From NCBI RefSeq assembly GCF_023897015.1, contig NZ_JAMHFY010000027.1, positions 1 to 63,515 on the forward strand: a stretch of DNA of 63,515 bases, given 5' to 3'. Below, in pieces: positions 1 through 63,515 of this stretch. The position numbers and the translations under genes are program-made. The stretch is from Desulfosporosinus nitroreducens (GTDB lineage Bacteria > Bacillota > Desulfitobacteriia > Desulfitobacteriales > Desulfitobacteriaceae). The notes beneath the pieces were generated by a model. That model made no database searches. It saw only the letters and a list, made by a program, of their open reading frames with translations, and had not been told where the DNA came from. Position 1 is the stretch's first letter, and the number at the start of each line of letters is the position of its first letter.

Positions 1-96
1 TTTTTTTCCCCAATTTTTACTCACCCCCCTCCCACCAAACACACCATCACTTAGTTAAAATCTCGGGGTTTTTTTTTGTAAACTATTTATTTTACG

Positions 97-150
97 CCAC
101 CAAAAAACCGCCGGATTTTCAATCTCCTCATAATAGAAGGTACGGGCCTT
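97..150. repeat. Half copy of dispersed hairpin repeat
   Basis: The right arm and right flank match the repeat at 17533-17580 almost base for base: an AACCGCCG(G/A)ATTTTC arm, then AATCTCCTCAT, then AGAAGGTACGG. The left arm and the TCTAGA core present in the other copies are missing, so this is a truncated copy. It lies just beyond the 3' end of the marR gene. Bases 1-96 hold T-rich sequence with no recognisable gene. Confidence 0.5.
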
Positions 151-159
151 GATGATTTT

Positions 160-597
160 CTACTTGCTGGTCAAATTCAACAAGGTATGATTGAATTTTT
201 TCAAAAGCTGCCCGAATGCTTCGCAGTCTTCAGCAGACCAATCTTTGAGCAGTTCCCCCATATCAGCCAAACGTTTTTGCTTATAGTTCATAAGTTCTTT
301 CATTCCCAGTTCCGTGATCTGAAGTGAATACGCCCTTTTATCCAAAGGGTCCGGCATACGATAGACATATCCTTTTTTCTCCAGGGCTGCTGCTTGTCTG
401 CTTACGGTGGAAATATCCAACTGGAACTCCTCCGCCAAAGCTTTGACACCGGCTGGACCCTGAGAAGTAATTTGTCCAAGCAACAGATGGGCGGACCGTT
501 CAATGGTTCCGGGCTTTTTATATTTAGCTGCCGATCCAAGACTGCGGTGAAGGACGGCTAATTCAGATAGAATGGTCTCCAGCCAATTTTCATTCAT
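160..597 (-). CDS. MarR family transcriptional regulator
   Basis: A 145-aa winged-helix repressor of the MarR type. The central helix-turn-helix is visible in the stretch FQLDISTVSRQAAALEKKG, followed by a beta-wing with the typical DPLDKRAYSLQIT pattern (D-x-R motif). The ATG follows an AGGAGG ribosome binding site. It is transcribed away from the CBS/efflux operon at 798-4691, and the shared 200-bp region carries short inverted repeats, so it is probably the ligand-responsive repressor of that operon and of itself. The ligand is unknown. The family call is firm; the regulatory target is inferred from divergence only. Confidence 0.9.
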   Translation of the reverse strand: MNENWLETILSELAVLHRSLGSAAKYKKPGTIERSAHLLLGQITSQGPAGVKALAEEFQLDISTVSRQAAALEKKGYVYRMPDPLDKRAYSLQITELGMKELMNYKQKRLADMGELLKDWSAEDCEAFGQLLKKFNHTLLNLTSK

Positions 598-702
598 TTC
601 AGTATTGCCTCCTTACTGCCGTTGCCGAATTTATAACACGACTTATTCTATCATAACCACAAGATTTTAAAAAACGAGGAAAATCTCATTAAAAATCAGG
701 AA

Positions 703-735
703 TTGATCATCAGACAACTTAGTTGTATAATACAA
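703..735 (+). promoter_or_regulatory. Promoter with overlapping MarR-type operators
   Basis: TTGATC (703-708) and TATAAT (726-731) are 17 bp apart and point toward the CBS/efflux operon. Two small palindromes cover the -10 region: ACAACTTAGTTGT (715-727) and TTGTATAATACAA (723-735). A further ATACAACTA half site lies at about 751. This arrangement fits repression by the divergent MarR protein. Seen in sequence; binding is inferred. Confidence 0.6.
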
Positions 736-797
736 TTACATAGTTTCATCATACAACTATATTAAAAAGCGTACAAGCAAAGGTTAGGAGGGTAATT

Positions 798-1265
798 ATG
801 CAGGCTCAGGAAATTATGATAAGTGATGTTTATACCGTTAAAGAAAGCGATACAGTCGGTGCAGTCATTGCTAAGTTCATTACTCACAGGATCAGCGGTG
901 TTCCGATAATCAACACTAAAAGTAAAATTGTTGGTTACATAAGCGACGGGGATATCATGCGCTATATCGGCACCCATGAACATCGAATCTTTGATTCACT
1001 CTACTACTTTACCGTAATTAAGGATGATGAGGAGTTCCCAGAAAGAATAAAACTCCTGCTTGATTTAAAGGTACTTAAGATTGCTCAGAGTAAGGTCATT
1101 AAAGTTTCCTGGGACGAAGAAGTTGAAAACATCGCTACTATTCTGGGGAAAAAGAAAATTAAGAAACTGCCTGTTGAGCGAAATGGAGTATTAGTTGGCA
1201 TCATCAGCCGTGGGGATGTGATCCGCCACTGTTTCAAGGATCTTCTGCAGGGCTTTGACCATTAG
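798..1265 (+). CDS. CBS-pair domain protein
   Basis: A 155-aa soluble protein made of two CBS motifs, roughly residues 1-60 (AQEIMISDVYTVKESDTVG, then GVPIIN) and 90-150 (KVIKVSWDEEVENIATILGK, then KLPVERNGVLVGIISRGDV). CBS pairs usually bind adenine nucleotides and act as energy or redox sensors. There is no attached enzyme or channel domain. An AGGAGG site precedes the ATG. It is the first gene after the MarR-type operators and lies 83 bp upstream of the efflux genes, so it is probably co-transcribed with them. Its role in drug efflux is not obvious; a sensing role is only a guess. Confidence 0.85.
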   Translation: MQAQEIMISDVYTVKESDTVGAVIAKFITHRISGVPIINTKSKIVGYISDGDIMRYIGTHEHRIFDSLYYFTVIKDDEEFPERIKLLLDLKVLKIAQSKVIKVSWDEEVENIATILGKKKIKKLPVERNGVLVGIISRGDVIRHCFKDLLQGFDH

Positions 1266-1348
1266 GGACGCAGGCCAGCCTCAAACTATCATTACATATA
1301 AAAGGAAACACCCGATTAACCAGTTAGAAAGAGCAAGGAGTTATAAGA

Positions 1349-2005
1349 ATGAAACGAAAAATAGTGCTGTATATCATTTTAGCCTTAATGGTTGTTGCCG
1401 GAGGAGGTATTGGTTACTACTACTGGTATGAAGGGTTCCATTACGTGTCTACTGAAGACGCCCGTATTGACGGGGATACTTACCGGGTTATGCCGCGCAT
1501 ATCAGGAAAGCTCCTCAGCCTTCAGATAAAACAGGGTGATACGGTAGTCGCTGACCAGATTGTCGGTCAGCAGGATACGAACAATCTGGCCACAGGCTTG
1601 TTGGATAACGCCAGCCTCCGAGCTCCCATCACGGGAACCGTAACCAAAACCCTGGCCAGAGAAGGGGAAGTTCTTTCCCCCGGCCAGCCTATCGCTTTAG
1701 TGGTGGATAAAAGCAACCTATACATTTCCGCTAACATTGAGGAAACTTATATCAGCCGCCTGCAAAACGGAGAAACAGCGGAATTTACCGTGGATAGTTT
1801 TCCTGGACATACCCTGACAGGAAAAATAATCGAAATCGGTGAAGGGACGGTTTCCAGCTTTTCCTTGATGCCTTCTCTCAGCAGCAGCGGCAACTTCACC
1901 AAGGTAACCCAGCGGATTCCCATCAAACTATCCATTGATGACCAACAGGGGCTTTCATTATCTCCCGGTATGAACGTCGTCTTAAAAATCCAAGCGAAAG
2001 GGTAA
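1349..2005 (+). CDS. HlyD/EmrA-type membrane fusion protein, short form
   Basis: A 218-aa adaptor with one N-terminal membrane helix (residues about 4-26), then VSTEDARIDGD, the hallmark start of EmrA-like adaptors. A lipoyl-like half (ISGKLLSLQIKQGDTV) follows and then a second one (LRAPITGTVTKTLAREGEVL). Unlike typical EmrA of about 390 aa it has almost no coiled-coil hairpin between the two lipoyl halves, which suits a cell without an outer-membrane channel. It precedes a second adaptor (16-bp gap) and the DHA2 pump, so it should be the pump's partner. The ATG has a good AAGGAG site. Confidence 0.85.
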   Translation: MKRKIVLYIILALMVVAGGGIGYYYWYEGFHYVSTEDARIDGDTYRVMPRISGKLLSLQIKQGDTVVADQIVGQQDTNNLATGLLDNASLRAPITGTVTKTLAREGEVLSPGQPIALVVDKSNLYISANIEETYISRLQNGETAEFTVDSFPGHTLTGKIIEIGEGTVSSFSLMPSLSSSGNFTKVTQRIPIKLSIDDQQGLSLSPGMNVVLKIQAKG

Positions 2006-2020
2006 CCAGGTGAAAGAAAC

Positions 2021-3142
2021 ATGAGCAAAGGCATGATCAACAGACTATTAGCAATTACCCTCTTATCTTCAACATTGGCTTTAATAGTGACCGGCTGCGC
2101 TGCAAAGACTACATCTTCCGGCAATCCGGCACCGACAGCCATACCGGTAAAAGTAATGAAAGTCGGCAGTACCACCAATGATGCCAATTTAAGCGGCAAG
2201 ATTATTGTGGACCAACAAGCGAAAGTTTTCTCCAAGGTGGCTGGCAAGGTGACCGGGGTAAACGTAAAGGAAGGCACCATTGTCAAAAAAGGCGACTTGC
2301 TTGTTCAGTTGGATACGTTTGATAGTGGGAATAAAGTGATCCAAACCCAAAGCTCGTTGGAAACTTTAAAACAAACCATTGTTCAGACTAAAATTGCCCT
2401 TGACTACACCCAAACCAATTACGATCGAACCAAAGCCCTGGCGGAAGCCGGAGTCGTTCCGCAAAGTGATTTTGATGCTGTCAACACTCAGCTGAAGACA
2501 GCTGAAGCAGCCTACGAGCAAGCAAAGGCCGGATTGCCCGGAGCCGAGGCTTCTTTGGCCCTGGCCCAAAGTGCCGTACAGGATGCGTCCATCTATTCTC
2601 CCCTGGACGGCACCGTAACCGAAAAGCTGATTAATCCGGGGGAAATGGCCTCTCCCGGGGTCTCAATGCTGACGATCGTTAACATGCAGGAAGTTCTGCT
2701 GCAGGTAAGCGTTCCTCAAGATAAAGTTTTTCAGGTCAAGCCGGGGACTCCTGTAGAAGTATTTGTAGACGGGATAGACCAGAAATTTAACGGAACAATC
2801 GACTTGATCAGCCCTGTATCCGATTCAACCAACAATACCTTCCCTGTAAAAATAAGGATAGACAATACTTCAGCTGTATTACGGGTTGGCATGATTGCCA
2901 GGATCTCCCTGGATTCCATGAACGGGAAAATCTCAGAACTGCCTAAGTCCTCTATTATAGAGCAAGACCAGAAATATTATGTTTACAAGGTAGATAAAGA
3001 TGTGGCTCGTCTCGTCCAGGTGGAATTAAAGGAAAAAGACTCTAACTGGAATTACGTCATAAACGGAGTTGCCAATAATGATGAGATTGTCATTAATCCA
3101 GGCTCCCAATTGACCGACGGGGTTAAAGTCCAGATTAATTAG
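2021..3142 (+). CDS. RND-type efflux adaptor, lipoprotein
   Basis: A 373-aa MFP/HlyD-family protein with a lipoprotein signal (LIVTGC, lipobox Cys at about residue 26). It has a lipoyl half (VFSKVAGKVTGVNVKEG), a long alpha-helical hairpin (about 110-190), a second lipoyl half (DASIYSPLDGTVTEKLINPG) and beta-barrel/membrane-proximal domains. This is the AcrA/MdtA kind of adaptor normally paired with RND or ABC pumps. Here it lies between a short EmrA-like adaptor and an MFS pump, with 15-bp and 13-bp gaps, so one operon is likely. Whether it serves this MFS pump or another transporter cannot be decided from sequence. Confidence 0.88.
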   Translation: MSKGMINRLLAITLLSSTLALIVTGCAAKTTSSGNPAPTAIPVKVMKVGSTTNDANLSGKIIVDQQAKVFSKVAGKVTGVNVKEGTIVKKGDLLVQLDTFDSGNKVIQTQSSLETLKQTIVQTKIALDYTQTNYDRTKALAEAGVVPQSDFDAVNTQLKTAEAAYEQAKAGLPGAEASLALAQSAVQDASIYSPLDGTVTEKLINPGEMASPGVSMLTIVNMQEVLLQVSVPQDKVFQVKPGTPVEVFVDGIDQKFNGTIDLISPVSDSTNNTFPVKIRIDNTSAVLRVGMIARISLDSMNGKISELPKSSIIEQDQKYYVYKVDKDVARLVQVELKEKDSNWNYVINGVANNDEIVINPGSQLTDGVKVQIN

Positions 3143-3155
3143 GAGGGACGACAGA

Positions 3156-4691
3156 ATGTGGTTAGCCTTGTGCGCGGTCATATTGGGAACCTTTGTAACG
3201 GTTCTCAATAATAGCTTGATTAATGTGGCCATTCCCGAAATGACCAATGTGTTTGGATCTACCACTGATACGATGCAGTGGGTATTAACGGGATATTCCT
3301 TGGCTGCCGCAATTGTCATACCGCTCAGTGGTTTTCTGGGTGACCGGTTTGGGACTAAGAAACTATTCATCATCTCCTTAGCCGGCTTTACCTTAACTTC
3401 GGTATTATGCGGTTTGGCCTGGAGTGATATCAGCCTGATTGCCTTTCGGGTCCTGCAGGGCATATCAGGGGGGGTACTTTCCCCTTTAAGCATGACGATC
3501 ATTTACGGGATTGTTCCTAAAAACAAAATCGGCACAGCCTTGGGCATATGGGGAATCGCGGCTATGGCAGCCCCGGCAGTTGGACCTACCGTCAGTGGCT
3601 ATTTAATTGATTTCTTTAGCTGGCGCTGGCTGTTTTTTATCAGTGTTCCCTTTGGGATTTTTGCCGTTACGGCAGGGATATTCCTGCTTAAAGAATCACC
3701 GCTGAAGCAAGCCAGCTTTGACCTGGGGGGAGCGGTATTATCCGTTATTTTCTTTTCGACCCTGCTTCTGGCTTTAGGTCAGGGAAATAAAGAAGGCTGG
3801 ACATCCTTATATATCGTAGGCCTATTGTTTGTTTCCTTCTTTAGCCTGCTGCTGCTGATCTGGGTGGAAGCCGGAGCGGAAGACCCTCTCCTCGATTTAC
3901 AATTATTTAAAAATCCGGTTTTTACCTTAAGTGTGATCTGCGGCGGTTTGGTCATGGCAGGGTTAATGGGAGGGTCTTTTCTTGTCCCCCTCTATTTACA
4001 AAATGTGCAGGGGTTAACTCCCATTGACACGGGGATTATTATGATACCTCAAGGTGTCTTAATGGCCTTAATGATGCCCCTCAGCGGCAGGCTATTTGAT
4101 AAGCTAGGGGTAGTCCCTGTGGCTATAGCCGGTTTGCTTTTAATGAGTACGACGACCTATGAGCTGCAGCACCTGGCTATTAATACACCCATTCCCTGGC
4201 TGACTGTGCTTCTGGCCCTGCGGGGAATGGGAATTGGGCTATGTATGATGCCAATTACCACCGCCGGAATGAATTCGATTCCCAAAGAACTTATCGGACG
4301 GGGATCCTCCTTATCCAATGTCTTGCGTCAGGTTGCGGGGACTATGTCCATTGCCATATTTACCACGATCATGACTAATCGCCAGATTTTTCATGTCAGG
4401 AACATCGCGGACAGTATTCCTTCCGATTCCTATCTGGCGACACAATTTCTTAGTCAGATTTCATCAGCACTTGCCCAAATGGGTACAGATGCTGCCACGG
4501 CAACCGGTGGTGCCAGTGCTGTTTTAGTCGGTATTATTCAAAAAGAAGCCTTAAACTCTGCTATTGCGGATACTTTTCTGATTTCCGCCATACCTTTGTT
4601 TGTCTGTATTCCCTGTGTTTTTTTGTTTATCAAGAGAAGAACAGCTAAGACGAAGCAGAAAATGGTTCCCGCGAAGGAAGCGGCTCTTTAA
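3156..4691 (+). CDS. DHA2 family MFS drug transporter (EmrB/QacA type)
   Basis: A 511-aa integral membrane protein with about 14 predicted helices. It shows the MFS motif A region (GFLGDRFGTKKLF), a motif B/C-like stretch (FRVLQGISGG) and the DHA2 pattern GIWGIAAMAAPAVGPTVSGYL. It exports hydrophobic drugs or cations using the proton gradient. It is the last gene of the operon; an AGGAGG site 5' of the ATG decides the start. The very short tail before helix 1 (MWLALCAVILGTFVTVLNNS) is slightly shorter than usual, but no earlier start is plausible. Loopless palindrome 4785-4836 follows the gene. Confidence 0.92.
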   Translation: MWLALCAVILGTFVTVLNNSLINVAIPEMTNVFGSTTDTMQWVLTGYSLAAAIVIPLSGFLGDRFGTKKLFIISLAGFTLTSVLCGLAWSDISLIAFRVLQGISGGVLSPLSMTIIYGIVPKNKIGTALGIWGIAAMAAPAVGPTVSGYLIDFFSWRWLFFISVPFGIFAVTAGIFLLKESPLKQASFDLGGAVLSVIFFSTLLLALGQGNKEGWTSLYIVGLLFVSFFSLLLLIWVEAGAEDPLLDLQLFKNPVFTLSVICGGLVMAGLMGGSFLVPLYLQNVQGLTPIDTGIIMIPQGVLMALMMPLSGRLFDKLGVVPVAIAGLLLMSTTTYELQHLAINTPIPWLTVLLALRGMGIGLCMMPITTAGMNSIPKELIGRGSSLSNVLRQVAGTMSIAIFTTIMTNRQIFHVRNIADSIPSDSYLATQFLSQISSALAQMGTDAATATGGASAVLVGIIQKEALNSAIADTFLISAIPLFVCIPCVFLFIKRRTAKTKQKMVPAKEAAL

Positions 4692-4784
4692 GCGGATGGT
4701 TTGAAGCGGGTTCATAATTCTTTATCTTAACTTTTGCGGGTTTTCAAGCCGCATGTTCTTCGTCATAAAAGAGAGAGGCTGCTC

Positions 4785-4836
4785 CCGGGCTTGTACCAAG
4801 AATCTTACGCGCGTAAGATTCTTGGTACAAGCCCGG
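4785..4836. repeat. 52-bp perfect loopless palindrome
   Basis: Each arm is 26 bp (4785-4810 and 4811-4836) with no mismatch and no loop; the centre is TTACGCGCGTAA. The inner 24 bp recur at 14431-14454. No U-tract follows, so it is not a classical terminator, though it sits just beyond the efflux operon and could form a cruciform or an RNA hairpin. Confidence 0.85.
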
Positions 4837-4845
4837 ACGGGTTAA

Positions 4846-4950
4846 CCCTCCTTGTCGACCCTATTTACGACCCTCTCCAGGCTTAATCCTTCGACTGAAA
4901 ACCGACTGCCGGCAGTTCTTCTTTTCAGCATAATGGGGCTTTTTCACCAA
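4846..4950 (+). repeat. Gene-tail plus terminator repeat, copy 1
   Basis: Resembles 12901-13012. Both copies contain a short coding-like tail ending YDPxQA-stop (CTCCAGGCTTAA here), about 20-30 bp of spacer, a CTGCCGGCAG hairpin and a T-rich run. They look like the 3' end and terminator of two related genes whose bodies are gone. Identity of the lost gene is unknown. Confidence 0.45.
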
Positions 4951-4958
4951 AATTCATA

Positions 4959-6533
4959 TTATTTACTGCTATGAATGCTGTATTGTTTTAACTGTTTTAG
5001 TAGATGATTAAAAGCGATGTAACCATTATCACCCTGAAATAATTCAAACGAACAAACATAATCATTGTATCGATTAAAGGTATTTAAATAAACTCTGTTA
5101 TTAGAATTATCAGCTTTTTTCAATATAAAATTTAAGATATCTATAGAAATATTAATTTCACTTAAAACTATCTCTTTTTCTATAGATATTGCTTGAGCTA
5201 TGATTATCTTATTGTCTTTTGTATAAATGGTATTTGTTTTGAGCCCATTATTTCTAAGTTCTTTTATAATTTCAGCTGAAAATCTAATATTTAAATGTAA
5301 ATCTTGATGTTCCTTGTAACACTCTATTTCGACATCCTTTTGAATTTCCTTTTTAAATATTAATCCTAGCTCTTCATCTAGTGCCGTTTGCGCTTTTATT
5401 TTAAATATTTCTTCAATAACACCAAAAAATAACTTAAAATTATTTTTTGAAAATGAATTAAATGGAACTACTTCATTCAGTATATTATCTGCAAACTCAT
5501 TTTTTGACAATGTATAGGCTTTTTTTAATTTACCTTCTTTGATCAAATTCTTTAGTTCATCTTTATTGGCAATTTCTAAACCCCGATAATTTATATATAC
5601 TTCATCGTCTATAATTAAATTGGGCATATCTTCTTTTGCTTTTAATGAGTAAATTTTATTTCCTGTTTTTTCATCATCTTTATTAAAGTTAAATTCATTG
5701 CTTAGATATAGTCGCTTATCATTTTTATCTTTTATTTTTATTTCATCGTCAGTATAATAGTTTTCTATACTAATTGCAGGGGTGTTTTGTCTAAATTTCG
5801 GTAATGGTAATATCACAACATAAACATTATTCCCTAAATATTGATAACTCTGTTCAGTTTTATAAAGTTTATTGATATTTTCCTTATCAGAGTCAAATAC
5901 AAAAATACGAAGTTTTTCATTATAAAAAAGAGCATTGTATTGACAAATAGTATTTAAAGTATCTGCCCCACCTATTTTTTTATTTTTAAGCCTATCATTA
6001 CTATCAGCTAAACTTCCATCATATTCTAAAAACTTAAACTCTAAATCATTATACAAACCGTCTGAATTGAATTTTTTAAAAGCTGCCTTTAAATGTTTCC
6101 AATCAGTCTTACCTTCCGTAATAATCAGATTCTGATTCATATTTAATAAATCGTGAATAAGCCTCTCTTTATTGGGTACAAAAGACTTAATACAAATATG
6201 TGTCATTATCTTTTCATTCTTTAATACTAACAACACTTCATCTTCCGTATTACTTTTTTCTGTTTGAACAATTTCATCAATCGAAATAATAAGACGATCT
6301 TCATCTTCAATTCCATATACAAATAATAGTCGGGAATATGAATCTTCATTTACATATGCTATCTTAAACTTATTATAATTAACAACATAATCCTGTAGGG
6401 AATAATTATCGACCTTATTTACAATTAGTTTTACATAAATCCATTTCCTTTCAAATTGCTTTATTATTTTAATGGCGTCTTCTTTTGAAGTTTTAACCAG
6501 TCTTATGTCTGATTGCAAACTATTGTATTCCAT
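4959..6533 (-). CDS. TOPRIM-domain protein of a defence locus
   Basis: A 524-aa protein, AT-rich compared with flanking genes. A TOPRIM core is visible: EGKTD at about residue 140 (catalytic Glu) and FVFDSD at about 212-216 (DxD), as in OLD-family nucleases, primases and topoisomerases. No ATPase domain is attached, unlike OLD or GajA. The N-terminal 130 residues are a separate, unrecognised domain. The start is set by GGAGG five bases before ATG at 6533; a GTG at 6569 and an ATG at 6545 are alternatives. It lies downstream of the HNH and ATPase genes on the same strand after a 756-bp gap, so it may be part of the same immunity locus or an independent one. Confidence 0.6.
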   Translation of the reverse strand: MEYNSLQSDIRLVKTSKEDAIKIIKQFERKWIYVKLIVNKVDNYSLQDYVVNYNKFKIAYVNEDSYSRLLFVYGIEDEDRLIISIDEIVQTEKSNTEDEVLLVLKNEKIMTHICIKSFVPNKERLIHDLLNMNQNLIITEGKTDWKHLKAAFKKFNSDGLYNDLEFKFLEYDGSLADSNDRLKNKKIGGADTLNTICQYNALFYNEKLRIFVFDSDKENINKLYKTEQSYQYLGNNVYVVILPLPKFRQNTPAISIENYYTDDEIKIKDKNDKRLYLSNEFNFNKDDEKTGNKIYSLKAKEDMPNLIIDDEVYINYRGLEIANKDELKNLIKEGKLKKAYTLSKNEFADNILNEVVPFNSFSKNNFKLFFGVIEEIFKIKAQTALDEELGLIFKKEIQKDVEIECYKEHQDLHLNIRFSAEIIKELRNNGLKTNTIYTKDNKIIIAQAISIEKEIVLSEINISIDILNFILKKADNSNNRVYLNTFNRYNDYVCSFELFQGDNGYIAFNHLLKQLKQYSIHSSK

Positions 6534-6980
6534 TTCAACCTCCATTTCGCCGTTACCTCTGGGTGACACAAATAGATAAGAAAAACAGTGAGCGTTTTCA
6601 TGTTAAGACTATTTTAGGAAAAGATCACTACAAAGCACGGTAAGGTGAGTCGTAGACTGTCCTTCTTGACTTAAATCAGTATTTTAACCAGGTTTAAGAA
6701 ACATATTATAAGCACAAATTAAGTGGTTCTATAAAACCGCACACTAATCATTTTTTAGCCAATCGTTTAAAATGTTGATGATTAATTCAATACCTCCCCC
6801 CTACACTGAAAGCCTAACGATAATATGTTAAGATAGGAAAATGAATAATCGGAAATAAAAGTTTATTGCTTCTCAATGATCCTTTCATTATTAATTGCTC
6901 TGAAAAATGTTACTTTCAGAAGAAGTCTATATCTAAAATTATAAACCTCTTTTTTATAACTTTTAAACTTACCTCGTTTG

Positions 6981-7036
6981 AAAAATTGGCCAGATGGATA
7001 ACCTAGATTAGTCAAACCTCAAAACAGCCGATTTTT
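6981..7036. repeat. Decayed copy of TCTAGA-core hairpin repeat
   Basis: Contains CTAGATTAGTCAAACCTCAAAAC, matching the core and right arm of 17488-17556 and 32363-32417. The left arm (AAAAATTGGCCAG) pairs only partly with the right arm (CAGCCGATTTTT). Its right arm forms the 3' end of the small ORF 7008-7160. Confidence 0.5.
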
Positions 7037-7160
7037 CAATCGACTCATTTAAGCTACTGGTGATTTCGGAAACCCTGCCAAATATCATTGGCCTGAGAAC
7101 CTCCGTTATAGTGACGCCGTCGAAAGCCGCCCTTTCCAGTTCATCCAATCCTATAGGCAT
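7008..7160 (-). CDS. Small hypothetical ORF (50 aa)
   Basis: Begins MPIGLDELERAAFDG and is preceded by an AGGAG site five bases before the ATG. No family is recognised. Its last codons run into the decayed hairpin repeat, so it may be the start of a longer gene truncated by that repeat rather than an intact gene. Same strand as the neighbouring HNH/ATPase pair. Confidence 0.3.
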   Translation of the reverse strand: MPIGLDELERAAFDGVTITEVLRPMIFGRVSEITSSLNESIEKSAVLRFD

Positions 7161-7289
7161 GGATACTCCTGTCCTTTTCTGGCGTTGCTAATCCCGCTGA
7201 TGTAAATCTTATTGTTGCACTTGGCCTTTCTCTCAGTGTTTAGGGAGGAACTGGGTGGTTAAAAATAGCCAGTTGAATTTTTAAAGCTT

Positions 7290-8216
7290 TTAGTAAATCT
7301 TCAACTCTTTATGTAAATCATGCATCATCTTCCCAAGCGGCTTAGTTCTCATACAATCTTTCGTAATCTCGGAACCAAAAATAATCTTTTTGATTTCTAA
7401 ATCAGTCAGATTAACTGGAGCAAGCACCCTTTTCAACTCTTCTCTCTGTGTACTATTGTACATTTGTTCCTTTTCTATTAATTCTAAAACCTCAATGCCA
7501 TGGATTTGATAAGCTTCATCAATTCTCATTCCATTTATATTATTTGCCAAATTCCCCTTGTTGTTTATTATAATCTTTATGTCTTTTAAAGTGCTGCCAC
7601 TGTAAGAAAAAGAAATATCTTTCTCCCAATCTATGCTGTTATCAAAAGGTGAAGTAAATGACAATGATTGAGTATTTTTAACTCTGTTGCAGTTACCGCA
7701 AACAGGAACGAGATTATATAAACATACTGCAAACACAGGAAATTCTGACTTACTGAAAAAATGGTCTAATTGTGCACCAGAAACATTCTCTGCCCTGGAA
7801 TTAATATAATCTCTATTGCAGTAAGGACAAACGGTAAGCCCAGTGTTTTTTACTATTCGGACACGCATAGATGTACCCTTTTCCTCTGATTTTGCAACTG
7901 ATTTGTAAGCGTCGTGAATAGTCTTGTACACTATTTTAAAAGAAGGAGACTTCTTTTTCGTTTTGCGAAAACATTCATTTTTCATGGTACTAATCGTATT
8001 TTTAGTTATATATACCTCTGCTTTTTTCAATTTTTCAAATGGGGCAAGGATTAATGACTTGAAAAATTCATCTTTACTGCCCGCAAAAAAGTCATTGGGC
8101 AAAAATTTTTTACAACTATTAACAATTTTCTTCTGAGTTTTACTGTCTATTATTTTGTCAACTACTTTCCAATACTCCTTTTCAAAATCCACTGAATAAG
8201 AATCGAGTTGAATCAT
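7290..8216 (-). CDS. HNH endonuclease, PtuB-like
   Basis: A 308-aa nuclease. It shows a zinc knuckle CPYC at residues 130-133 with its second half CGNC at 173-176, around the HNH core LDHFF (151-155, catalytic His152) and the downstream asparagine in LYNLVP. This is the layout of PtuB/TIGR02646-type HNH effectors. The start ATG overlaps the stop of the upstream ATPase by 4 bp (ATGA), so the two are translationally coupled and very probably act together: the ATPase senses or gates, the HNH subunit cuts nucleic acid. The N-terminal 120 residues are lysine-rich and may bind the ATPase or DNA. Confidence 0.75.
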   Translation of the reverse strand: MIQLDSYSVDFEKEYWKVVDKIIDSKTQKKIVNSCKKFLPNDFFAGSKDEFFKSLILAPFEKLKKAEVYITKNTISTMKNECFRKTKKKSPSFKIVYKTIHDAYKSVAKSEEKGTSMRVRIVKNTGLTVCPYCNRDYINSRAENVSGAQLDHFFSKSEFPVFAVCLYNLVPVCGNCNRVKNTQSLSFTSPFDNSIDWEKDISFSYSGSTLKDIKIIINNKGNLANNINGMRIDEAYQIHGIEVLELIEKEQMYNSTQREELKRVLAPVNLTDLEIKKIIFGSEITKDCMRTKPLGKMMHDLHKELKIY

Positions 8217-10999
8217 ACTTTCACCTTGACCTTTAACTCCTCAAGCTCACGCTCAATTGCATACTTTTGTTCTAATAATGCTTCATATTTAGATTTTATA
8301 CCCAGCTTTGACTTGCTGAGCATATCTAATAACTTTTCTCTATAGACTGGTTCACCTATTTTTTCAATTAAACAGCGTATTTTTTTATAATATTCCGCAA
8401 GTTCTATTGGTTCGCCAAAGTAGCTAGTCAGTTCTTCTCCAACGTTAACGTCATTTTCTTCATGCAGCCATTTCATAATTTTCTCAATCATTTCCCGGCT
8501 GTAGTCACCTATGGTATAAGACATAAAGAAATTGTCTATAAGGAGTTTATGAATATTTTGACCAAAGGTGCGGTCAAAGCTTTTCTCCTCCTTTGAAAGG
8601 TAAGTAATGTCCTCGCTGAGTATATCGGAAATAATAAACGGGGAATTAGTTGTAATGACCACTTGAAGTTTCGATTCTGTCTTAGTATTATGAAAACTAT
8701 CAACGAGCGTTTTAATATAACTGCGCTGCCACTCCGGATGATAATAAAGTTCACCTTCGTCAATAAATATGAGCGCTGTTTCCCCTTCTATAAGTACTTC
8801 ATCATGACTAAATACTTTTTTCTCGATTATAGATTCAAAATCCTTAATATATATCTGATAACCTTCTAGAAACCAATATAGTTTAGCAAGGAATGAAAAC
8901 TTAGCATATTGCCCCGACGAAAAATACTCTAACTTGGCATCAGTCGATGTGAGAAACAGCTTTAGTGTCCGTCCACCCCCACCTATCATATCTGAAAGTG
9001 AATGCGCCGCCGTAATCGGTAATTCTTCTATATCTAATAAAGCACTTTTGAGAGTAAACTCCTTATCCGCTGGCATATCAAAATAATATTCCAGTTTTTC
9101 AGGAGTCAAATAGCTTAAAAATGCCAATTGGTAACATAAATCTTTGTTGACTACTGGAATGCCGCTATCTTTTTGTCTAGCCGCCTCTATTGCCTTTCGT
9201 TTTTGTATAAAACTTGCGGCTTCTGAATAGTCCGCCTGCCTAAAATTGCGAAGAGAATTTGCCAGATCATTTTCTGAGCTCTTATTCCTTGATGTCATAT
9301 TCTCATCAATATAGAGATAGTCTTGATTAACACTGAGCATATTTGAAAAATAAACAATCTTACTCAGTTCATTGACACTTTTGTAAGCACTGCGGTTAAA
9401 TGGTTTTGCTATTGAATCAGTTACACCTTCTATATTAGTCAAATAATACGGCTGACTACCTAAGTGAAAGACCACGAAAAATTCACAGCCTTTATCCAAA
9501 AGGCCATATGCTTCATAAGCCTCTTCTCTGACATAACCATTTTCACAAGGAACATCATATTCTCCAATCAAGCGAAGGAGTTTAAAGAATGTACCTCTTA
9601 AAAAGTCCACCGTACTGGTTTTACCCGTACCGTTCATGCCCACTATACATGATAGCGAGTGAACCTTATTCCCGTAAAAATACGGAATAGGCGATATTAT
9701 ATCAGATATCCTAAGTTCATTTATAGTTTCGTCATAAGTGAATTTATGGTCAAAATTGATCAATTGCTCACTCATCCCTCTATAATTGCTAAGATAAAGC
9801 AGAGAGAACGTCAAATGATTATAAATAATCTCACGGCTGCTTTCATCAAATACAAAATCATATAGCTCCTGTTCAAATTCTTTGGATTGATAGTTGTCTA
9901 ACATCCAATCTGTGTACTTAAAATCATATTTTTTCCCACTTGATGACTTATAAGTGTGCTTAATCCAAATCTCTTTTTTATCAGCATTAAAGCTAATGTT
10001 AATAACGACTTTTTCATCTATGACAAAATAGCGCTCTGCTGAACAGCCATTCGTCCAGTAAGCATAAACCTTATCTGTCATAGATTGTTTAATTAGCCCA
10101 ATATTTTCAGCTGACAGATTAATTTTCGAATTAAGATACTGAGGAACAAACTCTGAGTCATGCTCACTATATTTTTCATAAAGGCTGTTATTCATATAAT
10201 TCGCCAGAAGCAGGCTGTCTAAGCAACTGAATTTATATATTAGTTTTTCCTTATACTCTAAGATTGAATTATTAATGATCGTGAAAATTTGATGTCTATA
10301 GACTTTTTCATTAATAATCCTATACAGCTCATATTTTTGTAGTAATTTATCTATAATTTCTTTTGGCAAGTTGCCAATATATTTACTGATTAAATCAATA
10401 CCTTTATAGGCAAAGCCATCATCACTCGATGTTCCTGCGTTGGTAATATGCCGAAAAACCGCATTAGTAATGTCATCTGTATTTCCAGATAAATTAACAT
10501 CTTTAGGATAAAATTGACAAAGAAGCTTTATTGCTTCTTCGTTATCCGAAAACTTCCCATAAAAGTTTTGAAAAAACTTAACCAATCCTAAATAAAGCGG
10601 CGTTTTAAAAGATTCATCTTCAAGAATTTCCTGATAATCTTTTGTGTTTTCAACAAATCCACGCTCAAAAGTACTATAAAAACCATAGGCAACATGTCTT
10701 TGCCCCAGCAGACTTCTATAAGTATCATACTCTTTAAGTCTGTTATGACTTAAAACCATTGCCATGACCAGCTGTACTGCAAAATGCCTGACATTGTTTT
10801 CATAGGTGTCCGTCACATATGCCTTAGAAGACTCTTCTTTTATAGCATTTTCCTCTAACTCAAAGACCTTATTAAGTGTTGATAAGAGTTGTTCTGTATC
10901 CTTAGAGTCAGTTTTTTCTAATAGCTTAAGTCCTTTTGGAACATAATTTTTAAAATTATCTATTGTCATCAAAATGTCTCTTAGCCAATCTTGCTTCAA
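8213..10999 (-). CDS. Large AAA/SMC-like ATPase, PtuA-like defence protein
   Basis: A 928-aa protein. The Walker A is GMNGTGKTS at about residues 454-462. The Walker B is ALIFIDEGELYYHPEW near 760, with the ABC/SMC-type acidic pair, followed by VVITTNSPFIISD, the H/D-loop region seen in AAA15/PtuA/RecF-like ATPases. The C-terminus is coiled coil (about 880-928). Upstream of the Walker A there are about 430 residues of helical sequence with no family I recognise; PtuA proteins are usually clearly shorter. Coupled to an HNH gene, it forms a Septu-like pair. Possible roles are phage sensing and nuclease gating; the exact system type is uncertain. Confidence 0.75.
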   Translation of the reverse strand: MKQDWLRDILMTIDNFKNYVPKGLKLLEKTDSKDTEQLLSTLNKVFELEENAIKEESSKAYVTDTYENNVRHFAVQLVMAMVLSHNRLKEYDTYRSLLGQRHVAYGFYSTFERGFVENTKDYQEILEDESFKTPLYLGLVKFFQNFYGKFSDNEEAIKLLCQFYPKDVNLSGNTDDITNAVFRHITNAGTSSDDGFAYKGIDLISKYIGNLPKEIIDKLLQKYELYRIINEKVYRHQIFTIINNSILEYKEKLIYKFSCLDSLLLANYMNNSLYEKYSEHDSEFVPQYLNSKINLSAENIGLIKQSMTDKVYAYWTNGCSAERYFVIDEKVVINISFNADKKEIWIKHTYKSSSGKKYDFKYTDWMLDNYQSKEFEQELYDFVFDESSREIIYNHLTFSLLYLSNYRGMSEQLINFDHKFTYDETINELRISDIISPIPYFYGNKVHSLSCIVGMNGTGKTSTVDFLRGTFFKLLRLIGEYDVPCENGYVREEAYEAYGLLDKGCEFFVVFHLGSQPYYLTNIEGVTDSIAKPFNRSAYKSVNELSKIVYFSNMLSVNQDYLYIDENMTSRNKSSENDLANSLRNFRQADYSEAASFIQKRKAIEAARQKDSGIPVVNKDLCYQLAFLSYLTPEKLEYYFDMPADKEFTLKSALLDIEELPITAAHSLSDMIGGGGRTLKLFLTSTDAKLEYFSSGQYAKFSFLAKLYWFLEGYQIYIKDFESIIEKKVFSHDEVLIEGETALIFIDEGELYYHPEWQRSYIKTLVDSFHNTKTESKLQVVITTNSPFIISDILSEDITYLSKEEKSFDRTFGQNIHKLLIDNFFMSYTIGDYSREMIEKIMKWLHEENDVNVGEELTSYFGEPIELAEYYKKIRCLIEKIGEPVYREKLLDMLSKSKLGIKSKYEALLEQKYAIERELEELKVKVKV

Positions 11000-11243
11000 A
11001 ATAAAACCCCTCCTATTTAACGAATTATTATTAGAACTAAATTATCCCTGATTTTCAATCTGTGAAAATTAGGGATAATTTTTAGACTTTAAAGTAACGA
11101 GACTTGGTTCCTATTTTGTTGATTTTAAATTATAGATAGGGGTAAATTACTTTGGCCAATTATTCACAGATACATTTTAAAAAGAAACTCTTCTATAGTA
11201 TTCCAAAATGATATTATTGAATCGAAACGGCGGAACAAATAAC

Positions 11244-11421
11244 CTATAAACCACTTTCTATATCTTTAATTAAATCCTCTAGTGTCTTTATTCTAACTTG
11301 CTTTTTTAATTCACATTCCCATATAACTAAAACCCTCCAGCCTTGTTTCTGAAGTCCTTTAATATTTTGGGGGACAAACCACTGTTTCTCTTTCAAATAC
11401 CAGACACAAAGACAAATAGAT
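11244..11421 (-). pseudogene. Very-short-patch repair endonuclease (vsr), C-terminal fragment
   Basis: The minus strand encodes NIKGLQKQGWRVLVIWECEL, the conserved tail of Vsr mismatch endonucleases, ending with TAG at 11244. The catalytic N-terminal half is absent; the frame runs into the AIPR fragment junction at about 11422. Vsr normally accompanies a 5-methylcytosine methyltransferase, so a methylation system probably stood here before deletion. About 55 residues remain; not expected to work. Confidence 0.6.
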
Positions 11422-11423
11422 TT

Positions 11424-11745
11424 GGGTGGAATCTACGTGCAAATGAAGCTCACTCAAATTGGTAAAATGGATCAGGATCGAGCAACAGAACTTATTAGAA
11501 ATATATCTCGTTCTTCAAACAGCCAAAATAAGGTCAGCGATGCTGACTTTTTTGCAACACATCCATTTCATGTGCGTATGGAGCAATTCTCGAGAAGAAT
11601 TTTTGCGCAGGCTGAGGGGGCGCAATATGAACAAAATGGTTCTGTGAACGTGCCCGCGGACAATATTTTCAGGCGAAAATGCGTTTAACCCCGGCTAAAA
11701 AGAAACAATTTGTTTTACAAAATCCAAAGCGTCCCTTTCCCGAAC
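11424..11745 (+). pseudogene. AIPR-family (abortive infection) gene fragment, frameshifted
   Basis: Starts at GGIYVQMKLTQIGKMDQDRA and continues through KVSDADFFATHPFHVRMEQF, a signature of AIPR proteins. At about 11638 one base is missing in CAAAATGG: restoring it gives WFCERARGQYFQAKMRLTPA, again AIPR. Both ends of the gene are missing. AIPR genes often sit beside methyltransferase and vsr genes, matching the neighbouring vsr remnant. It is a non-functional relic. Confidence 0.75.
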
Positions 11746-11757
11746 TTCAGCTCTCAC

Positions 11758-11970
11758 TCAGCGATAAGGTTTCTTATTTTCTGTCAGCCCGACCAAATAG
11801 TCAATGCTGGTTTTATAAAACTGGGCGAGTTTAATCATGATATTCAGCGGAACATCACGCTCTCCTCGCTCATATTTAGAGTACAAAGATTGATCACACA
11901 TCAGGTATTGTGCAACTTGCTGCTGGGTTAGATCATGATCTTCTCGAACATCACGTATTTTTAAGCGCAT
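11758..11970 (-). CDS. XRE family helix-turn-helix regulator
   Basis: A 70-aa protein that is almost entirely one Cro/CI-type HTH: IRDVREDHDLTQQQVAQYL, then the recognition helix region DQSLYSKYERGERDVPL and the typical end LAQFYKTSIDYLVGL. The start MRLKIRDVRE matches the family; in-frame starts 6 and 12 bases earlier are also possible. It is divergent from the receiver-domain gene at 12076, and two AGGAC..GTCC operators lie between them. Confidence 0.85.
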   Translation of the reverse strand: MRLKIRDVREDHDLTQQQVAQYLMCDQSLYSKYERGERDVPLNIMIKLAQFYKTSIDYLVGLTENKKPYR

Positions 11971-11996
11971 TATCATCACCAAAGCAAGTATATCTT

Positions 11997-12036
11997 AGGA
12001 CGCATAGTCCTATTGACATATTGGACTATTTGTCCT
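11997..12036. promoter_or_regulatory. Paired XRE operators
   Basis: Two related dyads: AGGACGCATAGTCCT (11997-12011) and GGACTATTTGTCCT (12023-12036), whose reverse reads AGGACAAATAGTCC. A TTGACA box lies between them (12013-12018). Their position between divergent genes suggests autoregulation by the XRE protein. Confidence 0.6.
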
Positions 12037-12075
12037 GAAATTATTCAACAAACCCTTGATGTTGGAGGAGATGTT

Positions 12076-12459
12076 TTGTTCACCATCGGCATTTGCGATG
12101 ACAGACCGTTGTCCCGTCGCTTATTGGAGGCCCTAATTCATCTATATGAAGAAGAAAATGATGTTGTATTTAATATTTACGAATTCAGCAGCGGCGAGGA
12201 GCTTCTCGAAGAAATTGAAATGCAGGGATTGGTTTTTGACCTCCTCTTTCTTGATAACAGCATGAAAAAGCTAACCGGTCTTGAGACTGCCAGACAAATA
12301 CGCCAATCTAAGTCCATGTCAGCCAGCAGTATAGTATTTGTGACATCCGCAGAGGATCACGATCAATTCATGCAGGTCAAACCTTTACAAATCGTATGCA
12401 AACCCTGTACCCAGGAACACATTGAAGCTATCTTAGAGAAGGTTCTGGCTAAGCCGTAA
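12076..12459 (+). CDS. Stand-alone response-regulator receiver domain
   Basis: Encodes FTIGICDDRPLSRRLLEALI, the start of an AgrA/LytTR-type receiver, with the phospho-acceptor Asp in LLFLDNSMKK and the Lys near KPLQIVCKP. The start is TTG at 12076 because GGAGGAG lies just upstream; an in-frame ATG at 12013 lacks a site. The protein is 127 aa and stops right after the receiver, so the LytTR DNA-binding half is missing. It may act through protein contacts or be a truncated gene. No histidine kinase is adjacent. Confidence 0.75.
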   Translation: MFTIGICDDRPLSRRLLEALIHLYEEENDVVFNIYEFSSGEELLEEIEMQGLVFDLLFLDNSMKKLTGLETARQIRQSKSMSASSIVFVTSAEDHDQFMQVKPLQIVCKPCTQEHIEAILEKVLAKP

Positions 12460-12460
12460 A

Positions 12461-12799
12461 TCAGCTCAAATAATGCTTTTTCATAATTCTTAACAACAAA
12501 AAATAATTAACAACTCCCCCCTCTCTACTTCCCCTTTCTTTCCTCCATCGTCTAATCAAAAACCCATTCAGCATCTTCGCATACTCTCCATGCACCTGGT
12601 CATCAACCTTTGCCAGCAAATCCATCTCATAACTCAGTTCCTTGAACGCTTTTTCCAAACTCACGAAGAAAAAAGCGATTTTAGACGTGAGCAGCTTGAT
12701 CTGGGCAGCGGCCAGCTCATTACTCACCCTTTGGTAGCTCTTTAAATTCGAATTTTCCGCTAGCTTCTTATTTTTCATGGTCTTTTTCTCAACATCCAT
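12461..12799 (-). CDS. Hypothetical helical protein (112 aa)
   Basis: Unrecognised. Highly charged and helix-prone throughout (NELAAAQIKLLTSKIAFFF; LEKAFKELSYEMDLLAKV), with a basic C-terminal patch RRWRKERG. No membrane helix or signal peptide. It converges on the receiver-domain gene with a 1-bp gap. The start is uncertain: ATG 12799 or ATG 12778, neither with a strong ribosome binding site. Confidence 0.5.
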   Translation of the reverse strand: MDVEKKTMKNKKLAENSNLKSYQRVSNELAAAQIKLLTSKIAFFFVSLEKAFKELSYEMDLLAKVDDQVHGEYAKMLNGFLIRRWRKERGSREGGVVNYFLLLRIMKKHYLS

Positions 12800-13266
12800 T
12801 CCCCATACTTGATGACCCTGCTATGAATTCCCTTATCGCCAGCGATATATCCTTAACACCCAGCAATGCCCTGACGAGAATACGGGATATCAAGGTCATT
12901 GATACGACAACAAATGGTCTTTATGACCCTCCCCAGGCTTAACTGTTCAAAGGGAAAAGGAAACTGCCGACAGCGTCATAGCTGCCGGCAGTCCTCTTCA
13001 CTATAAAGATTTTTTTCTAAATCAACCTGCTACACTACCTATCTGTGGAACCACCCTTAGTGCCTATGTAGTGGTTTTTGCGCTCAACCTCTCGGACCTT
13101 AATGACCACAGCGTCAAGTTCGGGGCTCCCACGGATAAGAAATCGTTATACCAAGGGAAGAATGACATTTTCATTTTCTGCCATTTAGCCTATCAGTCTC
13201 AAGGAATACCCTTAAGTTTTTGGGGGAAAGATTAACATATCTTTAATTAAATGTGAGGGACGTATT
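12800..13266. other. Gap with gene-tail repeat
   Basis: A short plus-strand frame (about 12812-12943) ends YDPPQA-stop and is followed by a hairpin; see the repeat at 12901-13012. I cannot name the gene it came from. 13020-13260 shows no recognisable coding sequence. Confidence 0.5.
12901..13012 (+). repeat. Gene-tail plus terminator repeat, copy 2
   Basis: Matches 4846-4950 in layout and partly in sequence: CTCCCCAGGCTTAA stop region, spacer, then an 11-bp stem CTGCCGACAGC/GCTGCCGGCAG (12964-12991), with a T-run at 13010. The stem and T-run look like a working terminator. Confidence 0.5.
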
Positions 13267-13491
13267 GTGGAACTTAACTTTCAGAGAAATCTAAGCGCTT
13301 TAGACAGAGGAATACGTGTTGTTATTAGCTTGGTTTTATTCGGTTTAGCCGCTATGGGATTTTTCAAAGGATGGATAGCAACCGCAGCTAGTATCTTGGG
13401 TCTCTTCAACCTACTAGAAGCTGCTATTGGTTACTGAATTGTTTATGACATCATGGGTTGGTCAACCCGCGAAAATATTGAGCTGCATTAA
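13267..13491 (+). CDS. DUF2892-like small membrane protein, candidate selenoprotein (UGA at codon 57)
   Basis: GTG start with GAGGGA seven bases upstream. It encodes LNFQRNLSALDRGIRVVISL and two membrane helices, as in DUF2892/YgaP-tail proteins. In that family a Cys follows the second helix, then (P/V)xYxxLGxxT. Here the Cys codon is TGA (13435-13437), and the same frame continues with IVYDIMGWSTRENIELH before TAA, so homology crosses the stop. A hairpin with a GGTC loop begins 17 bases after the TGA and fits the bacterial SECIS pattern. Read-through gives 74 aa with Sec57. The alternative is a plain nonsense mutation removing the last 17 residues. Confidence 0.6.
13454..13469 (+). promoter_or_regulatory. 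SECIS-like hairpin after in-frame UGA
   Basis: GGGTT (13455-13459) pairs with AACCC (13464-13468), extended by a U-G pair, enclosing the loop GGTC. The loop starts 22 bases after the UGA. Published bacterial SECIS models ask for a loop about 16-37 bases away with a G in its first two positions; this loop has GG, like the E. coli fdhF loop. Confidence 0.5.
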
Positions 13492-13523
13492 TCTTCGTTT
13501 ATCATCACAAAGGGGTTGTTTAT

Positions 13524-13709
13524 ATGTCCGGTAAGCTTAAGATTGAAATCCTTGATGATAAGAATGTGCTGGAAATCTTTGAATCGGAACCCGGTAAACT
13601 AACCTTTGTGATGTATCCCGATGATCCCAAGGACGAAACAATTCTTGAGGTTAACGTCGATACTGCTGAATTTTCATCGCTTCTTAAACGCCTTCTTGAT
13701 ATCAGCTGA
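13524..13709 (+). CDS. Hypothetical acidic protein (61 aa)
   Basis: Unrecognised. The ATG follows AAAGGGG. The sequence alternates short beta-prone and acidic stretches (KIEILDDKNVLEIFESEPGK; MYPDDPKDETILEVNVD) and ends with a helix (FSSLLKRLLDIS). No Cys, membrane helix or signal. It begins 32 bp after the candidate selenoprotein, on the same strand, so it may be co-transcribed. Confidence 0.6.
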   Translation: MSGKLKIEILDDKNVLEIFESEPGKLTFVMYPDDPKDETILEVNVDTAEFSSLLKRLLDIS

Positions 13710-13841
13710 AAAATCCAGAACGACGTTGTCCCTATCGACCTCGCTGCAACCGGATTGATCCAAATAACTTCTTCCCGTTTCTGACCGCCATCACAGCGAG
13801 CAAGTTTGGTTTCCGATAGCTAAGCTATTTATCTCGATGTC

Positions 13842-14030
13842 TTATTTCCTTCTCATGTGATGCCCCAGTTCTTTTTGCAGTCTGACCACCAAGGCATCAA
13901 CTTTGCGGTTCTGTGTCATAACTGCTTCATCCTGTATAATCGGAATTCCATTATTTATGGCTTCCTCAACAAGCCTGTGCAGTTTTTCCTTTTCTCTTTT
14001 CAGCCTTTCATCCAGAGATATTTTCCCCAT
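13842..14030 (-). CDS. Spo0E-like aspartyl-phosphate phosphatase
   Basis: A 62-aa protein starting MGKISLDERLKREKEKLHRL; the ATG at 14030 has AGGAG seven bases upstream. Two helices carry the Spo0E-family pattern: a first helix ending LVEEAINNG, and a second with TQNRKVDALVVRLQKEL, corresponding to the SQxLDxLI motif. In this family the motif faces Spo0A-P or Spo0F-P and removes phosphate, delaying sporulation. The first motif residue pair is TQN rather than SQ, so activity is not certain. Supports a spore-former. Confidence 0.6.
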   Translation of the reverse strand: MGKISLDERLKREKEKLHRLVEEAINNGIPIIQDEAVMTQNRKVDALVVRLQKELGHHMRRK

Positions 14031-14179
14031 GCTGAAATCTCCTTTTGCCCCGCACATTAATTTATTTAAGCATTAACAGTATAAATCATCTCTATTTTAT
14101 TTTCAACGGTATTCCGGTAATCATTTGTTATGCACATTGTTATCTTAGATTTAACGGAATAACGGTTAGAGGTGATCAA

Positions 14180-14422
14180 ATGAATATTTCCCAAGCAGTA
14201 GTCAAACGTATTAAAATGCTGTGCAAAGAACATAAGCTGACAGTCAATGCCCTTTGCAATGCTTCCGGCGTAACTCAGTCAACTGTGAATGATATCGTGA
14301 ACGGCATAACTTACAATGCGGGAATTGTAACTATCAAGAAGCTGTGCGACGGATTCGGAATCAGTGTACAGGAATTTTTTGATTCTGATTTATTTTCTGA
14401 TCTAGAGCAAGAAATTAAATAA
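14180..14422 (+). CDS. XRE family helix-turn-helix regulator
   Basis: An 80-aa Cro/CI-type HTH protein: VVKRIKMLCKEHKLTVNALC, then GVTQSTVNDIVNG as the recognition region and LCDGFGISVQEFFDS at the end. The start at 14180 follows GAGGTGATC; earlier in-frame starts have no site. Just upstream, AACGGTATTCCGGT (about 14105-14118) and AACGGAATAACGGTT (14154-14168) look like operators. It is divergent from the Spo0E-like gene. The target is unknown. Confidence 0.85.
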   Translation: MNISQAVVKRIKMLCKEHKLTVNALCNASGVTQSTVNDIVNGITYNAGIVTIKKLCDGFGISVQEFFDSDLFSDLEQEIK

Positions 14423-14430
14423 CTTATCCC

Positions 14431-14454
14431 AAGAATCTTACGCGCGTAAGATTC
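14431..14454. repeat. Loopless palindrome, second copy
   Basis: Twenty-four bases identical to the centre of the 4785-4836 palindrome (core TTACGCGCGTAA). It lies eight bases after the stop of the XRE gene and is followed by ATTTTG, so here it could serve as a weak terminator. Confidence 0.75.
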
Positions 14455-14514
14455 ATTTTGCTAAAGTTTACAAATACAAAATGGTGTTACAAATTGCATC
14501 TGAATGATAACGAA

Positions 14515-14557
14515 AAGAATCGAATTCCCAGGCCCTCGGTTTGGGAATTCGATTCTT
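14515..14557 (+). terminator. 16-bp stem hairpin
   Basis: AAGAATCGAATTCCCA (14515-14530) pairs perfectly with 14542-14557 around an 11-base loop. It lies between the XRE gene and the thioredoxin-like gene. The T-run is weak (TTCCTATCC), so termination is plausible but not certain. Confidence 0.5.
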
Positions 14558-14707
14558 CCTATCCTCGTCAACTCAGTGTGGTCATGGGGTAATTTCCATG
14601 GTACCTTGCTTTGACCGCAATCGGTGCTTCTGTCATAATAGGAGTTGTCTCCATTCTTTTTTCAATATAAGATTTATTCTAAAATAAAGGGCTGCAGCCT
14701 TGATAAA

Positions 14708-15184
14708 ATGCTAAAGGTGTGGATTACGAAGACAAAAACCAAGGTCCTAATCATACTAACGGTTGCCATTTTGTCCATAATGGCATTAATAATTCCCAGA
14801 TACTCAAGCCCTTCGGAATTCCACCCAACTAATCAACCAATGGTTGCTTTCCAAGAAGCTCAAAAATCTGGGAAACTGACTTTTTTAGAATTTTATGCCA
14901 AATGGTGACCCAGCTGTAGGAGCATGGAGCCCGTGGTGCTGGCTCTAGAGAAAGAATACCGAGATAAGGTCAACTTCATTGTTGCTGATATCGACGACCC
15001 TCAAGGACAGGCTCTTGCCCGACTCTTCTTGAGTAAGCCCTTTTTCTTTACGATACCTACATATATTTTGGGCCAAATCGACTCTCATCTTTTCACGCTC
15101 CTTTATGCCCCTATTTTATTGTTTAGGGAAGAGCGTTTCAATAACTTAATATTTGATATTCTTACAAACTCAACTTTAGGTTGA
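14708..15184 (+). CDS. Membrane-anchored thioredoxin-like protein, candidate selenoprotein (UxxC)
   Basis: One N-terminal membrane helix (KVLIILTVAILSIMALII), then a thioredoxin fold: KLTFLEFYAKW is followed by TGA (14906-14908) and PSCRSMEPVVLALEKEY. The TGA sits exactly where the first Cys of the WCxxC site belongs, giving U67-P-S-C70. The fold continues with VNFIVADIDDPQGQALARLF and the cis-Pro motif TIPTY. It resembles TxlA/HCF164-type thiol reductases facing outward. A stem-loop 16 bases downstream fits a SECIS. The start ATG 14708 has only a weak site. The C-terminal third is divergent. With Sec the product is 158 aa; without it only 66. Confidence 0.7.
14925..14947 (+). promoter_or_regulatory. 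SECIS-like hairpin after in-frame UGA
   Basis: TGGAGCC (14925-14931) pairs with GGCTCTA (14941-14947), one G-U pair, around the nine-base loop CGTGGTGCT. The loop begins 23 bases after the UGA and has G at its second position, within the published bacterial SECIS limits. An inner C-G pair would leave a GTGGT apex and a bulged CU. Confidence 0.5.
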
Positions 15185-15292
15185 AAACCCAAAATCCATT
15201 TAAGCCTCACTTTTAGGTAAAGCCTTTGGCCAGATAGGCACGAACAGGCTAGAAATTATTTAATTAGCTTTCATCAACTTATATTTTACGAC

Positions 15293-15329
15293 AAAAGACG
15301 GCTTCTGGCACTGCCAGTCGCCGTCTTTT
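15293..15329. terminator. Bidirectional terminator
   Basis: AAAAGACGGC (15293-15302) pairs with GCCGTCTTTT (15320-15329), with a nested CTGGCA/TGCCAG stem. The T-run follows on the plus strand and an A-run precedes it, so it can stop transcription from both sides (thioredoxin-like gene and the OsmC remnant). Confidence 0.8.
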
Positions 15330-15411
15330 ATTATTTTCGGGCTGTCTTACTGCGACAGCCCCTTTGTCTTTCCGCCTGTACATACAGCATTCAGTTTAAT
15401 TAATTATCTAA

Positions 15412-15600
15412 TCAATTATGTTTTACCCCATTTATATAACATGACACCTCAATGTCAGCGCTTAATTTCATGATGTTAAACACAGTACAATACTGCTCTA
15501 CAAGCTTTATCCCTTTGACCACTTTAGATTCCAAGCCTTCATTCACTTCGATAGGATAGTTTAAAGCAATTACTGAACTTTTTAAAGTGATTAGTTTATC
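15412..15600 (-). pseudogene. OsmC-like protein, C-terminal fragment
   Basis: The minus strand reads YPIEVNEGLESKVVKGIKLV, EQYCTVFNIMKLSADIEVSC and a TGA at 15412. The Cys after EQY and the closing beta-strand match the C-terminal half of OsmC/YhfA-type peroxide-resistance proteins. An in-frame stop precedes it and the N-terminal half is missing. It abuts the end of the AraC gene, which suggests deletion. Confidence 0.5.
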
Positions 15601-15612
15601 GAGAGCTAGTAG

Positions 15613-16509
15613 TTAATCCCTTGCGCTTTCGATTAGTCTTAGTTTTTCAGTGTCCCGAGCTGGAGATGAACCGAAGAAGCGGGAATACTCCCGGTTAAAC
15701 TGTGAGGGACTCTGATAGCCGACTTGATATGCGGCGCCGGCTACTGCATAGCCCTCAAAGGCAATGAGGTTTCTAGCCTCCAAAAGCCTTAATTGCTTTT
15801 GAAATTGAATGGGGCTTAAGCCCGTTGCCCGTTTAAACTGACGGTGAAAAGTATTCATAGCCATACCAGATTTTGATGCCATCTCACCGATGTCAACTGG
15901 CCTCGTATAGTTATCGCGAAGCCATTTTACAGTCTGAGAAATCCTAGAGAAATTACTTTCTCGCAAGCCAAGCTGCCTCAGATACCATCCATGGGGTCCC
16001 ATCAGAACGCGATAAAGGATTTCCCGTTCATAAGCTGGTGCAAGAGCTGGAATATCTCTTAATGTTTTCGTTAATCGCAATAAGCGCAGCCATGCCTCCA
16101 TAAATTCAATGTCTATCTCACAAGCTCCGAAAAAATGTTCAGAAGCAGTTGGTATGAGATCTTCAGGAAGATCTCTTAATAAACTCTGAAGAACCTTCTG
16201 ATTCAACTCAAGACCGAGGGACATGTAAGGACGACCATCACAGTCTGGATGTACACTCGCCGTTGCGGGAACATGTACCGGTAACACGTAATATGAAGGT
16301 CCTTCCATAGTAGTGCTGCACTCCCCAATTGCAAGAATCTTTGTTCCTTGAACTGTAAAGCCAATCATCGGCTTGTAGAGCGCTGCAAGTTGATGGGTGG
16401 GAATGTCTCCCTTAATCATGCTTAGCCCTGGTACTCCGGTTTCCATCGGTCGAGTGCCTGCTCTTTTCATCAGATCGATAATTTCATCTAAAACATTATT
16501 CATACCCAT
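15613..16509 (-). CDS. AraC family transcriptional regulator
   Basis: A 298-aa regulator with an N-terminal cupin-like AraC_N domain (about 20-180; PMIGFTVQGTKILAIGE, YYVLPVHVPATASV) and two C-terminal HTH motifs (about 195-295). The second contains the AraC signature GYQSPSQFNREYSRFFGSSP. It belongs to the AraC_N/YqhC-like group that often controls aldehyde or alcohol reductases, fitting the divergent SDR gene at 16719 which it probably activates. The start is one of two nearby ATGs (16509 or 16503); no strong ribosome binding site helps choose. Confidence 0.9.
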   Translation of the reverse strand: MGMNNVLDEIIDLMKRAGTRPMETGVPGLSMIKGDIPTHQLAALYKPMIGFTVQGTKILAIGECSTTMEGPSYYVLPVHVPATASVHPDCDGRPYMSLGLELNQKVLQSLLRDLPEDLIPTASEHFFGACEIDIEFMEAWLRLLRLTKTLRDIPALAPAYEREILYRVLMGPHGWYLRQLGLRESNFSRISQTVKWLRDNYTRPVDIGEMASKSGMAMNTFHRQFKRATGLSPIQFQKQLRLLEARNLIAFEGYAVAGAAYQVGYQSPSQFNREYSRFFGSSPARDTEKLRLIESARD

Positions 16510-16718
16510 ATTCTATCACACCATTTGCTATTTCCCAACACAATCCTGAAACCTTGCGGCATTTTTAGGCTATTTTTATATAAACATATAGGATAGTACA
16601 GGCATTTCAAAATCAATATTGGTGGTTTTAGGCAATCAAAGGGCACCATTGGATCTAGGTTATTTCAGCAGAAACGACTAAAATAGAATCCAGATCGGAC
16701 AACAAAAAGGAGGATCTT

Positions 16719-17474
16719 ATGAAAATTGCAATCGTAACAGGTGGAAGTAATGGCATTGGAAAAGCGACCGCCCTTGAGCTTGGCAAGCGCGGAATTAGCG
16801 TCATTCTCACCTACAATTCCTATAAGGATAGAGCAGAAGCTGTCGTTAAGGAGATTGAGACGAATAAAGGAGTTCGGGCTGCAGCACTGAAGTTGGATCT
16901 GACTCAAATATCAACATTCGAAGGTTTCGTTCTAGAAGTGAAAAAGAACCTCAAAGAAATTTGGAACAGAACAACTTTTGACTACTTAGTCAATAATGGC
17001 GGTGTTGGTGGGCCAATGATGTTCACTGAGATGAGCGAAGAGTACTTCGACAAGATTCTTAATACGAACTTCAAAGGACCCGTTTTTTTAACACAACACC
17101 TCGTCCGATTCATGGATGATGGTGGAGCCATCGTTAATACCACGAGCACATCCAAAAATCAATCATTTCCAGGGTACTCCGCCTACGGCTCGCTAAAAGC
17201 AGCATTCTCATCTTGGACTCGCTACGTCGCCAAGGAACTTGCCCCTCGTAAAATTCGGGTCAACGCAGTTTCTCCCGGTCCTACCCTCAGCAATTTTGGC
17301 GATGGAGTATTCGATAAACATCCTGAATTCATCAAGCCGCTGGCTGAGCAATCTGTGTTTGGCAGAATCGGCCAACCCGAAGATCTTGCCAAGGTCATTG
17401 TGAACCTATTGTCCAATGATTTCGGCTGGGTTACAGCCCAGGACATTGAAGTGTCTGGCGGACATTTGCTTTAA
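16719..17474 (+). CDS. SDR family NAD(P)-dependent oxidoreductase
   Basis: A 251-aa classical short-chain dehydrogenase: TGGSNGIGK dinucleotide motif at residues 7-15, NNGG at about 92, catalytic YxxxK in YGSLKAA with the upstream Ser in TTSTSK, and the substrate loop RVNAVSPGPTLSNF. An AGGAGG site fixes the ATG. Substrate unknown. It stands alone, facing away from the AraC gene, and is followed by the large hairpin repeat at 17488-17556. Confidence 0.92.
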   Translation: MKIAIVTGGSNGIGKATALELGKRGISVILTYNSYKDRAEAVVKEIETNKGVRAAALKLDLTQISTFEGFVLEVKKNLKEIWNRTTFDYLVNNGGVGGPMMFTEMSEEYFDKILNTNFKGPVFLTQHLVRFMDDGGAIVNTTSTSKNQSFPGYSAYGSLKAAFSSWTRYVAKELAPRKIRVNAVSPGPTLSNFGDGVFDKHPEFIKPLAEQSVFGRIGQPEDLAKVIVNLLSNDFGWVTAQDIEVSGGHLL

Positions 17475-17487
17475 GAATGCGAGAAAA

Positions 17488-17556
17488 AATTCGGCGGTTT
17501 TGAGGGGACTAATCTAGATTAGTCAGACCTCAAAACCGCCGAATTTTCAATCTCCT
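17488..17556. repeat. TCTAGA-core hairpin repeat, full copy (bidirectional terminator)
   Basis: The outer arms AAAATTCGGCGGTTTTGAG and CTCAAAACCGCCGAATTTT pair perfectly. Nested at the apex is the 18-bp palindrome GACTAATCTAGATTAGTC. It lies between convergent genes (SDR and the RND remnant) and has A- and T-runs at the two feet, so it can terminate both. Related copies are at 32363-32417, 6981-7036 and, in part, 97-150. Confidence 0.8.
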
Positions 17557-17687
17557 CATATATAGAAGGTACGGACCTTTAATGTCAGATGATAAGAAAT
17601 CAATTCGTAACCGGTATTATATTTATAGGCATCATCCTGATGATAGTTCAATATACTCGGCAGGGAATGTAAATTTTCCCTATAATT

Positions 17688-19085
17688 TCAACTATTAAGC
17701 GATTCCTGCACTGGAACGACTGACGGTTTCTTCTTAAACACTCCTTTAAGATCATCCAACAGTGTATATACCACAGGTACAATTACCAGGGTTAAAACCG
17801 TCGATACGATTAACCCGCCTATGATGGTATAAGCCATAGGTGCCCGCGATTCCGCTCCCGCACCTGTTGAGAGCGCTGAGGGAAGCATACCAAAAATCAT
17901 CGCTAAAGACGTCATAATTATTGGTCTAAGTCGCGTGGAGCCGGCCTGAAGTATCGCTGCACTTCGCTCTACTCCCTCTACCCGTTTTTGCTTTGTGAAG
18001 TCAATTAATAAAATCGCATTTTTGGTGACTAGCCCCATGAGCATAATTATTCCGATAAATGCCATCATGCTTAAGTTGCTGCCTGAAAGAAATAGGGCCA
18101 GTAGTGCTCCACTGATAGCGAAGGGCAAGGAAAACAAAATCGCCAATGGATCAAGGAAACTTTCAAACTGAGCAGCCAAAATCAAGAAGAGAAATAAAAT
18201 TCCCATTAAAAATGCCGTGATTAAGCTGGCGATGCTTTCTGTCAGCCTTTCCTGATCTCCAGAGACAGCTTGACTTACCCCAGCCGGCATCATCGTGTCA
18301 CTTTTCAATTTGTCATTAAACAACGTATCAAAGGAACCGCTGGCAACTCCGACGATATTGGCAGTCACTTGGATTTCTCTGGCCTTGTCATATCTGTTTA
18401 TAGTACTTGAACCTGTGCTGAAGACTTGCTTTGTGACCATATCAAGAGGAACCATCTCACCATTTGTCCCCGGAACATAAATTCCTTTCAAACTGTCAAA
18501 ATCCCTTCTCTGATTATCTTGCAGCAATACTTTAACGTCGTAGCGATCTTTTTCTGTTTCATACTGGGTTACGATAGACCCATTAAAAAGCGTTGCCAAG
18601 GTATTAGCAACAACCACCGGACTCACACCTAGATCAGCCGCCCGATCGCGATCTACGTCAAGTTTTGCTTCCGGCTTTCCAGCCTTGTAATTCATACTTA
18701 CGTCAACCGCTCCCGGCATTTGTTTTAAGACTTTCTCGGCTTGCAATGAATAGTCTAAAAGCTGGTTAAAGTCATTGCCTTTGAAGTGATACTGAGCGTC
18801 CTTTCCTGACGTAATACCTGAGCCTGTAGTCAGCGCAATAATAATTCCAGAAACTTGCTGCAAATCCTTACGCACTTTATTGCCAAATTCACTTAAGGAT
18901 TCATTTCTGTCTTTTTTATCCGGCAATTTTACGCTTATGTTAATCTTATTAGGTGTAACCGTGGAGTATAGATACTTCACTTCAGGATACTTATTAATGA
19001 TACTTTCCATCTTTTTAGTGGTCTTAGTAGCACTATCCAGGGTTGTCCCTCCATCGAGCTCCACTTCTATGGTGATTGACATACT
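17688..19085 (-). pseudogene. RND (HAE1/AcrB) efflux pump, C-terminal half only
   Basis: Encodes about 465 residues equal to the second half of a pump subunit: VELDGGTTLDSATK, the porter-domain stretch KPEAKLDVDRDRAADLGVSP, and the last six membrane helices with GIIMLMGLVTKNAILLIDF and STRLRPIIMTSLAMIFGMLP. The intact paralogue at 51715-54807 is 1030 aa, so the first half with its proton-relay helix 4 is missing. The ORF's apparent start (ATG at 19106) lies in foreign PucR-like sequence. It cannot form a working pump alone. No adaptor gene is attached. Confidence 0.85.
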
Positions 19086-19310
19086 CGGTCTTTTTGTCTT
19101 CATCATGCTGCATAAGCTTTAATAGTTTTTCACTGCAGACGCGTTCCGGCTCGTATTGCCCTTTACAGCTGTCCAGTATATAACCAAAACATACTCGTCA
19201 AACTTATAATACCAGAAATCCGGCGTCTTCCTAATGCCGTATTCCAGTGCCGTTTCTGTCTCTTCATAGGCGGAACGGATATGACGCATCTCCGACTCCG
19301 TTCTTATTTC
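19086..19310 (-). pseudogene. PucR-like regulator, central fragment
   Basis: The minus strand reads RHIRSAYEETETALEYGIRK, then DFWYYKFDEYVLV and, after a one-base frameshift at about 19177, ILDSCKGQYEPERVCSEKLL. This is the region just before the HTH in PucR/CdaR-like regulators (AY..A..AL; F..Y.L; LL.L..HDED). It joins directly to the RND fragment at about 19085. Confidence 0.5.
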
Positions 19311-19493
19311 GAATGCAAATATAATGCGGTGGCTGCAGCCAAAAAGCTGTTTATACAGCGCAGTTCGTTTTTCTATAGGATGAATAAAATTCGAGAAATG
19401 GTTAACATCGATTTTGATTCGAACGATGAGATGTTATATCTTGCGATATCATTGGAAATACTAAAGGAGTACCACAGGGAAAAAACTGTATAA
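19285..19493 (+). pseudogene. PucR-like regulator, C-terminal HTH fragment (inverted relative to its neighbour)
   Basis: Encodes RSYFECKYNAVAAAKKLFIQ, then RSSFFYRMNKIREMVNIDF, matching the HTH_30 domain that ends PucR-type proteins. It lies on the opposite strand to the central fragment at 19086-19310 and abuts it, so the original gene was cut and part of it inverted. Confidence 0.6.
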
Positions 19494-19564
19494 AAACACG
19501 CGGGAAGGAACCCTCTATGCTCCCGAAAAAAGAGGTCCATCGATGCTGTTCCAAGTTCTGTATA

Positions 19565-19606
19565 CAATAAATGAAAGCAAGGCAATCACCTTGCTTTCAT
19601 TTATTG
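19565..19606. terminator. 18-bp perfect stem hairpin
   Basis: CAATAAATGAAAGCAAGG (19565-19582) pairs without mismatch with 19589-19606 around a six-base loop. It is AT-rich at the foot and GC-rich near the loop, as in bidirectional terminators. Confidence 0.75.
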
Positions 19607-19633
19607 TGAGGTAATTTGCAGGACATTCCTCTA

Positions 19634-19657
19634 AAACCCCGGATTAATCCGGGGTTT
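19634..19657 (+). terminator. Short GC hairpin
   Basis: AAACCCCGGATT/AATCCGGGGTTT forms a 12-bp loopless palindrome followed by ACTCTTTTTTAC. The T-run on the plus strand supports a terminator. Confidence 0.6.
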
Positions 19658-19885
19658 ACTCTTTTTTACAATAAAGTTCTGTTTCCGTATCTATCCCACA
19701 AATCAAACTTCCACAACACTCGAGGAGTCACAAGAGAATGAAGAAACTACAAGTAACTTAGAAAAACCGGATGTTAAATGGATAATTCTCATAAATTTTC
19801 TAAGTTATAGTTCATATTGAGTTCATACAGCAAGGTTAAGATTATGTTCGTGAGTTCGAGAAATATATTTGGAGGTTATAAAAAA

Positions 19886-20767
19886 ATGACTAAGAAAAGA
19901 AAATCAAACTTTAAATGGATTGTTACGGGAGTTATAGTGGCGGCAGTTGCGGTAGTTGCCTTGACCTTTCTCATGAAACCAACCCCATCACCCTATGAAA
20001 GCGTCGTTGCTAAAACCGCAGACATTACCACCTACTATTCCTTCTCCGGAAATGTTGAAACCAAAGATCGTCAAGCTGTCACTTCAGAAAAGGTAATGCA
20101 AGTCTCCAAAATTTTAGTCAGCGAGGGAGACATTGTTAAAGAAGGAACCGTCTTAATGAAAACCACAGCTGGAGAAGAACTAAAATCTAAAATCAGTGGA
20201 GAAATTGTTAATCTTAACGTAGAAGAAGATGCCCAGGTTATGGCAGGAACTAAATTATTAGACGTTGTCGATTATGATAATCTCGAAATCAAAGTTAAGG
20301 TCGACGAATACGACATTGCGGCCATAGAGAGAGGTAAGGAAGCATCTGTTAAAATCGGAGCAATAAACCAAGAAATTAAAGGCAACATCAGTTCAATATC
20401 TAAAGAAGGGCAGATCATGAATGGAGTGACCTTCTTCACAGCGACAATCGACCTTGAAGAAAATGAGAGTATTCGAAATGGCATGTCAGCAGAGGTAAAG
20501 ATTATCAGTAATAAGGTGAGTGGAGTTGTCACATTGCCTATGACGGCTATTCAATTTAATGAGTATAACGAGCCCTATATCCTTAAGCAAGGTGAGAGCG
20601 ATACCGTTGTCAAAAAAGAATTAACCACAGGTATTAATGATGGTATAACAGTAGAAGTTAAAAGTGGTATTGTGAGCGGAGAAACCATTCTCTATACAAA
20701 GACTGCAGCAACTGGAGGATTGGAATTCCCCGGCGGAGGGATAAATGGGACGGGAGGTAACGTTTAA
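19886..20767 (+). CDS. MacA-like efflux adaptor
   Basis: A 293-aa membrane fusion protein with one N-terminal helix (about 10-32), a lipoyl-like domain (VMQVSKILVSEGDIVKEG and SGEIVNLNVEEDAQVMAGT) and a beta-barrel domain. There is essentially no coiled-coil hairpin, typical of Gram-positive MacA/YknX-type adaptors. GGAGG ten bases upstream sets the ATG at 19886; an in-frame TTG-type start at 19817 has no site. Its stop overlaps the next gene's start. It connects the MacB-like permease to substrate capture outside the membrane. Confidence 0.88.
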   Translation: MTKKRKSNFKWIVTGVIVAAVAVVALTFLMKPTPSPYESVVAKTADITTYYSFSGNVETKDRQAVTSEKVMQVSKILVSEGDIVKEGTVLMKTTAGEELKSKISGEIVNLNVEEDAQVMAGTKLLDVVDYDNLEIKVKVDEYDIAAIERGKEASVKIGAINQEIKGNISSISKEGQIMNGVTFFTATIDLEENESIRNGMSAEVKIISNKVSGVVTLPMTAIQFNEYNEPYILKQGESDTVVKKELTTGINDGITVEVKSGIVSGETILYTKTAATGGLEFPGGGINGTGGNV

Positions 20768-21447
20768 TGGCTGAAGTCCTTAACATGCAAAATATCTTCA
20801 AAAGCTTCTATATGGGTGAGGAAGAGCTGGAGGTCTTGCATGACGTAAATTTAACCGTCAATTCTGGTGAATTCCTATCTATACTCGGACCTTCAGGCTC
20901 TGGGAAATCTACCATGATGAACATTATCGGCTGCCTGGATGTCCCGACATCGGGTAAATATCTGCTCTCTGGCAATGATATCAACGAGCTTGATGAAATC
21001 GAGCTTGGCTTTATACGAAACAAAGAAATAGGCTTTGTATTTCAGAGCTTTCAGCTCTTGCCGCGCTTAAGTGCACTTCAGAATGTGGAGCTTCCTTTGA
21101 TCTATGCCGGCCTTTCATCCTCTGATCGAAAACAACGGGCTGCGAAAATACTGGATCGTGTAGGATTATCAGATAAAACGAGAAATCTGCCAAATCAGCT
21201 TTCTGGTGGTCAGCAGCAGCGCGTTGCTATTGCTCGTGCACTGGTTACTGAGCCGACGATTCTGCTTGCCGACGAACCGACAGGTGCCTTAGATCAAAAA
21301 ACCGGGGCTCAAGTGATGGAGCTTTTTGAAGAACTTAATCATGATGGAAGAACAATTATTATGATTACCCACGATACTGATATTGCCCGTCACGCCCAAA
21401 GAGTTGTTAAAATTCTTGACGGAAATTTAACAGAACAGGGGGTTTAG
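20767..21447 (+). CDS. MacB/LolD-type ABC transporter ATPase
   Basis: A 226-aa nucleotide-binding subunit. Walker A is GPSGSGKST (about residues 38-46), Q-loop in FVFQSFQLLPRL, signature LSGGQQQR, Walker B LLADEPTGALD, and switch His in MITHD. This is the MacB/LolD/FtsE subgroup, which works by mechanotransmission rather than substrate transport through the membrane. It overlaps the adaptor gene by one base and lies 3 bp before the permease gene. Confidence 0.95.
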   Translation: MAEVLNMQNIFKSFYMGEEELEVLHDVNLTVNSGEFLSILGPSGSGKSTMMNIIGCLDVPTSGKYLLSGNDINELDEIELGFIRNKEIGFVFQSFQLLPRLSALQNVELPLIYAGLSSSDRKQRAAKILDRVGLSDKTRNLPNQLSGGQQQRVAIARALVTEPTILLADEPTGALDQKTGAQVMELFEELNHDGRTIIMITHDTDIARHAQRVVKILDGNLTEQGV

Positions 21448-21450
21448 CAG

Positions 21451-22623
21451 ATGCTATTGGAAAGTATCCTGATGTCTTGGGAAAATATCGTGAAAAACAA
21501 GCTCCGTTCATTTTTGACAATGCTGGGTATTGTGATTGGAGTAGCATCTATTATTGCCTTGATTACGATTGTTCAGGGTGCCACCAACAGTATCAGCAAT
21601 CAAGTGAGCGAACTTGGCGCTAACAAAGTGACAGTAACTGCTATGGGTACTCCCCTTAAACAGGGGCTAAATGAAGAAGATATCAGCAATATTTCCAAAG
21701 TAGGCAATATCAGTGGTGTATCACCCACGATTTCAGGAAAGACTGGAATTGTCTACAATGGAAAGGTCATTGAGAATGTAGCAGTTCAGGGCAAAAACGA
21801 CGTTTACTTTAACATGGATTCCAGTTTGCTTAAAACCGGCAGACCTATCAATATCCTTGACCTAGATAGTAAAAATCAAGTTGCAATTATAGGCAACGAT
21901 ATTGTCAATGAACTCTTCTATGGTGTTAATCCCCTTGGCAAAGAGCTCATGCTCAACGGGACAACCTATACTGTGATAGGCACTTTGCAAGGTTCGAGCG
22001 GATTTAGCATGGGATCAAATAATGAATCAGTAGTTATCCCTTATACAACAGCATTGCGCAGCTTAGGCGTAAAGAATATTTCAAGTTTAGATGTGTTCCT
22101 TGAAGATACCACCTTAGCTGATGATACTGTAACAGAAATAAAGGGAGTGCTAAATCCAGCCTTTAACTATAAGGATAATGCCTATACCATCTTTAACATG
22201 GGAGATATGATAGAATCCTTTGAATCGATGATGTCGATGATGTCCCTGCTCCTTGCCGGGATTGCCGCAATCTCACTGGTTGTTGGCGGAATCGGTATTA
22301 TGAATATGATGCTGGTGTCCATCACTGAGCGTACGACAGAAATTGGTTTGCGCAAAGCTTTAGGAGCAACACCGAATAGAATTCAACTTCAATTTGTGAT
22401 CGAGGCTATCTTCCTCTCAGTCGTCGGTGGCCTGATCGGCTTAGTACTCGGTGGGGTAATTGCCTATACTGCTGCAACTTTAATCGGAACAGGATTCTCG
22501 ATTTCAATATCAACCATTTCACTTGCTGTAGGATTCTCAGGATTAGTGGGTATTGTGTTTGGATATATGCCTGCCAGAAAAGCAAGTCGATTAAATCCCA
22601 TTGACGCACTGAGGAGTTTATGA
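21451..22623 (+). CDS. MacB-like ABC permease (FtsX/MacB fold)
   Basis: A 390-aa permease with one helix at the N-terminus (LTMLGIVIGVASIIALITIV), a large extracytoplasmic MacB_PCD domain (about 50-250) and three C-terminal helices, including GGIGIMNMMLVSITERTTEIGLRKALGA, the classic MacB/FtsX coupling segment. With the adaptor and ATPase it forms a tripartite exporter for peptides, antibiotics or lipids. The adjacent two-component system suggests induction by a cell-envelope stressor. Confidence 0.93.
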   Translation: MLLESILMSWENIVKNKLRSFLTMLGIVIGVASIIALITIVQGATNSISNQVSELGANKVTVTAMGTPLKQGLNEEDISNISKVGNISGVSPTISGKTGIVYNGKVIENVAVQGKNDVYFNMDSSLLKTGRPINILDLDSKNQVAIIGNDIVNELFYGVNPLGKELMLNGTTYTVIGTLQGSSGFSMGSNNESVVIPYTTALRSLGVKNISSLDVFLEDTTLADDTVTEIKGVLNPAFNYKDNAYTIFNMGDMIESFESMMSMMSLLLAGIAAISLVVGGIGIMNMMLVSITERTTEIGLRKALGATPNRIQLQFVIEAIFLSVVGGLIGLVLGGVIAYTAATLIGTGFSISISTISLAVGFSGLVGIVFGYMPARKASRLNPIDALRSL

Positions 22624-22728
22624 TCAATGGTGTCCCACCTCCTGCTAGAAGTGAACCGTCAATATTTAGTTAGACCCTAGAAATATAGCCCTTAAAACTT
22701 GGTTTTGGGGGCTTGGGAGGGACGTTAA

Positions 22729-23403
22729 ATGGTCAATATTTTAGTCGTTGATGATAACGACAGTATAAGAAAGCTGATTACAATGTATTTAAAGCGTGAT
22801 GGCTATAATGTCTTTGCCGCCTCGGACGGATTAGAAGCTTTAGATTTATTGGGTCAAGAACACATCGATCTTATCATTTTAGATATTATGATGCCCAATA
22901 TGGATGGTTATACCCTGACCAATGAACTTAGAACAGCTAAATACAGCCTGCCCATCCTCATGATTACGGCCAAAGAAACCTTTGCAGACAAGAAACAAGG
23001 GTTTTCAGTAGGAACAGATGATTATATGGTTAAACCCATTGATTTTGATGAAATGTTGCTGCGGGTCTCTGCTCTGCTTCGACGTGCTAAGATTTCTAAT
23101 GAGCATAAAATCGTCCTCGGAGATATAACTCTTGATCATGACACCTTAACAGTGACAACAAAAAACGAAGCAATCCTACTTCCCCAAAAAGAGTTTCACT
23201 TACTATTTAAACTATTGAACTATCCCCAAAAAATATTTACAAGGCAAGAACTAATGGCTGAAATTTGGGGATTTGATAGCGATACTGACGAACGAACTGT
23301 GGATGTCCATATTAAAAGGCTGCGTGAGAAGTTTGATAAGTATGAAGAATTTAAAATCATGACTGTGAGAGGACTAGGATATAAGGTTGAAAAATTCAAA
23401 TGA
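22729..23403 (+). CDS. OmpR/PhoB family response regulator
   Basis: A 224-aa regulator: receiver domain with acidic pocket DD at residues 8-9, phospho-acceptor Asp52 (LIILDIMMPN) and Lys in VKPIDF, followed by a winged-helix output domain (TRQELMAEIWGFD; TVDVHIKRLREKFDKYE). GGGAGGG precedes the ATG. The stop overlaps the kinase start by 4 bp (ATGA). It lies 105 bp after the MacB-like operon and probably controls it. Confidence 0.95.
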   Translation: MVNILVVDDNDSIRKLITMYLKRDGYNVFAASDGLEALDLLGQEHIDLIILDIMMPNMDGYTLTNELRTAKYSLPILMITAKETFADKKQGFSVGTDDYMVKPIDFDEMLLRVSALLRRAKISNEHKIVLGDITLDHDTLTVTTKNEAILLPQKEFHLLFKLLNYPQKIFTRQELMAEIWGFDSDTDERTVDVHIKRLREKFDKYEEFKIMTVRGLGYKVEKFK

Positions 23404-24473
23404 AAAAGCTACGGTTTTTCAATTCAATCTATACGAAATTCGCCTTAATCTTTTTAGGAATTTGGTGGTTATTAAATACCTTAACCTTTTGGGTTATTAT
23501 GTGGATTATGAGCAATAGCGTTTTTAGCGAACTAGATGTAGACCGATTTGAATTTCACGCTGAATTTCAAAGAATGAGGGTAGCCACGGGAATAACGTTT
23601 CAAGTGAGTGCGATTATAGGTACGATAATCATTTTATTAGCTGTAAGAAAAATTGTAAAACCAATCAAACTTATTTCCGAGGCGTCCAAAGAGGTAGCCA
23701 AGGGTAATTTTGATACCCAAGTTATCATAAAAAGCAAGGATGAAATCGGACAATTAGCCGCTGATTTCAATTTAATGTCTAAAGAGCTTAAGAGCATCGA
23801 TTCTATTCACAAAGATTTCGTTTCAAATGTATCTCATGAATTTAAAACCCCAATTACTTCAATTAAAGGATTTGCCAAACTAATCAATGATGGGAAATTA
23901 TCAGCCGATCAACTCCAAGAGTATAGCGATATTATTGTGAATGAAAGTGAAAGGCTATCTTTGCTTTCCTCTAATTTATTAAGGCTTTCGGAACTTGACA
24001 GCAAAAGTATCCGAGAACAAGCAACGAAGTTTTCGCTTGATGAACAAATCAGAAAATCTATTTTGATCCTTGAAGCGGATTGGACAAAGAAAAATCTCAA
24101 TTTAGATATTGACCTCGAAAAAATATCATACTTGGGGGACGAGCATCTCCTTCAACAGGTATGGCTTAACCTAATTCAAAATGCCATTAAGTTTTCAAAT
24201 CAAAATGGAGTCCTTAGAGTTTCTCTTCACAAAAGCGATGGAATCATTAGAGTTGATATTGCGGATAATGGAAAAGGCATCTCAGATAAAGATAAGCAAC
24301 GTATTTTTGATAGATTCTATAAGGCCGACAAATCACGTTCAAAGGATGGTAATGGCTTGGGTCTGGCAATAGTAAAGAAAATCGTTGAGTTATCCAGTGG
24401 GGAAATTTACTTTGAAAGCGAACTGGGAAAAGGGTCCATATTTACAGTGGAATTAAAAGAAGTGCCTGGGTGA
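23400..24473 (+). CDS. Sensor histidine kinase
   Basis: A 357-aa kinase with two membrane helices (about 13-38 and 63-82) flanking a very short external loop of about 25 residues, then HAMP (85-135), HisKA with His146 in NVSHEFKTPITS, and HATPase_c with N-box NAIKFS, DNGKGIS and GNGLGLAI. The tiny sensor loop is like intramembrane-sensing kinases that detect peptide antibiotics, often paired with ABC exporters, which agrees with the neighbouring MacAB-like genes. Confidence 0.93.
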   Translation: MKKLRFFNSIYTKFALIFLGIWWLLNTLTFWVIMWIMSNSVFSELDVDRFEFHAEFQRMRVATGITFQVSAIIGTIIILLAVRKIVKPIKLISEASKEVAKGNFDTQVIIKSKDEIGQLAADFNLMSKELKSIDSIHKDFVSNVSHEFKTPITSIKGFAKLINDGKLSADQLQEYSDIIVNESERLSLLSSNLLRLSELDSKSIREQATKFSLDEQIRKSILILEADWTKKNLNLDIDLEKISYLGDEHLLQQVWLNLIQNAIKFSNQNGVLRVSLHKSDGIIRVDIADNGKGISDKDKQRIFDRFYKADKSRSKDGNGLGLAIVKKIVELSSGEIYFESELGKGSIFTVELKEVPG

Positions 24474-24821
24474 AATCGAGTTTTTCGCCCAATTTGCTCA
24501 CCGTCCCGGTTTTTCTAAGAACAACCCTCACTAAATTCTTTCAAGTTTCTCTACGGTTCTTTCATTTCTTATACATCGTTAATATAAAGTTCAATAAGAC
24601 TGTAGTGAGTAGAAGCATACGTATATATGACAAATGTCATATATACGGCTAGTACCAATCGTATTCGACAAATCCAATGTATGCCGCATATTTCATCAAC
24701 GAAATTTCAGTTTACACAGGAACAAGGCTGGACGCAACACGCTTCCAGCCTCCTCGATGCTGAATACTCGGACTTTTAGGGGAAGACGATTATCTAATAC
24801 GGTATATTTCAAGTGTTATAT
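24474..24821. other. Gap with two hairpins
   Basis: Between convergent genes. CGTATATATGACA/TGTCATATATACG (24620-24647, two-base loop) and AGGCTGGA/TCCAGCCT (24725-24751) are hairpins. The second may end the kinase operon. No coding sequence seen. Confidence 0.6.
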
Positions 24822-26348
24822 TCATTCTTGCAATCCTTCCACAATGATCTTTCCGTTTTCAAGTGGAAACACATAGTCCAAACCCTTTATATCTTTATGT
24901 CGATCATAAGTCTTTCGCCATTCTACCGAATAATCATTCTTATACTTGACCGCAACAAGCTCTGTGTCAGACCAAATTGAAGAAACATAAGCAGGCTGAG
25001 GGATAGTTTTAATTTCTCTGATTGCAGTAACAATGAAACCACCGTCCTGAGTAGGCATAATCTCCTTGGCAACAAACTTTAAATCCTCAAGTCCTTTCTT
25101 TTCCTGACCGTTTTTATCGAGAATCAACATGATTCCTTGATTTTGCTGTCCTGAAGCAATGACAATATCTCCATTTTGCAGGTTGGACATCGTACTTCCC
25201 CAATCCGTATATAGATGCGATTTTTTCCACACTCTGTTGCCACTTTTATCAATCTGAATCAGGAATCCTTGTGAAACAGGTGCACTGCTACCCACACCTT
25301 GATCATCCCCTAAAACATAGTTACGGAATCCTTCTGTAGCAGGGATAATAGCCCTACCTTGATCAATGCCCAGAAGATAGATAAAACCATCGGCTAGCGC
25401 AAGCTGGTCATAGACAAATCTTTCTTTCTCCTTGCTTTGGACTACCCAGTTACAAGTAAGGCTTTCATCGAGACATGCTACAAAATCAGCGTAAGGCAGG
25501 TCTTCCCTAATCCCGAAATCTCCATCTCTCGATGTCGTTGTACCATTGATTATGATCCCAAGTTCCTTGTCATATTGAGCAAACCTAAGATTCTCAAAAC
25601 CGTTTCCTCCAAACCCTTTTTGTTGTAAGACCTTACCGTCCTTGGCGAGCTTCGTAACCACAATATCAGCTGCTCCATTGCTCGTCTGCTTCCCGTTATG
25701 ACTTAGCCATTGTCCTACTGCAATAATTTCCTCCTTCTCTGTTAAATAGAGATAACGGAATAAATCACCCGAATAATCCTCAAACTCCTGTTTCCAAAGC
25801 TCCCTTCCATCCTTATCGCATTTAATGATCAAGCTTTTTTCAAAAACTAAATCACGGTCCCTTGAATGAGGATAAGTTTGAACCGAAAAAACATAACTTC
25901 CATCAGGATAGGCCACTAGGTTATTAATTTGTCCCGAAATTGAAAGAAAATCGTATTGTTTATCCCATAAAATATTCCCTTGCTTATCAAGCTTGCGAAT
26001 TTTTGGCGTGTTCTTTGGGACTTCAGAAGAAACATAAGATAGCAAAGGACTAATTTCATATCCACAAAGTATCCCGTCTGTTGTTTCCTGGACGATAAAA
26101 CCTCCCAAAATGTCAATATTCATACCTAGCTTTATTTCAGGAACAGCCTTCGGGTTGATATCCTCGAGCTTAACATAATTTGTTGTCACCCCACTGAGCG
26201 TATGCCAGAAGCCGGCATCTAGTAAAAGCTTGCTGGCATTATCTTTATCACTTGGCATAGCATTGGGGTCGGGGTTGCTACTTGATGTTAATAAAAGAAT
26301 AGAAATAAGTACTACCAAAATTGAGAATTGTAAACTTCTTTTTTTCAT
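24822..26348 (-). CDS. Secreted beta-propeller-like protein of a BlaR1 operon
   Basis: A 508-aa protein with an N-terminal signal or anchor helix (LQFSILVVLISILLLTSSS) and no Cys lipobox. The rest contains repeated blades of the form (K)LDKQGNILWDKQYDF, CDKDGRELWKQEFEDY, LAKDGKVLQQKGFGG, IDKSGNRVWKKSH and LDKNGQEKKGLEDL, a spaced pattern typical of PQQ/WD-like propellers. No enzyme motif is visible. It begins 10 bp after the BlaR1-type gene and should be the third gene of that operon. It may be a ligand-binding partner of the membrane sensor; that is inference. Confidence 0.65.
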   Translation of the reverse strand: MKKRSLQFSILVVLISILLLTSSSNPDPNAMPSDKDNASKLLLDAGFWHTLSGVTTNYVKLEDINPKAVPEIKLGMNIDILGGFIVQETTDGILCGYEISPLLSYVSSEVPKNTPKIRKLDKQGNILWDKQYDFLSISGQINNLVAYPDGSYVFSVQTYPHSRDRDLVFEKSLIIKCDKDGRELWKQEFEDYSGDLFRYLYLTEKEEIIAVGQWLSHNGKQTSNGAADIVVTKLAKDGKVLQQKGFGGNGFENLRFAQYDKELGIIINGTTTSRDGDFGIREDLPYADFVACLDESLTCNWVVQSKEKERFVYDQLALADGFIYLLGIDQGRAIIPATEGFRNYVLGDDQGVGSSAPVSQGFLIQIDKSGNRVWKKSHLYTDWGSTMSNLQNGDIVIASGQQNQGIMLILDKNGQEKKGLEDLKFVAKEIMPTQDGGFIVTAIREIKTIPQPAYVSSIWSDTELVAVKYKNDYSVEWRKTYDRHKDIKGLDYVFPLENGKIIVEGLQE

Positions 26349-26358
26349 TGCTTATACC

Positions 26359-27348
26359 TCACAATCCAGGATTAGTAAGCAGTAATAACGCCAGAGTAAG
26401 ATAGACCATTGCTGTTATCACTGCCATGATTAGAGAAACGCGCTTATAACTTACAATATTCATAACTCGCTGCTTGACCGCTGTCCCGCCAAATGCAGTA
26501 AGAGATGCCCGTTGTCTGGACGCCAAGGAGACAAGCGCCTCGGCATAGTATCTTCTATCTTCGTCTGCCATGCCCTTCAATACTTTGGCATCACACGCTA
26601 GTTCCATATCCTGATCTGCTATGTATAAAAAGAGCCAAGCCAAGGGGTTAAACCAATGAATACAAACCGCAAACATTGAGATCATTTTCCATAAGTTATC
26701 CCGGCGTTCGACGTGCGTAAGCTCGTGAAGTAAGACATATTCGAGAGATTGTTTGTCAACATCTTTTGGAATAATAATCCGAGGGTAAAGGATCCCAAAC
26801 ACAATTGGGGATACCACAAAACCGGACTCAAACAACCGTACTTTGGAATTAATACTTAACCGATCACTACACCTTCCCAAAACACTGCTATCCCTAATAA
26901 GGATAGCCTTTTTCAACTGAGCAGCGGTCAGATTATACATAACTATTAAGGCAATCACAAAGATAGACGCACCACAGATCCAGACAGACCCTAAAACGGT
27001 GAAGATAGTTTTCAATGTTTCGGATTTATATTCAAGTGGAAAATAGGAGTTTGCTGCTTGAATTGAATTAAGAGTGCTGATATTCGGAATGATCTCTGAT
27101 CCTTTGGATACAGCTACCGTTTTTGTCAGATAGCCACTGAGCAGATTTAGCAAACTAAATTCACTGGGAATTGATATCGGGACTAGTAATCGAAAAAGAA
27201 CAATTCCCCATAAGAAATAAATAGCAGCCTTAGGAATCCATCTGCTAAAGCACCCTCTAATAATCAGTAAAATGATAACGATTAAACCCGCAGTGATGCT
27301 CATATTTAAAACAAAGTAGAAAATATTATCGATCAAGGCCGTCACCAC
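26359..27348 (-). CDS. BlaR1/MecR1-type M56 sensor metallopeptidase
   Basis: A 329-aa membrane protein with four helices and the M56 zinc site HELTHVERRDN (HExxH, about residue 209) plus the downstream Glu region MELACDAKVLKG. BlaR1 family members cleave or inactivate a BlaI repressor after sensing. Unlike BlaR1 of beta-lactamase operons it ends soon after a final helix (AVITAMVYLTLALLLL) and has no penicillin-binding domain, so the signal is unknown. It lies 2 bp after the BlaI gene. The start is GTG or a nearby TTG. Confidence 0.9.
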   Translation of the reverse strand: MVTALIDNIFYFVLNMSITAGLIVIILLIIRGCFSRWIPKAAIYFLWGIVLFRLLVPISIPSEFSLLNLLSGYLTKTVAVSKGSEIIPNISTLNSIQAANSYFPLEYKSETLKTIFTVLGSVWICGASIFVIALIVMYNLTAAQLKKAILIRDSSVLGRCSDRLSINSKVRLFESGFVVSPIVFGILYPRIIIPKDVDKQSLEYVLLHELTHVERRDNLWKMISMFAVCIHWFNPLAWLFLYIADQDMELACDAKVLKGMADEDRRYYAEALVSLASRQRASLTAFGGTAVKQRVMNIVSYKRVSLIMAVITAMVYLTLALLLLTNPGL

Positions 27349-27350
27349 CT

Positions 27351-27713
27351 TTAGAGCTTTTCACGGATGATCTTTTTTAGCTCCTCAACATCTTCCTCAG
27401 ACAACTTTTCCCTCTGCAAAAAGGAAGCAAAAAAAGTTTTAAGTGAACCATTATAGAGCTTATTGATTAGCTTTCTAGTTTCCTCGGCCTGCACCTCTTC
27501 TCTCGTTATCAGCGGCTCACACAGAAAATTAGGGTTTGTACGTTGGACAGCCTTTTTCTCCACAAGCTTTTTTAAAACGGTATAGGTGGTATTCTTGTTC
27601 CAGCCGATTTCTACAGCAGCAATCAGACTTATTTCTTTGGCTGATAAAGGCGACTTACTCCAGATGATCTCCATCAATCGCAGTTCGGAATCGAATAACT
27701 TGATCTGTTCCAA
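27351..27713 (-). CDS. BlaI/MecI/CopY family repressor
   Basis: A winged-helix repressor of about 120 aa: FDSELRLMEIIWSKSPLSAKEI, then the recognition region WNKNTTYTVLKKLVEKKAV and the C-terminal dimerisation helix ending LSEEDVEELKKII. TTG at 27713 is preferred because GGAG lies eight bases upstream; a GTG at 27722 is too close to it. Two inverted operator copies lie just upstream. It should repress its own operon until the BlaR1-type protease inactivates it. Confidence 0.9.
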   Translation of the reverse strand: MEQIKLFDSELRLMEIIWSKSPLSAKEISLIAAVEIGWNKNTTYTVLKKLVEKKAVQRTNPNFLCEPLITREEVQAEETRKLINKLYNGSLKTFFASFLQREKLSEEDVEELKKIIREKL

Positions 27714-27727
27714 TAAAAACACTCCAG

Positions 27728-27767
27728 ACTATTTCAATAGTTTACACCTTTATACTATTGCAATAGT
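27728..27767. promoter_or_regulatory. BlaI-type operator pair
   Basis: ACTATTTCAATAGT (27728-27741) and ACTATTGCAATAGT (27754-27767) are each near-perfect dyads. The two halves also form a larger inverted repeat that begins and ends CTCCAGACTATT/AATAGTCTGGAG. The spacing of 26 bp suits two repressor dimers on one helix face. Confidence 0.75.
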
Positions 27768-27842
27768 CTGGAGATGTCAAGAAGCGTCTCATGGTGGCAT
27801 AATTTTTCTAGAACCAAAATTATAATGACATCTTCTGGAAAT

Positions 27843-27876
27843 AAAAGCCGGTTTTCCACTCAGGAAACCGGCTTTT
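27843..27876 (-). terminator. Terminator hairpin
   Basis: AAAAGCCGGTTT (27843-27854) pairs with AAACCGGCTTTT (27865-27876). It lies downstream of the flavodoxin-like gene (minus strand) and has A/T runs at both feet. Confidence 0.75.
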
Positions 27877-27918
27877 GGTTACTTCTTATAGATTCTATGC
27901 TGTTATTTACGAACCTTA

Positions 27919-28473
27919 CTACAATGACTTCCCATACTCCTCTGCTTTTAAAAGTGCATCCGTTGCTTCAATATCACCTTTTTCACTAACATTCGGTACT
28001 GCCAGCACGCCTTTCTCTTCCCACTTCATATAGCTGGCTATTTGTCTATAGGTAGTTATTATCCCGTCGAATATTTTCATCCCCTCATCTCCCCCGCATA
28101 CCAGCAGAAGGCTTCCCTTAATTTTCAGAGGGGTTTTACAGTTATCAACCAAATATGCATTCATTTTATCGATAGCAGCTTTTATTTGTGCAGGAAAACC
28201 AAACCAATATAATGGTGTGGAAAAAACGAGGACATCTGCTGCTTCCAGCAACGGAGCAAGCTCATTAAAGCTATCATCAAAAGAGCACGGTTTTCCTTTC
28301 TTCCAGCATGTTTTACAGGCTTTACAGCCATCGATTTCTTTCCTCGCTGATTCAAATTTTACAACTTCATGTCCAACTGATAGTGCTCCTTGGATAAAAG
28401 CATTTGCCATCCTGTCACTATTTCCATTCTTTCTTGGACTACCGGTCAATACCAAAATGTTTTTCTTGTCCAA
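27919..28473 (-). CDS. Flavodoxin-fold NADPH-dependent FMN reductase family protein
   Basis: A 184-aa protein with the FMN-binding loop TGSPRKNGNSDRMA near the N-terminus, then CKACKTCWKKGKPC, a compact Cys cluster of the iron-sulfur flavoprotein/WrbA-like group, and STPLYWFGFPAQIKAAIDK, the second FMN contact. Likely an electron carrier or quinone/aromatic reductase in the cytoplasm. A single gene with its own terminator at 27843-27876. Confidence 0.9.
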   Translation of the reverse strand: MDKKNILVLTGSPRKNGNSDRMANAFIQGALSVGHEVVKFESARKEIDGCKACKTCWKKGKPCSFDDSFNELAPLLEAADVLVFSTPLYWFGFPAQIKAAIDKMNAYLVDNCKTPLKIKGSLLLVCGGDEGMKIFDGIITTYRQIASYMKWEEKGVLAVPNVSEKGDIEATDALLKAEEYGKSL

Positions 28474-28895
28474 TTTATTTGCCTCCCGGTATTACTGTAT
28501 CTATTTATGTTATACATGCATGTCAATAAATCATCGTCAAAACACCCGTGTCTATCAACGTTCCTATCTTGGTTATTTCTTCATTAAATGTTAGAATCCT
28601 GCAAAACCACTCTTAACTTGCAAACTCTTTAACCTTTCCATTACCTAATTCTAAACGAGTTTTTTCTTCCCAATACTCAATTTCTTCGAGTAATCCCCTC
28701 TTAACAATTTGTTCTCCACTCATGGAAATTTACCTTTAATTGGACCTCGATCCAATAGAGCTTACTGATGATCCCTTCTCATCAAATAATATATACTTTC
28801 GAAGATCTATTCTGTACTTCTCAGAATATGCTTACTTACTCTCACATGAAGCTATGCAACTTTTTTACTCCTTTCACACTTGTAAGGCATTATTT
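28474..28895. other. Gap with one very short ORF
   Basis: A 36-codon minus-strand ORF (28613-28723; MSGEQIVKRGLLEEIEYWEE...) lacks a clear ribosome binding site. The charged helical look could be real, but no family is recognised. The rest is AT-rich and appears noncoding. Confidence 0.3.
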
Positions 28896-30086
28896 TCAAA
28901 GAGCGCTTTCTCCAACAGAATTGATAAGTCCAGTCAAAAAGTCTGCTGTTTGATCAATCAAATTATCGCTTATTTGGTCAATGGTGTCTCTTTGAGTATG
29001 GGTTATCTGTATAACTGTTTCAAATAAATTGGATGATGTAACGGCGATGCATGGAATTCCCTTAAAAGCAAACATTGCGTGGTCACCTGCATACCATTCT
29101 TCTCCCAAAATAATATTAGTATTTTTTATCAATTCCATATTTAACTTCGTGCTTAATTCCTCCCCCAAATTGTAAGACGACACGGCCGTTTGCGAATCTT
29201 TATGACAGGGTGAATCAATATTAATGACTAGCTTAATTGAGTCAAACTCGCCCTTTATATGGTTTAAATATTCCAATTGTCCTTTTACTTCATAGTATTC
29301 TTCACCATTAAATGGGATAGCGTCTATATCATAAATTCCATTATAGTTTTGTAGATTTTCCATTACTTTCAACATTACAGCTACACCTGTAGCATTATCG
29401 ATTGCGCCAGGAGTGCCATATTTTGTATCCATGTGTGCACAGATAATTATTTTACCAAATGTCTTTTTTTTCGCTTTTCTTGTAGCAATTATTTGCCTAC
29501 TATTTTCATTTATGATTTTAGAGTCAATGCAGAGATTAACAATTCCATTTTCTTGCAAGATATTATTCGCAGTTAGCTCATTGATGTAAGCAGAAGAAAT
29601 TGAAAAATTACCATCCTCAAACAGAGGGAAGGGATCAAGTCCGCACATTGAATGCTTACTAGTAACTGCAATAATAGCTTTTGGTTTATTTTTTTCTAGC
29701 AAGTCGATAATATATTTGTGCTCATGTGGATAATAAAAAGGAAAATTTTTAGGTTGCAAAGACTCCTTTGTTAGGCTGCCTCGTAGAAAAACAATTTTTT
29801 CATTAATATCTATACTCACCAATTCTTCTAAGGAATAAATTACTATTATTTCACCATATCCTTTATATGGCTTAGAAAAGGTACTTGGAAATATTTCATA
29901 TGGCTTTTTTCCTATATTTATAAAAGATTTACCTTTTCTCCAAATCTTGCATTCAAAGGGAAGAGAAGTAACATCCCATCCCATTTGTAAGGCTTTTGTT
30001 TGTATAATATTTAATAATCTTTTGTTTGATTCTAAACCTACAGGACGTTCTTCAATTATAATGTTAAGAAATTCAATATTTTCCAT
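28896..30086 (-). CDS. M28 family aminopeptidase-like protein
   Basis: A 396-aa zinc peptidase. Metal ligands are visible: His-x-Asp in CAHMDTKYG, the bridging Asp in AIDNATGVAVML, catalytic and metal Glu-Glu in FNGEEYYEV, Asp in INIDSPCH, and a distal His near QITHTQRDT. The first 150 residues hold a PA-like insert region. No signal peptide, so it is probably cytoplasmic. The ATG follows GAGGAG. A stand-alone gene; the natural peptide substrate is unknown. Confidence 0.88.
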   Translation of the reverse strand: MENIEFLNIIIEERPVGLESNKRLLNIIQTKALQMGWDVTSLPFECKIWRKGKSFINIGKKPYEIFPSTFSKPYKGYGEIIVIYSLEELVSIDINEKIVFLRGSLTKESLQPKNFPFYYPHEHKYIIDLLEKNKPKAIIAVTSKHSMCGLDPFPLFEDGNFSISSAYINELTANNILQENGIVNLCIDSKIINENSRQIIATRKAKKKTFGKIIICAHMDTKYGTPGAIDNATGVAVMLKVMENLQNYNGIYDIDAIPFNGEEYYEVKGQLEYLNHIKGEFDSIKLVINIDSPCHKDSQTAVSSYNLGEELSTKLNMELIKNTNIILGEEWYAGDHAMFAFKGIPCIAVTSSNLFETVIQITHTQRDTIDQISDNLIDQTADFLTGLINSVGESAL

Positions 30087-30272
30087 TATAACTCCTCTCC
30101 GCGTCCTTTAATGCGCATATAAATCTAGATGTTGAAAAATCTCCTCACTTTATAGTTGCAAAATATTATAGTAATTAGGTCTTACATAATGAACCACCAC
30201 AGCTTTCTAAACGATATTAGTCATCATAGCATTCATTAAAGGGGTGGTGTGCAAGTGTAAGGTTGTAGAAGT

Positions 30273-31016
30273 TTACATTTTTTCCATTTTATCTACTAAT
30301 GGTAAAATCTCCATGGCATCACACTCAAGCGTATTAAGGGTGCTTAGCCAGCGGTCGCCTGCAGACAATAGATCTTCTTCATTTGCTGGCTCATTTAGCA
30401 AGGGTAGAACCAAGTTTCTATATCCACCATCATACATAACTAAACTTCGGTGGATGGAGGACATACTATAGCTCGCTTGTCTTAACATATATATAATTCT
30501 CAGTCGTTCCATATCTGAGTCACTAAACACTTTCTCGTTCATGGCTCCGTATTTATTAGATGAGATAAGTCCATTCCGTTCCCAATTCCTAACTGTTTCT
30601 ATTGTGGTACCCAATAAATCTGCGGCTTGTCTACGGTTATATCGGTTCTTTGTAACAGGCCTAACCTCTAGGTTAATCCATTGATTAAGCATTTCTGTAG
30701 TTATTTGTGCTCTAACAATTTCTTTTCGAATCGTCTCAATATATTCAATAGTATGTAAACGACATAAAGCGCTTTCACATATTGATGCTGCTTCAATCAC
30801 TTTATAACCCAATTGACGTATCTGTCGATTGGTGTACGGGTGACCAAAAATTAATCGGCAGATTTTAATCTGATTCAAATGAATATCGGTAAATATACGA
30901 TAGCCATTCGCTTCTCTCTTCGCTTCCTGTATAAATCCCAGTTTTTCATAAAGCCTTATTGTGTTTGCATGTATCCCAAATAGCTTTGATAACTTAGATA
31001 GTTTGTAGGTATTTAT
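30273..31016 (-). CDS. MerR-type regulator with two HTH domains and a non-standard start
   Basis: The frame contains two MerR HTH units: KLSKLFGIHANTIRLYEKLG with GYRIF (N-terminal) and YNRRQAADLLGTTIETVRNWER (centre). The obvious TTG (30878) would delete the first HTH. Upstream, the frame is open only to a TGA at about 31036 and contains no ATG, GTG or TTG before the HTH. AAAGGGGG lies six to seven bases before ATA (31014-31016); ATT at 31020-31022 is closer. ATA or ATT initiation is the best reading, giving about 247 aa. The alternative is a mutated start and a damaged gene. No effector domain recognised. Confidence 0.7.
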   Translation of the reverse strand: MNTYKLSKLSKLFGIHANTIRLYEKLGFIQEAKREANGYRIFTDIHLNQIKICRLIFGHPYTNRQIRQLGYKVIEAASICESALCRLHTIEYIETIRKEIVRAQITTEMLNQWINLEVRPVTKNRYNRRQAADLLGTTIETVRNWERNGLISSNKYGAMNEKVFSDSDMERLRIIYMLRQASYSMSSIHRSLVMYDGGYRNLVLPLLNEPANEEDLLSAGDRWLSTLNTLECDAMEILPLVDKMEKM

Positions 31017-31107
31017 CTTAATACCCCCTTTTTTACTTCAAATCCATTGTAATACACCATTCTGTCGCTCCAACTGACGAACGCTCTAGCAAGACTTAGC
31101 ACATTCT

Positions 31108-31281
31108 TTAAATTGCCGGAGACCCAAAGCAAACATCCACAGTACCATCATTAACATCAAATACCATGCTTCGCAGGGTCATAGAAGTAACAGCAAAAGA
31201 CCATCTGAGTATTTTGTTGATAAAAGCAGCCCTTAAGTCTTCTGGCGAAATGAGCTCCTTACCATCCAATGTTTCGCATAT
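31108..31281 (-). pseudogene. C45/acyltransferase-type hydrolase, C-terminal fragment
   Basis: The minus strand reads SMTLRSMVFDVNDGTVDVCF followed by GSPAI and TAA at 31108. The pattern (S-VFD...-V-FG-PA at the very end) is typical of peptidase C45/isopenicillin-N acyltransferase-like proteins. The catalytic N-terminal Cys and most of the protein are gone, and an in-frame stop lies upstream. Confidence 0.5.
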
Positions 31282-31298
31282 GAGCTTATTTTATGGAC

Positions 31299-31826
31299 TT
31301 AATATTTTCTCTCGAACAATCTATTCGCTTCTATTGCCCAGATTGCGTAGCAAAGTCCACCTACTGCAAAGAGCAAAATGGGTATTAAACGTAGTAACAT
31401 AAATGGAAATTCAAACCAGAATGCTCCCCAAAACCTTGCACCTTGCATCTCCCATAAACCCGGTGTCTGGAACAAAAAACTTGATAGATTAAAGTCATTC
31501 ATTGATAAAATTACAATGAAATACATAATGGCACAAGCCGCACTCATTATACATTGCTGATACAATCTGATATATCTTTGCCTCTTAGATTCATAATCAG
31601 AAAAGATGTCATTTACTTTTGCGTCTTGCTGTGGCAGAAAATACTGACTGCCACTAATTTTTGTTCCATAGACATGTTTCCAACCAGCATCTTCAAACAT
31701 TGCAACATAATTTAAAAACTCCGCTTTTCCACCAATGCCAAACATTCTATAATCCACACGGTAATTCAATGTTTGTGGTTTTGCTTGTTCAAAATGGTAG
31801 AATCCAAAATATGAATACTTTTTCAT
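31299..31826 (-). CDS. DUF2812 membrane protein
   Basis: A 175-aa protein. The first 85 residues are the soluble DUF2812 region (SYFGFYHFEQAKPQTLNYRV; AGWKHVYGTKISGSQYFLPQ), followed by two membrane helices (about 95-115 and 140-165). DUF2812 proteins are usually encoded directly after a PadR-type repressor and are thought to sense or modulate membrane stress. Here the PadR gene ends 15 bp upstream, so the pair is an operon. Biochemical role unknown. Confidence 0.88.
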   Translation of the reverse strand: MKKYSYFGFYHFEQAKPQTLNYRVDYRMFGIGGKAEFLNYVAMFEDAGWKHVYGTKISGSQYFLPQQDAKVNDIFSDYESKRQRYIRLYQQCIMSAACAIMYFIVILSMNDFNLSSFLFQTPGLWEMQGARFWGAFWFEFPFMLLRLIPILLFAVGGLCYAIWAIEANRLFERKY

Positions 31827-31840
31827 CTTCTAAGCCCTCC

Positions 31841-32155
31841 TTATTTGAAACCCTGATTCTGTGCTACAAAAATCAGATGCTTAAGTCTTTCTGTCTCCAT
31901 TTGTAAGATCTGCCTTCCCTCATCTGTAATCAGATATACTTTTCTTCTTTTATCCTCCGAAGGAACTGCCATTATTAATTTCTGTTTTATCAAATTCTCA
32001 ATTGCTCCATACATGGTACCAGCTGCTGTTCTTACTTTTCCATCACTCAATTCTTCCACTTTATTCATGATTGCATATCCATGCCCCGGTTCTGTCAAAG
32101 CCATTAAGATATAAAAAGTGGTTTCCGTTAGGGGTAAATATTTTTCTAAGTTCAT
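31841..32155 (-). CDS. PadR family transcriptional regulator
   Basis: A 104-aa PadR protein: LPLTETTFYILMALTEPGHG, GYAIMNKVEELSDGKVRTAAG and TMYGAIENLIKQKLI are the winged-helix hallmarks. It is the short PadR form lacking the long C-terminal coiled coil (PadR-s1). It heads a two-gene operon with DUF2812 and has two strong dyads upstream, so it probably represses itself. Confidence 0.93.
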   Translation of the reverse strand: MNLEKYLPLTETTFYILMALTEPGHGYAIMNKVEELSDGKVRTAAGTMYGAIENLIKQKLIMAVPSEDKRRKVYLITDEGRQILQMETERLKHLIFVAQNQGFK

Positions 32156-32174
32156 AAATGCCTCCTGTGCTCCA

Positions 32175-32224
32175 GACTATACAGTCGTACTGTATAGTCT
32201 CATTTTATACAGTACGACTGTATA
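32175..32224. promoter_or_regulatory. PadR operator pair
   Basis: GACTATACAG-TCGTA-CTGTATAGTC (32175-32199) and TATACAGT-ACG-ACTGTATA (32206-32224) share the same half site ACTGTATA. They lie 20 bp upstream of the padR start and likely overlap its promoter. Confidence 0.8.
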
Positions 32225-32362
32225 TGTCAATAGTTTGATAATTTTTAAGAATTCATCCTCAAATAGAACTTTCTGAAGAAAATTTTTTGTATGTTATAAT
32301 TAAGGTAGGAAGAATTCACTGTTCAAACAATGGCTTACGAGGAATTTCACAGTCTACAGTTT

Positions 32363-32417
32363 AAAAATTGCCTGTTTTGAGATGACTAATCTAGATTAGT
32401 CAGACCTCCAAACAGGC
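32363..32417. repeat. TCTAGA-core hairpin repeat, second full copy
   Basis: The arms AAAAATTGCCTGTTTT and AAACAGGCAATTTTT pair with one mismatch, and the apex carries the same palindrome GACTAATCTAGATTAGTC followed by AGACCTC as at 17488-17556. The outer arm sequence differs from the other copy but stays complementary, i.e. compensated change. It lies downstream of the P-type ATPase gene, which it may terminate. Confidence 0.8.
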
Positions 32418-32486
32418 AATTTTTAATCATCTTACTGGGTGTGCCATTATTCCATGAATATAGTTCTGTTTAAAATTTCTCAAGGC

Positions 32487-34349
32487 TCATTTTTTATTAT
32501 CCTTCCAGTGTAATAATAAGGATGAATTGATAATCACCGCGACTGAACCGGCATTATGTACCAGCGCGCCCACAACAGGTCCGAGAAGCCCTACCATGGC
32601 CAGAATAATTGCGGCAAAATTAAGTGCCATGGAAATCGCCATATTGAACTTGATGGTATTCATCGTTCGTTTTGATAAAGCAAGCAAATGGGGAATGCTC
32701 TTTATATCGTCACCGACCAGGGCAATGTCGGCTGCTTCCACGGCGATATCACTGCCGATACCTCCCATAGCGATGCCCACATGGGCTTTTTTTAGCGCAG
32801 GCGCATCGTTTACACCGTCGCCTACCATGCAGACCAAGTCGCCGCCGCTTTGATACTGTTCGATAATAGCCAGTTTATTTTCGGGCAGGCAATCGGTATG
32901 GATGTCCTGAATTCCTATGAGCTTTGCCATATGAGAAGCGGCATGGTGATTATCACCCGTTAACAAGACGTTCTTAATCCCTAATTTCTCAATGTTCCTA
33001 ACAACATTCACGGCATCGGGCCGTAAAGTGTCCGACAATGCGATAAAACCCGAAGGTTGACCGTCCACAGATACAAAGATGATGGTGCAGCCGTCATTTC
33101 TGTATGTATCCGCCTTGTCTATGATGGTTGGGGGTAAGAGGATAGAGTTATCGCGCAGCAGTTCTGCATTCCCGGCAAGTATCGCGCGGCCGTCTACTAG
33201 AGCGGAAACACCACGCCCCGCAAGCATCTGAAAATCGCTGGGTTCTGGTAAGGATGGGGTTGAGGCAAGCTTGTAATGAGCGACAATGGATTTTCCCAAC
33301 GGATGCTCGGAACGCAGCTCTGCGGAAGCCGTCAGAGACAGCAATTCAGCAACGGTCAGGTTGGGATCAAAGCTCTCAACGGCTGCGACGTCAGGTTTTC
33401 CATAGGTGAGCGTGCCTGTTTTGTCAAAGGCAATTCGCTTTACCGCAGATAATCTTTCCAAGGCGTCGCCTTCGCGGATCAGGATACCAAATTTCGTAGC
33501 GTTGCCGATACCGGCCATAATAGCGGTTGGCGTTGCCAACACCAAAGCACAAGGACAAAATACGACCAAGATGGTCACAGCGCGGATTATTTCATCTGTC
33601 ATTAACCAGGTGGCTCCGGCAGAAAGCAAGGCAATTACTACAATCCAGGTAGCCCATCTGTCCGCAATCCCGACAATCTTCGCTTTGCCGGCGTCGGCCG
33701 ACTGTACCAGCCTTATCATTCTTTGCAGGGAGCTGTCCTCGCCAACTTTTGTAGCCTTCATTTCGAATGTGCCGTACTGATTGACCGTACCGCTATAAAC
33801 CTCATCGCCCTCGCTCTTGTCAACCGGTAGGCTCTCTCCGGTCATCACTGCCTGATTGACCGAGGTTTGACCGTTGATAATAATGCCGTCTACAGCAATG
33901 GTTTCGCCGGCAAGCACCCGGAGGATGTCACCAACCTTGACCTGCTCGGCAGGGACAATAACTTCTTCGCCATTCCTGGCGACCCTTGCAGTTGTAGGAG
34001 TGAGGTGCACCAGTTTTTCAATGCCTGCTCGGGCTTTTGCCACAGTGCGTTCTTCCAGATACGCACCGATTGCCATAATAAAGGCGACTTCGCCAGCCGC
34101 AAAAATTTCGCCAATGATAACCGCGGCAATTAAGGCGATGGATACCAGCACGTCGGCTTTAATATCAAATTCGGTAACGAGGCCGATAACAGCCCCCTTG
34201 ATGATCGGTATCCCGCACAATAAAATTGCCAACCATGCGACATCAAAGGGTAAATCCCCTACATTTAAGAAGCTGATTACGACGGAAATGAACGATATCA
34301 CAAGAAATAGGACTGTCCTTTTTTCGTCGTCTTTTAATAGTTTTATCAA
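32487..34349 (-). CDS. Heavy-metal P1B-type ATPase (Zn/Cd/Pb-like)
   Basis: A 620-aa pump. Landmarks: actuator loop MTGESLPVDKSEGD, metal-site CPC in VFCPCALVLATPTA, phosphorylation site DKTGTLTYG, nucleotide-domain HP motif in SEHPLGKSIV, and GDGVNDAPALKKAHVG. There is no N-terminal HMA metal-binding domain; eight helices are expected. It exports soft divalent metals from the cytoplasm. The start is TTG, preceded by AAAGGATG. A MarR gene and a marR remnant lie upstream, so no ArsR/CadC-type regulator is adjacent. Confidence 0.93.
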   Translation of the reverse strand: MIKLLKDDEKRTVLFLVISFISVVISFLNVGDLPFDVAWLAILLCGIPIIKGAVIGLVTEFDIKADVLVSIALIAAVIIGEIFAAGEVAFIMAIGAYLEERTVAKARAGIEKLVHLTPTTARVARNGEEVIVPAEQVKVGDILRVLAGETIAVDGIIINGQTSVNQAVMTGESLPVDKSEGDEVYSGTVNQYGTFEMKATKVGEDSSLQRMIRLVQSADAGKAKIVGIADRWATWIVVIALLSAGATWLMTDEIIRAVTILVVFCPCALVLATPTAIMAGIGNATKFGILIREGDALERLSAVKRIAFDKTGTLTYGKPDVAAVESFDPNLTVAELLSLTASAELRSEHPLGKSIVAHYKLASTPSLPEPSDFQMLAGRGVSALVDGRAILAGNAELLRDNSILLPPTIIDKADTYRNDGCTIIFVSVDGQPSGFIALSDTLRPDAVNVVRNIEKLGIKNVLLTGDNHHAASHMAKLIGIQDIHTDCLPENKLAIIEQYQSGGDLVCMVGDGVNDAPALKKAHVGIAMGGIGSDIAVEAADIALVGDDIKSIPHLLALSKRTMNTIKFNMAISMALNFAAIILAMVGLLGPVVGALVHNAGSVAVIINSSLLLHWKDNKK

Positions 34350-34390
34350 CTATATCATCCTTTCATATACCTATATTTTTACCGTTTTAA

Positions 34391-34555
34391 GTTAGAGCAA
34401 TTAAGATAGCCCTTCTATCTTCCTGGGTTGATTCAACGTTTTGAAAAATTTTCAAACCTTCTACTCAATTCATAAGCCCACCAACTTAAATAAGATATTC
34501 TTACTATTTGAAATTCAAGATATATTAAGATAAAAATATCCCCTCAAAACAACAT
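34391..34555 (-). pseudogene. marR remnant, duplicate of the neighbouring gene
   Basis: 34391-34460 matches the middle of the intact marR gene (34861-34935), sharing long runs such as TCTATCTTCCTG and GTTGATTCA. 34495-34545 matches that gene's upstream region (35172-35215), sharing AAAAATATC and TTCAAG. So a second marR copy was present, has lost its ends and middle, and is frameshifted. Confidence 0.6.
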
Positions 34556-34726
34556 TGTTTTCAGTAGGTTTACAGATATTGTTAAACGAGAAACCGGCAA
34601 GAACGGACTTCTCTTCTGATGGTTTCTAGTCTTTATTAAAATAGGCAATTAAGTATCTTTTTTTGGTCCTTACGGATCTGTTTTTCCTGTCTCCTTTTAA
34701 TTGGGGATAGACTTTACTGACCCAGA

Positions 34727-35140
34727 TTAAAAAGTCTCCATATTTATCTTTTTAAGGGTATCCTGAAATTGCCTTATTTCATCTTCGCTCAAAACTGAAA
34801 CCATCTGTTCCGTTAATTGTATGTGGTAGTTATGGTGTTCTGCAAAAGCCTTTTTCCCTTTTTCTGTTAGTACAATTAAGTTAACCCGTCTATCTTCCTG
34901 AGTTGATTCACGTTTTGCAAAATTTTTCTTCTCAAGCCTATCGACTGTTACCGTCGTAGTTCCCGTCGTAACTCCCAGTTTTTGAGCTAGAGATTTCATA
35001 TTCATTTTTTCGTGTTCTCCCAATACCTCTAAGGCATGGGCCTCTGAAATTGTTAAATCACTTGCACGTACTATTGAATTTTCCCAAGACGAAAACCCGT
35101 TAAAGAAAAATAAAAGTTCATTTGTTAATTCCTCAATCAT
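34727..35140 (-). CDS. MarR family transcriptional regulator
   Basis: A 137-aa winged-helix regulator: LGEHEKMNMKSLAQKLGVTT, recognition helix region TGTTTVTVDRLEKKNFAKRE and wing QEDRRVNLIVLTEKG. The ATG is preceded by GGAGG. It is transcribed toward the P-type ATPase but separated from it by a remnant of its own duplicate. Target unknown; self-regulation is likely. Confidence 0.92.
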   Translation of the reverse strand: MIEELTNELLFFFNGFSSWENSIVRASDLTISEAHALEVLGEHEKMNMKSLAQKLGVTTGTTTVTVDRLEKKNFAKRESTQEDRRVNLIVLTEKGKKAFAEHHNYHIQLTEQMVSVLSEDEIRQFQDTLKKINMETF

Positions 35141-35494
35141 AAGCCATCCTCCAAATTTAGTTATATCATCTTATTGTTTGATATTCAAGTTGTATTATAC
35201 TAAAAATATCTCTTCCTGACAATCCATATTACAATTCGGAAACAAGTTACCCACTGCAGAGTCTTAATCCTCTTCCAATCGTACTGATTTTCTCAGCAGC
35301 CGCAAGCTTGTACGATATCCACCGTCCAGAGTTTGTACTCGGCGAAACTTGTCGTTTCGCGAAGGGTCATAAAAAAAAGCTTGAACACCTTGCAAATGCG
35401 AGGGCTTTCAAGCTTTTTATAATTTTTAACTGTCAAAGATGAGATTATCTCAACCCTAAACGTCAAAACGATGAGGGCTGAACTGCTCCTGACC
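35141..35494. other. Gap with a terminator-like hairpin
   Basis: AAAAAGCTTGAA (35374-35385) pairs with TTCAAGCTTTTT (35407-35418), giving a terminator for the antitoxin unit or for the opposite side. 35279-35345 holds a short open stretch that I could not assign. Otherwise featureless. Confidence 0.5.
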
Positions 35495-35570
35495 CTAAAA
35501 CTGACCTTTCGAATATCTAATAGTCACAATAACAACCTGCTCTTTCGCTTCGTCAATATCAAAAATGTTT
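35495..35570 (-). pseudogene. RelE/ParE-type toxin, C-terminal stub
   Basis: Overlapping the 3' end of the antitoxin in another frame, the minus strand reads FDIDEAKEQVVIVTIRYSKG and ends GQF-stop. This is the last strand of RelE/ParE toxins (FxIDEEKxxVxIxxVRYS). The catalytic body is missing, so the antitoxin is now an orphan. Confidence 0.55.
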
Positions 35571-35819
35571 TCTCCGCAGAGTGCTGAGCGCTTCTTTGGC
35601 ATCCATTAATTTGCCGCCAGCACGATACTCTGCCTCTGCCTTTGCAATCTCTCTATCAATCTCGTTTTCATCAAGCATTGCTTCGTAGGTTTCGATGCTC
35701 ATTACAACTAAATCGCCATAACCGTTTTTAGTGATGAAGATAGGCTCGTTTTTCGCATGGCACAGGTCAGAAATTTCGTAAGTTTTTCTAAGGTCTGTAA
35801 TAGGTCTGATCTGTGGCAT
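35559..35819 (-). CDS. Phd/YefM-type antitoxin
   Basis: An 86-aa protein with the Phd/YefM N-terminal DNA-binding fold: IRPITDLRKTYEISDLCHAK, EPIFITKNGYGDLVVMSIET. The C-terminal arm (REIAKAEAEYRAGGKLMDAK) would wrap the toxin. The cognate toxin is reduced to a 25-codon stub. The last residues (LSTLRRKHF) run into the toxin junction and may not be original. Confidence 0.88.
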   Translation of the reverse strand: MPQIRPITDLRKTYEISDLCHAKNEPIFITKNGYGDLVVMSIETYEAMLDENEIDREIAKAEAEYRAGGKLMDAKEALSTLRRKHF

Positions 35820-36131
35820 AACACTCGCTCCCTCTTTTGATTATTCTATCGCTATTATGCTCATTTAACAACAAAATGCCTTTCACGTCATTTCATAATT
35901 ATATAGACGGGAATTTGGCGACTTTCTTTTGCTCTGGAAAACAAAATATCTTTCAGTGCTAATCTCAAATTCAGAAAACTTGAATTCAAAGTATCGGCTC
36001 CTACATCATTGGCAAGGTATTATTTCTCCGCTGGGGGTGCAGTGCTTCCCGCCATGCAATACGATAATAATCTAATACTTTTTAAAAACCAAATTCTCAC
36101 CCCTTAATACCGCGAAAATCTAGTTTACAAA
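35820..36131. other. Gap without clear genes
   Basis: A short plus-strand open stretch (about 36000-36107) ends just before TAA but has no start or recognisable family. I see nothing else here apart from the antitoxin promoter region. Confidence 0.4.
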
Positions 36132-36332
36132 CTAGTGTATATTAATTACCAGCAAAACAATGGCAAATAGAATGAAAACCTTAAGAATATTAAATCCCAT
36201 AATCACAATTGAAGCCAAATATCGTACTACTGCATTTGATTCGTCAACTGGGTCAACATGACGAGACAACAGAATTGTAGCTAAATGTAATACGAATCCC
36301 AAAAACAAAAGACCTATGATTTTCAAAATCAT
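36132..36332 (-). CDS. Small membrane protein (66 aa)
   Basis: Two or three hydrophobic segments (IIGLLFLGFVLHLATILL; YLASIVIMGFNILKVFILF). The ATG has a very strong GGGGGAGG site. No family recognised. It resembles small stress or spore-associated membrane proteins in composition only. Confidence 0.6.
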   Translation of the reverse strand: MILKIIGLLFLGFVLHLATILLSRHVDPVDESNAVVRYLASIVIMGFNILKVFILFAIVLLVINIH

Positions 36333-36451
36333 TGATCCTCCCCCCTCAACCCTAAATTTCTGTATAACTTAATAATTTTAAACACTCAATAATAGCTAGA
36401 TGTCGTTGTATATAGATTTCCACATCTCATCTGCACATTCCTTCCAATTAA

Positions 36452-36614
36452 CGCTATCCTCGACGAAACAGTGTTTCCCAAAGACAAAGTCGTCGATGTG
36501 AAAATTACCATAGATGACAATGATTTCAACATAAGGCTGAGTGGCAGACTGAAGGGGTTAACTGCCAATGCCTCACAGTTTAAGAATTTTGTAAAGTTCT
36601 CTTATTCTAGTTAA
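36452..36614 (+). pseudogene. CotH-like spore coat protein fragment
   Basis: Plus-strand frame reads FPKDKVVDVKITIDDNDF, the conserved N-terminal stretch of CotH-type spore kinases (FPKDKVVDVKIxIDExDW), then degenerates and stops at 36612-36614. No start or ribosome binding site. The kinase body is absent. Confidence 0.5.
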
Positions 36615-36699
36615 CAAAAATTCTACCAATGCATATTCAATAAGTCAGAATTTTTATATAATTAAAATCAAATAAATAGTCGATTGGGAGATGGGTTTT

Positions 36700-37077
36700 A
36701 TGAATTTAAAAGTAGGCGATGTTTTTGCTTATCAAAAAACTTTTACAGAACAAGAAATATTGCAGTTTGGAGAACTAACTGGAGATAAGGGAAGCCACCA
36801 TATTGAGAGAGATGACCAAGGTAGACTCATGGCACAAGGGTTGCTCACTGCTTCTGTCGGAACAAAAATCGGCGGTGACTTAAATTATATCGCACGAGAG
36901 ATGGTCAGTAAGTTCATTCGCCCTGTCTTTTCAGGAGACACAATTACATGTGAACTAACTATCACGAAAGCCGACAAAAAGGAAGGCTTCACTGAAGTTG
37001 CAATGAAATCCTTTTACAAAAATCAACACGGTAAAGAAGTGCTTGTTGGAAACAGTTACGGGATTATCCGTGATTAG
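36700..37077 (+). CDS. MaoC-like hot-dog dehydratase family protein
   Basis: A 125-aa single hot-dog domain: VGDVFAYQKTFTEQEILQFG, LTGDKGSHHIER, LMAQGLLTASVGTKIG and FIRPVFSGDTITCEL follow the MaoC/R-hydratase pattern. The usual catalytic D-x(4)-H (D-x-NP-x-H) motif is altered to D-K-G-S-H-H, keeping Asp and His. ATG 36700 is chosen because GGGAG lies nine bases upstream; ATG 36691 is too close. It stands alone and has a terminator at 37105. Substrate unknown. Confidence 0.82.
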   Translation: MNLKVGDVFAYQKTFTEQEILQFGELTGDKGSHHIERDDQGRLMAQGLLTASVGTKIGGDLNYIAREMVSKFIRPVFSGDTITCELTITKADKKEGFTEVAMKSFYKNQHGKEVLVGNSYGIIRD

Positions 37078-37104
37078 TTTAGCCTTCAAACACTTGTGTT
37101 GAGC

Positions 37105-37133
37105 AGGTCTAATGAGTATCAATCATTAGACCT
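37105..37133 (+). terminator. Rho-independent terminator
   Basis: AGGTCTAATGA (37105-37115) pairs perfectly with TCATTAGACCT (37123-37133), followed by CTTTTG. It ends the MaoC-like gene. Confidence 0.85.
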
Positions 37134-37139
37134 CTTTTG

Positions 37140-37400
37140 CGTTCTCTATTTCGCAAGCACCGAGATACGTTGGCTCCAGAAGATTTGGGATTGCGCAATT
37201 TTTTATACTGTTCTTTGCGGTGTCGGGCCTTCTTTAACGGCTTTTCCGCCTGGAGAGTAAAATCCAAAGGATTGAAGCTCTTTCCATCAAAGAAAAAAAG
37301 ATGCCGCATCCCACTGGCATCCCCTTGGCGGCAATTGCACGAATTTTCAAGTGGCACCCTTATTCCACCTAAAAAACGAAAATCCCAAAGATGATAATCG
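37140..37400 (-). pseudogene. Transposase fragment (IS4-type DDE suspected)
   Basis: The minus strand encodes FFFDGKSFNPLDFTLQAEKP followed by a basic stretch KARHRKEQYKKLRNPKSSGA. The pattern W/F-DG-F-PLDF-L-S/EK followed by Lys/Arg-rich K-R...R resembles the region around the second Asp of IS4-family transposases. Both ends are missing and no terminal repeats were found. 37400-37657 holds no other gene. Confidence 0.4.
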
Positions 37401-37657
37401 TGCATATCTCCAAATCGCTGTTTTTGCCTAAAAATTCGTCCGCTTTTTGCTCTAAAACCACAACATATAGTGGTTGACTCGCCTCATTTTTCCTTTAAAC
37501 CACTATTCGTCATCAAAATTATACTCTCAACATGCCTTGAGTAGACAAAAATGATGTTGTGAGAACCTACCGGTTCCTTGGTTGAAGAGTATTTTTCACT
37601 AAAACGGATTATCAATGAAAAAGAGTCAAGAAACAATATCCTTGACTCTTTCAATTC

Positions 37658-38240
37658 CTACACATTAATACCCAAAATTCTCAACTGTTCATTGATCTTA
37701 GCTTCAAGCTCCGCAATTTCTTGTTTATCTTGCTCTAATTGCTTATTCACTTCATCAAGATCAATGGCTTGTTCTTCTTCAGACGTATCTACATAGCGAG
37801 GAATATTTAAGTGAAACTCGTTTTCTTTGATTTCTTCAAGTGCTGCCACGTGAGCGTATTTATCAACATCCACACGATTTTTGTAAGTTGCAATAATCTT
37901 ATTGATGTTTTTATCAGTAAGTTTATTTTGATTCTTACCTTTTTCAAATTCGTTGCTTGCATCGATTAACAAGATATCTTTTGTTTTACGATTTTTCTTG
38001 AATACTAAAATCGTAGTTGGGATGGATACACCGTAAAACAAGTTGGCAGGTAACCCTATCACTGTATCAAGGTAGTTTTTCTCAATTATGGTTTGACGGA
38101 TCGCACCTTCTGCCGCACCACGGAACAAGACACCATGGCAGTACAATCGCCATTGTTCCCGTATCATTCAGGTGATACAAACTGTGTAAAATGAATGCAT
38201 AATCTGCCTATGATTTCAACGCAAACCCCTTTATTAGAGG
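37658..38240 (-). pseudogene. Type I restriction methyltransferase (hsdM), C-terminal fragment
   Basis: Reads GVLFRGAAEGAIRQTIIEKN, YLDTVIGLPANLFYGVSIPT and LLIDASNEFEKGKNQNKLTD, all typical of HsdM. Upstream, the frame jumps by two bases at about 38137 (CTGCC-ATGG where PHG is expected) and then reads ADYAFILHSLYHLNDTGTMA, with an in-frame TAG at about 38209. The N-terminal SAM-binding half and the hsdS/hsdR genes are absent. The long helix at the end (LEQDKQEIAELEAKINEQLR) is intact. Confidence 0.85.
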
Positions 38241-38432
38241 GAATAAACACAAAAAATTGTTCATTTCATAGGGTCCATCTTTCCCTTGTTCTGACTTCCC
38301 ATCCAATACACCAAGTCTTTCCAATACCTCCTTAGCCTGAAGTACCGTTCCGCACAAATTGCCTCGGCGTTAAATACCCATGAAGAGTTTGGCTATCCTA
38401 AAAAATAAGATCAGGCATTCAAACAAGATTGA

Positions 38433-38657
38433 TTAAAACAACAAGCCACTTTTCCCCAAAATAATCGTTAGCAAACCATACACTAACGTGCCAACTCCTA
38501 CTATAAATAAGGCCAGACCATAACGTTTAATGTAATTATGATAATACTGATTAGTTGAGGGTTTGATTTTAAACCCATCAAACATTCCAACGATTTCTGG
38601 TTTTAGTACACACCATAAACCGATTGCAAGAAACAAAATTGCTGTAACTAACAACAT
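38433..38657 (-). CDS. DUF6199-like small membrane protein
   Basis: A 74-aa protein with two hydrophobic helices (MLLVTAILFLAIGLWCVL and YGLALFIVGVGTLVYGLL) separated by the polar loop KPEIVGMFDGFKIKPSTNQ. The layout is that of small DUF6199 proteins. ATG preceded by GGGAG. No operon partner. Function unknown. Confidence 0.6.
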   Translation of the reverse strand: MLLVTAILFLAIGLWCVLKPEIVGMFDGFKIKPSTNQYYHNYIKRYGLALFIVGVGTLVYGLLTIILGKSGLLF

Positions 38658-38733
38658 GAAGATTCTCCCTTCTTAATTAGATTAGTCATGGTACCCTAGA
38701 GTAATTTAGGACAAGAACACAATAGAGCCGAAC

Positions 38734-38850
38734 ATGGATTGCTTTACCTGTAGTCAATACGTCATGCTCTGCTACAATGAATGCCGTCTCAAAGGGGCAT
38801 TTGAATATTTAAGCGATATTTCTTATTATTATAAACGAGCGAGTAAATGA
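38734..38850 (+). CDS. Cys-rich micro-ORF coupled to a methyltransferase gene
   Basis: A 38-codon frame reading MDCFTCSQYVMLCYNECRLK and more, with four Cys in 15 residues (CxxC...C...C). Its stop overlaps the methyltransferase start (ATGA), so translation could be coupled. The ribosome binding site is weak. It may be a metal-binding leader peptide, or the end of a lost upstream gene. Confidence 0.35.
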   Translation: MDCFTCSQYVMLCYNECRLKGAFEYLSDISYYYKRASK

Positions 38851-39626
38851 ATGAGAAGGGATTGAAGGCATTTATGATAAATCAGCGCGAAGATTTTACT
38901 TATCGGCTTTTAATGGATGCAGGTATTAAAAAAGGGTTCCGGATACTGGATGTAGGCTGCGGTTCCGGAGATGTAACTTTATTGGCAGCAGAAATTGTGG
39001 GCGATGACGGTGAAGTAATTGGCTTTGATACAAACGAGGCAGCACTTGACATAGCTCGAAATGCCGCTGTCGAAAGGCGCATCATTAATGCAAAATTTAT
39101 TAAGGCTGAAATTAGCGGGTTGCCGCAAAACATTGGGCGGTTTGATGCGATTATCGGACGCAGAGTTCTGATGTATCAACCAGATGCAACTCACAGTGTT
39201 AAGAGTCTTCTGCCCTACCTGAAAACAAATGGGTTGGTTGTTTTTCAGGAGAGCGATTCAATGGGATCATTTAAGAATATGGATTTACCGCTACATACAC
39301 AAGCTCAAGCGTGGATTTGGGATACCGTGGCAAAAGAAGGCGGTAATGTTCATATTGGCTTAAATCTATATTGCGTATTTAAGCAGGCTGGATTAACGAT
39401 TGCCCAGGTAAGGGCGGAAGCCGTTTTACAAACACCTGAAACAGGCAGCGATCTTGCGTGGGTCGTAAAGATGATGCTGCCCCGGATCATCCAATCGGGT
39501 ACTGCTAATCAAAAAGAAATCGATATTGATTTATTGGAAGAAAGACTGAACGGTGAACGGCAAAATGCAGATGCAGTTTTTGTGAGGGATATGACCTTTG
39601 GTATCTGGGGAACATTGCAGGCTTGA
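38847..39626 (+). CDS. Class I SAM-dependent methyltransferase
   Basis: A 259-aa enzyme. SAM motif I ILDVGCGSGDVTLLAAEIV (about residues 34-52), acidic residue FDTNEAAL after strand 2, and post-motif GRFDAIIGRRVLMYQPD. It resembles UbiE/Methyltransf_11-type small-molecule methylases. The ATG overlaps the stop of a Cys-rich micro-ORF. No pathway neighbours; substrate unknown. Confidence 0.9.
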   Translation: MNEKGLKAFMINQREDFTYRLLMDAGIKKGFRILDVGCGSGDVTLLAAEIVGDDGEVIGFDTNEAALDIARNAAVERRIINAKFIKAEISGLPQNIGRFDAIIGRRVLMYQPDATHSVKSLLPYLKTNGLVVFQESDSMGSFKNMDLPLHTQAQAWIWDTVAKEGGNVHIGLNLYCVFKQAGLTIAQVRAEAVLQTPETGSDLAWVVKMMLPRIIQSGTANQKEIDIDLLEERLNGERQNADAVFVRDMTFGIWGTLQA

Positions 39627-39943
39627 GCTATCATGATTGGCGGCATCGATAACAGACTCTATAACATACCATCGGCAGAGACAGCGGCAGCTTTCATGGA
39701 GAAAGGGAGGTTTGGAGGTTTGGGCTTTTCCGTCTTTCAGTAAGCTAGCTTAATTCCCGTCAAAACGGGCAATTTCGCAAAACCTCGTCGCCCACTTCCG
39801 CAACGACTTCCCGGAAGGCTGCCCTGCCTGAGCCTCATGCTTATTTTCCAAAAATTTTCGCTCCTTGAGTTCGCTTTTCCGGCGGGATCACCTTTCCCTG
39901 ATTATAGTCCATTTTTCCTCCCAACTTTACTGACGATTAGTCC
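39627..39943. other. Gap without assigned genes
   Basis: A 23-codon minus-strand frame (about 39844-39912, MDYNQGKVIPPEKRTQG...) is visible but too short to assign. CTTTCAGTAAGCTAGCTTA near 39733 is a small dyad. Nothing else seen. Confidence 0.4.
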
Positions 39944-41986
39944 CTACTGCTTGGCATAAGCTTGCACAATCGATTTCACCATAGTCTCGATAATCCCTTG
40001 CGATTCCGTCGAAGCAATCTCAAATCTTAAACCGCTGCTAATTTGAAATACAGCAGCCGGCAGACGATCATTATAGTTTTTACGCAGTTTAACGTCAATT
40101 CCGTCAATTTGTTTCGTATCAAATGTTGAGTCCGGCGTTGCCACTGGAGCGAACCACGGGTGATCTCCTTTGATCATCTGTACATTAATGAAAGGTGTTG
40201 ATGTTCCTTTCGTATTCGTATGGTATAACGAAAAGGTTTCTGTCTTTTTGTCCCCTTGAATATAGATCATAGAATTTTGCATATCGAATTTATATCCCTG
40301 GGGAATGACTACATCCCCTGCTTGGATAGTCTTAAAGCTTAACCCATCTGTAGCCGAAGTGCCCCCTTTTCCTATATAAATGTCTGAAGGCGGATTTTCA
40401 GCCGGAACTGCTATACTGGCACAGATTTTCTTTAACTCCTCGATTGAAATGCCCCCGCCGATTATATTTCTGGCAGTATACCCCACACCATCTTTTGTAA
40501 ATCGAATAAAGGCATCTCCAATCTCTCTGACGTATAATGTTGCCGGCAAATCACCTATTTGAATTTGGGTTTTTGTAGAGTAATCCGAAATATTAGGCTC
40601 TATCCCTTTGTAGGGCCCTTCTGAGATTGTAAATGCTGCGTGGCTGCCATAGGCAGCTAAGTACCCTACACCGGAAGTGTTGTCCGGAGGCATGTTTTGG
40701 TTGCTGCTGATCTGCGAAGAGGTAAGCTCGTAGCCGGCAGTGTAGCTCGGCAGTAAGGGGGTGAAGGGCAGATATTGCCGGTAATTAAAGCCTCCCTCAG
40801 GCACAGAAGAAGATTGATCAGACTGAGTTATAGCCTCACCCGCTTGGCCATTTGTCACGGCAGCCACTTTGCCAACTGTACCGGAAGTGCTCACCTTAGC
40901 ATTGGTCAATGTTACCCATACCAAAACAGCTACGACTGGAATAACAAATAAAGCCCACTTTAAAGGTACTTTACGAAAATCTTTTATCATTCCGATTCTT
41001 CTCCTTATCTGTGACTGTGTACCCAACAAACTTGTCACACTGACAATTCCTGATACTTTCAAGTTGCTCTCTGCTAGCTTGAGCAGCGTAAAGGCATATT
41101 CCTCAGGGTCGTCAATTCCCATCTTTTCAATCGTCAAATAATCGCAGGCAATTTCCTGATCTTCCCGCAATTTTAGCAAAGCGTACCAAAGCAGAGGGTT
41201 AAACCAATGGAGTATAAGCAAACCTTGGGTCAACCAGTTTACCAATAGGTCTTTAGATTTGAAATGATTTAACTCATGCGTAAAGACATGATTAAGCTGC
41301 TCAGGGTTGAATTCCTCTAAAAGGCCAACCGGCACTAAAAGTTTGGGACGGAATAATCCGTAGAGCGATGGGCTTGTGATTATCTTCGTTTGAATTAAAG
41401 GAACTTCGGCCTTGATGTTTAGTTTGTTCTTGGCTCTTATATAGGCAGAGACTAAATTGGCATCAACTACAGGCAGGCCTTGAATATTTATCGTAAATCT
41501 TCTATTGATTAAGCCGGTAATCATGAACAAAACAGCAACCCCTATTAGCCAAAGGAAGAATAAAAGCCGGTGAATGAACCGGTAGTTGGCCAGAGCATTC
41601 TGGGGTTCGCCCATATTATGTAATACACTCGGCTTTAGAGCCGCGGCAATTTGATTTAAGCTATCAACCTTTTCTTGATCACTAATTCCAACGCCTGCTG
41701 CGGAAAGACGTGAAGGCATTTCCGTCCCTCCTTGGAGAGAAGCCGGTTTTTGTATATCCAAGTTGGTAAGATTGTAAATGCTCAATGAACTTTGGGGAGC
41801 CCATGGTACAAGCAAACTGACAAAAACAGCAACCCATAACCAGTAGTGCAAACGGGCTCCGATTCGGTTCTTCACCACTAATTTCACAAGCAGTAGAAGA
41901 ATTACCAGGAAGCTTACCTTTACCGAAGCACTCCAGACCCAATCAAAGAAGCTAAGATAATCCAGATGAATTGGCGGCACTATCAC
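39944..41986 (-). CDS. BlaR1-type M56 metallopeptidase with large extracellular domain
   Basis: A 680-aa membrane sensor. The N-terminal 330 residues contain four helices and the M56 site FTHELNHFKSKD (HExxH) plus EDQEIACDYLTIEK. A fifth helix (WALFVIPVVAVLVWVTL) at about 345 is followed by a 310-residue extracellular domain: a signal-like beta region with YLPFTPLLPSYTAGYELTSS, as in DUF4367-like anti-sigma tails. So its sensor domain replaces the penicillin-binding domain of BlaR1. The start is GTG overlapping the repressor stop by 4 bp. Confidence 0.88.
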   Translation of the reverse strand: MIVPPIHLDYLSFFDWVWSASVKVSFLVILLLLVKLVVKNRIGARLHYWLWVAVFVSLLVPWAPQSSLSIYNLTNLDIQKPASLQGGTEMPSRLSAAGVGISDQEKVDSLNQIAAALKPSVLHNMGEPQNALANYRFIHRLLFFLWLIGVAVLFMITGLINRRFTINIQGLPVVDANLVSAYIRAKNKLNIKAEVPLIQTKIITSPSLYGLFRPKLLVPVGLLEEFNPEQLNHVFTHELNHFKSKDLLVNWLTQGLLILHWFNPLLWYALLKLREDQEIACDYLTIEKMGIDDPEEYAFTLLKLAESNLKVSGIVSVTSLLGTQSQIRRRIGMIKDFRKVPLKWALFVIPVVAVLVWVTLTNAKVSTSGTVGKVAAVTNGQAGEAITQSDQSSSVPEGGFNYRQYLPFTPLLPSYTAGYELTSSQISSNQNMPPDNTSGVGYLAAYGSHAAFTISEGPYKGIEPNISDYSTKTQIQIGDLPATLYVREIGDAFIRFTKDGVGYTARNIIGGGISIEELKKICASIAVPAENPPSDIYIGKGGTSATDGLSFKTIQAGDVVIPQGYKFDMQNSMIYIQGDKKTETFSLYHTNTKGTSTPFINVQMIKGDHPWFAPVATPDSTFDTKQIDGIDVKLRKNYNDRLPAAVFQISSGLRFEIASTESQGIIETMVKSIVQAYAKQ

Positions 41987-42360
41987 TCCCTCCTTTCTTC
42001 CAGGATGCGTTTCAGCTCTTCAATATCATCCTTCGATAATTCCTCTTCCTGAAGAAAGGTAACTAACAGCGGTTTAAATGCCCCGCCCAAAACCCGGCTG
42101 ACAAAAGATTGGGTCTCTGACCTAATGCACTCAGTCTCACTAACCAAGGAATAGTACAAATAGATCCTGCGCTTTTCCTTATAACCCAGAGCCTTTTTCT
42201 TCACCAACCTTGTGATTAATGATTTTACTGTGTTAGGCTTCCATTCCGCTATGCCTTCTAAGGCATCAACAATTTCGTTGGCGGTAAGAGGAGAATTTCT
42301 TGACCAAACTATTTTCATAACTTCCCACTCAGCATCAGATATTTTCGGTGTCTCAGCCAT
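41983..42360 (-). CDS. BlaI/CopY family repressor
   Basis: A 125-aa winged-helix repressor: ISDAEWEVMKIVWSRNSPLT, WKPNTVKSLITRLVKKKALG and a C-terminal dimer helix (LSKDDIEELKRILEERRE). In-frame overlap with the BlaR1-type gene shows co-translation. A TTGTAGT-containing repeat region (about 42388-42412) upstream may be the operator. The ligand or stress is unknown. Confidence 0.92.
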   Translation of the reverse strand: MAETPKISDAEWEVMKIVWSRNSPLTANEIVDALEGIAEWKPNTVKSLITRLVKKKALGYKEKRRIYLYYSLVSETECIRSETQSFVSRVLGGAFKPLLVTFLQEEELSKDDIEELKRILEERRE

Positions 42361-42712
42361 ATGTTTCCTCCATTCTTCCGTTTACTTTTGTAGTCATTAT
42401 TACACTTGTAGTTATAATTGTCAATCTCCTTTTACATCCTGATAAGTAAACTGAAAGCGAAATAAAAGCCAACGTTTACAAAGCCAGACTGTCAAAAAAG
42501 TCTGGCTTTAAATGCTCCTAATGAGTCGCTGGCTACTAATTTAGAAATACAAACACCCTAGAAAAGATCACCAATACTAATGCCTGCGTTGTCAATCAAA
42601 TATACAAAACCTTCAAGTATTCAAGGAACTCCATCTTTGTTAAAGATAGCAAAGGCCTGCCTGAACAATGGATCGTGATGAAGCAAAAATAAAAAACTAT
42701 AAAAATTTGTGA
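42361..42712. other. Gap with terminator
   Basis: Holds the BlaI promoter region and a strong hairpin AAAGCCAGAC/GTCTGGCTTT (42480-42509) flanked by A- and T-rich bases. 42510-42712 shows no coding sequence. Confidence 0.6.
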
Positions 42713-42925
42713 TTAGAGATCACCTTGTTTTAAAAGCCCCCAACGCCGGGCCTGAGCCGCTGCCTGAGTGCGGCTCCCCACCCCCAGCTTGCCGAAGATG
42801 TTTTTAACATGCCACTTCACGGGGCCGCAAAGTCTACCGCTTCTTTCATCAAGCCGATTGCTTCCTTTTGGCGGCCCAAAGCCTCGACCCGCTCATCTCC
42901 CTGAATCCCCGGAGGAAAAGGGCCT
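42713..42925 (-). pseudogene. LuxR/MalT-type regulator, C-terminal HTH fragment
   Basis: The minus strand reads VKWHVKNIFGKLGVGSRTQA and AAAQARRWGLLKQGDL-stop, the recognition helix of a LuxR HTH. Just upstream, in another frame, EALGRQKEAIGLMKEAVDFA is a TPR-like piece of the same kind of protein. A deletion joined the two and removed the rest. The fragment ends at the perfect palindrome 42926-42971. Confidence 0.65.
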
Positions 42926-42971
42926 GGCAGCAGGTCAAATTCGCCGACGTCGGCGAATTTGACCTGCTGCC
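42926..42971. repeat. 46-bp perfect loopless palindrome
   Basis: Two 23-bp arms (42926-42948 and 42949-42971) with no mismatch and no loop; the centre is GCCGACGTCGGC. It lies inside a luxR wreck. 42972-43330 holds a second palindrome (43048-43073), a short hairpin GCTGTCC/GGACAGC (43282-43299) and no gene I can support. Confidence 0.85.
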
Positions 42972-43047
42972 GTCATCACCGGAAGTAAACAGTTGATCTC
43001 CATATTCTTCGAAGATCTGCATCAGCCTGCCGGCTGTGCGCCGGGAT

Positions 43048-43073
43048 CAAATGGTGCACCGGTGCACCATTTG
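43048..43073. repeat. 26-bp perfect loopless palindrome
   Basis: CAAATGGTGCACC directly followed by its exact reverse complement. It has no loop and no T-run, so it is not a standard terminator. Confidence 0.75.
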
Positions 43074-43330
43074 GCCTCTCGGTTTGGACAAAGATGCTTC
43101 CCTACATCACCCTTGCGGGATTGCTCAAAGTCCGAGTTGGATATTAAGTCAGAAAAATCCTGAGATTCCGGTTGCCTGAAAGGAAAAAAGGGAGTTGGGT
43201 TAGCAAGCCCTAATTTCAGTATACGCAAACGGGCTTCGGATGGAACAGGCAGCAAATCTATACTTTCCTAAACGACAAAAAGCTGTCCAGCAGGACAGCC
43301 CAAACTTGTTAGCATAACTAATTTACAGTT

Positions 43331-43537
43331 TCAACTACGCATAGCCTTGAAGTAAAGCATACCTATGGTCAAAAGCGTAATTACTACGGTGACCACTCCC
43401 AGATTAATGTGAAAGTTAATCGCATCATCAGGTACTGCCATAGTAGCTTTCTGAGTTTTTATCCAGAGTCCACAAATTAAGACAGCTAGTAATAAAAGCC
43501 CCGATAATGAAGACATTATGATAGTAATAATTCTCAT
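43331..43537 (-). CDS. Small membrane protein (68 aa)
   Basis: Two hydrophobic helices (IMSSLSGLLLLAVLICGLWI and LGVVTVVITLLTIGMLYF) around a short polar loop. ATG preceded by GAGGGTG. First residues are hydrophobic. It is probably co-transcribed with the 43569 and 43863 genes (31-bp gap to the former). Function unknown. Confidence 0.6.
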   Translation of the reverse strand: MRIITIIMSSLSGLLLLAVLICGLWIKTQKATMAVPDDAINFHINLGVVTVVITLLTIGMLYFKAMRS

Positions 43538-43568
43538 TTTTTCACCCTCAATAGTTTGTAGTTGTATG

Positions 43569-43769
43569 TCAATCCTGCCGTTTTACCGCCAGCAACTGTA
43601 AGCCCATATCTCTAACTCTATTTAAGATGCCGTGTAAAGCGGCTTGATCTGCTACTTCCCCTGCCAGACGGCTTTTCCCTCCTGAAAGTTGGGTGATCTC
43701 AAGTCCCGCAAACCAATCTGCCCGACGCGGATCTAGGTGGCCATTGACTATTATCTCGTAATATTCCAT
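43569..43769 (-). CDS. Hypothetical small protein (66 aa)
   Basis: A compact alpha/beta sequence, YYEIIVNGHLDPRRADWFAG and LAGEVADQAALHGILNRVRD, that reads like a short ligand-binding or ferredoxin-like fold. ATG preceded by GAGGTGGGG. It is in the same direction as, and 93 bp downstream of, the SRPBCC-like membrane protein gene. Similar short ORFs beside SRPBCC genes are known in Firmicutes; role unknown. Confidence 0.6.
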   Translation of the reverse strand: MEYYEIIVNGHLDPRRADWFAGLEITQLSGGKSRLAGEVADQAALHGILNRVRDMGLQLLAVKRQD

Positions 43770-43862
43770 CTGCTCATCCCCACCTCCTCAGCACCATTTC
43801 CAAACCCTTTCAAATCAGAAGAGTAATTGCCCAGTTATGAACTCCAAATTTAATCTTCCTAT

Positions 43863-44771
43863 TTAAATGGTATTGTCATTTAGTTTACATCTTTTCGTCA
43901 AAAAGTCCCGAAGATTAAAGAGTGTCCAGAATACCAGAACTTCCAAGCAAACTCCCACCCAAATCGGCAAAGGTAAAAACCAAGTTACCAGCCAGACCAC
44001 CCCTGTGGCTAATCCTGTCAGCCAACGCTTCAAGGTTAGTCGGCGAATGAGCAAGGATAATGAAGTGACCAGAAAGGTCAGAGCAGTCAGCACATAGATT
44101 GCAACTTCGATGTTTTGCCTGGCCATTGGTTCGCTTTGCTTTTCTACCCTGCCCTTTACCCCCTGCAAAATTTCCCGGACTGCCAGATAGTCGGTGAATT
44201 CTGTGAATAAATCCAGAGAAAGTAAGCCCGGCTCTGTCCAATGAAATGACCAGCGAATACGGCTGATTAAACGAGTCTGCTTATCATCCATAGGATATAA
44301 TGCCCAGAGAAAACTACCCTTTTGATTCGTTCCCGTCCAAATCAGGTATTGGTTGGGTTCAATAGCATAAAAGACCATACGGGCAACTGAACTAATCGGC
44401 ACCTCATCTCCAATTTTAAATTCTTGAAACTCCGGCAAGATGTGGTCGGCACTGCGAATCCCTCGCGGACTTCCGAGGTTTTCCACAATATCATAGCCAT
44501 AATACCCGGCTCGACCATATCCCATCTGCAGCAGCCAAGGCCAGATTTCCTCCGGCGTACCTGAGATGGTAATCCCCCGAGTCGCGAAGAATTCCGGCTG
44601 GGGATCTAAGTGATCTCCCGGCATGGCCTGATTCAATTCCAATTCCGTTGCACCCCAATTAAGCTGATAAGGGCGTGCCCAAAGCATATACGCAGACATT
44701 ACCATGGCAATCAGAACTAAGACTGCCAGAACCTTCTTCAATAGTTTTGCTAAAGAAAGCACTAATTTCAC
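43863..44771 (-). CDS. SRPBCC-like protein with membrane helices
   Basis: A 302-aa protein: one N-terminal helix (VLAVLVLIAMVMSAYMLW), a soluble START/SRPBCC-like domain (about 40-200) with ISGTPEEIWPWLLQMGYGRA, GYDIVENLGSPRGIRSADHI and LIWTGTNQKGSFLWALYP, then three helices at the C-terminus. The hydrophobic-cavity fold suggests binding of a lipid or hydrophobic ligand at the membrane. No catalytic motif seen. Likely heads a three-gene operon with the two downstream small ORFs. Confidence 0.7.
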   Translation of the reverse strand: MKLVLSLAKLLKKVLAVLVLIAMVMSAYMLWARPYQLNWGATELELNQAMPGDHLDPQPEFFATRGITISGTPEEIWPWLLQMGYGRAGYYGYDIVENLGSPRGIRSADHILPEFQEFKIGDEVPISSVARMVFYAIEPNQYLIWTGTNQKGSFLWALYPMDDKQTRLISRIRWSFHWTEPGLLSLDLFTEFTDYLAVREILQGVKGRVEKQSEPMARQNIEVAIYVLTALTFLVTSLSLLIRRLTLKRWLTGLATGVVWLVTWFLPLPIWVGVCLEVLVFWTLFNLRDFLTKRCKLNDNTI

Positions 44772-44893
44772 CTCATATCCCCATTTTTATTTATACACTT
44801 TTTAAACCCTTAGGAACCCTCTCGAAAGTAGGGTTTACGATGATCCGAGAGTAGGGATTGGCACCGGCTAGGGGGCACTCTGGTTAAACGCCC

Positions 44894-44937
44894 GTTAAAA
44901 TGCCAGAGCCAAGATTTCTCTTGGCTCCGGCATTTTA
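44894..44937. terminator. Strong bidirectional terminator
   Basis: TTAAAATGCCAGAGCCAA (44894-44911) pairs with 44920-44937 with one mismatch around an eight-base loop. It lies at the truncated 3' end of the lysE remnant, whose current stop codon is inside the hairpin. Confidence 0.8.
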
Positions 44938-45446
44938 AACAACAGCTCATTATTCAATTGATAAGTGCGCAAAAAATATTTGAGTATCTCCCCAAAAATG
45001 ACCCATGAAACAAAAGCCGCTAATCCTATTATTGTAATAATTAAAACGAACAAAGCCCGGTGAAAAAGGGATGAATAATAAGGCATTATGAAATTTGAAA
45101 TAACCGTCAATACAAATAACACGCGGATTGATGAATTGCATCAAAAATCCTTCCTTAAATGAGATTCCGACTTGGTCAGTTTCAGCAGTAGTTTCAGCAG
45201 CAGATACATCCATTTTAGATAGTTTCCAGGCCAAATAAAGCATGTAAACCGCCCCTACTCCGCCCATGACCAGTTTAATTTTGGGGAGTGCCTCAAATAA
45301 TACACTATTGAAGGTCACCGAGAGAATATGCAATAATCCAAAGGCCAGCGCCGCACCAGCTGCATATTCAGGCTTTTTTCGGGCCATAGTTTTGGACCGT
45401 TGACAGAATAACGATATTGGTTGGGCCCGGTGTAAAGGTTACAGTG
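44895..45446 (-). pseudogene. LysE/RhtB exporter, 3' part, twice frameshifted
   Basis: Downstream of the TnpB element the minus strand reads FTPGPTNIVILSTVQNYGPK, then after one surplus A in an A6 run (about 45380) MARKKPEYAAGAALAFGLLH and SFKEGFLMQFINPRV, then after another shift at about 45120 LFVLTVISNFIMPYYSSLFH. These are consecutive LysE segments. The end is truncated at the terminator. With the 5' piece at 46959-46993, it is one gene split by an insertion. Confidence 0.8.
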
Positions 45447-45640
45447 AACCTCCCCCACCTACACAACATTAGAGGTAGGGGCTTCCGGCAAGCCCAAAAT
45501 GTATGTCTCAATGGCATCTCGCTTAGAGATACCTCACCCGAGGCGCGAGTACATTATTTCGGTAAGGCCGGCAACTATATGCAATTGTTGCATACGGGCC
45601 AGGTTCATGGCATCTACTACCTCCCGCTTTAGGCGATCCG
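45447..45640 (-). ncRNA. Predicted omega-RNA at the 3' end of tnpB
   Basis: In this family the guide RNA scaffold covers the 3' end of tnpB and the right end, finishing at the element boundary. Here the scaffold would end with the GCCCCTACCT.../AGGTGGGG stem and GAGGTT. The guide would be the bases that follow in lysE, starting CACTGTAACCTTTACA. No experiment supports transcription; this is inferred from family knowledge and position. Confidence 0.45.
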
Positions 45641-46837
45641 TAGATACTTTTGTTGATCCAATGATATTTCCCGGAACTTCCCATATTTGTATTTGCTCAA
45701 GATGTTCTTCGCTCCGTGGATATCCCGGTGTTCCTGATATCCGCAAGTACAACTGTAATTCCTAGAGGATGTTTTCTTTCTCCTCCCACAAACGGGACAC
45801 GTTTGTGTTGTATAGGATTCATCGACTTTTTGTAGACTTATTCCCTCGGCTGCCAATTTGTATTTCAGGTAGGTTGTGGTTCGACCAAATTGCCATTGAG
45901 ACATCTTTTGATTATATTTACGGGAACGTTTGCGCTTGTTCTTTTTCTTTTTGGGAGAAGTATTTCGTTGTACACCCTCCATGTTGCCTACAACGACTCC
46001 CTTTACTTTATTTTCCAGACACCAATTTGCGAATTTACGGGTGGTTTTGTGAAGGGCATCTGTCAACTGGGCATCACTCTTACCCAAGACGTAGTACAAA
46101 GCTCGCCGGTACTTTTTCCATTGACGAGAACCTTTTTGACATTTGGCTATCTTCTTTTGTAGTTCCTTCATTTTCTTATTACGTAATCGTTTGAGACTTC
46201 GGATCTTCCGACCGTTAATGATCACTCCTTGACCATTATCACAAACTGAAGCTATGGTGTGGATCTCACCCAGGTCTATTGCCGCAATACCAAGATTATC
46301 ATTTTCTTTTGGAGTTATGCCGTCATCATAGGCTATAGCTAACCGCAGACCCCGGTCATAGACAAGTTCAATCTCCTTAATTTTGCCGGAGGGCAAATCC
46401 TTTACTCGAACCACTATAGGTTTTTGACGTTTACCACTGAAAAGCCCCAAACTTAACTCGATTTTTCCGTTTTCGCCAACCCGAAACCCATCTTTTTTCC
46501 ATTTAGTATTGAAATGCTTTTTTTCTTTGTAAGGGTACCGAATTTGGGTGAATCCCAATGCCCTTGCTTTATGGGCATTTTCTCTAGCATCAATGTATTT
46601 TTCGTATACCGCCTGTATGGACTGACTGTGGACTGGGTATTGACCTTTGGTTGCTAAATGCAACGTCCCTCGGTCAATCCAGTTACCGTTTTTTTGAAAA
46701 TGCTCTTTGGCCAATCCTAAACAGTCATTCCAAACATGAGCAGATGTGCGATTACAGGCAAAGAGACGTTCTATGTTGTCTTTAGTAGTATGGAACGTTG
46801 TCTTTAAGACTCGGATTATTTTGAACACCCCCTCCAA
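45629..46837 (-). CDS. TnpB RNA-guided nuclease
   Basis: A 402-aa protein with all three RuvC parts: Asp in IAAIDLGEIHTIAS, Glu in GVVVGNMEGVQRNT, and the last Asp in YQEHRDIHGAKNIL, with the zinc finger CPVCGRRKKTSSRNYSCTC between. A basic bridge helix region (KKKKNKRKRSRKYNQKM) is present. Full length, no stop or frameshift, so it may be active. It cuts DNA at TAM-flanked sites copied by the omega-RNA and helps retain the element. The start is uncertain (TTG 46837 or a codon just downstream of GGAGGGGG). Confidence 0.9.
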   Translation of the reverse strand: MEGVFKIIRVLKTTFHTTKDNIERLFACNRTSAHVWNDCLGLAKEHFQKNGNWIDRGTLHLATKGQYPVHSQSIQAVYEKYIDARENAHKARALGFTQIRYPYKEKKHFNTKWKKDGFRVGENGKIELSLGLFSGKRQKPIVVRVKDLPSGKIKEIELVYDRGLRLAIAYDDGITPKENDNLGIAAIDLGEIHTIASVCDNGQGVIINGRKIRSLKRLRNKKMKELQKKIAKCQKGSRQWKKYRRALYYVLGKSDAQLTDALHKTTRKFANWCLENKVKGVVVGNMEGVQRNTSPKKKKNKRKRSRKYNQKMSQWQFGRTTTYLKYKLAAEGISLQKVDESYTTQTCPVCGRRKKTSSRNYSCTCGYQEHRDIHGAKNILSKYKYGKFREISLDQQKYLRIA

Positions 46838-46958
46838 TGTTCTATACCCTTATTTTACCACAGGAAGAACAGTTTTGGAACAGGTGTTCCGGTAATACTT
46901 TGGGGCGGCGATTCATCTCACCACCTATAGAGGATGGGAGTCTTCTCGCCGCGCGATG

Positions 46959-46993
46959 ATAAAGCAGTAAGCTAAAAAAGCTGCAGTGTTCAT
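46959..46993 (-). pseudogene. LysE exporter, 5' fragment
   Basis: Encodes MNTAAFLAYCF and the first bases of the next codon, with AAGGAGATAT upstream, i.e. the native start and ribosome binding site of lysE. It is cut at TTTAT by the TnpB element; the frame continues at 45446. Confidence 0.7.
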
Positions 46994-47130
46994 CAAAGAT
47001 ATCTCCTTAAAATGATACTTTAATGAAGTATAGCGTTTTAGTTTACTGAACGTATAGGACGTTATTGCGACCCTGCTTATTTTCAACGACAACCGCAAGA
47101 TATGGAATAAGATTCGCTTAAAAAAACAGC

Positions 47131-47820
47131 TCAAATCCCATGGTAAGTTAATTCGGTGGAGCTTGAGTCATTATATAATTCATACTTGAAGGTGTCCCAA
47201 TCCCAATCAGTATCACTTATGTCGTTAATAGTTGTACCGTTTGCTAATTGCACCTTAATCTTTTTATCAATGTTTAATTCATGTTGATGACCATAAGTTT
47301 TGTATAATTCCTCAAATTCGAGAAAGTCTTCATTAAAATAATTCGCCAAGGAATCCGGCAAATACATTCTTACCTTAAACTTACTCATATCTCGCCCGTA
47401 ATCAGTTAATGAAAGTCTCACATTTATTGTAGCTTCATTTGCTTTTATCTCGCTAATTTTGATGTCTGTATCTTTGAAATCGATTGACCTTAGTTCATTA
47501 TCCATCCCTCTAAAATAAGTGATTTTCACAAAATCTACTGAGCTTCGCATAATCGGTATTACAAAAGCAATTACCATGATAAATATCAGTAACTTACTCT
47601 TTCCTGCAAACCATTTTAATTTATTCAATCCCTTTATTCCAATAAAAAGCATTGCTAATGGAATTACCCCCGAAAGGTAGAGAACAGAATGTTCAAATCT
47701 TATCGGCCTAATAATGTATTGGATGACTGAATAAGAATCACGCGGTAGTTTAGAGGTTAGCAAAACTGATATGAAAATAAGACCTGAGTATTTTAACAAT
47801 CCTTTGTAATCTTTGTCCAT
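47131..47820 (-). CDS. Hypothetical membrane protein (229 aa)
   Basis: Three helices in the first 110 residues (KYSGLIFISVLLTS; SVLYLSGVIPLAMLFIGI; LLIFIMVIAFVIPIM) followed by a soluble beta-rich domain (DIKISEIKANEATINVRLSL; KFKVRMYLPDSLANYF). ATG preceded by AGGAGG. Not recognised. The outer beta domain with its acidic stretches could bind a ligand. It reads as a stand-alone gene, 138 bp upstream of the lysE start on the same strand. Confidence 0.6.
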   Translation of the reverse strand: MDKDYKGLLKYSGLIFISVLLTSKLPRDSYSVIQYIIRPIRFEHSVLYLSGVIPLAMLFIGIKGLNKLKWFAGKSKLLIFIMVIAFVIPIMRSSVDFVKITYFRGMDNELRSIDFKDTDIKISEIKANEATINVRLSLTDYGRDMSKFKVRMYLPDSLANYFNEDFLEFEELYKTYGHQHELNIDKKIKVQLANGTTINDISDTDWDWDTFKYELYNDSSSTELTYHGI

Positions 47821-48139
47821 ATCATATTCCTCCTCAACAGTCTCTAAGAAAAACCAATCAATATGCTTTCAATTCTATATCTTATTCTACAATTCTTGGT
47901 AATTACCTTTCGTCATACCTCATTAAACAACAAACTCAAATGCCGAAGTTATCGGGTCATCATATTCAAAGGGAAATCAAAGGCCTGCTTCCAAAGTTAT
48001 ACTGCTCAATGCCAATTGACTTTAACGACTGAATTACCTTTTATCCCGTATGTACCTAATCCAAAGGGGTTCAGCTTTTTACGCTGAACCCCTTTGTTTC
48101 TTCCGGAGGACTACCGTCCTCTCCCAAAAAATCTTCTAT
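47821..48139. other. Gap with convergent-side terminator
   Basis: AAAGGGGTTCAGC (48063-48075) pairs perfectly with GCTGAACCCCTTT (48083-48095), followed by GTTTC. It ends the UroD-like operon on the minus strand. No gene seen between 47821 and 48060. Confidence 0.7.
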
Positions 48140-49117
48140 TTAGAACATTTCTTTAGTCATTTTTTCAATCGCTTCATTGGTTGAGTCATATACTCCCGGG
48201 AATGAACTCCAATTTCCTCCCTGGGTTAAACAAGGGATAAAGTATAACTTTCCGCAATTCCTGCAGGCCCGCTCTACTTCTTTGGCAACTATCTCAGGTG
48301 TCCAGGCCGGAAAATCAACGACACCGCTGTCGATATCCCCCATAAAGCTGATTTGACTGCCGTATTGCTTGACAAGTTCAGGTGTGTTGTTCGTTGTCAT
48401 GACTCCTTGCCAGATATCTACTCCCATCTCGATCATAAAGGGAACCAGGTTAGCCGCATAGGAATCACTGTGGTGCACGATAAGCTCCACCCCATTCGCT
48501 TTATAAAAAGCGTATATTTTCTTGTAAGCCGGGAGAAAGAACTCTTCGAACATAGCAGGAGAAATGAAGGAGGATTTTTGGCTGCCCCAATCGTCGTGAT
48601 GGAAAATGCAATCCGGATGGATATGATCAATCAAGGCTTTGGCATAAGCCAACTCATGTTCAGTAAGGTAATCAATGAGCTCATGCATAGCTTCCGGCTC
48701 CTCATATAAAGCCATCAAAGCATCTTCCATGCTCATAAGATGATGGGTCATTTCAAATACTCCCGGGGCAACGAACAAGGTTACAAATTCCTCATTGCGA
48801 TCAACAGTATTGGCATGGGCGATAGCCGCAGCCCAAGCTTCGTCGGAAGTCGGAATAACCGGGGCCTTAACGTATTTTTTCCACTCGGTAATATCCTTGA
48901 GTACTTTGTGTTCATCATCATGGACCGGGAAACCGCCCAGTTGACCTTCCGGCCATTTGAAGGTTATGCCCCAATCATTTTTAATTGTTTCCCCCGGTTG
49001 AGGAAACCTGCCGCCGGGAGCTTCCATTATAAAGTGCATAAACTCATATTGCTTGACAAACCGATCGGGATTCCCACCTTTAATCGTCTCCAATAGATTT
49101 TGTTTCTTAGTCAGCAT
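48140..49117 (-). CDS. UroD-family corrinoid methyltransferase
   Basis: A 325-aa protein of the uroporphyrinogen-decarboxylase superfamily. Unlike HemE it carries the methyltransferase-type metal site: His in ELIVHHSDSYAANL and Cys in CGKLYFIPCLTQGG, with FHHDDWGSQKSSFISP and PFMIEMGVDIWQGV. Such MtaA/OdmB-like enzymes move a methyl group between an O- or N-methyl substrate, a corrinoid protein and an acceptor. The corrinoid protein gene lies 28 bp upstream on the same strand. Substrate not deducible. ATG preceded by AAGGAGG. Confidence 0.82.
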   Translation of the reverse strand: MLTKKQNLLETIKGGNPDRFVKQYEFMHFIMEAPGGRFPQPGETIKNDWGITFKWPEGQLGGFPVHDDEHKVLKDITEWKKYVKAPVIPTSDEAWAAAIAHANTVDRNEEFVTLFVAPGVFEMTHHLMSMEDALMALYEEPEAMHELIDYLTEHELAYAKALIDHIHPDCIFHHDDWGSQKSSFISPAMFEEFFLPAYKKIYAFYKANGVELIVHHSDSYAANLVPFMIEMGVDIWQGVMTTNNTPELVKQYGSQISFMGDIDSGVVDFPAWTPEIVAKEVERACRNCGKLYFIPCLTQGGNWSSFPGVYDSTNEAIEKMTKEMF

Positions 49118-49145
49118 AATCCTTCCTCCTTAAGTAGCTGCTTAT

Positions 49146-49778
49146 TTAATTCTTTGCTAGTTCAACCGCTTTAACAGCCGCACTGCCTGCATCGGGAGCA
49201 AAACCGTCTGCCCCGATTGACGCTGCATATTCTGCTGATACAGGTGCACCGCCGACAATAACCTCGAAGCCTGTGAGTCCGCTGGCTTTTAGGGCTTGAA
49301 CGGTTTCCTGCATTTTGGTCATAGTTGTTGTTAAAAGTCCGGAACAGGCCACTATTTTTACGTTCTCATTGTCTTTAACTGCCTCTACAAATTTCGCTGG
49401 TGTTACATCTACGCCCAGGTCAACCATGTCAAATCCGGCACTTCCGATCATCATGGAAACGAGATTTTTGCCGATGTCATGGAGATCACCTTCAACTGTA
49501 CCGATAATGCATGTCCCTAAAGATGAGGTGCTTTGATCCTCAAACAGCGGCTTTAGCACTTCCACACCCTTGGACATAGCTTTAGCTGCCATCAGCATTT
49601 CAGGCACGAATAATTCTCCTGCAGAAAACAGATCCCCGACAACACGCATAGAGTCAACCATTCCTTGCAGAATATCTTTCGCTGCATTTCCTTCAGCCAA
49701 GGCTTCCTGCACCAGTCCTGGTACGAGTCTGGCTTTTCCTGCCTCTACCATCGCTTTTACTTCATTAATCTTAGACAT
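49146..49778 (-). CDS. Methyltransferase cognate corrinoid protein (B12-binding)
   Basis: A 210-aa protein of the MtbC/MtmC type: helical cap (residues 1-85; LVPGLVQEALAEGNAAKDIL; GDLFSAGELFVPEMLMAAKA) and Rossmann cobalamin domain with the DxHxxG motif in EGDLHDIGKN (His is the lower Co ligand), then the GG pattern in VIVGGAPVS. It shuttles methyl groups for the adjacent UroD-like enzyme. ATG preceded by AAGGAGG. Confidence 0.92.
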   Translation of the reverse strand: MSKINEVKAMVEAGKARLVPGLVQEALAEGNAAKDILQGMVDSMRVVGDLFSAGELFVPEMLMAAKAMSKGVEVLKPLFEDQSTSSLGTCIIGTVEGDLHDIGKNLVSMMIGSAGFDMVDLGVDVTPAKFVEAVKDNENVKIVACSGLLTTTMTKMQETVQALKASGLTGFEVIVGGAPVSAEYAASIGADGFAPDAGSAAVKAVELAKN

Positions 49779-49916
49779 TATTAAGTTCCTCCTTGATTGT
49801 TAATTTTAGCAGTAACTTTTTTGCAGTATCTATGAGAGTAAAAACATTATATCTTAGAGTTGACAATGTTAACTAGCTTAAGAGAAAACCGCATTAAGAA
49901 TTGTGTCAACTTGAAT

Positions 49917-51119
49917 TTATTGGGCAGGGGTTTGCCTTCCTGATTCCAGAGGTACGGGTTTTTTGACTGCAAATAAGATTAAGAAGAATACTAAGATAGC
50001 TAAATATCCACCTGTCCCGAAATAGTACTGAAATCTTAAGGTAGTAATATGCAGAGGTTCCATAATGGCTGCATAAAAGTATCCGGAAAGAAATCCACCC
50101 AAATTCATTCCTGACACAATTATGGACATAGCCATGGGAGTCTGACTGGGATGAACTGATGCACCGGCAAGCATATAAATCGATGACATACTAAGGGTTA
50201 GTCCAACACCTAGACAGGCTTCCCCTATTATAAACAAAGTTACACTTTGACTGAAAGAAAAAATCACTTGGGAAACTATAAAAAAGACAAGTCCTATACT
50301 AAGGGTCTGCCGACCAAATTTTTGAAACACTTTGCCAAATATTGCTCCGGCCGCCATTCCTCCGACAGTCATAAACATTAGGACCACTCCGGCAACTGCA
50401 GCGTTGGCTTTGATGGTCAAAAGTACCGAAGACATATTGGTCAGGGATGGATAGTCTAAAATTGTAACTATTCCAAATAATAAGCTCCAGCCAAAAACTG
50501 AGCCGGGCATTTTTAATTTTTCCCTTGCCTTACCATCTGTACCTGCAGACATTTCTTGCTTTTGAGGTTCCGGCAGGAAAACCAATACTATTATAAATGT
50601 AATTATACCAAGAGCATGGGCTAAGAAGCTATAATTCCAGCCAATTGAAGCAAGAACACCGCCCAGCAATTGGAGCACAATTCCTCCGATGTTCATGACA
50701 ACGCTATTGATTCCCATGACGCCGGCCTGCTTATCTTCCGGTACGAGATTAAAAATTAAAGCACTGTTCAGGGGCATAATAAGCCCCAGTCCCAAGCCAA
50801 AAAGACCTCTAGCCAACAGTATTTGGTTAAAATCCTGCAAATAGTAGGGAATTGCTCCTGCGATACTGAACACCAAGGTTGCAAAGAGCGCTAATGTCCT
50901 ATATTTCACAGATTTTCCGGCAACACTGCCTCCAAGGATTGATACCGGGATGGATACTAGGGCAGGAATCGTGGATACAAGCAACAGGGTACTGAAACTT
51001 ATAGAGGGGAATGCTCCTCCTATAGTTGCTATGGCAGGTGTAATGGTTCCAATACCCATAGCCAGAAAACCAAAAGAGAAGATAGCCAATAATACTAAGG
51101 ACTGCCTTTTATCATTCAT
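49917..51119 (-). CDS. MFS transporter
   Basis: About 400 aa with twelve predicted helices. Motif-A-like region ILGGSVAGKSVKYR, then LLARGLFGLGLGLIMPLNSA, and a substrate-side stretch SGMNLGGFLSGYFYA. Sequence type is close to the YcaD/YfcJ-like organic-acid or small-solute porters. It precedes the corrinoid and UroD genes by 138 bp on the same strand and may import the methylated substrate. GGAAG favours ATG 51119; ATG 51155 is an alternative with a weaker site. Confidence 0.85.
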   Translation of the reverse strand: MNDKRQSLVLLAIFSFGFLAMGIGTITPAIATIGGAFPSISFSTLLLVSTIPALVSIPVSILGGSVAGKSVKYRTLALFATLVFSIAGAIPYYLQDFNQILLARGLFGLGLGLIMPLNSALIFNLVPEDKQAGVMGINSVVMNIGGIVLQLLGGVLASIGWNYSFLAHALGIITFIIVLVFLPEPQKQEMSAGTDGKAREKLKMPGSVFGWSLLFGIVTILDYPSLTNMSSVLLTIKANAAVAGVVLMFMTVGGMAAGAIFGKVFQKFGRQTLSIGLVFFIVSQVIFSFSQSVTLFIIGEACLGVGLTLSMSSIYMLAGASVHPSQTPMAMSIIVSGMNLGGFLSGYFYAAIMEPLHITTLRFQYYFGTGGYLAILVFFLILFAVKKPVPLESGRQTPAQ

Positions 51120-51155
51120 AATATCTTCCTTTCTATCAACTATTTTTGTATTCAT

Positions 51156-51714
51156 AAGTCCTTGATTTTCATGGTGAATGGTTTCAGGCCAACCGTTACT
51201 ATTTAAATATCGCTCCCCCCTTTTCGATGAATATAATCCATCTGTGTGAATAAAATTTGTATATACATACAGATGTATATATATCTATATATTCATAATA
51301 ATACGAAAAAGAAGCTTTTTCAACCATAACATTTGTCTAATTGAATAAATTTTCAAACAAGTCGTCGAAACAAATCTGCAACTTAAGTCCCTACTAAAAA
51401 AAGACCTCCTGCAAAGGAAGTCTTTTGTCTATCTGGCTCACGGCAACATGAAAAAATGTTTAATTATATGACGAAAAAAGGTTATTACCATGCTAATAAC
51501 CCTCAAGAGCAGTTAATGGTCGACATCAAGGGAGCCGATACTGTATTAGATATCCAGTGATAAAAAGCGTACCTCCGCAAGCAGATCATTTCTTATATTC
51601 ATATATCTAAATAAGCACAAGCATCCGACCCGCTCATCCGAATCGTTTGCTTGTGCTTTTGTTCCAAATTGTTAAAAGAAATATCTCAAAAGGGAGTGCA
51701 TTTCATCATCAATT
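51156..51714. other. Gap with a spore-coat-like fragment and terminator
   Basis: AAAAGAC/GTCTTTT hairpin at 51398-51426. A 34-codon frame at 51456-51560 reads FNYMTKKGYYHANNPQEQLM and ends TVLDIQ-stop; it matches the C-terminus of CotF-type coat proteins and is probably a fragment. 51220-51300 has alternating TATATA sequence. No other gene seen. Confidence 0.5.
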
Positions 51715-54700
51715 TCAGTTCAATGATATCTCTTTATTCGTTTGGCAAACTGGGGATGCAGGTTTTTTAGCCTTCCTGCTGAGCTTTTTCTTCATATCGT
51801 CCAGTAAAGAATAGACCACCGGAACAACAAACAATGTTAATAGGGTTGAAGTGATCAAACCGCCAATAACTGCATGCCCCATCGGCGCACGCATCTCAGC
51901 ACCCGATCCTGAACCAACTGCAACGGGGATCATACCGAAGATCATGGCCAGAGTTGTCATGAGAATAGGTCTTAAGCGGACGGAACCTGCTTCAATCAAA
52001 GCCGCTTTTACTTCAAATCCTTCTTTCATCTTCTGCTTGGTAAAGTCTATTAGCAGAATACCGTTTTTAGCCACCAGTCCCATCAAGAGGATGATTCCAA
52101 TCAGGGACAAGATACTCAGCTCACTTCCAGCAATATACAGTCCCAGAACAGCACCGATCAGCGCCATTGGCAAAGAGAACATGATAGCAACAGGATCTAA
52201 AAAGCTTTCAAACTGCATAGCCATAACCAAGAACATAAACAGGATACCCATCAAGAGCGCAGTTACAAGACTAGCAAAGCCTTCCTGCATCATCTCGTTC
52301 ATGCCTCCAACCTTTACAAAGACTCCTTCGGGAATATCCAACTCTTTCGTGAGCTTGTTCGTATACATGTTTAAAAAGTCCCCCGTAGGTATTCCTTCAA
52401 CATTTGCTGAAAGCTCAATCTGAGTCAATCTATCATACCTATGGATAGTTGAATATGAAGTGGAAAGAACTTTCTTAGTAACATTAGCAAGGGGGATCAT
52501 TTGATCATTTGAACCATTGACATAAATACCATTCAGATTGTCTAAGCTCTTCCGCTGATCGTCTTTCAAGGATACCCTTACATTATACCTATCCCCTGCC
52601 CACTCAAATTTGCCCGCATCTATTCCGTCGAAAAGCGCCTGTATCGTCGTGGCCGCCAGGGACACATTAACACCCAGATCAGAAACCCTATCTCTGTCCA
52701 CCTCTAGTTTAGTTTCCGTTTTGCCAGTTTTAAGATCCAGCTCTACATCTTTGGCATGAGGATCCTGACTGAGCATCTTCTTCCCTTTCAGCGCCAAAGC
52801 TTGCATTGCTTCCGTGTTGTTCCCCAGGATAATAAAGGAGACATCCTTACCTTCGTTGGGGCCTAAGGAACTTGCTTTTACTGCCAGTTCAATTCCAGTG
52901 ATTCCTTTTAAGTCTTCCCTAACTTCAGAAGCAATCTGTTTAGCAGCTTTTTCTCGCTCCTGTTTCTCCGTTAATTTAGCATAGATTGCAATTTTGTCAG
53001 AACTGACCGTTGTATACACGTGAGTGACTTCAGGATATTTTTTAAGTTTTTCTTCAATTTCCTTAGCTTTGTCCCCGACCGCCTGCAGTGTCAAACCAGA
53101 GTCCGTACTTACACTAATATTTATACCCCCTGCATCCGTGGCTGGGATAAAGCTGAAGCCCAACAGAGGAATCAACTTCATGCTGGCAACAAAAATTCCA
53201 ATCGTAAAGATTAGGGTGATAAGGCGATGATTGAGAACAACCTTCAGAAATTTAGAATAGCTTGTTCCCAACAAATCAAATTTGTCATTAAACCAGTCCA
53301 GAAAATGACCCACAAAGGTTTTTTTCGTCTTTCTCTCAGCCTTTAACAATCTGGAAGACATCATCGGCACTAAGGTGAAGGATATAAATAAGGAGACCAG
53401 CATACTAAAGGCTACGGTAAGTCCGAATTCCACAAAATACTTGCCGATAATCCCCGAAACCATGGCGATAGGAACAAAAACTGCAACTACAGCAAAGGTT
53501 GTTGCCATTACCGCTAACCCAATTTCTGAGGTAGCCTCTCTGGCTGCCTGCATAGGCGGCTTGCCCATATGTAAATGTCGGACAATATTCTCGATCACGA
53601 CAATGGCATCATCAATTAACAAGCCCACGGCTAATGACAGGGCCATCAGCGACATGGTGTTCAGAGAAAAATCCATGACCTTCATGGCAATAAAGGTTGT
53701 AACAATCGATGTTGGTAAGGAAATTCCACTGATCAAGGTACTTTCCCATTCCCTTAAGAAAATAAACACGATAATGATTGCCAGGATACATCCTTCAAGA
53801 ATCGTTTTTACGACTTCGTCGACGGAATCACGTATCGAGACAGAATTATCCGCCACAACATCGACAGTTATTCCTTTAGGGAGAGTTCCTTTGATAAAGT
53901 CTAATTGTTTCTTTACATTATCCGAGACAAGCACCGTATTCGAACCTGACTGTTTGATAATATCGACCCCGATGGCCTCTTTACCATCATAATAGGAAAT
54001 ACTGTCCTTATCTTTTATTCCGTCCGCTACCGTCGCTACATCACGAACCTTAATCTCACGTCCTGAGCGCACCCCTACTGTAATATTATAAAAATCCTCC
54101 AGATTCTTAACTTTGTTATCCGTCCGCAGGGATATTTCAGTTTGCCCGTCGGTAACTTTTCCCCCAGGTCTTTCCATGTTGCCATTCTGGACTGCGCTGA
54201 CCATCTCCGCTGGAGCCAGACCATATTCGGCTAGCTTCTCAAGATCCAGCTTGATCTTTATCTCCCTTTCCTCTTTGCCATATACCTTAACTGAGCCCAC
54301 ACCGCTTACAGTGTATAGACTCTTGGTGATGACATCATCCACAATCTTGGATATGACCCGGTTATCCATTGTGCCGCTTACTGCCAATGATAAGATAGGG
54401 GTTGCAGTGAAATCATATTTGGCAATAATCGGCTCTTCTATATCATTAGGGAGGCTTTTCCTTATGGAACTGACCTTGTCCCGCACTTCCTGGGCCGCAA
54501 CATCCGGGGATTTTGCCAGGTCAAATTCAACGATTACATTGCATACACCCTCACTGATATTTGTATAAATATGCTTTACCCCGGAAATTTGTCCTATGGC
54601 TTCTTCAACTTTCTTGGCCACATTGGTTTCCATCTGGTCGGGTGCAACCCCATGCTGTTCAATGGCCACCGTTACATAGGGAAAGTCTGCTTGTGGCATA

Positions 54701-54807
54701 TCATTAATACTTAAACCTCGAAAGCAAAGCATTCCGACAACAAGGAATACAATGATGATAACTGTAATAAATACAGGCCGTTTTATACTAATATTTGTTA
54801 TAAACAT
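51715..54807 (-). CDS. RND efflux pump (HAE1/AcrB-like), full length
   Basis: A 1030-aa pump with twelve membrane helices. Helix 4 carries the proton-relay aspartates in AVGLLIDDAIVVIENIVRH. Other landmarks are VEFGLTVAFSMLVSLFISFT, EAGSVRLRPILMTTLAMIFGM and the N-terminal SIKRPVFITVIIIVFLVVG. In a cell without a typical outer membrane it would export to the outside with the adaptor encoded upstream (gap 12 bp). The truncated paralogue at 17688-19085 matches its C-terminal half. ATG preceded by AGGGGGAC. Confidence 0.95.
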   Translation of the reverse strand: MFITNISIKRPVFITVIIIVFLVVGMLCFRGLSINDMPQADFPYVTVAIEQHGVAPDQMETNVAKKVEEAIGQISGVKHIYTNISEGVCNVIVEFDLAKSPDVAAQEVRDKVSSIRKSLPNDIEEPIIAKYDFTATPILSLAVSGTMDNRVISKIVDDVITKSLYTVSGVGSVKVYGKEEREIKIKLDLEKLAEYGLAPAEMVSAVQNGNMERPGGKVTDGQTEISLRTDNKVKNLEDFYNITVGVRSGREIKVRDVATVADGIKDKDSISYYDGKEAIGVDIIKQSGSNTVLVSDNVKKQLDFIKGTLPKGITVDVVADNSVSIRDSVDEVVKTILEGCILAIIIVFIFLREWESTLISGISLPTSIVTTFIAMKVMDFSLNTMSLMALSLAVGLLIDDAIVVIENIVRHLHMGKPPMQAAREATSEIGLAVMATTFAVVAVFVPIAMVSGIIGKYFVEFGLTVAFSMLVSLFISFTLVPMMSSRLLKAERKTKKTFVGHFLDWFNDKFDLLGTSYSKFLKVVLNHRLITLIFTIGIFVASMKLIPLLGFSFIPATDAGGINISVSTDSGLTLQAVGDKAKEIEEKLKKYPEVTHVYTTVSSDKIAIYAKLTEKQEREKAAKQIASEVREDLKGITGIELAVKASSLGPNEGKDVSFIILGNNTEAMQALALKGKKMLSQDPHAKDVELDLKTGKTETKLEVDRDRVSDLGVNVSLAATTIQALFDGIDAGKFEWAGDRYNVRVSLKDDQRKSLDNLNGIYVNGSNDQMIPLANVTKKVLSTSYSTIHRYDRLTQIELSANVEGIPTGDFLNMYTNKLTKELDIPEGVFVKVGGMNEMMQEGFASLVTALLMGILFMFLVMAMQFESFLDPVAIMFSLPMALIGAVLGLYIAGSELSILSLIGIILLMGLVAKNGILLIDFTKQKMKEGFEVKAALIEAGSVRLRPILMTTLAMIFGMIPVAVGSGSGAEMRAPMGHAVIGGLITSTLLTLFVVPVVYSLLDDMKKKLSRKAKKPASPVCQTNKEISLN

Positions 54808-54819
54808 ACCTTAGTCCCC

Positions 54820-55986
54820 CTATTCTGAACCCACCGTAATCTCATCACCCTCTTGAAGCATGTTGAGGTTTGTCGAGATTATTGATTCATTTCCTTGAAG
54901 GCCTGATTTAATCTCTGCCTGATTGTTTACTAAGTTTCCAACCGTTACTGCCCGTTTTTTCACAATCCCGTTATCATTTATGTACACGAAATAATTACCT
55001 TCGTTCCCGGTTATTAACGCTACTGGTATAACGAAGCTTTGGTCTTTTGCATCATCCTCATTTATCAGTCTTACCTTAGCAAATACCCCCGGTCTTAAGG
55101 ACAAGGTTTCATTATTTAATTGCACCTTCACCTTGAAGGATCTTGAGGATGGATCGGCAGAGGGAGTAATGCTTTTCACGACACCTTCATAGCTTTCCGA
55201 ATCGTCTTCATTTAGCTTAACCTTAGCCTTTTGCCCAATTTTTATCGTCTGAATCAGAGCTTGGTCTATCTCGATAACAGCATCTATCAATGAAATATCT
55301 TTAACCTTTCCCAGAACATTTCCCGGAGAAAGAAACTGCCCAATACTAACATTTTTTCCGTCCATGACGCCGGTAATTGGAGCTCGGATAGTCATATCCG
55401 CCAAGGTAGTTTTGAGATTATCGATAGTGGTCTGAGTTGCTTGAATAGCTGCTTGACTTGAAGCAACGTCTGCCTTAATCATTTTCAGAGATGTTTCTGC
55501 GTTTTCCAGTTCAACCTGGGCAACAACTCCTTGTCCTGCTAAGGTTTTAATTCGATCGTAGGATCGTTGAGTATTTTCTAGACTAGCCTCTGTCTTTTGC
55601 AGAGAAGCTTTTGATACCTCTAACTGGCTTTCGGCAGACTTTATCTGATTTACAATATCCTGATCATCTAAGATTATAAGCGACTCACCTTGAGTGACCT
55701 GCTTTCCGTCATCAAATAAAATACTGATTACCTTTCCACTATTCTTTGAACTTACAATTCCTTCTTGATCAGCTTCCAAGGTTGCCTTATAGTATAACCC
55801 TTCGCTTTCAGTTGCTACTTTTGGACTAATTACTTCCACTGCCACCTTGTTGCTTGTACCAGGTTCCACACTTTCATTATCCTTGGCTGCAAAGATTGAC
55901 TGAGCTCCGTATCGGTTAAACAGCGCAACTCCACCGATAAAAATAACAACGATAATTACTAATAAGATTATTCTCTTTTTACTCAT
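54820..55986 (-). CDS. RND efflux adaptor (MFP subunit)
   Basis: A 388-aa adaptor: N-terminal helix (RIILLVIIVVIFIGGVAL), lipoyl half (GIVSSKNSGKVISILFDDGK), long helical hairpin (about 105-190; SQLEVSKASLQKTEASLENT), second lipoyl half (MTIRAPITGVMDGKNVSIGQ), beta barrel and membrane-proximal domain. The ATG at 55986 follows GGGGTGAAGG; ATG 56001 lies inside the TetR coding end. Works with the pump gene 12 bp downstream. Confidence 0.92.
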   Translation of the reverse strand: MSKKRIILLVIIVVIFIGGVALFNRYGAQSIFAAKDNESVEPGTSNKVAVEVISPKVATESEGLYYKATLEADQEGIVSSKNSGKVISILFDDGKQVTQGESLIILDDQDIVNQIKSAESQLEVSKASLQKTEASLENTQRSYDRIKTLAGQGVVAQVELENAETSLKMIKADVASSQAAIQATQTTIDNLKTTLADMTIRAPITGVMDGKNVSIGQFLSPGNVLGKVKDISLIDAVIEIDQALIQTIKIGQKAKVKLNEDDSESYEGVVKSITPSADPSSRSFKVKVQLNNETLSLRPGVFAKVRLINEDDAKDQSFVIPVALITGNEGNYFVYINDNGIVKKRAVTVGNLVNNQAEIKSGLQGNESIISTNLNMLQEGDEITVGSE

Positions 55987-55990
55987 ACCT

Positions 55991-56638
55991 TCACCCCTCA
56001 TTAGACTGCACTAGTGTCCGACTATAGTTTGTTTTTGCTGCTATTCCATTTAGGATAAAATCAATCATTTTTTCTCTATCAATATCTTTCTGCTGCTGCG
56101 TCCAGCAATAACCCATAATGTGTGCTTTAAAATTACAATAGGCTCCGATCATTTCAGGAATGAAATTCGCCGCAAATTCCCAATCGAATTCTCTTAGAAT
56201 TCCCTCTGTTACTCCTTTCTCAAATTTTTCCCTTAATATGTTTACAGATTCCTCTCTACTACTTAAAATCATTTCGTATAACTTTTGCTTCACCTCGCAG
56301 CTCATTTCAAAGAATTTACCAAACACCATAAATTTGAAGAAAAACTCAGTCTCTTCCAAGGTTTCCTGGGTATACTTAATCATTTCATTTAATATTTCCC
56401 GCAGCGAAAGTTTATCACTGATCCTCCGGTTAATTTCAGCAAAGAAATGACTAGTTTCAGCCTTGGCTACCTGTATAAACAAATCTTCCTTGTTCTGAAA
56501 GTATTCATATAGGGTACCTTTCCCAAGTCCAGCCTCTGCTGCGATATCCTTCATGCTGGCATTTGTAAAACCGTTCTTTCTAAACACTTCAAATGCTGCA
56601 TTTAGAATGGTTTCCTCTTTGTCTTTCAACCTTGCCAT
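55991..56638 (-). CDS. TetR family repressor
   Basis: A 215-aa regulator; HTH in residues 8-55: ILNAAFEVFRKNGFTNASMK, DIAAEAGLGKGTLYEYFQNK. C-terminal helical ligand domain (about 60-210). GGAGG gives ATG 56638; an ATG at 56650 lies in the ribosome binding region. First gene of the operon with adaptor and pump, so probably its drug-responsive repressor. Confidence 0.93.
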   Translation of the reverse strand: MARLKDKEETILNAAFEVFRKNGFTNASMKDIAAEAGLGKGTLYEYFQNKEDLFIQVAKAETSHFFAEINRRISDKLSLREILNEMIKYTQETLEETEFFFKFMVFGKFFEMSCEVKQKLYEMILSSREESVNILREKFEKGVTEGILREFDWEFAANFIPEMIGAYCNFKAHIMGYCWTQQQKDIDREKMIDFILNGIAAKTNYSRTLVQSNEG

Positions 56639-56658
56639 ATTAACCTCCATTCAATTAT

Positions 56659-56676
56659 TGTCCGACTGTTCGGTCA
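56659..56676. promoter_or_regulatory. TetR-type operator
   Basis: TGTCCGACTGTTCGGTCA is an imperfect dyad (TGACCGA...TCGGACA on the other strand, one mismatch) 20 bp upstream of the tetR start. The TGACCGA-type half site is common for TetR repressors of RND operons. Confidence 0.65.
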
Positions 56677-57235
56677 TTTTATGGAAATTCTAACCACATA
56701 ATACTCCTTTAATGTTATAAGATCAATCTTTAATTTTATTACAACCCTTGCTCCTGGGAGTACATCAGTCTTCACCGAATTAAACGAGTTTTTTAATTCA
56801 GCGAATCCTTCTGTAAGGCAAACAAAAAAGTCCTGGTCAATTGACCAGAACCTAAATAATTCTAAAAAACGATTACTTAATTATTATAAGCACTTTTGAT
56901 ACATCCTACTTTTTGAAGTAGATCATTAGCTTATAGTAATTTGTTTCAGAGAGTAGGTCTTCTGAAAGGGTAGCATTATGGGTGGCAATTTTCTAGTTTG
57001 GTGTTCAACTAACGGTATTCCCAGTGGGTCACGAAGTTTACATGCCACTGGTGGCAATCTCATTTTGCAACCATATTAAGAGAAAAAAGGTTCAACCATC
57101 GTTTACGGCTGAACCTCAATAATGCTGTGATTATATGGATTATAGAATGGAGTGGGTCGTTGGTATAATCGACCGGGAAAATTACGCAATTAGGGTTATT
57201 ATTCAATTGCGAACTCAATCACATATTTACTCGTA
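56677..57235. other. Gap with two hairpins and possible IS end remnants
   Basis: CTGGTCAATTGACCAG (56833-56848) is a perfect dyad; AGGTTCA...TGAACCT (57088-57116) is a terminator-like hairpin. Two GGTGGCAAT direct repeats (about 56980 and 57053) resemble IS21-type terminal repeats without any transposase. No gene is supported. Confidence 0.45.
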
Positions 57236-58315
57236 CTATCCCTTATATACTTTAGCGGCTTCTTCTCCGCTAAGAACTCGACAAGCGCCCTCTGCAAGCG
57301 CCTCCATCTCAAATTCTCCAGGATATACGTTCACCGGAGCAAGAAAGCTAACCATATCCGTAATTGTTTCAACATACATTTTATCGTAGGCAATTCCGCC
57401 AGTTAGCACAATAGCATCTACCTTGCCTTTCAATACTACCGAATAACTACCTATGGCTTTTGCCACTTGATATATCATTGCTTTGTATATAAGTTCCGCT
57501 TCCTTGTCCCCATTTTCTATACGAGCAACAATCTCACGTACGTCATCTGTCCCAAGATGCGCCAGAAGTCCTCCGGACTTTATCAGCATATTATTCAGCT
57601 CTTTTTGGGTGTATTTACCTGAGAAGGATAATCCAGCAACGTCGCCCGAAGGGAGCGCTCCACATCTATTACCTGAGAACGGCCCGTCGCCATAATAGCC
57701 ATCGGTGACATCAATCACTCTACCCATATGATGTGCTCCAACTGTAATACCACCTCCGGTATGAGCTACTACAATATTCGCTTCATTATACTTCTTTCCA
57801 CATTCTTTAGCGGCATACCTTGCTACTGCTTTCTGATTTAGAGCATGGAATCTACTGGCCCTTTTCATCATGGGCAGCCCTGTTATTTTTGCGATGGGTT
57901 CCATTTCATCCACCACAACCGGATCAACGATATAGGCTTTAATGCCATATTGTTTAGCAATGTGATCAGCAATTATCCCTCCCAAGCTTGAGGCATGCTG
58001 GCCCGAGACACCTATTCTGAGGTCTTCGACCACCTTTTCATCAACCAAATATGTTCCACCTTCACAGGGTGCGATACCACCACCTCTGCCCACAACGGCG
58101 CTCAAGGTGGAAAGATCAATGTTATTTTCGTTTAATTCGTTCAGAATAACATTATATCGGAAATTAAACTGGTCGGTGATTTTATCAAATTTACCGATTT
58201 CTTCAACAGAATGTCTTATTGTATTTTCAAAAACTTTATTATCATTTTCAAATACCGCAATTTTCGTTGAAGTTGAGCCAGGATTTATTGCTAGTAGCTT
58301 ATACCCTTTGTCCAT
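57236..58315 (-). CDS. Butyrate kinase
   Basis: A 359-aa ASKHA-fold kinase: phosphate-binding loop NPGSTSTKIAVFEND at the N-terminus, VGRGGGIAPCEGGTYLVDEK, VAHTGGGITVGAHHMGRVID and ADAIVLTGG-like end (VDAIVLTGGIAYDK). It converts butyryl phosphate plus ADP to butyrate plus ATP; branched or longer acyl groups are also possible in this family. Last gene of the operon. ATG preceded by AGGAGGG. Confidence 0.95.
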   Translation of the reverse strand: MDKGYKLLAINPGSTSTKIAVFENDNKVFENTIRHSVEEIGKFDKITDQFNFRYNVILNELNENNIDLSTLSAVVGRGGGIAPCEGGTYLVDEKVVEDLRIGVSGQHASSLGGIIADHIAKQYGIKAYIVDPVVVDEMEPIAKITGLPMMKRASRFHALNQKAVARYAAKECGKKYNEANIVVAHTGGGITVGAHHMGRVIDVTDGYYGDGPFSGNRCGALPSGDVAGLSFSGKYTQKELNNMLIKSGGLLAHLGTDDVREIVARIENGDKEAELIYKAMIYQVAKAIGSYSVVLKGKVDAIVLTGGIAYDKMYVETITDMVSFLAPVNVYPGEFEMEALAEGACRVLSGEEAAKVYKG

Positions 58316-58350
58316 ATGCGTATATCCCTCCTTCTATTAAAAAATGCATT

Positions 58351-59283
58351 TTAGACAACCCGTTTCAAAAGAGTTACCAATTCAAATTTATCTGCCAAAA
58401 GTACGCTTAAAGCGATGGAATTCAATTTTGTTTCATCGTTATCCGACCTTGAAGTAACAATAACAGGCGCTTTTGCTCCGACAATTACGCCTGCGCTCTT
58501 CGAATCTGAAAAATAGGTGATTGATTTATAGAATACATTTCCTGCTTCTAGGTTAGGCACTATTAATATGTCCGCGTTTCCGCCTACCGGATTTGTATAA
58601 CCCTTGTGTGTAGATGCTTCTCTAGATACAGCAATATCTAGCGATATCGGTCCGGCAACAATACAGCCTACGATTTCTCCTCTCTTGTTCATTTCTTCAA
58701 GCTCTTTTGCGTCTATGGTCAAAGGCACTTTCGGGTCTACTTTTTCCTTGGCACTTAATACGGCGACCTTAGGCTCAACAATTCCGATTGCATGCGCCAC
58801 TGTAACCGCATTCTCAATGATCTGCTTCTTGGCGTTAACATCGGGTGCAGGATTCATTGCAGCATCTGAGAATAGGATCAAGCTGTCATAGCCCTTAATC
58901 TCTGTCACCCCTACACTGCTCAGAGTGTTACCTGTTCTGAGTCCCACCTCTTTATCCAAGACTGCCTTCAAATATATGCTAGTGTCAACCATACCTTTCA
59001 TTAGAATTTGAGCCTTCCCTTCTGAAACCAGGCTTACTGCCTTGATACACGAGTCGCTGACATCTTTCACGTCAATAATTTCAAACTCAGAAAGCGGAAT
59101 AGCATTTTGCCTTGCAATCTCTTCAATTTTCTCCTTGTCCCCTACCAATATGGCGTTTGCTATACCCGCTCTTTTTGCCTGGCTTACAGCAGATAACACT
59201 TCCAAGTCCTGCGCAACAGCAACGGCAATTGTCTTGGGTTTCAAATTTTTGGCGTATTCCAGTATCTCACTAATTTTTTTCAT
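58351..59283 (-). CDS. Phosphate butyryltransferase
   Basis: A 310-aa Pta/Ptb-family enzyme: KPKTIAVAVAQDLEVLSAVS, ILVGDKEKIEEIARQNAIPL, QILMKGMVDTSIYLKAVLDK and GGNADILIVPNLEAGNVFYK. It converts an acyl-CoA (butyryl or similar) and phosphate into the acyl phosphate for the downstream kinase. 35 bp upstream of the buk gene. ATG preceded by GGGGGAAAC. Confidence 0.95.
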   Translation of the reverse strand: MKKISEILEYAKNLKPKTIAVAVAQDLEVLSAVSQAKRAGIANAILVGDKEKIEEIARQNAIPLSEFEIIDVKDVSDSCIKAVSLVSEGKAQILMKGMVDTSIYLKAVLDKEVGLRTGNTLSSVGVTEIKGYDSLILFSDAAMNPAPDVNAKKQIIENAVTVAHAIGIVEPKVAVLSAKEKVDPKVPLTIDAKELEEMNKRGEIVGCIVAGPISLDIAVSREASTHKGYTNPVGGNADILIVPNLEAGNVFYKSITYFSDSKSAGVIVGAKAPVIVTSRSDNDETKLNSIALSVLLADKFELVTLLKRVV

Positions 59284-59365
59284 ATTTAGTTTCCCCCTTA
59301 AAAGAACAATTACTGCTCAAATTTCTGCGGATTCTCCTGCTACATTTTCATAGGGAAAGTTCTCT

Positions 59366-60547
59366 CTATTTTCGTTCTAAGATCATCGCAATCCCTTGAC
59401 CGCCGCCAATACAGAGGGTGGCAAGTCCACGATGGGCTGATTGTCGCTTCATTTCATGAAGCAAGGTAACTAAAATCCGGGCTCCTGACGCACCGATGGG
59501 ATGACCTAAAGCTATAGCTCCTCCATTGATATTTGTTTTTTGCAGATCTAACTGAAGTTCTTTGGCTACACTCAGCGTTTGCGAGGCAAAGGCTTCATTG
59601 GCTTCTACAACATCCAGATCAGCAATGGTTAAGTGGGCCTTTTCCAACGCTTTAAGAGTGGCAGGAATTGGGCCAGTTCCCATGATAAGCGGATCGACCC
59701 CAGCCGAACCCCATGAGGTTATTGTCACTAATGGCTTTAATCCCAGTGATTCAGCCTTTTCTTTCGACATCACCAGCACCGCTGCCGCTCCATCATTAAC
59801 CCCAGACGCATTTCCAGCCGTTACCGTGCCTTCTTTCTTAAAGGCAGGACGCAATTTTGCCAATGCTTCAGAGGTCGCTCCGAAGCGGGGAAACTCATCT
59901 TTATCCACGACGATTGGATCGCCTTTTCGTTGTGGAATGTTCACGGGGACAATTTCTTCATCAAATTTACCGGCTTTGATGGCAGTTTCAGTGCGATTTT
60001 GACTGGAAACCGCATAATTATCCTGATCTTCACGTGAGAATTCATACTGTTCTGCAATGTTTTCCGCAGTAATCCCCATATGAATACCATGGAAAGCATC
60101 CGTTAAGCCGTCGTGAACCATGGTATCGACTAAAATGTCATTCCCCATACGATATCCACTACGCGCTTTGGGTAAGGCATAAGAAGAAAGAGACATGCTT
60201 TCCATTCCACCGGCAACGATGATCTCTGCGTCGCCGGCTATTATGGCTTGTGCTGCACAGACGACCGCTTTCAAGCCAGAACCACAGACTTTGCTCACTG
60301 TCCAAGCAGGCACTTCAAGGGGAAGTCCTGCCTTTACGGACGCTTGCCGAGCAGGATTTTGACCTAAAGCTGAAGATAGAACATTCCCCATAATAACTTC
60401 ATCAACTTGACTCGGTGTGATTCCAGAGCGGTTAATAACCTCTTTGATCACGATGGCTCCCAGTTCAACAGCAGGTATATTTGCCAAGACACCATTAAAA
60501 GAACCGATCGGTGTACGAACTGCACTTACAATGACTACTTCAATCAC
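59366..60547 (-). CDS. Acetyl-CoA C-acetyltransferase (thiolase)
   Basis: A 393-aa thiolase: nucleophile Cys in [52 protein letters not shown] with catalytic His, and CIGGGQG with the second Cys near the end. It condenses or cleaves acetoacetyl-CoA. In this operon cleavage of acetoacetyl-CoA to two acetyl-CoA is likely. The start is GTG, 60545-60547, preceded by GAGGGAG. 62 bp after the CoA-transferase genes. Confidence 0.96.
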
Positions 60548-60609
60548 GAATAAGACTCCCTCTCTTAAATAATAAAACTATTTCACAACGAGATGGCTAT
60601 TTAGAACTA

Positions 60610-61254
60610 TTATTCTTGTCTGATCAGCGAAGCCTCAGTACAGGCTTGCACTTCTTCAAAGGATACGCCCGGTGCCAGCTCCCTAAGTATCAAGCCTTTA
60701 GAAGTTACTTCCATGACTCCCATATCCGTGATAATCAGATTAACTTGTTTGGAGGCTGTCAAAGGCAAGGTGCACTTCTTCAAGACTTTTAAACCACCAT
60801 TTTTAGCAGTATGCTCCATAGCAACAATAACACGGCGCGCACCAACGACGAGATCCATAGCACCACCCATGCCAGGAACGATCTTGCCTGGAATCATCCA
60901 GTTTGCCAAATTCCCTTCTTCATCCACTTGAAGAGCACCAAGCACAGTGGCATCCACATGACCACCACGAATAATCGCAAACGACATAGCGCTGTCGAAG
61001 CAACAACCACCCGGTAAGATGGTAGCATATTGCCCGCCTGCATTCACCGTATCTGGATCTTCCTTTCCGGTTTCCGGTGCAGGACCGACACCCAGATAGC
61101 CATTTTCAGACTGAAGAATTAGTTTTATCCCTTCCGGCAAAGCATTCGCGACCTTAGTGGGAATTCCGATTCCTAAATTAACAACATCACCCGATTTAAA
61201 CTCTTGAGCCACTCGGTTTACAAGCCACTCCATCCTTGCTTCCTTATCCAACAT
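60610..61254 (-). CDS. 3-oxoacid/acetate CoA-transferase subunit B
   Basis: A 214-aa beta subunit. The catalytic Glu lies in LILQSENGYLGVGPAP (the SENG motif), with VVNLGIGIPTKVANALPEGI and GGCCFDSAMSFAIIRGGHVD. It overlaps subunit A by 11 bp, so coupled. It activates acetoacetate to acetoacetyl-CoA using an acyl-CoA donor. AtoA/CtfB-like. Confidence 0.95.
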   Translation of the reverse strand: MLDKEARMEWLVNRVAQEFKSGDVVNLGIGIPTKVANALPEGIKLILQSENGYLGVGPAPETGKEDPDTVNAGGQYATILPGGCCFDSAMSFAIIRGGHVDATVLGALQVDEEGNLANWMIPGKIVPGMGGAMDLVVGARRVIVAMEHTAKNGGLKVLKKCTLPLTASKQVNLIITDMGVMEVTSKGLILRELAPGVSFEEVQACTEASLIRQE

Positions 61255-61918
61255 CTGACACCTCCCGAGGCTGCTTCTGAACTAAATAATCTATAAAAAT
61301 ACCCGGAGTCATGACTTCATCAGGGTCGATCTCCCCAACTTCAACGATTTGATCCACCTGAGCAATCACAAAATCAACAGCCATAGCCATTATGGGATTA
61401 AAATTTCGAGCAGCACGATGATAAACGAGGTTACCAGCCTTATCTGCTTTATAGGCTTTTAATAAAGCTACATTAGCGCCTAGAGGGAGCTCAAGAAGGT
61501 ATTCGGTTCCATTGGCTACAAACTTCTGCTTCCCTTCTTCCACGATCGTGCCAATCCCAGTTGGTGTTAAAATTCCACCTAGACCTGCACCTGCCGCTCG
61601 AATCTGCTCGACTAACGTTCCTTGAGGCACCAGCTTTACTTCAAGTTCACCTTCGGTCATCTGTCTTCCGGTTTCTTTATTTGTTCCAATGTGGGTTGCT
61701 ATAAGCTTACTGACGCATCGCTTTACAATAAGTTGGGACATCGCGTCCCCAAGAATACCGGTATCATTAGCGATGAGGGTCAACTCTTTAATTCCCTTCT
61801 GGCTAACTGCGTCCAGAAGTTGGTCTGGGGCTCCACACCCTATAAAACCTCCAACCATGATGGTCATGCCATTCTGAACCTTGCTGATTGCTTCTTCTAG
61901 ACTTACTACTTGAACCAT
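61244..61918 (-). CDS. 3-oxoacid/acetate CoA-transferase subunit A
   Basis: A 224-aa alpha subunit: NGMTIMVGGFIGCGAPDQLL, TLIANDTGILGDAMSQLIVK, THIGTNKETGRQMTEGELEV and AAGAGLGGILTPTGIGTIVE. The pattern is AtoD/CtfA-like. ATG preceded by GGGAGG. It starts 134 bp after the BKACE stop; a short hairpin (62017-62040) lies between. Confidence 0.95.
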   Translation of the reverse strand: MVQVVSLEEAISKVQNGMTIMVGGFIGCGAPDQLLDAVSQKGIKELTLIANDTGILGDAMSQLIVKRCVSKLIATHIGTNKETGRQMTEGELEVKLVPQGTLVEQIRAAGAGLGGILTPTGIGTIVEEGKQKFVANGTEYLLELPLGANVALLKAYKADKAGNLVYHRAARNFNPIMAMAVDFVIAQVDQIVEVGEIDPDEVMTPGIFIDYLVQKQPREVSDVG

Positions 61919-62016
61919 TTATAATTGCCTCCCTTGTAAGAAACTTGGCTTTCTATATTTCATGTTTGAATTCAGCAGCTCGCAGCCCTTTGATAAAGCT
62001 AGGATGGGCGATAACA

Positions 62017-62040
62017 CAGGATAGCTAAAGTACTATCCTG
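62017..62040 (-). other. Intercistronic hairpin
   Basis: CAGGATAG/CTATCCTG (8-bp stem, eight-base loop) between BKACE and the CoA-transferase genes. No T-run follows on the minus strand, so it is more likely an RNA processing or stability element than a terminator. Confidence 0.45.
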
Positions 62041-62052
62041 CGTTAATATTTA

Positions 62053-62976
62053 TTATTTAGACAGGGCCAGTAATTCCCTGGCTTCTGCAGGAGTAGCAGG
62101 TTGAAGGTCTAATTCGGTCATGATTCTGACCATCTTTGTTACTAATTCACCATTGTTCTTAGCCAAGACTCCTTTCCCTAAATATAAATTATCTTCCATA
62201 CCTACCCGAACGTGTCCACCCAAAATAAGAGCCATCGTCGCTGCAGGGAATTCGGCTTTGCCTGCCCCGATTACAGACCAGTTATATTTGCCGGTACCAA
62301 AGAGTCGTTCTGCTGTCGTATGCATGTTCATGATGTCGTAAGGAGTGGAACTGATGCCACCTAAAATACCGGTTACAAACTGCATGGTAATGGGAGGTTT
62401 GATAATCCCTTTCTGAAGTAGATAAGCAATGCTGTATAGGTGACCCATGTCATAGACTTCGAGTTCAGGCTTGGTTCCGTTTTCAGTCATAATTCTGGTC
62501 ATGGTTTCCATGGCTGTAAAGGTGTTTTCGAAAACAAAGCTCTTAGTCATATTAAGCATGGCAGACTCCCAGGGGAACTTGAACTCCTTAACCTTGTCTA
62601 AGACAGGGAAAAGACCCCAGTTGATAGAACCGGCATTCATGGACGCCAGTTCAGGCTTGAATTCAGGAACGACAGCGACACGTTGCTCTACGGACATGCC
62701 TGCACCGCCGCCAGTGGTAAGACAGATGATTACTTCTTTATTTTTAGCCCTAATTTTGCCTACAATCTCGCGATACAGTTCTAAATCGGGAGAAGGTTGT
62801 CCTGTTTCAGGATTACGGGCATGGATATGGACAATGGCTGCCCCTGCATTTGCAGCATCAAGAGCGTTTTGAGCTATTTGATCTGGGGTGATCGGCAGAT
62901 AAGGTGACTGACTGGGTACATGAATAGATCCGGTAATTGCACAACTTATGATTCGTTTTGTTGAAGATACGGCCAT
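62053..62976 (-). CDS. BKACE family beta-keto acid cleavage enzyme
   Basis: A 307-aa TIM-barrel enzyme of the DUF849/Kce family: SCAITGSIHVPSQSPYLPIT, AAIVHIHARNPETGQPSPDL (metal-site HxH), ICLTTGGGAGMSVEQR, SMNAGSINWG and ALILGGHVRVGMEDNLYLGK. It joins a beta-keto acid and acetyl-CoA to give acetoacetate plus a new CoA ester. In lysine fermentation the substrate is 3-keto-5-aminohexanoate, but no other lysine genes lie here, so the true keto acid is open. First large gene after the sigma-54 promoter. ATG preceded by AAGGAGG. Confidence 0.92.
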   Translation of the reverse strand: MAVSSTKRIISCAITGSIHVPSQSPYLPITPDQIAQNALDAANAGAAIVHIHARNPETGQPSPDLELYREIVGKIRAKNKEVIICLTTGGGAGMSVEQRVAVVPEFKPELASMNAGSINWGLFPVLDKVKEFKFPWESAMLNMTKSFVFENTFTAMETMTRIMTENGTKPELEVYDMGHLYSIAYLLQKGIIKPPITMQFVTGILGGISSTPYDIMNMHTTAERLFGTGKYNWSVIGAGKAEFPAATMALILGGHVRVGMEDNLYLGKGVLAKNNGELVTKMVRIMTELDLQPATPAEARELLALSK

Positions 62977-62978
62977 TT

Positions 62979-63137
62979 TTAGTTCCTCCTTGTTATCCTT
63001 TGGATATTTTTTAATTTAGGCTTCTGGAATTTAGTGTAGTTCCAACATATCGAGGTTCTCAAAACGCTTCCTGTTAAGACATAGATCACTATAATACATA
63101 CTCCTAGTGCAACGCCGACCCCGTAAAGAGCACCCAT
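62979..63137 (-). CDS. Small membrane protein leading the operon
   Basis: A 52-aa ORF starting MGALYGVGVALGVCIIVIYV with one hydrophobic helix and a basic tail (KPKLKNIQRITRRN). AAAGGG precedes the ATG; a stronger GGAGG lies further up. Its stop overlaps the ribosome binding site of BKACE. It lies between the sigma-54 promoter and BKACE. The helix might be a transport accessory subunit. Family unknown; may be noncoding leader. Confidence 0.4.
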   Translation of the reverse strand: MGALYGVGVALGVCIIVIYVLTGSVLRTSICWNYTKFQKPKLKNIQRITRRN

Positions 63138-63200
63138 CTTCCCTTTCAGCAAAAAACTTGTTCACTAACACCACCTCCTTGTTTTCCTATTTGAATATCT

Positions 63201-63218
63201 AAGCAACAAACGTGCCAA
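63201..63218 (-). promoter_or_regulatory. Sigma-54 (-24/-12) promoter
   Basis: On the minus strand TTGGCACGTTTGTTGCTT contains TGGCAC-N5-TTGCT, matching the sigma-54 consensus at both elements with correct spacing. It points toward the BKACE operon. The nearby enhancer repeats and enhancer-binding regulator support it. Confidence 0.85.
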
Positions 63219-63222
63219 AGAA

Positions 63223-63256
63223 AAGAAGCATGATTAAACGTCTAATCATGCTTCTT
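63223..63256 (-). terminator. Terminator of the regulator gene
   Basis: AAGAAGCATGATTA (63223-63236) and TAATCATGCTTCTT (63243-63256) form a 14-bp perfect stem with a six-base loop. It insulates the regulator gene from the sigma-54 promoter. Confidence 0.75.
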
Positions 63257-63291
63257 CTGGGCTTTTAGAAAACTTACTTAATTAAAAAAAC

Positions 63292-63328
63292 TGTCTGATC
63301 ACCCAACAAATGTCTGGATTACCCAACA
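63292..63328. promoter_or_regulatory. Tandem enhancer (UAS) repeats
   Basis: TGTCTGATCACCCAACA (63292-63308) and TGTCTGGATTACCCAACA (63311-63328) are near-identical direct repeats, each roughly dyadic (TGTnTGG...CCnAACA). They lie about 75-125 bp upstream of the sigma-54 promoter, the usual place for an enhancer-binding regulator. Confidence 0.7.
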
Positions 63329-63355
63329 GTTTCATAGCAGAAAGATAGTGAAGTT

Positions 63356-63515
63356 TTACTTTATTTTGATATCGTATTTTTTCAGTTTTTCGTAAAGTAC
63401 ACTCCTATTAATTCTTAATAATTTAGCGGCCATGCTAATAGAATTAGTCTGGTCAAGCACCCTAATTATGGTTTCTTTTTCAGCATTGACCCTTGCCGTT
63501 TCAAGACAAACCTCA
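63356..63515 (-). CDS. Sigma-54 dependent regulator, C-terminal part (cut by window end)
   Basis: Only the last 53 codons are in the window. They contain a Fis-type HTH: ETIIRVLDQTNSISMAAKLL, RINRSVLYEKLKKYDIKIK-stop (N-x-S...AA.LL.I.RS.LY.KLK.Y). The Fis-like ending is typical of NtrC-type and PAS-sensor enhancer-binding proteins. It would bind the UAS at 63292-63328 and turn on the BKACE operon. Confidence 0.85.
   Translation of the reverse strand, partial: EVCLETARVNAEKETIIRVLDQTNSISMAAKLLRINRSVLYEKLKKYDIKIK

Follow-up and report, generated by a model that had tools for sequence, protein, structure and literature searches.

A probable relic of a selenocysteine thioredoxin–CcdA fusion gene in Desulfosporosinus nitroreducens and its intact relatives in Bacillota

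The window analyzed here is a stretch of 63,515 nucleotides from Desulfosporosinus nitroreducens, namely contig C19 in a draft assembly (G000) of 5.46 Mb that comprises 95 contigs and carries a contamination estimate of 4.61%. On its forward strand, a frame running from 14708 to a stop codon at 15182–15184 encodes a thioredoxin-like sequence with a lone in-frame TGA at 14906–14908 (codon 67), giving the active site W-U-P-S-C that an earlier note on this DNA had read. The ORF listing breaks the frame across this UGA into two ORFs (14645–14908 and 14924–15184), the outcome that the note had expected of a gene finder. The Pfam Thioredoxin profile matches window residues 49–99 (E 2.4e-10) at profile positions 11–62 of 103, and the domain is therefore incomplete. 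DNA alignments and protein identity delimit the surviving 5′ part of the gene to 14708–15023 (forward strand, codons 1–105), which holds the membrane anchor and the N-terminal part of the thioredoxin domain, about half to two thirds of it. The loci of Desulfosporosinus hippei, strain HMP52, and genomes G014 and G017 align to the window DNA with 83–91% identity (flank included), and every alignment ends at 15023.

Two close relatives of the window gene were found among named records, in Desulfosporosinus hippei DSM 8344 (locus L009) and Desulfosporosinus sp. HMP52 (L010), both with 93% identity over residues 1–107 (92.5% for the D. hippei protein); a thioredoxin with Cys from a Fibrimonadaceae bin (L011, 42%) is a third, remote match. 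Positions 3381–5739 and 5799–6316 of the D. hippei locus align to window positions 11725–14083 (94.7%) and 14506–15023 (83%), respectively, and the HMP52 alignment covers only the gene and about 100 bases ahead of it. Contamination of the window contig was considered and rejected on the synteny with D. hippei. Upstream of the gene, at 14515–14557, lies a perfect 16-bp inverted repeat with 11 bases between its arms, which also matches positions 5808–5848 of the D. hippei locus in reverse. Further downstream, an ORF on the reverse strand (17688–19106) resembles by eye the C-terminal part of an RND-type efflux pump and begins inside the protein; this may be another truncated gene.

At the matching position, D. 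hippei carries an intact 377-codon gene with the same TGA, and the HMP52 gene is near-identical to it. By Pfam, the intact protein consists of a thioredoxin followed by a DsbD_TM/CcdA membrane domain (in an intact relative, PF00085 at E 9.6e-16 over profile positions 15–101 of 103), and hydropathy places one membrane segment ahead of the thioredoxin and the rest behind it. Such full-length fusions are present in 15 of 29 genomes of the genus and, among 82 genomes of the class, in this genus only. The coding part of each contains one TGA, located at the UxxC site; TGA occupies this site in 15 of 15 intact copies and TGC or TGT in none, which is the result of the homologue comparison at residue 67 that had been proposed. 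Two copies (L042 and L043) have a second TGA, placed before the start. The own genome also holds an intact paralogue with the UGA, on contig C13, which is 76% identical to the window copy (residues 6–116) and 84% identical to the D. hippei protein. Two further relics of the gene were seen, one at L107:7186–7447 (G035), within the operon between FtsX and response regulator genes, and the other at L096:5500–5812, a second, broken copy in G017; both G035 and G017 are one-contig genomes.

Compared with these intact copies, the window copy bears several lesions. The usual start codon of the family (codon 7, 14726–14728, forward strand), which lies downstream of a Shine-Dalgarno-like stretch (AAGGTG), is ACG here and ATG in the four nearest intact copies. 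In three intact copies (L038, L039, and L040, from G013, the own C13, and G018, respectively), ATA takes the place of the start ATG that follows the ribosome-binding stretch in the nearest relatives, possibly as a rare start codon. Thioredoxin homology ends at base 15023, at about codon 105, and the last ~52 residues of the window frame, including its 'cis-Pro' motif, are foreign. The sequence at 15024–15187 is an insert. Read in reverse orientation, it covers the beginning of another gene and some bases ahead of it; judged by eye, the product of that gene has an HTH-like N-terminus, and its remainder is methyltransferase-like. The insert is 82% identical to a segment of G018 (contig C28; L112, ORF 1546–2421), 77% identical to G025, and 76% identical to G016, with shorter matches in G013, G015, and G017. 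In G018, the only one of the first three genomes with ORFs listed, it is antisense to the start of a regulator-like gene (N-terminus MKDELAKNICRYRKEKGLTQEE...) and the bases preceding it. Within the own genome, the sole match of the insert is itself. Because the stretch is antisense of an unrelated gene, the IPT motif that had been taken as the cis-Pro of a frame continuing with normal thioredoxin sequence is fortuitous. The family's own cis-Pro region (YYIPAFF) and everything after it are missing from the window copy.

Remnants of the original gene lie beyond the ORF stop codon. Positions 15203–15239 (forward strand) are a leftover of the CcdA part, matching D. hippei 6690–6726 at 97% and G014 and G017 at 100%, and positions 15239–15310 (forward strand) match D. 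hippei 7121–7192 at 97% and represent the 3′ end of the gene with its downstream sequence. With D. hippei as reference, 51 of 684 CcdA bases are recognized in the window, 37 at 15203–15239 and the final 14 at the start of 15239–15310. On the upstream side, 56 bases at 14606–14661 (forward strand) are 89% identical to L012 6649–6704. There, the FtsX-like permease gene located ahead of the intact paralogue has its 3′ end, and the window locus therefore once included a larger share of that operon. The positions 15023, 15203, and 15239 given for the junctions are those of the draft assembly. Among the surviving 105 codons, the changes unique to the window are four synonymous and one non-synonymous (the lost ATG), with no frameshift; these codons are little worn, and the decay is therefore recent.

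Decay had been left possible on account of the divergent C-terminus, and is borne out by the loss of the start codon, the CcdA domain, and the last part of the thioredoxin fold. The DsbD_TM domain is lost from the window copy, whereas an intact relative retains it (PF02683, E 1.2e-29). The earlier note had described a stand-alone, TxlA-like anchored form; a complete separate anchored thioredoxin of this type was not found, since the nearest relatives are fused to the CcdA/DsbD domain, whereas in the window copy that domain is almost entirely gone and the gene ends at about codon 105. A functional, free-standing UxxC selenoprotein, anchored in the membrane and divergent at its C-terminus, is accordingly a very improbable reading of the window gene. 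The frame is open across the UGA, the hairpin described below is intact, and the upstream part is well kept, as such a protein would need, but the C-terminal sequence runs antisense to a different gene, the usual start ATG has been lost, the YYIPAFF region onward is missing, and fragments of CcdA and of the gene end lie downstream. The window copy is taken to be a pseudogene that should make no working thioredoxin, and no function is expected of it; a truncated peptide is possible, with the ATG at 14708 as a possible start.

The UGA is followed by a SECIS-like hairpin at 14925–14947 (forward strand), in which a 7-bp stem (TGGAGCC/GGCTCTA; 14925–14931 and 14941–14947) closes the loop CGTGGTGCT, which begins at nucleotide 24 after the UGA and agrees with the loop about 23 bases downstream that had been noted earlier. 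The hairpin core (GGAGCCCGTGGTGCTGGCTCT) is identical in 15 of 15 intact copies of the genus. Constraint on the bases is strongest directly after the UGA: synonymous identity among the 15 genus sequences is 0.934 in codons +1 to +10, 0.854 in codons +11 to +20, and 0.734 in codons +21 to +30, relative to a median of ~0.58 in sliding windows and a maximum of 0.73–0.75 in windows that start more than 20 codons after or 15 codons before the UGA. Folding energy by itself does not set the hairpin region apart (z −0.30 and −0.62 for two stretches, with further values of −0.46 and +0.36; none significant), and it is by reason of its conservation that the hairpin counts as beyond chance. Within the genus the hairpin hardly varies. 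In all 22 of the Sec-codon copies compared (15 distant, six intact copies of the genus, and the window), the loop of the best stem starts at nucleotides 24–27. Bacterial SECIS elements lie about 16–37 nucleotides downstream of the UGA; the hairpin falls within this range, and a SECIS role is predicted for it.

The genome has the machinery for decoding. All of selA, selB, selC, and selD, a search for which had been recommended, were found, each twice. Two tRNA-Sec genes with anticodon UCA were identified (a third match above the cut-off is a tRNA-Ser), together with two selB, two selA, and two selD genes over the cut-off, each selD with its own in-frame TGA. One selB lies with a tRNA-Sec gene on C66 (52780–61678), and selA and selD are located together on C55 (173868–176455). 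On C95 (88863–97276), selA, selB, and a tRNA-Sec gene are found together, beside genes that by eye resemble those of glycine reductase, and the second selD is on C22 (28795–29712). Two tRNA-Sec genes are also present in G017 and G027, and two have been published for D. orientis (PMC5330540). The earlier note had named a genome devoid of selB or selC, or close relatives with TGC at the site and further stops in this gene, as grounds against a selenoprotein; neither gene is missing and no close relative has TGC, and the gene itself proved to be decayed by other lesions.

The family extends beyond the genus. Of 398 genomes sampled from the phylum, 58 gave a match at E 1e-42, and the best 20 places were examined, 19 of them outside the genus. 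A thioredoxin that could be read, either adjacent to CcdA or in one chain with it, was present at 18 of these 19 and not at the remaining one (L160). The active site contains TGA in 15 of the 18 readable loci, which belong to seven further families (f13, f14, f36, f56, f68, f70, and f137), and TGT, encoding Cys, in the other three, all of family f45. A hairpin whose loop starts at nucleotides 24–27 after the codon is present at 15 of 15 Sec loci (with an outer stem mismatch in the distant loci L157 and L159) and at none of the three Cys loci. This association has a nominal Fisher p of 0.0012, which overstates independence, since the Cys loci are one clade; because all three Cys homologues come from family f45, few independent events lie behind it. 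Single fused ORFs were found at three distant loci (L145, L151, and L154), and at the other 15 the thioredoxin ORF stops 79–88 codons past the site and CcdA is the next gene. At two loci of family f14 (L174 and L175, in G285 and G261), the two-gene Sec-Trx/CcdA locus adjoins genes for a GerM-like protein (PF10646) and an N-acetylmuramoyl-L-alanine amidase. Neighbors were scanned at four distant loci (10 ORFs in total), and GerM-like and amidase genes occurred in these two, which hints at a link to sporulation in family f14.

These data also bear on the possibility that the UGA is a nonsense mutation or a real stop, and that the intact relatives make two polypeptides, the second from an internal ATG directly behind the UGA (MEPVV...). 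A 305-aa ORF beginning at MEPVV does appear in the ORF listing of two intact loci, yet a stop would split the thioredoxin active site in 15 of 15 genus copies and in 15 of 18 distant loci, and would leave unexplained the base-level constraint directly after the UGA, the Cys at the same residue in three distant, hairpin-free homologues, and the Sec machinery of the genome; this explanation is given very little credence. Reading of the UGA as Sec in the relatives of the gene is well supported by these comparisons of sequence, and the window UGA very probably goes back to a true Sec codon in an ancestor. The proposal of a UxxC selenoprotein therefore holds in part: the Sec codon by descent, the SECIS-type hairpin, and selA/B/C/D in the genome speak for it, and the window copy itself has decayed.

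In the own genome, the intact paralogue on C13 is part of a gene order consisting of a YtkA-like gene (by eye; no Pfam match), a polyferredoxin, an FtrD-like protein (PF10080), an ABC ATPase, two FtsX/MacB permeases, Sec-Trx-CcdA, a response regulator, and a histidine kinase. FtrD, ABC, and both FtsX genes accompany eight of the 15 intact copies in the genus (G000, G013, G015, G016, G018, G023, G026, and G027). Three have only part of the operon, namely the FtsX end, two-component genes, and a divergent FtrD (G021), two-component genes (G022), or an FtsX fragment (G034), and the four hippei-type copies (G011, G014, G017, and G019) have none of it. Of the 15 genomes with an intact fusion, 14 have FtrD-like genes, compared with six of the 14 genomes that lack such a fusion, three of these six having a partial copy or relic (p 0.005, with species that are not independent).

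One gene set of a Fet cluster (FtrD/DUF2318, ABC ATPase, two permeases, and thioredoxin) is present together at the C13 paralogue and not at the window locus. The 1.5-kb flanks of the 19 distant loci show no general Fet-type context, with one weak ABC match and one response-regulator match. At 10 distant loci (eight Sec and two Cys) extended by up to ~10 kb on each side, some of them cut by contig ends, FtrD, FtsX, and polyferredoxin gave no match at E 1e-8, and ABC matches at three of the 10 have 28–34% identity. FTR1 (PF03239), the family of the FetM permease, has no match in the own genome, in a search whose control was positive in four of 14 genomes. Iron uptake is not claimed, because FTR1 has no match in the own genome and no Fet-type context was seen at the loci examined outside the genus.

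Known CcdA/DsbD (PF02683) electron-export proteins likewise pair the membrane domain with an extracytoplasmic thioredoxin, and their thioredoxin-like partners include ResA, StoA, and TlpA. The thioredoxin domain of DsbD is C-terminal. The protein described here differs in being one chain with Sec in its thioredoxin part, in the order Trx-CcdA. Among NCBIfam models, none scored above its cut-off on the scanned proteins; Trx7/PDZ, StoA, ResA, and others scored below, and SaoT was absent from the matches. TsoB (NF045694), a rhodanese/DsbD fusion-like selenoprotein, is alike in combining a selenoprotein with a DsbD-type membrane domain, but its model scored 142.8 bits against a cut-off of 805, and a rhodanese domain was absent from the Pfam scan. 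In a 2026 inventory of prokaryotic selenoproteins (PMC13188914), TsoB is listed as UxxxxU with two Sec residues, in contrast to the single Sec in UxxC here. The same inventory lists a selenocysteine thioredoxin (Trx, PF00085, UxxC), which shares the thioredoxin domain and Sec at the first redox-site position, whereas the present family is membrane-anchored and fused or adjacent to CcdA, and its window copy is broken. A survey of 2006 records Sec thioredoxins in Carboxydothermus, among others (PMC1794560). In the open-licence text of two inventories, 'CcdA' occurs zero times and 'DsbD' once, for TsoB (PMC13188914), or neither term occurs (PMC9312934), and in the text covered the two name Sec thioredoxins and TsoB and no Trx-CcdA form. 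Sec thioredoxins and TsoB are thus already known, and the Trx(UxxC)-CcdA form, not found listed in the open-licence inventories searched, is apparently new. As regards the operon, the Campylobacter jejuni fetABCDEF cluster encodes a DUF2318 protein, an ABC transporter, and two thioredoxins (PMC10783030). The C13 locus resembles it in having FtrD/DUF2318, two FtsX/MacB-type permeases, an ABC ATPase, and a thioredoxin side by side, and differs in that FetE and FetF of C. jejuni are CXXC proteins, in that the own genome has no FTR1 match, and in the addition of a polyferredoxin and a two-component system.

Taken together, the evidence gives high confidence that a Sec-Trx-CcdA selenoprotein gene stood at this place in the window and decayed there fairly recently; an intact paralogue of it is kept at C13. 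An assembly chimera, in which truncation and insert hide an intact locus, is very improbable. Despite the draft state of the genome, with its many contigs and its contamination estimate, the sequence on either side and the remaining pieces of the gene keep the order seen in D. hippei, the insert matches only itself in the own genome, the lost start codon lies away from the junctions, and the gene has also left relics in G017 and G035, each assembled as one contig.

The ancestral protein of this relic would have been a membrane-anchored thioredoxin, with Sec as the first redox residue of W-U-P-S-C, in one chain with a CcdA/DsbD-type membrane domain. In intact copies, SelB and tRNA-Sec would decode the UGA as Sec at the hairpin ~24 nucleotides downstream, as suggested by the conservation and by the machinery. 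By analogy with known CcdA/DsbD chemistry, the CcdA part may take up electrons from thioredoxin in the cytoplasm and hand them through the membrane to the Sec-Cys pair; this pair would in turn reduce disulfides of extracytoplasmic partners. Among such partners in the genus, the FtrD-like protein, which contains Cys and whose gene adjoins about half of the intact copies, is a likely one. The window copy has lost the usual start codon and nearly all of CcdA, and a segment of an unrelated gene now stands in for some of its 3′ region.

In the wider family, the evidence leans slightly toward a so far unlisted electron-export module of Bacillota in which a selenoprotein is the extracytoplasmic partner of CcdA. 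This module would span at least eight families, as two adjoining genes in most of the loci read and as a fusion in several lineages; in Desulfosporosinus it would have been recruited to the side of a Fet-like FtrD/ABC/FtsX operon and repeatedly lost there, the window copy being one of three relics seen. Routine ORF prediction either splits a protein with an active-site UGA or places its start too far downstream (MEPVV...), and such a module is therefore easily missed. The window copy illustrates how a gene of this kind decays while keeping both its UGA and its hairpin, and it cautions against taking a frame open across a UGA, even with a good SECIS-like hairpin behind it, as proof of a functioning selenoprotein. 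If the partner of CcdA carries Sec, selenium chemistry would enter the trans-membrane thiol electron export of Bacillota.
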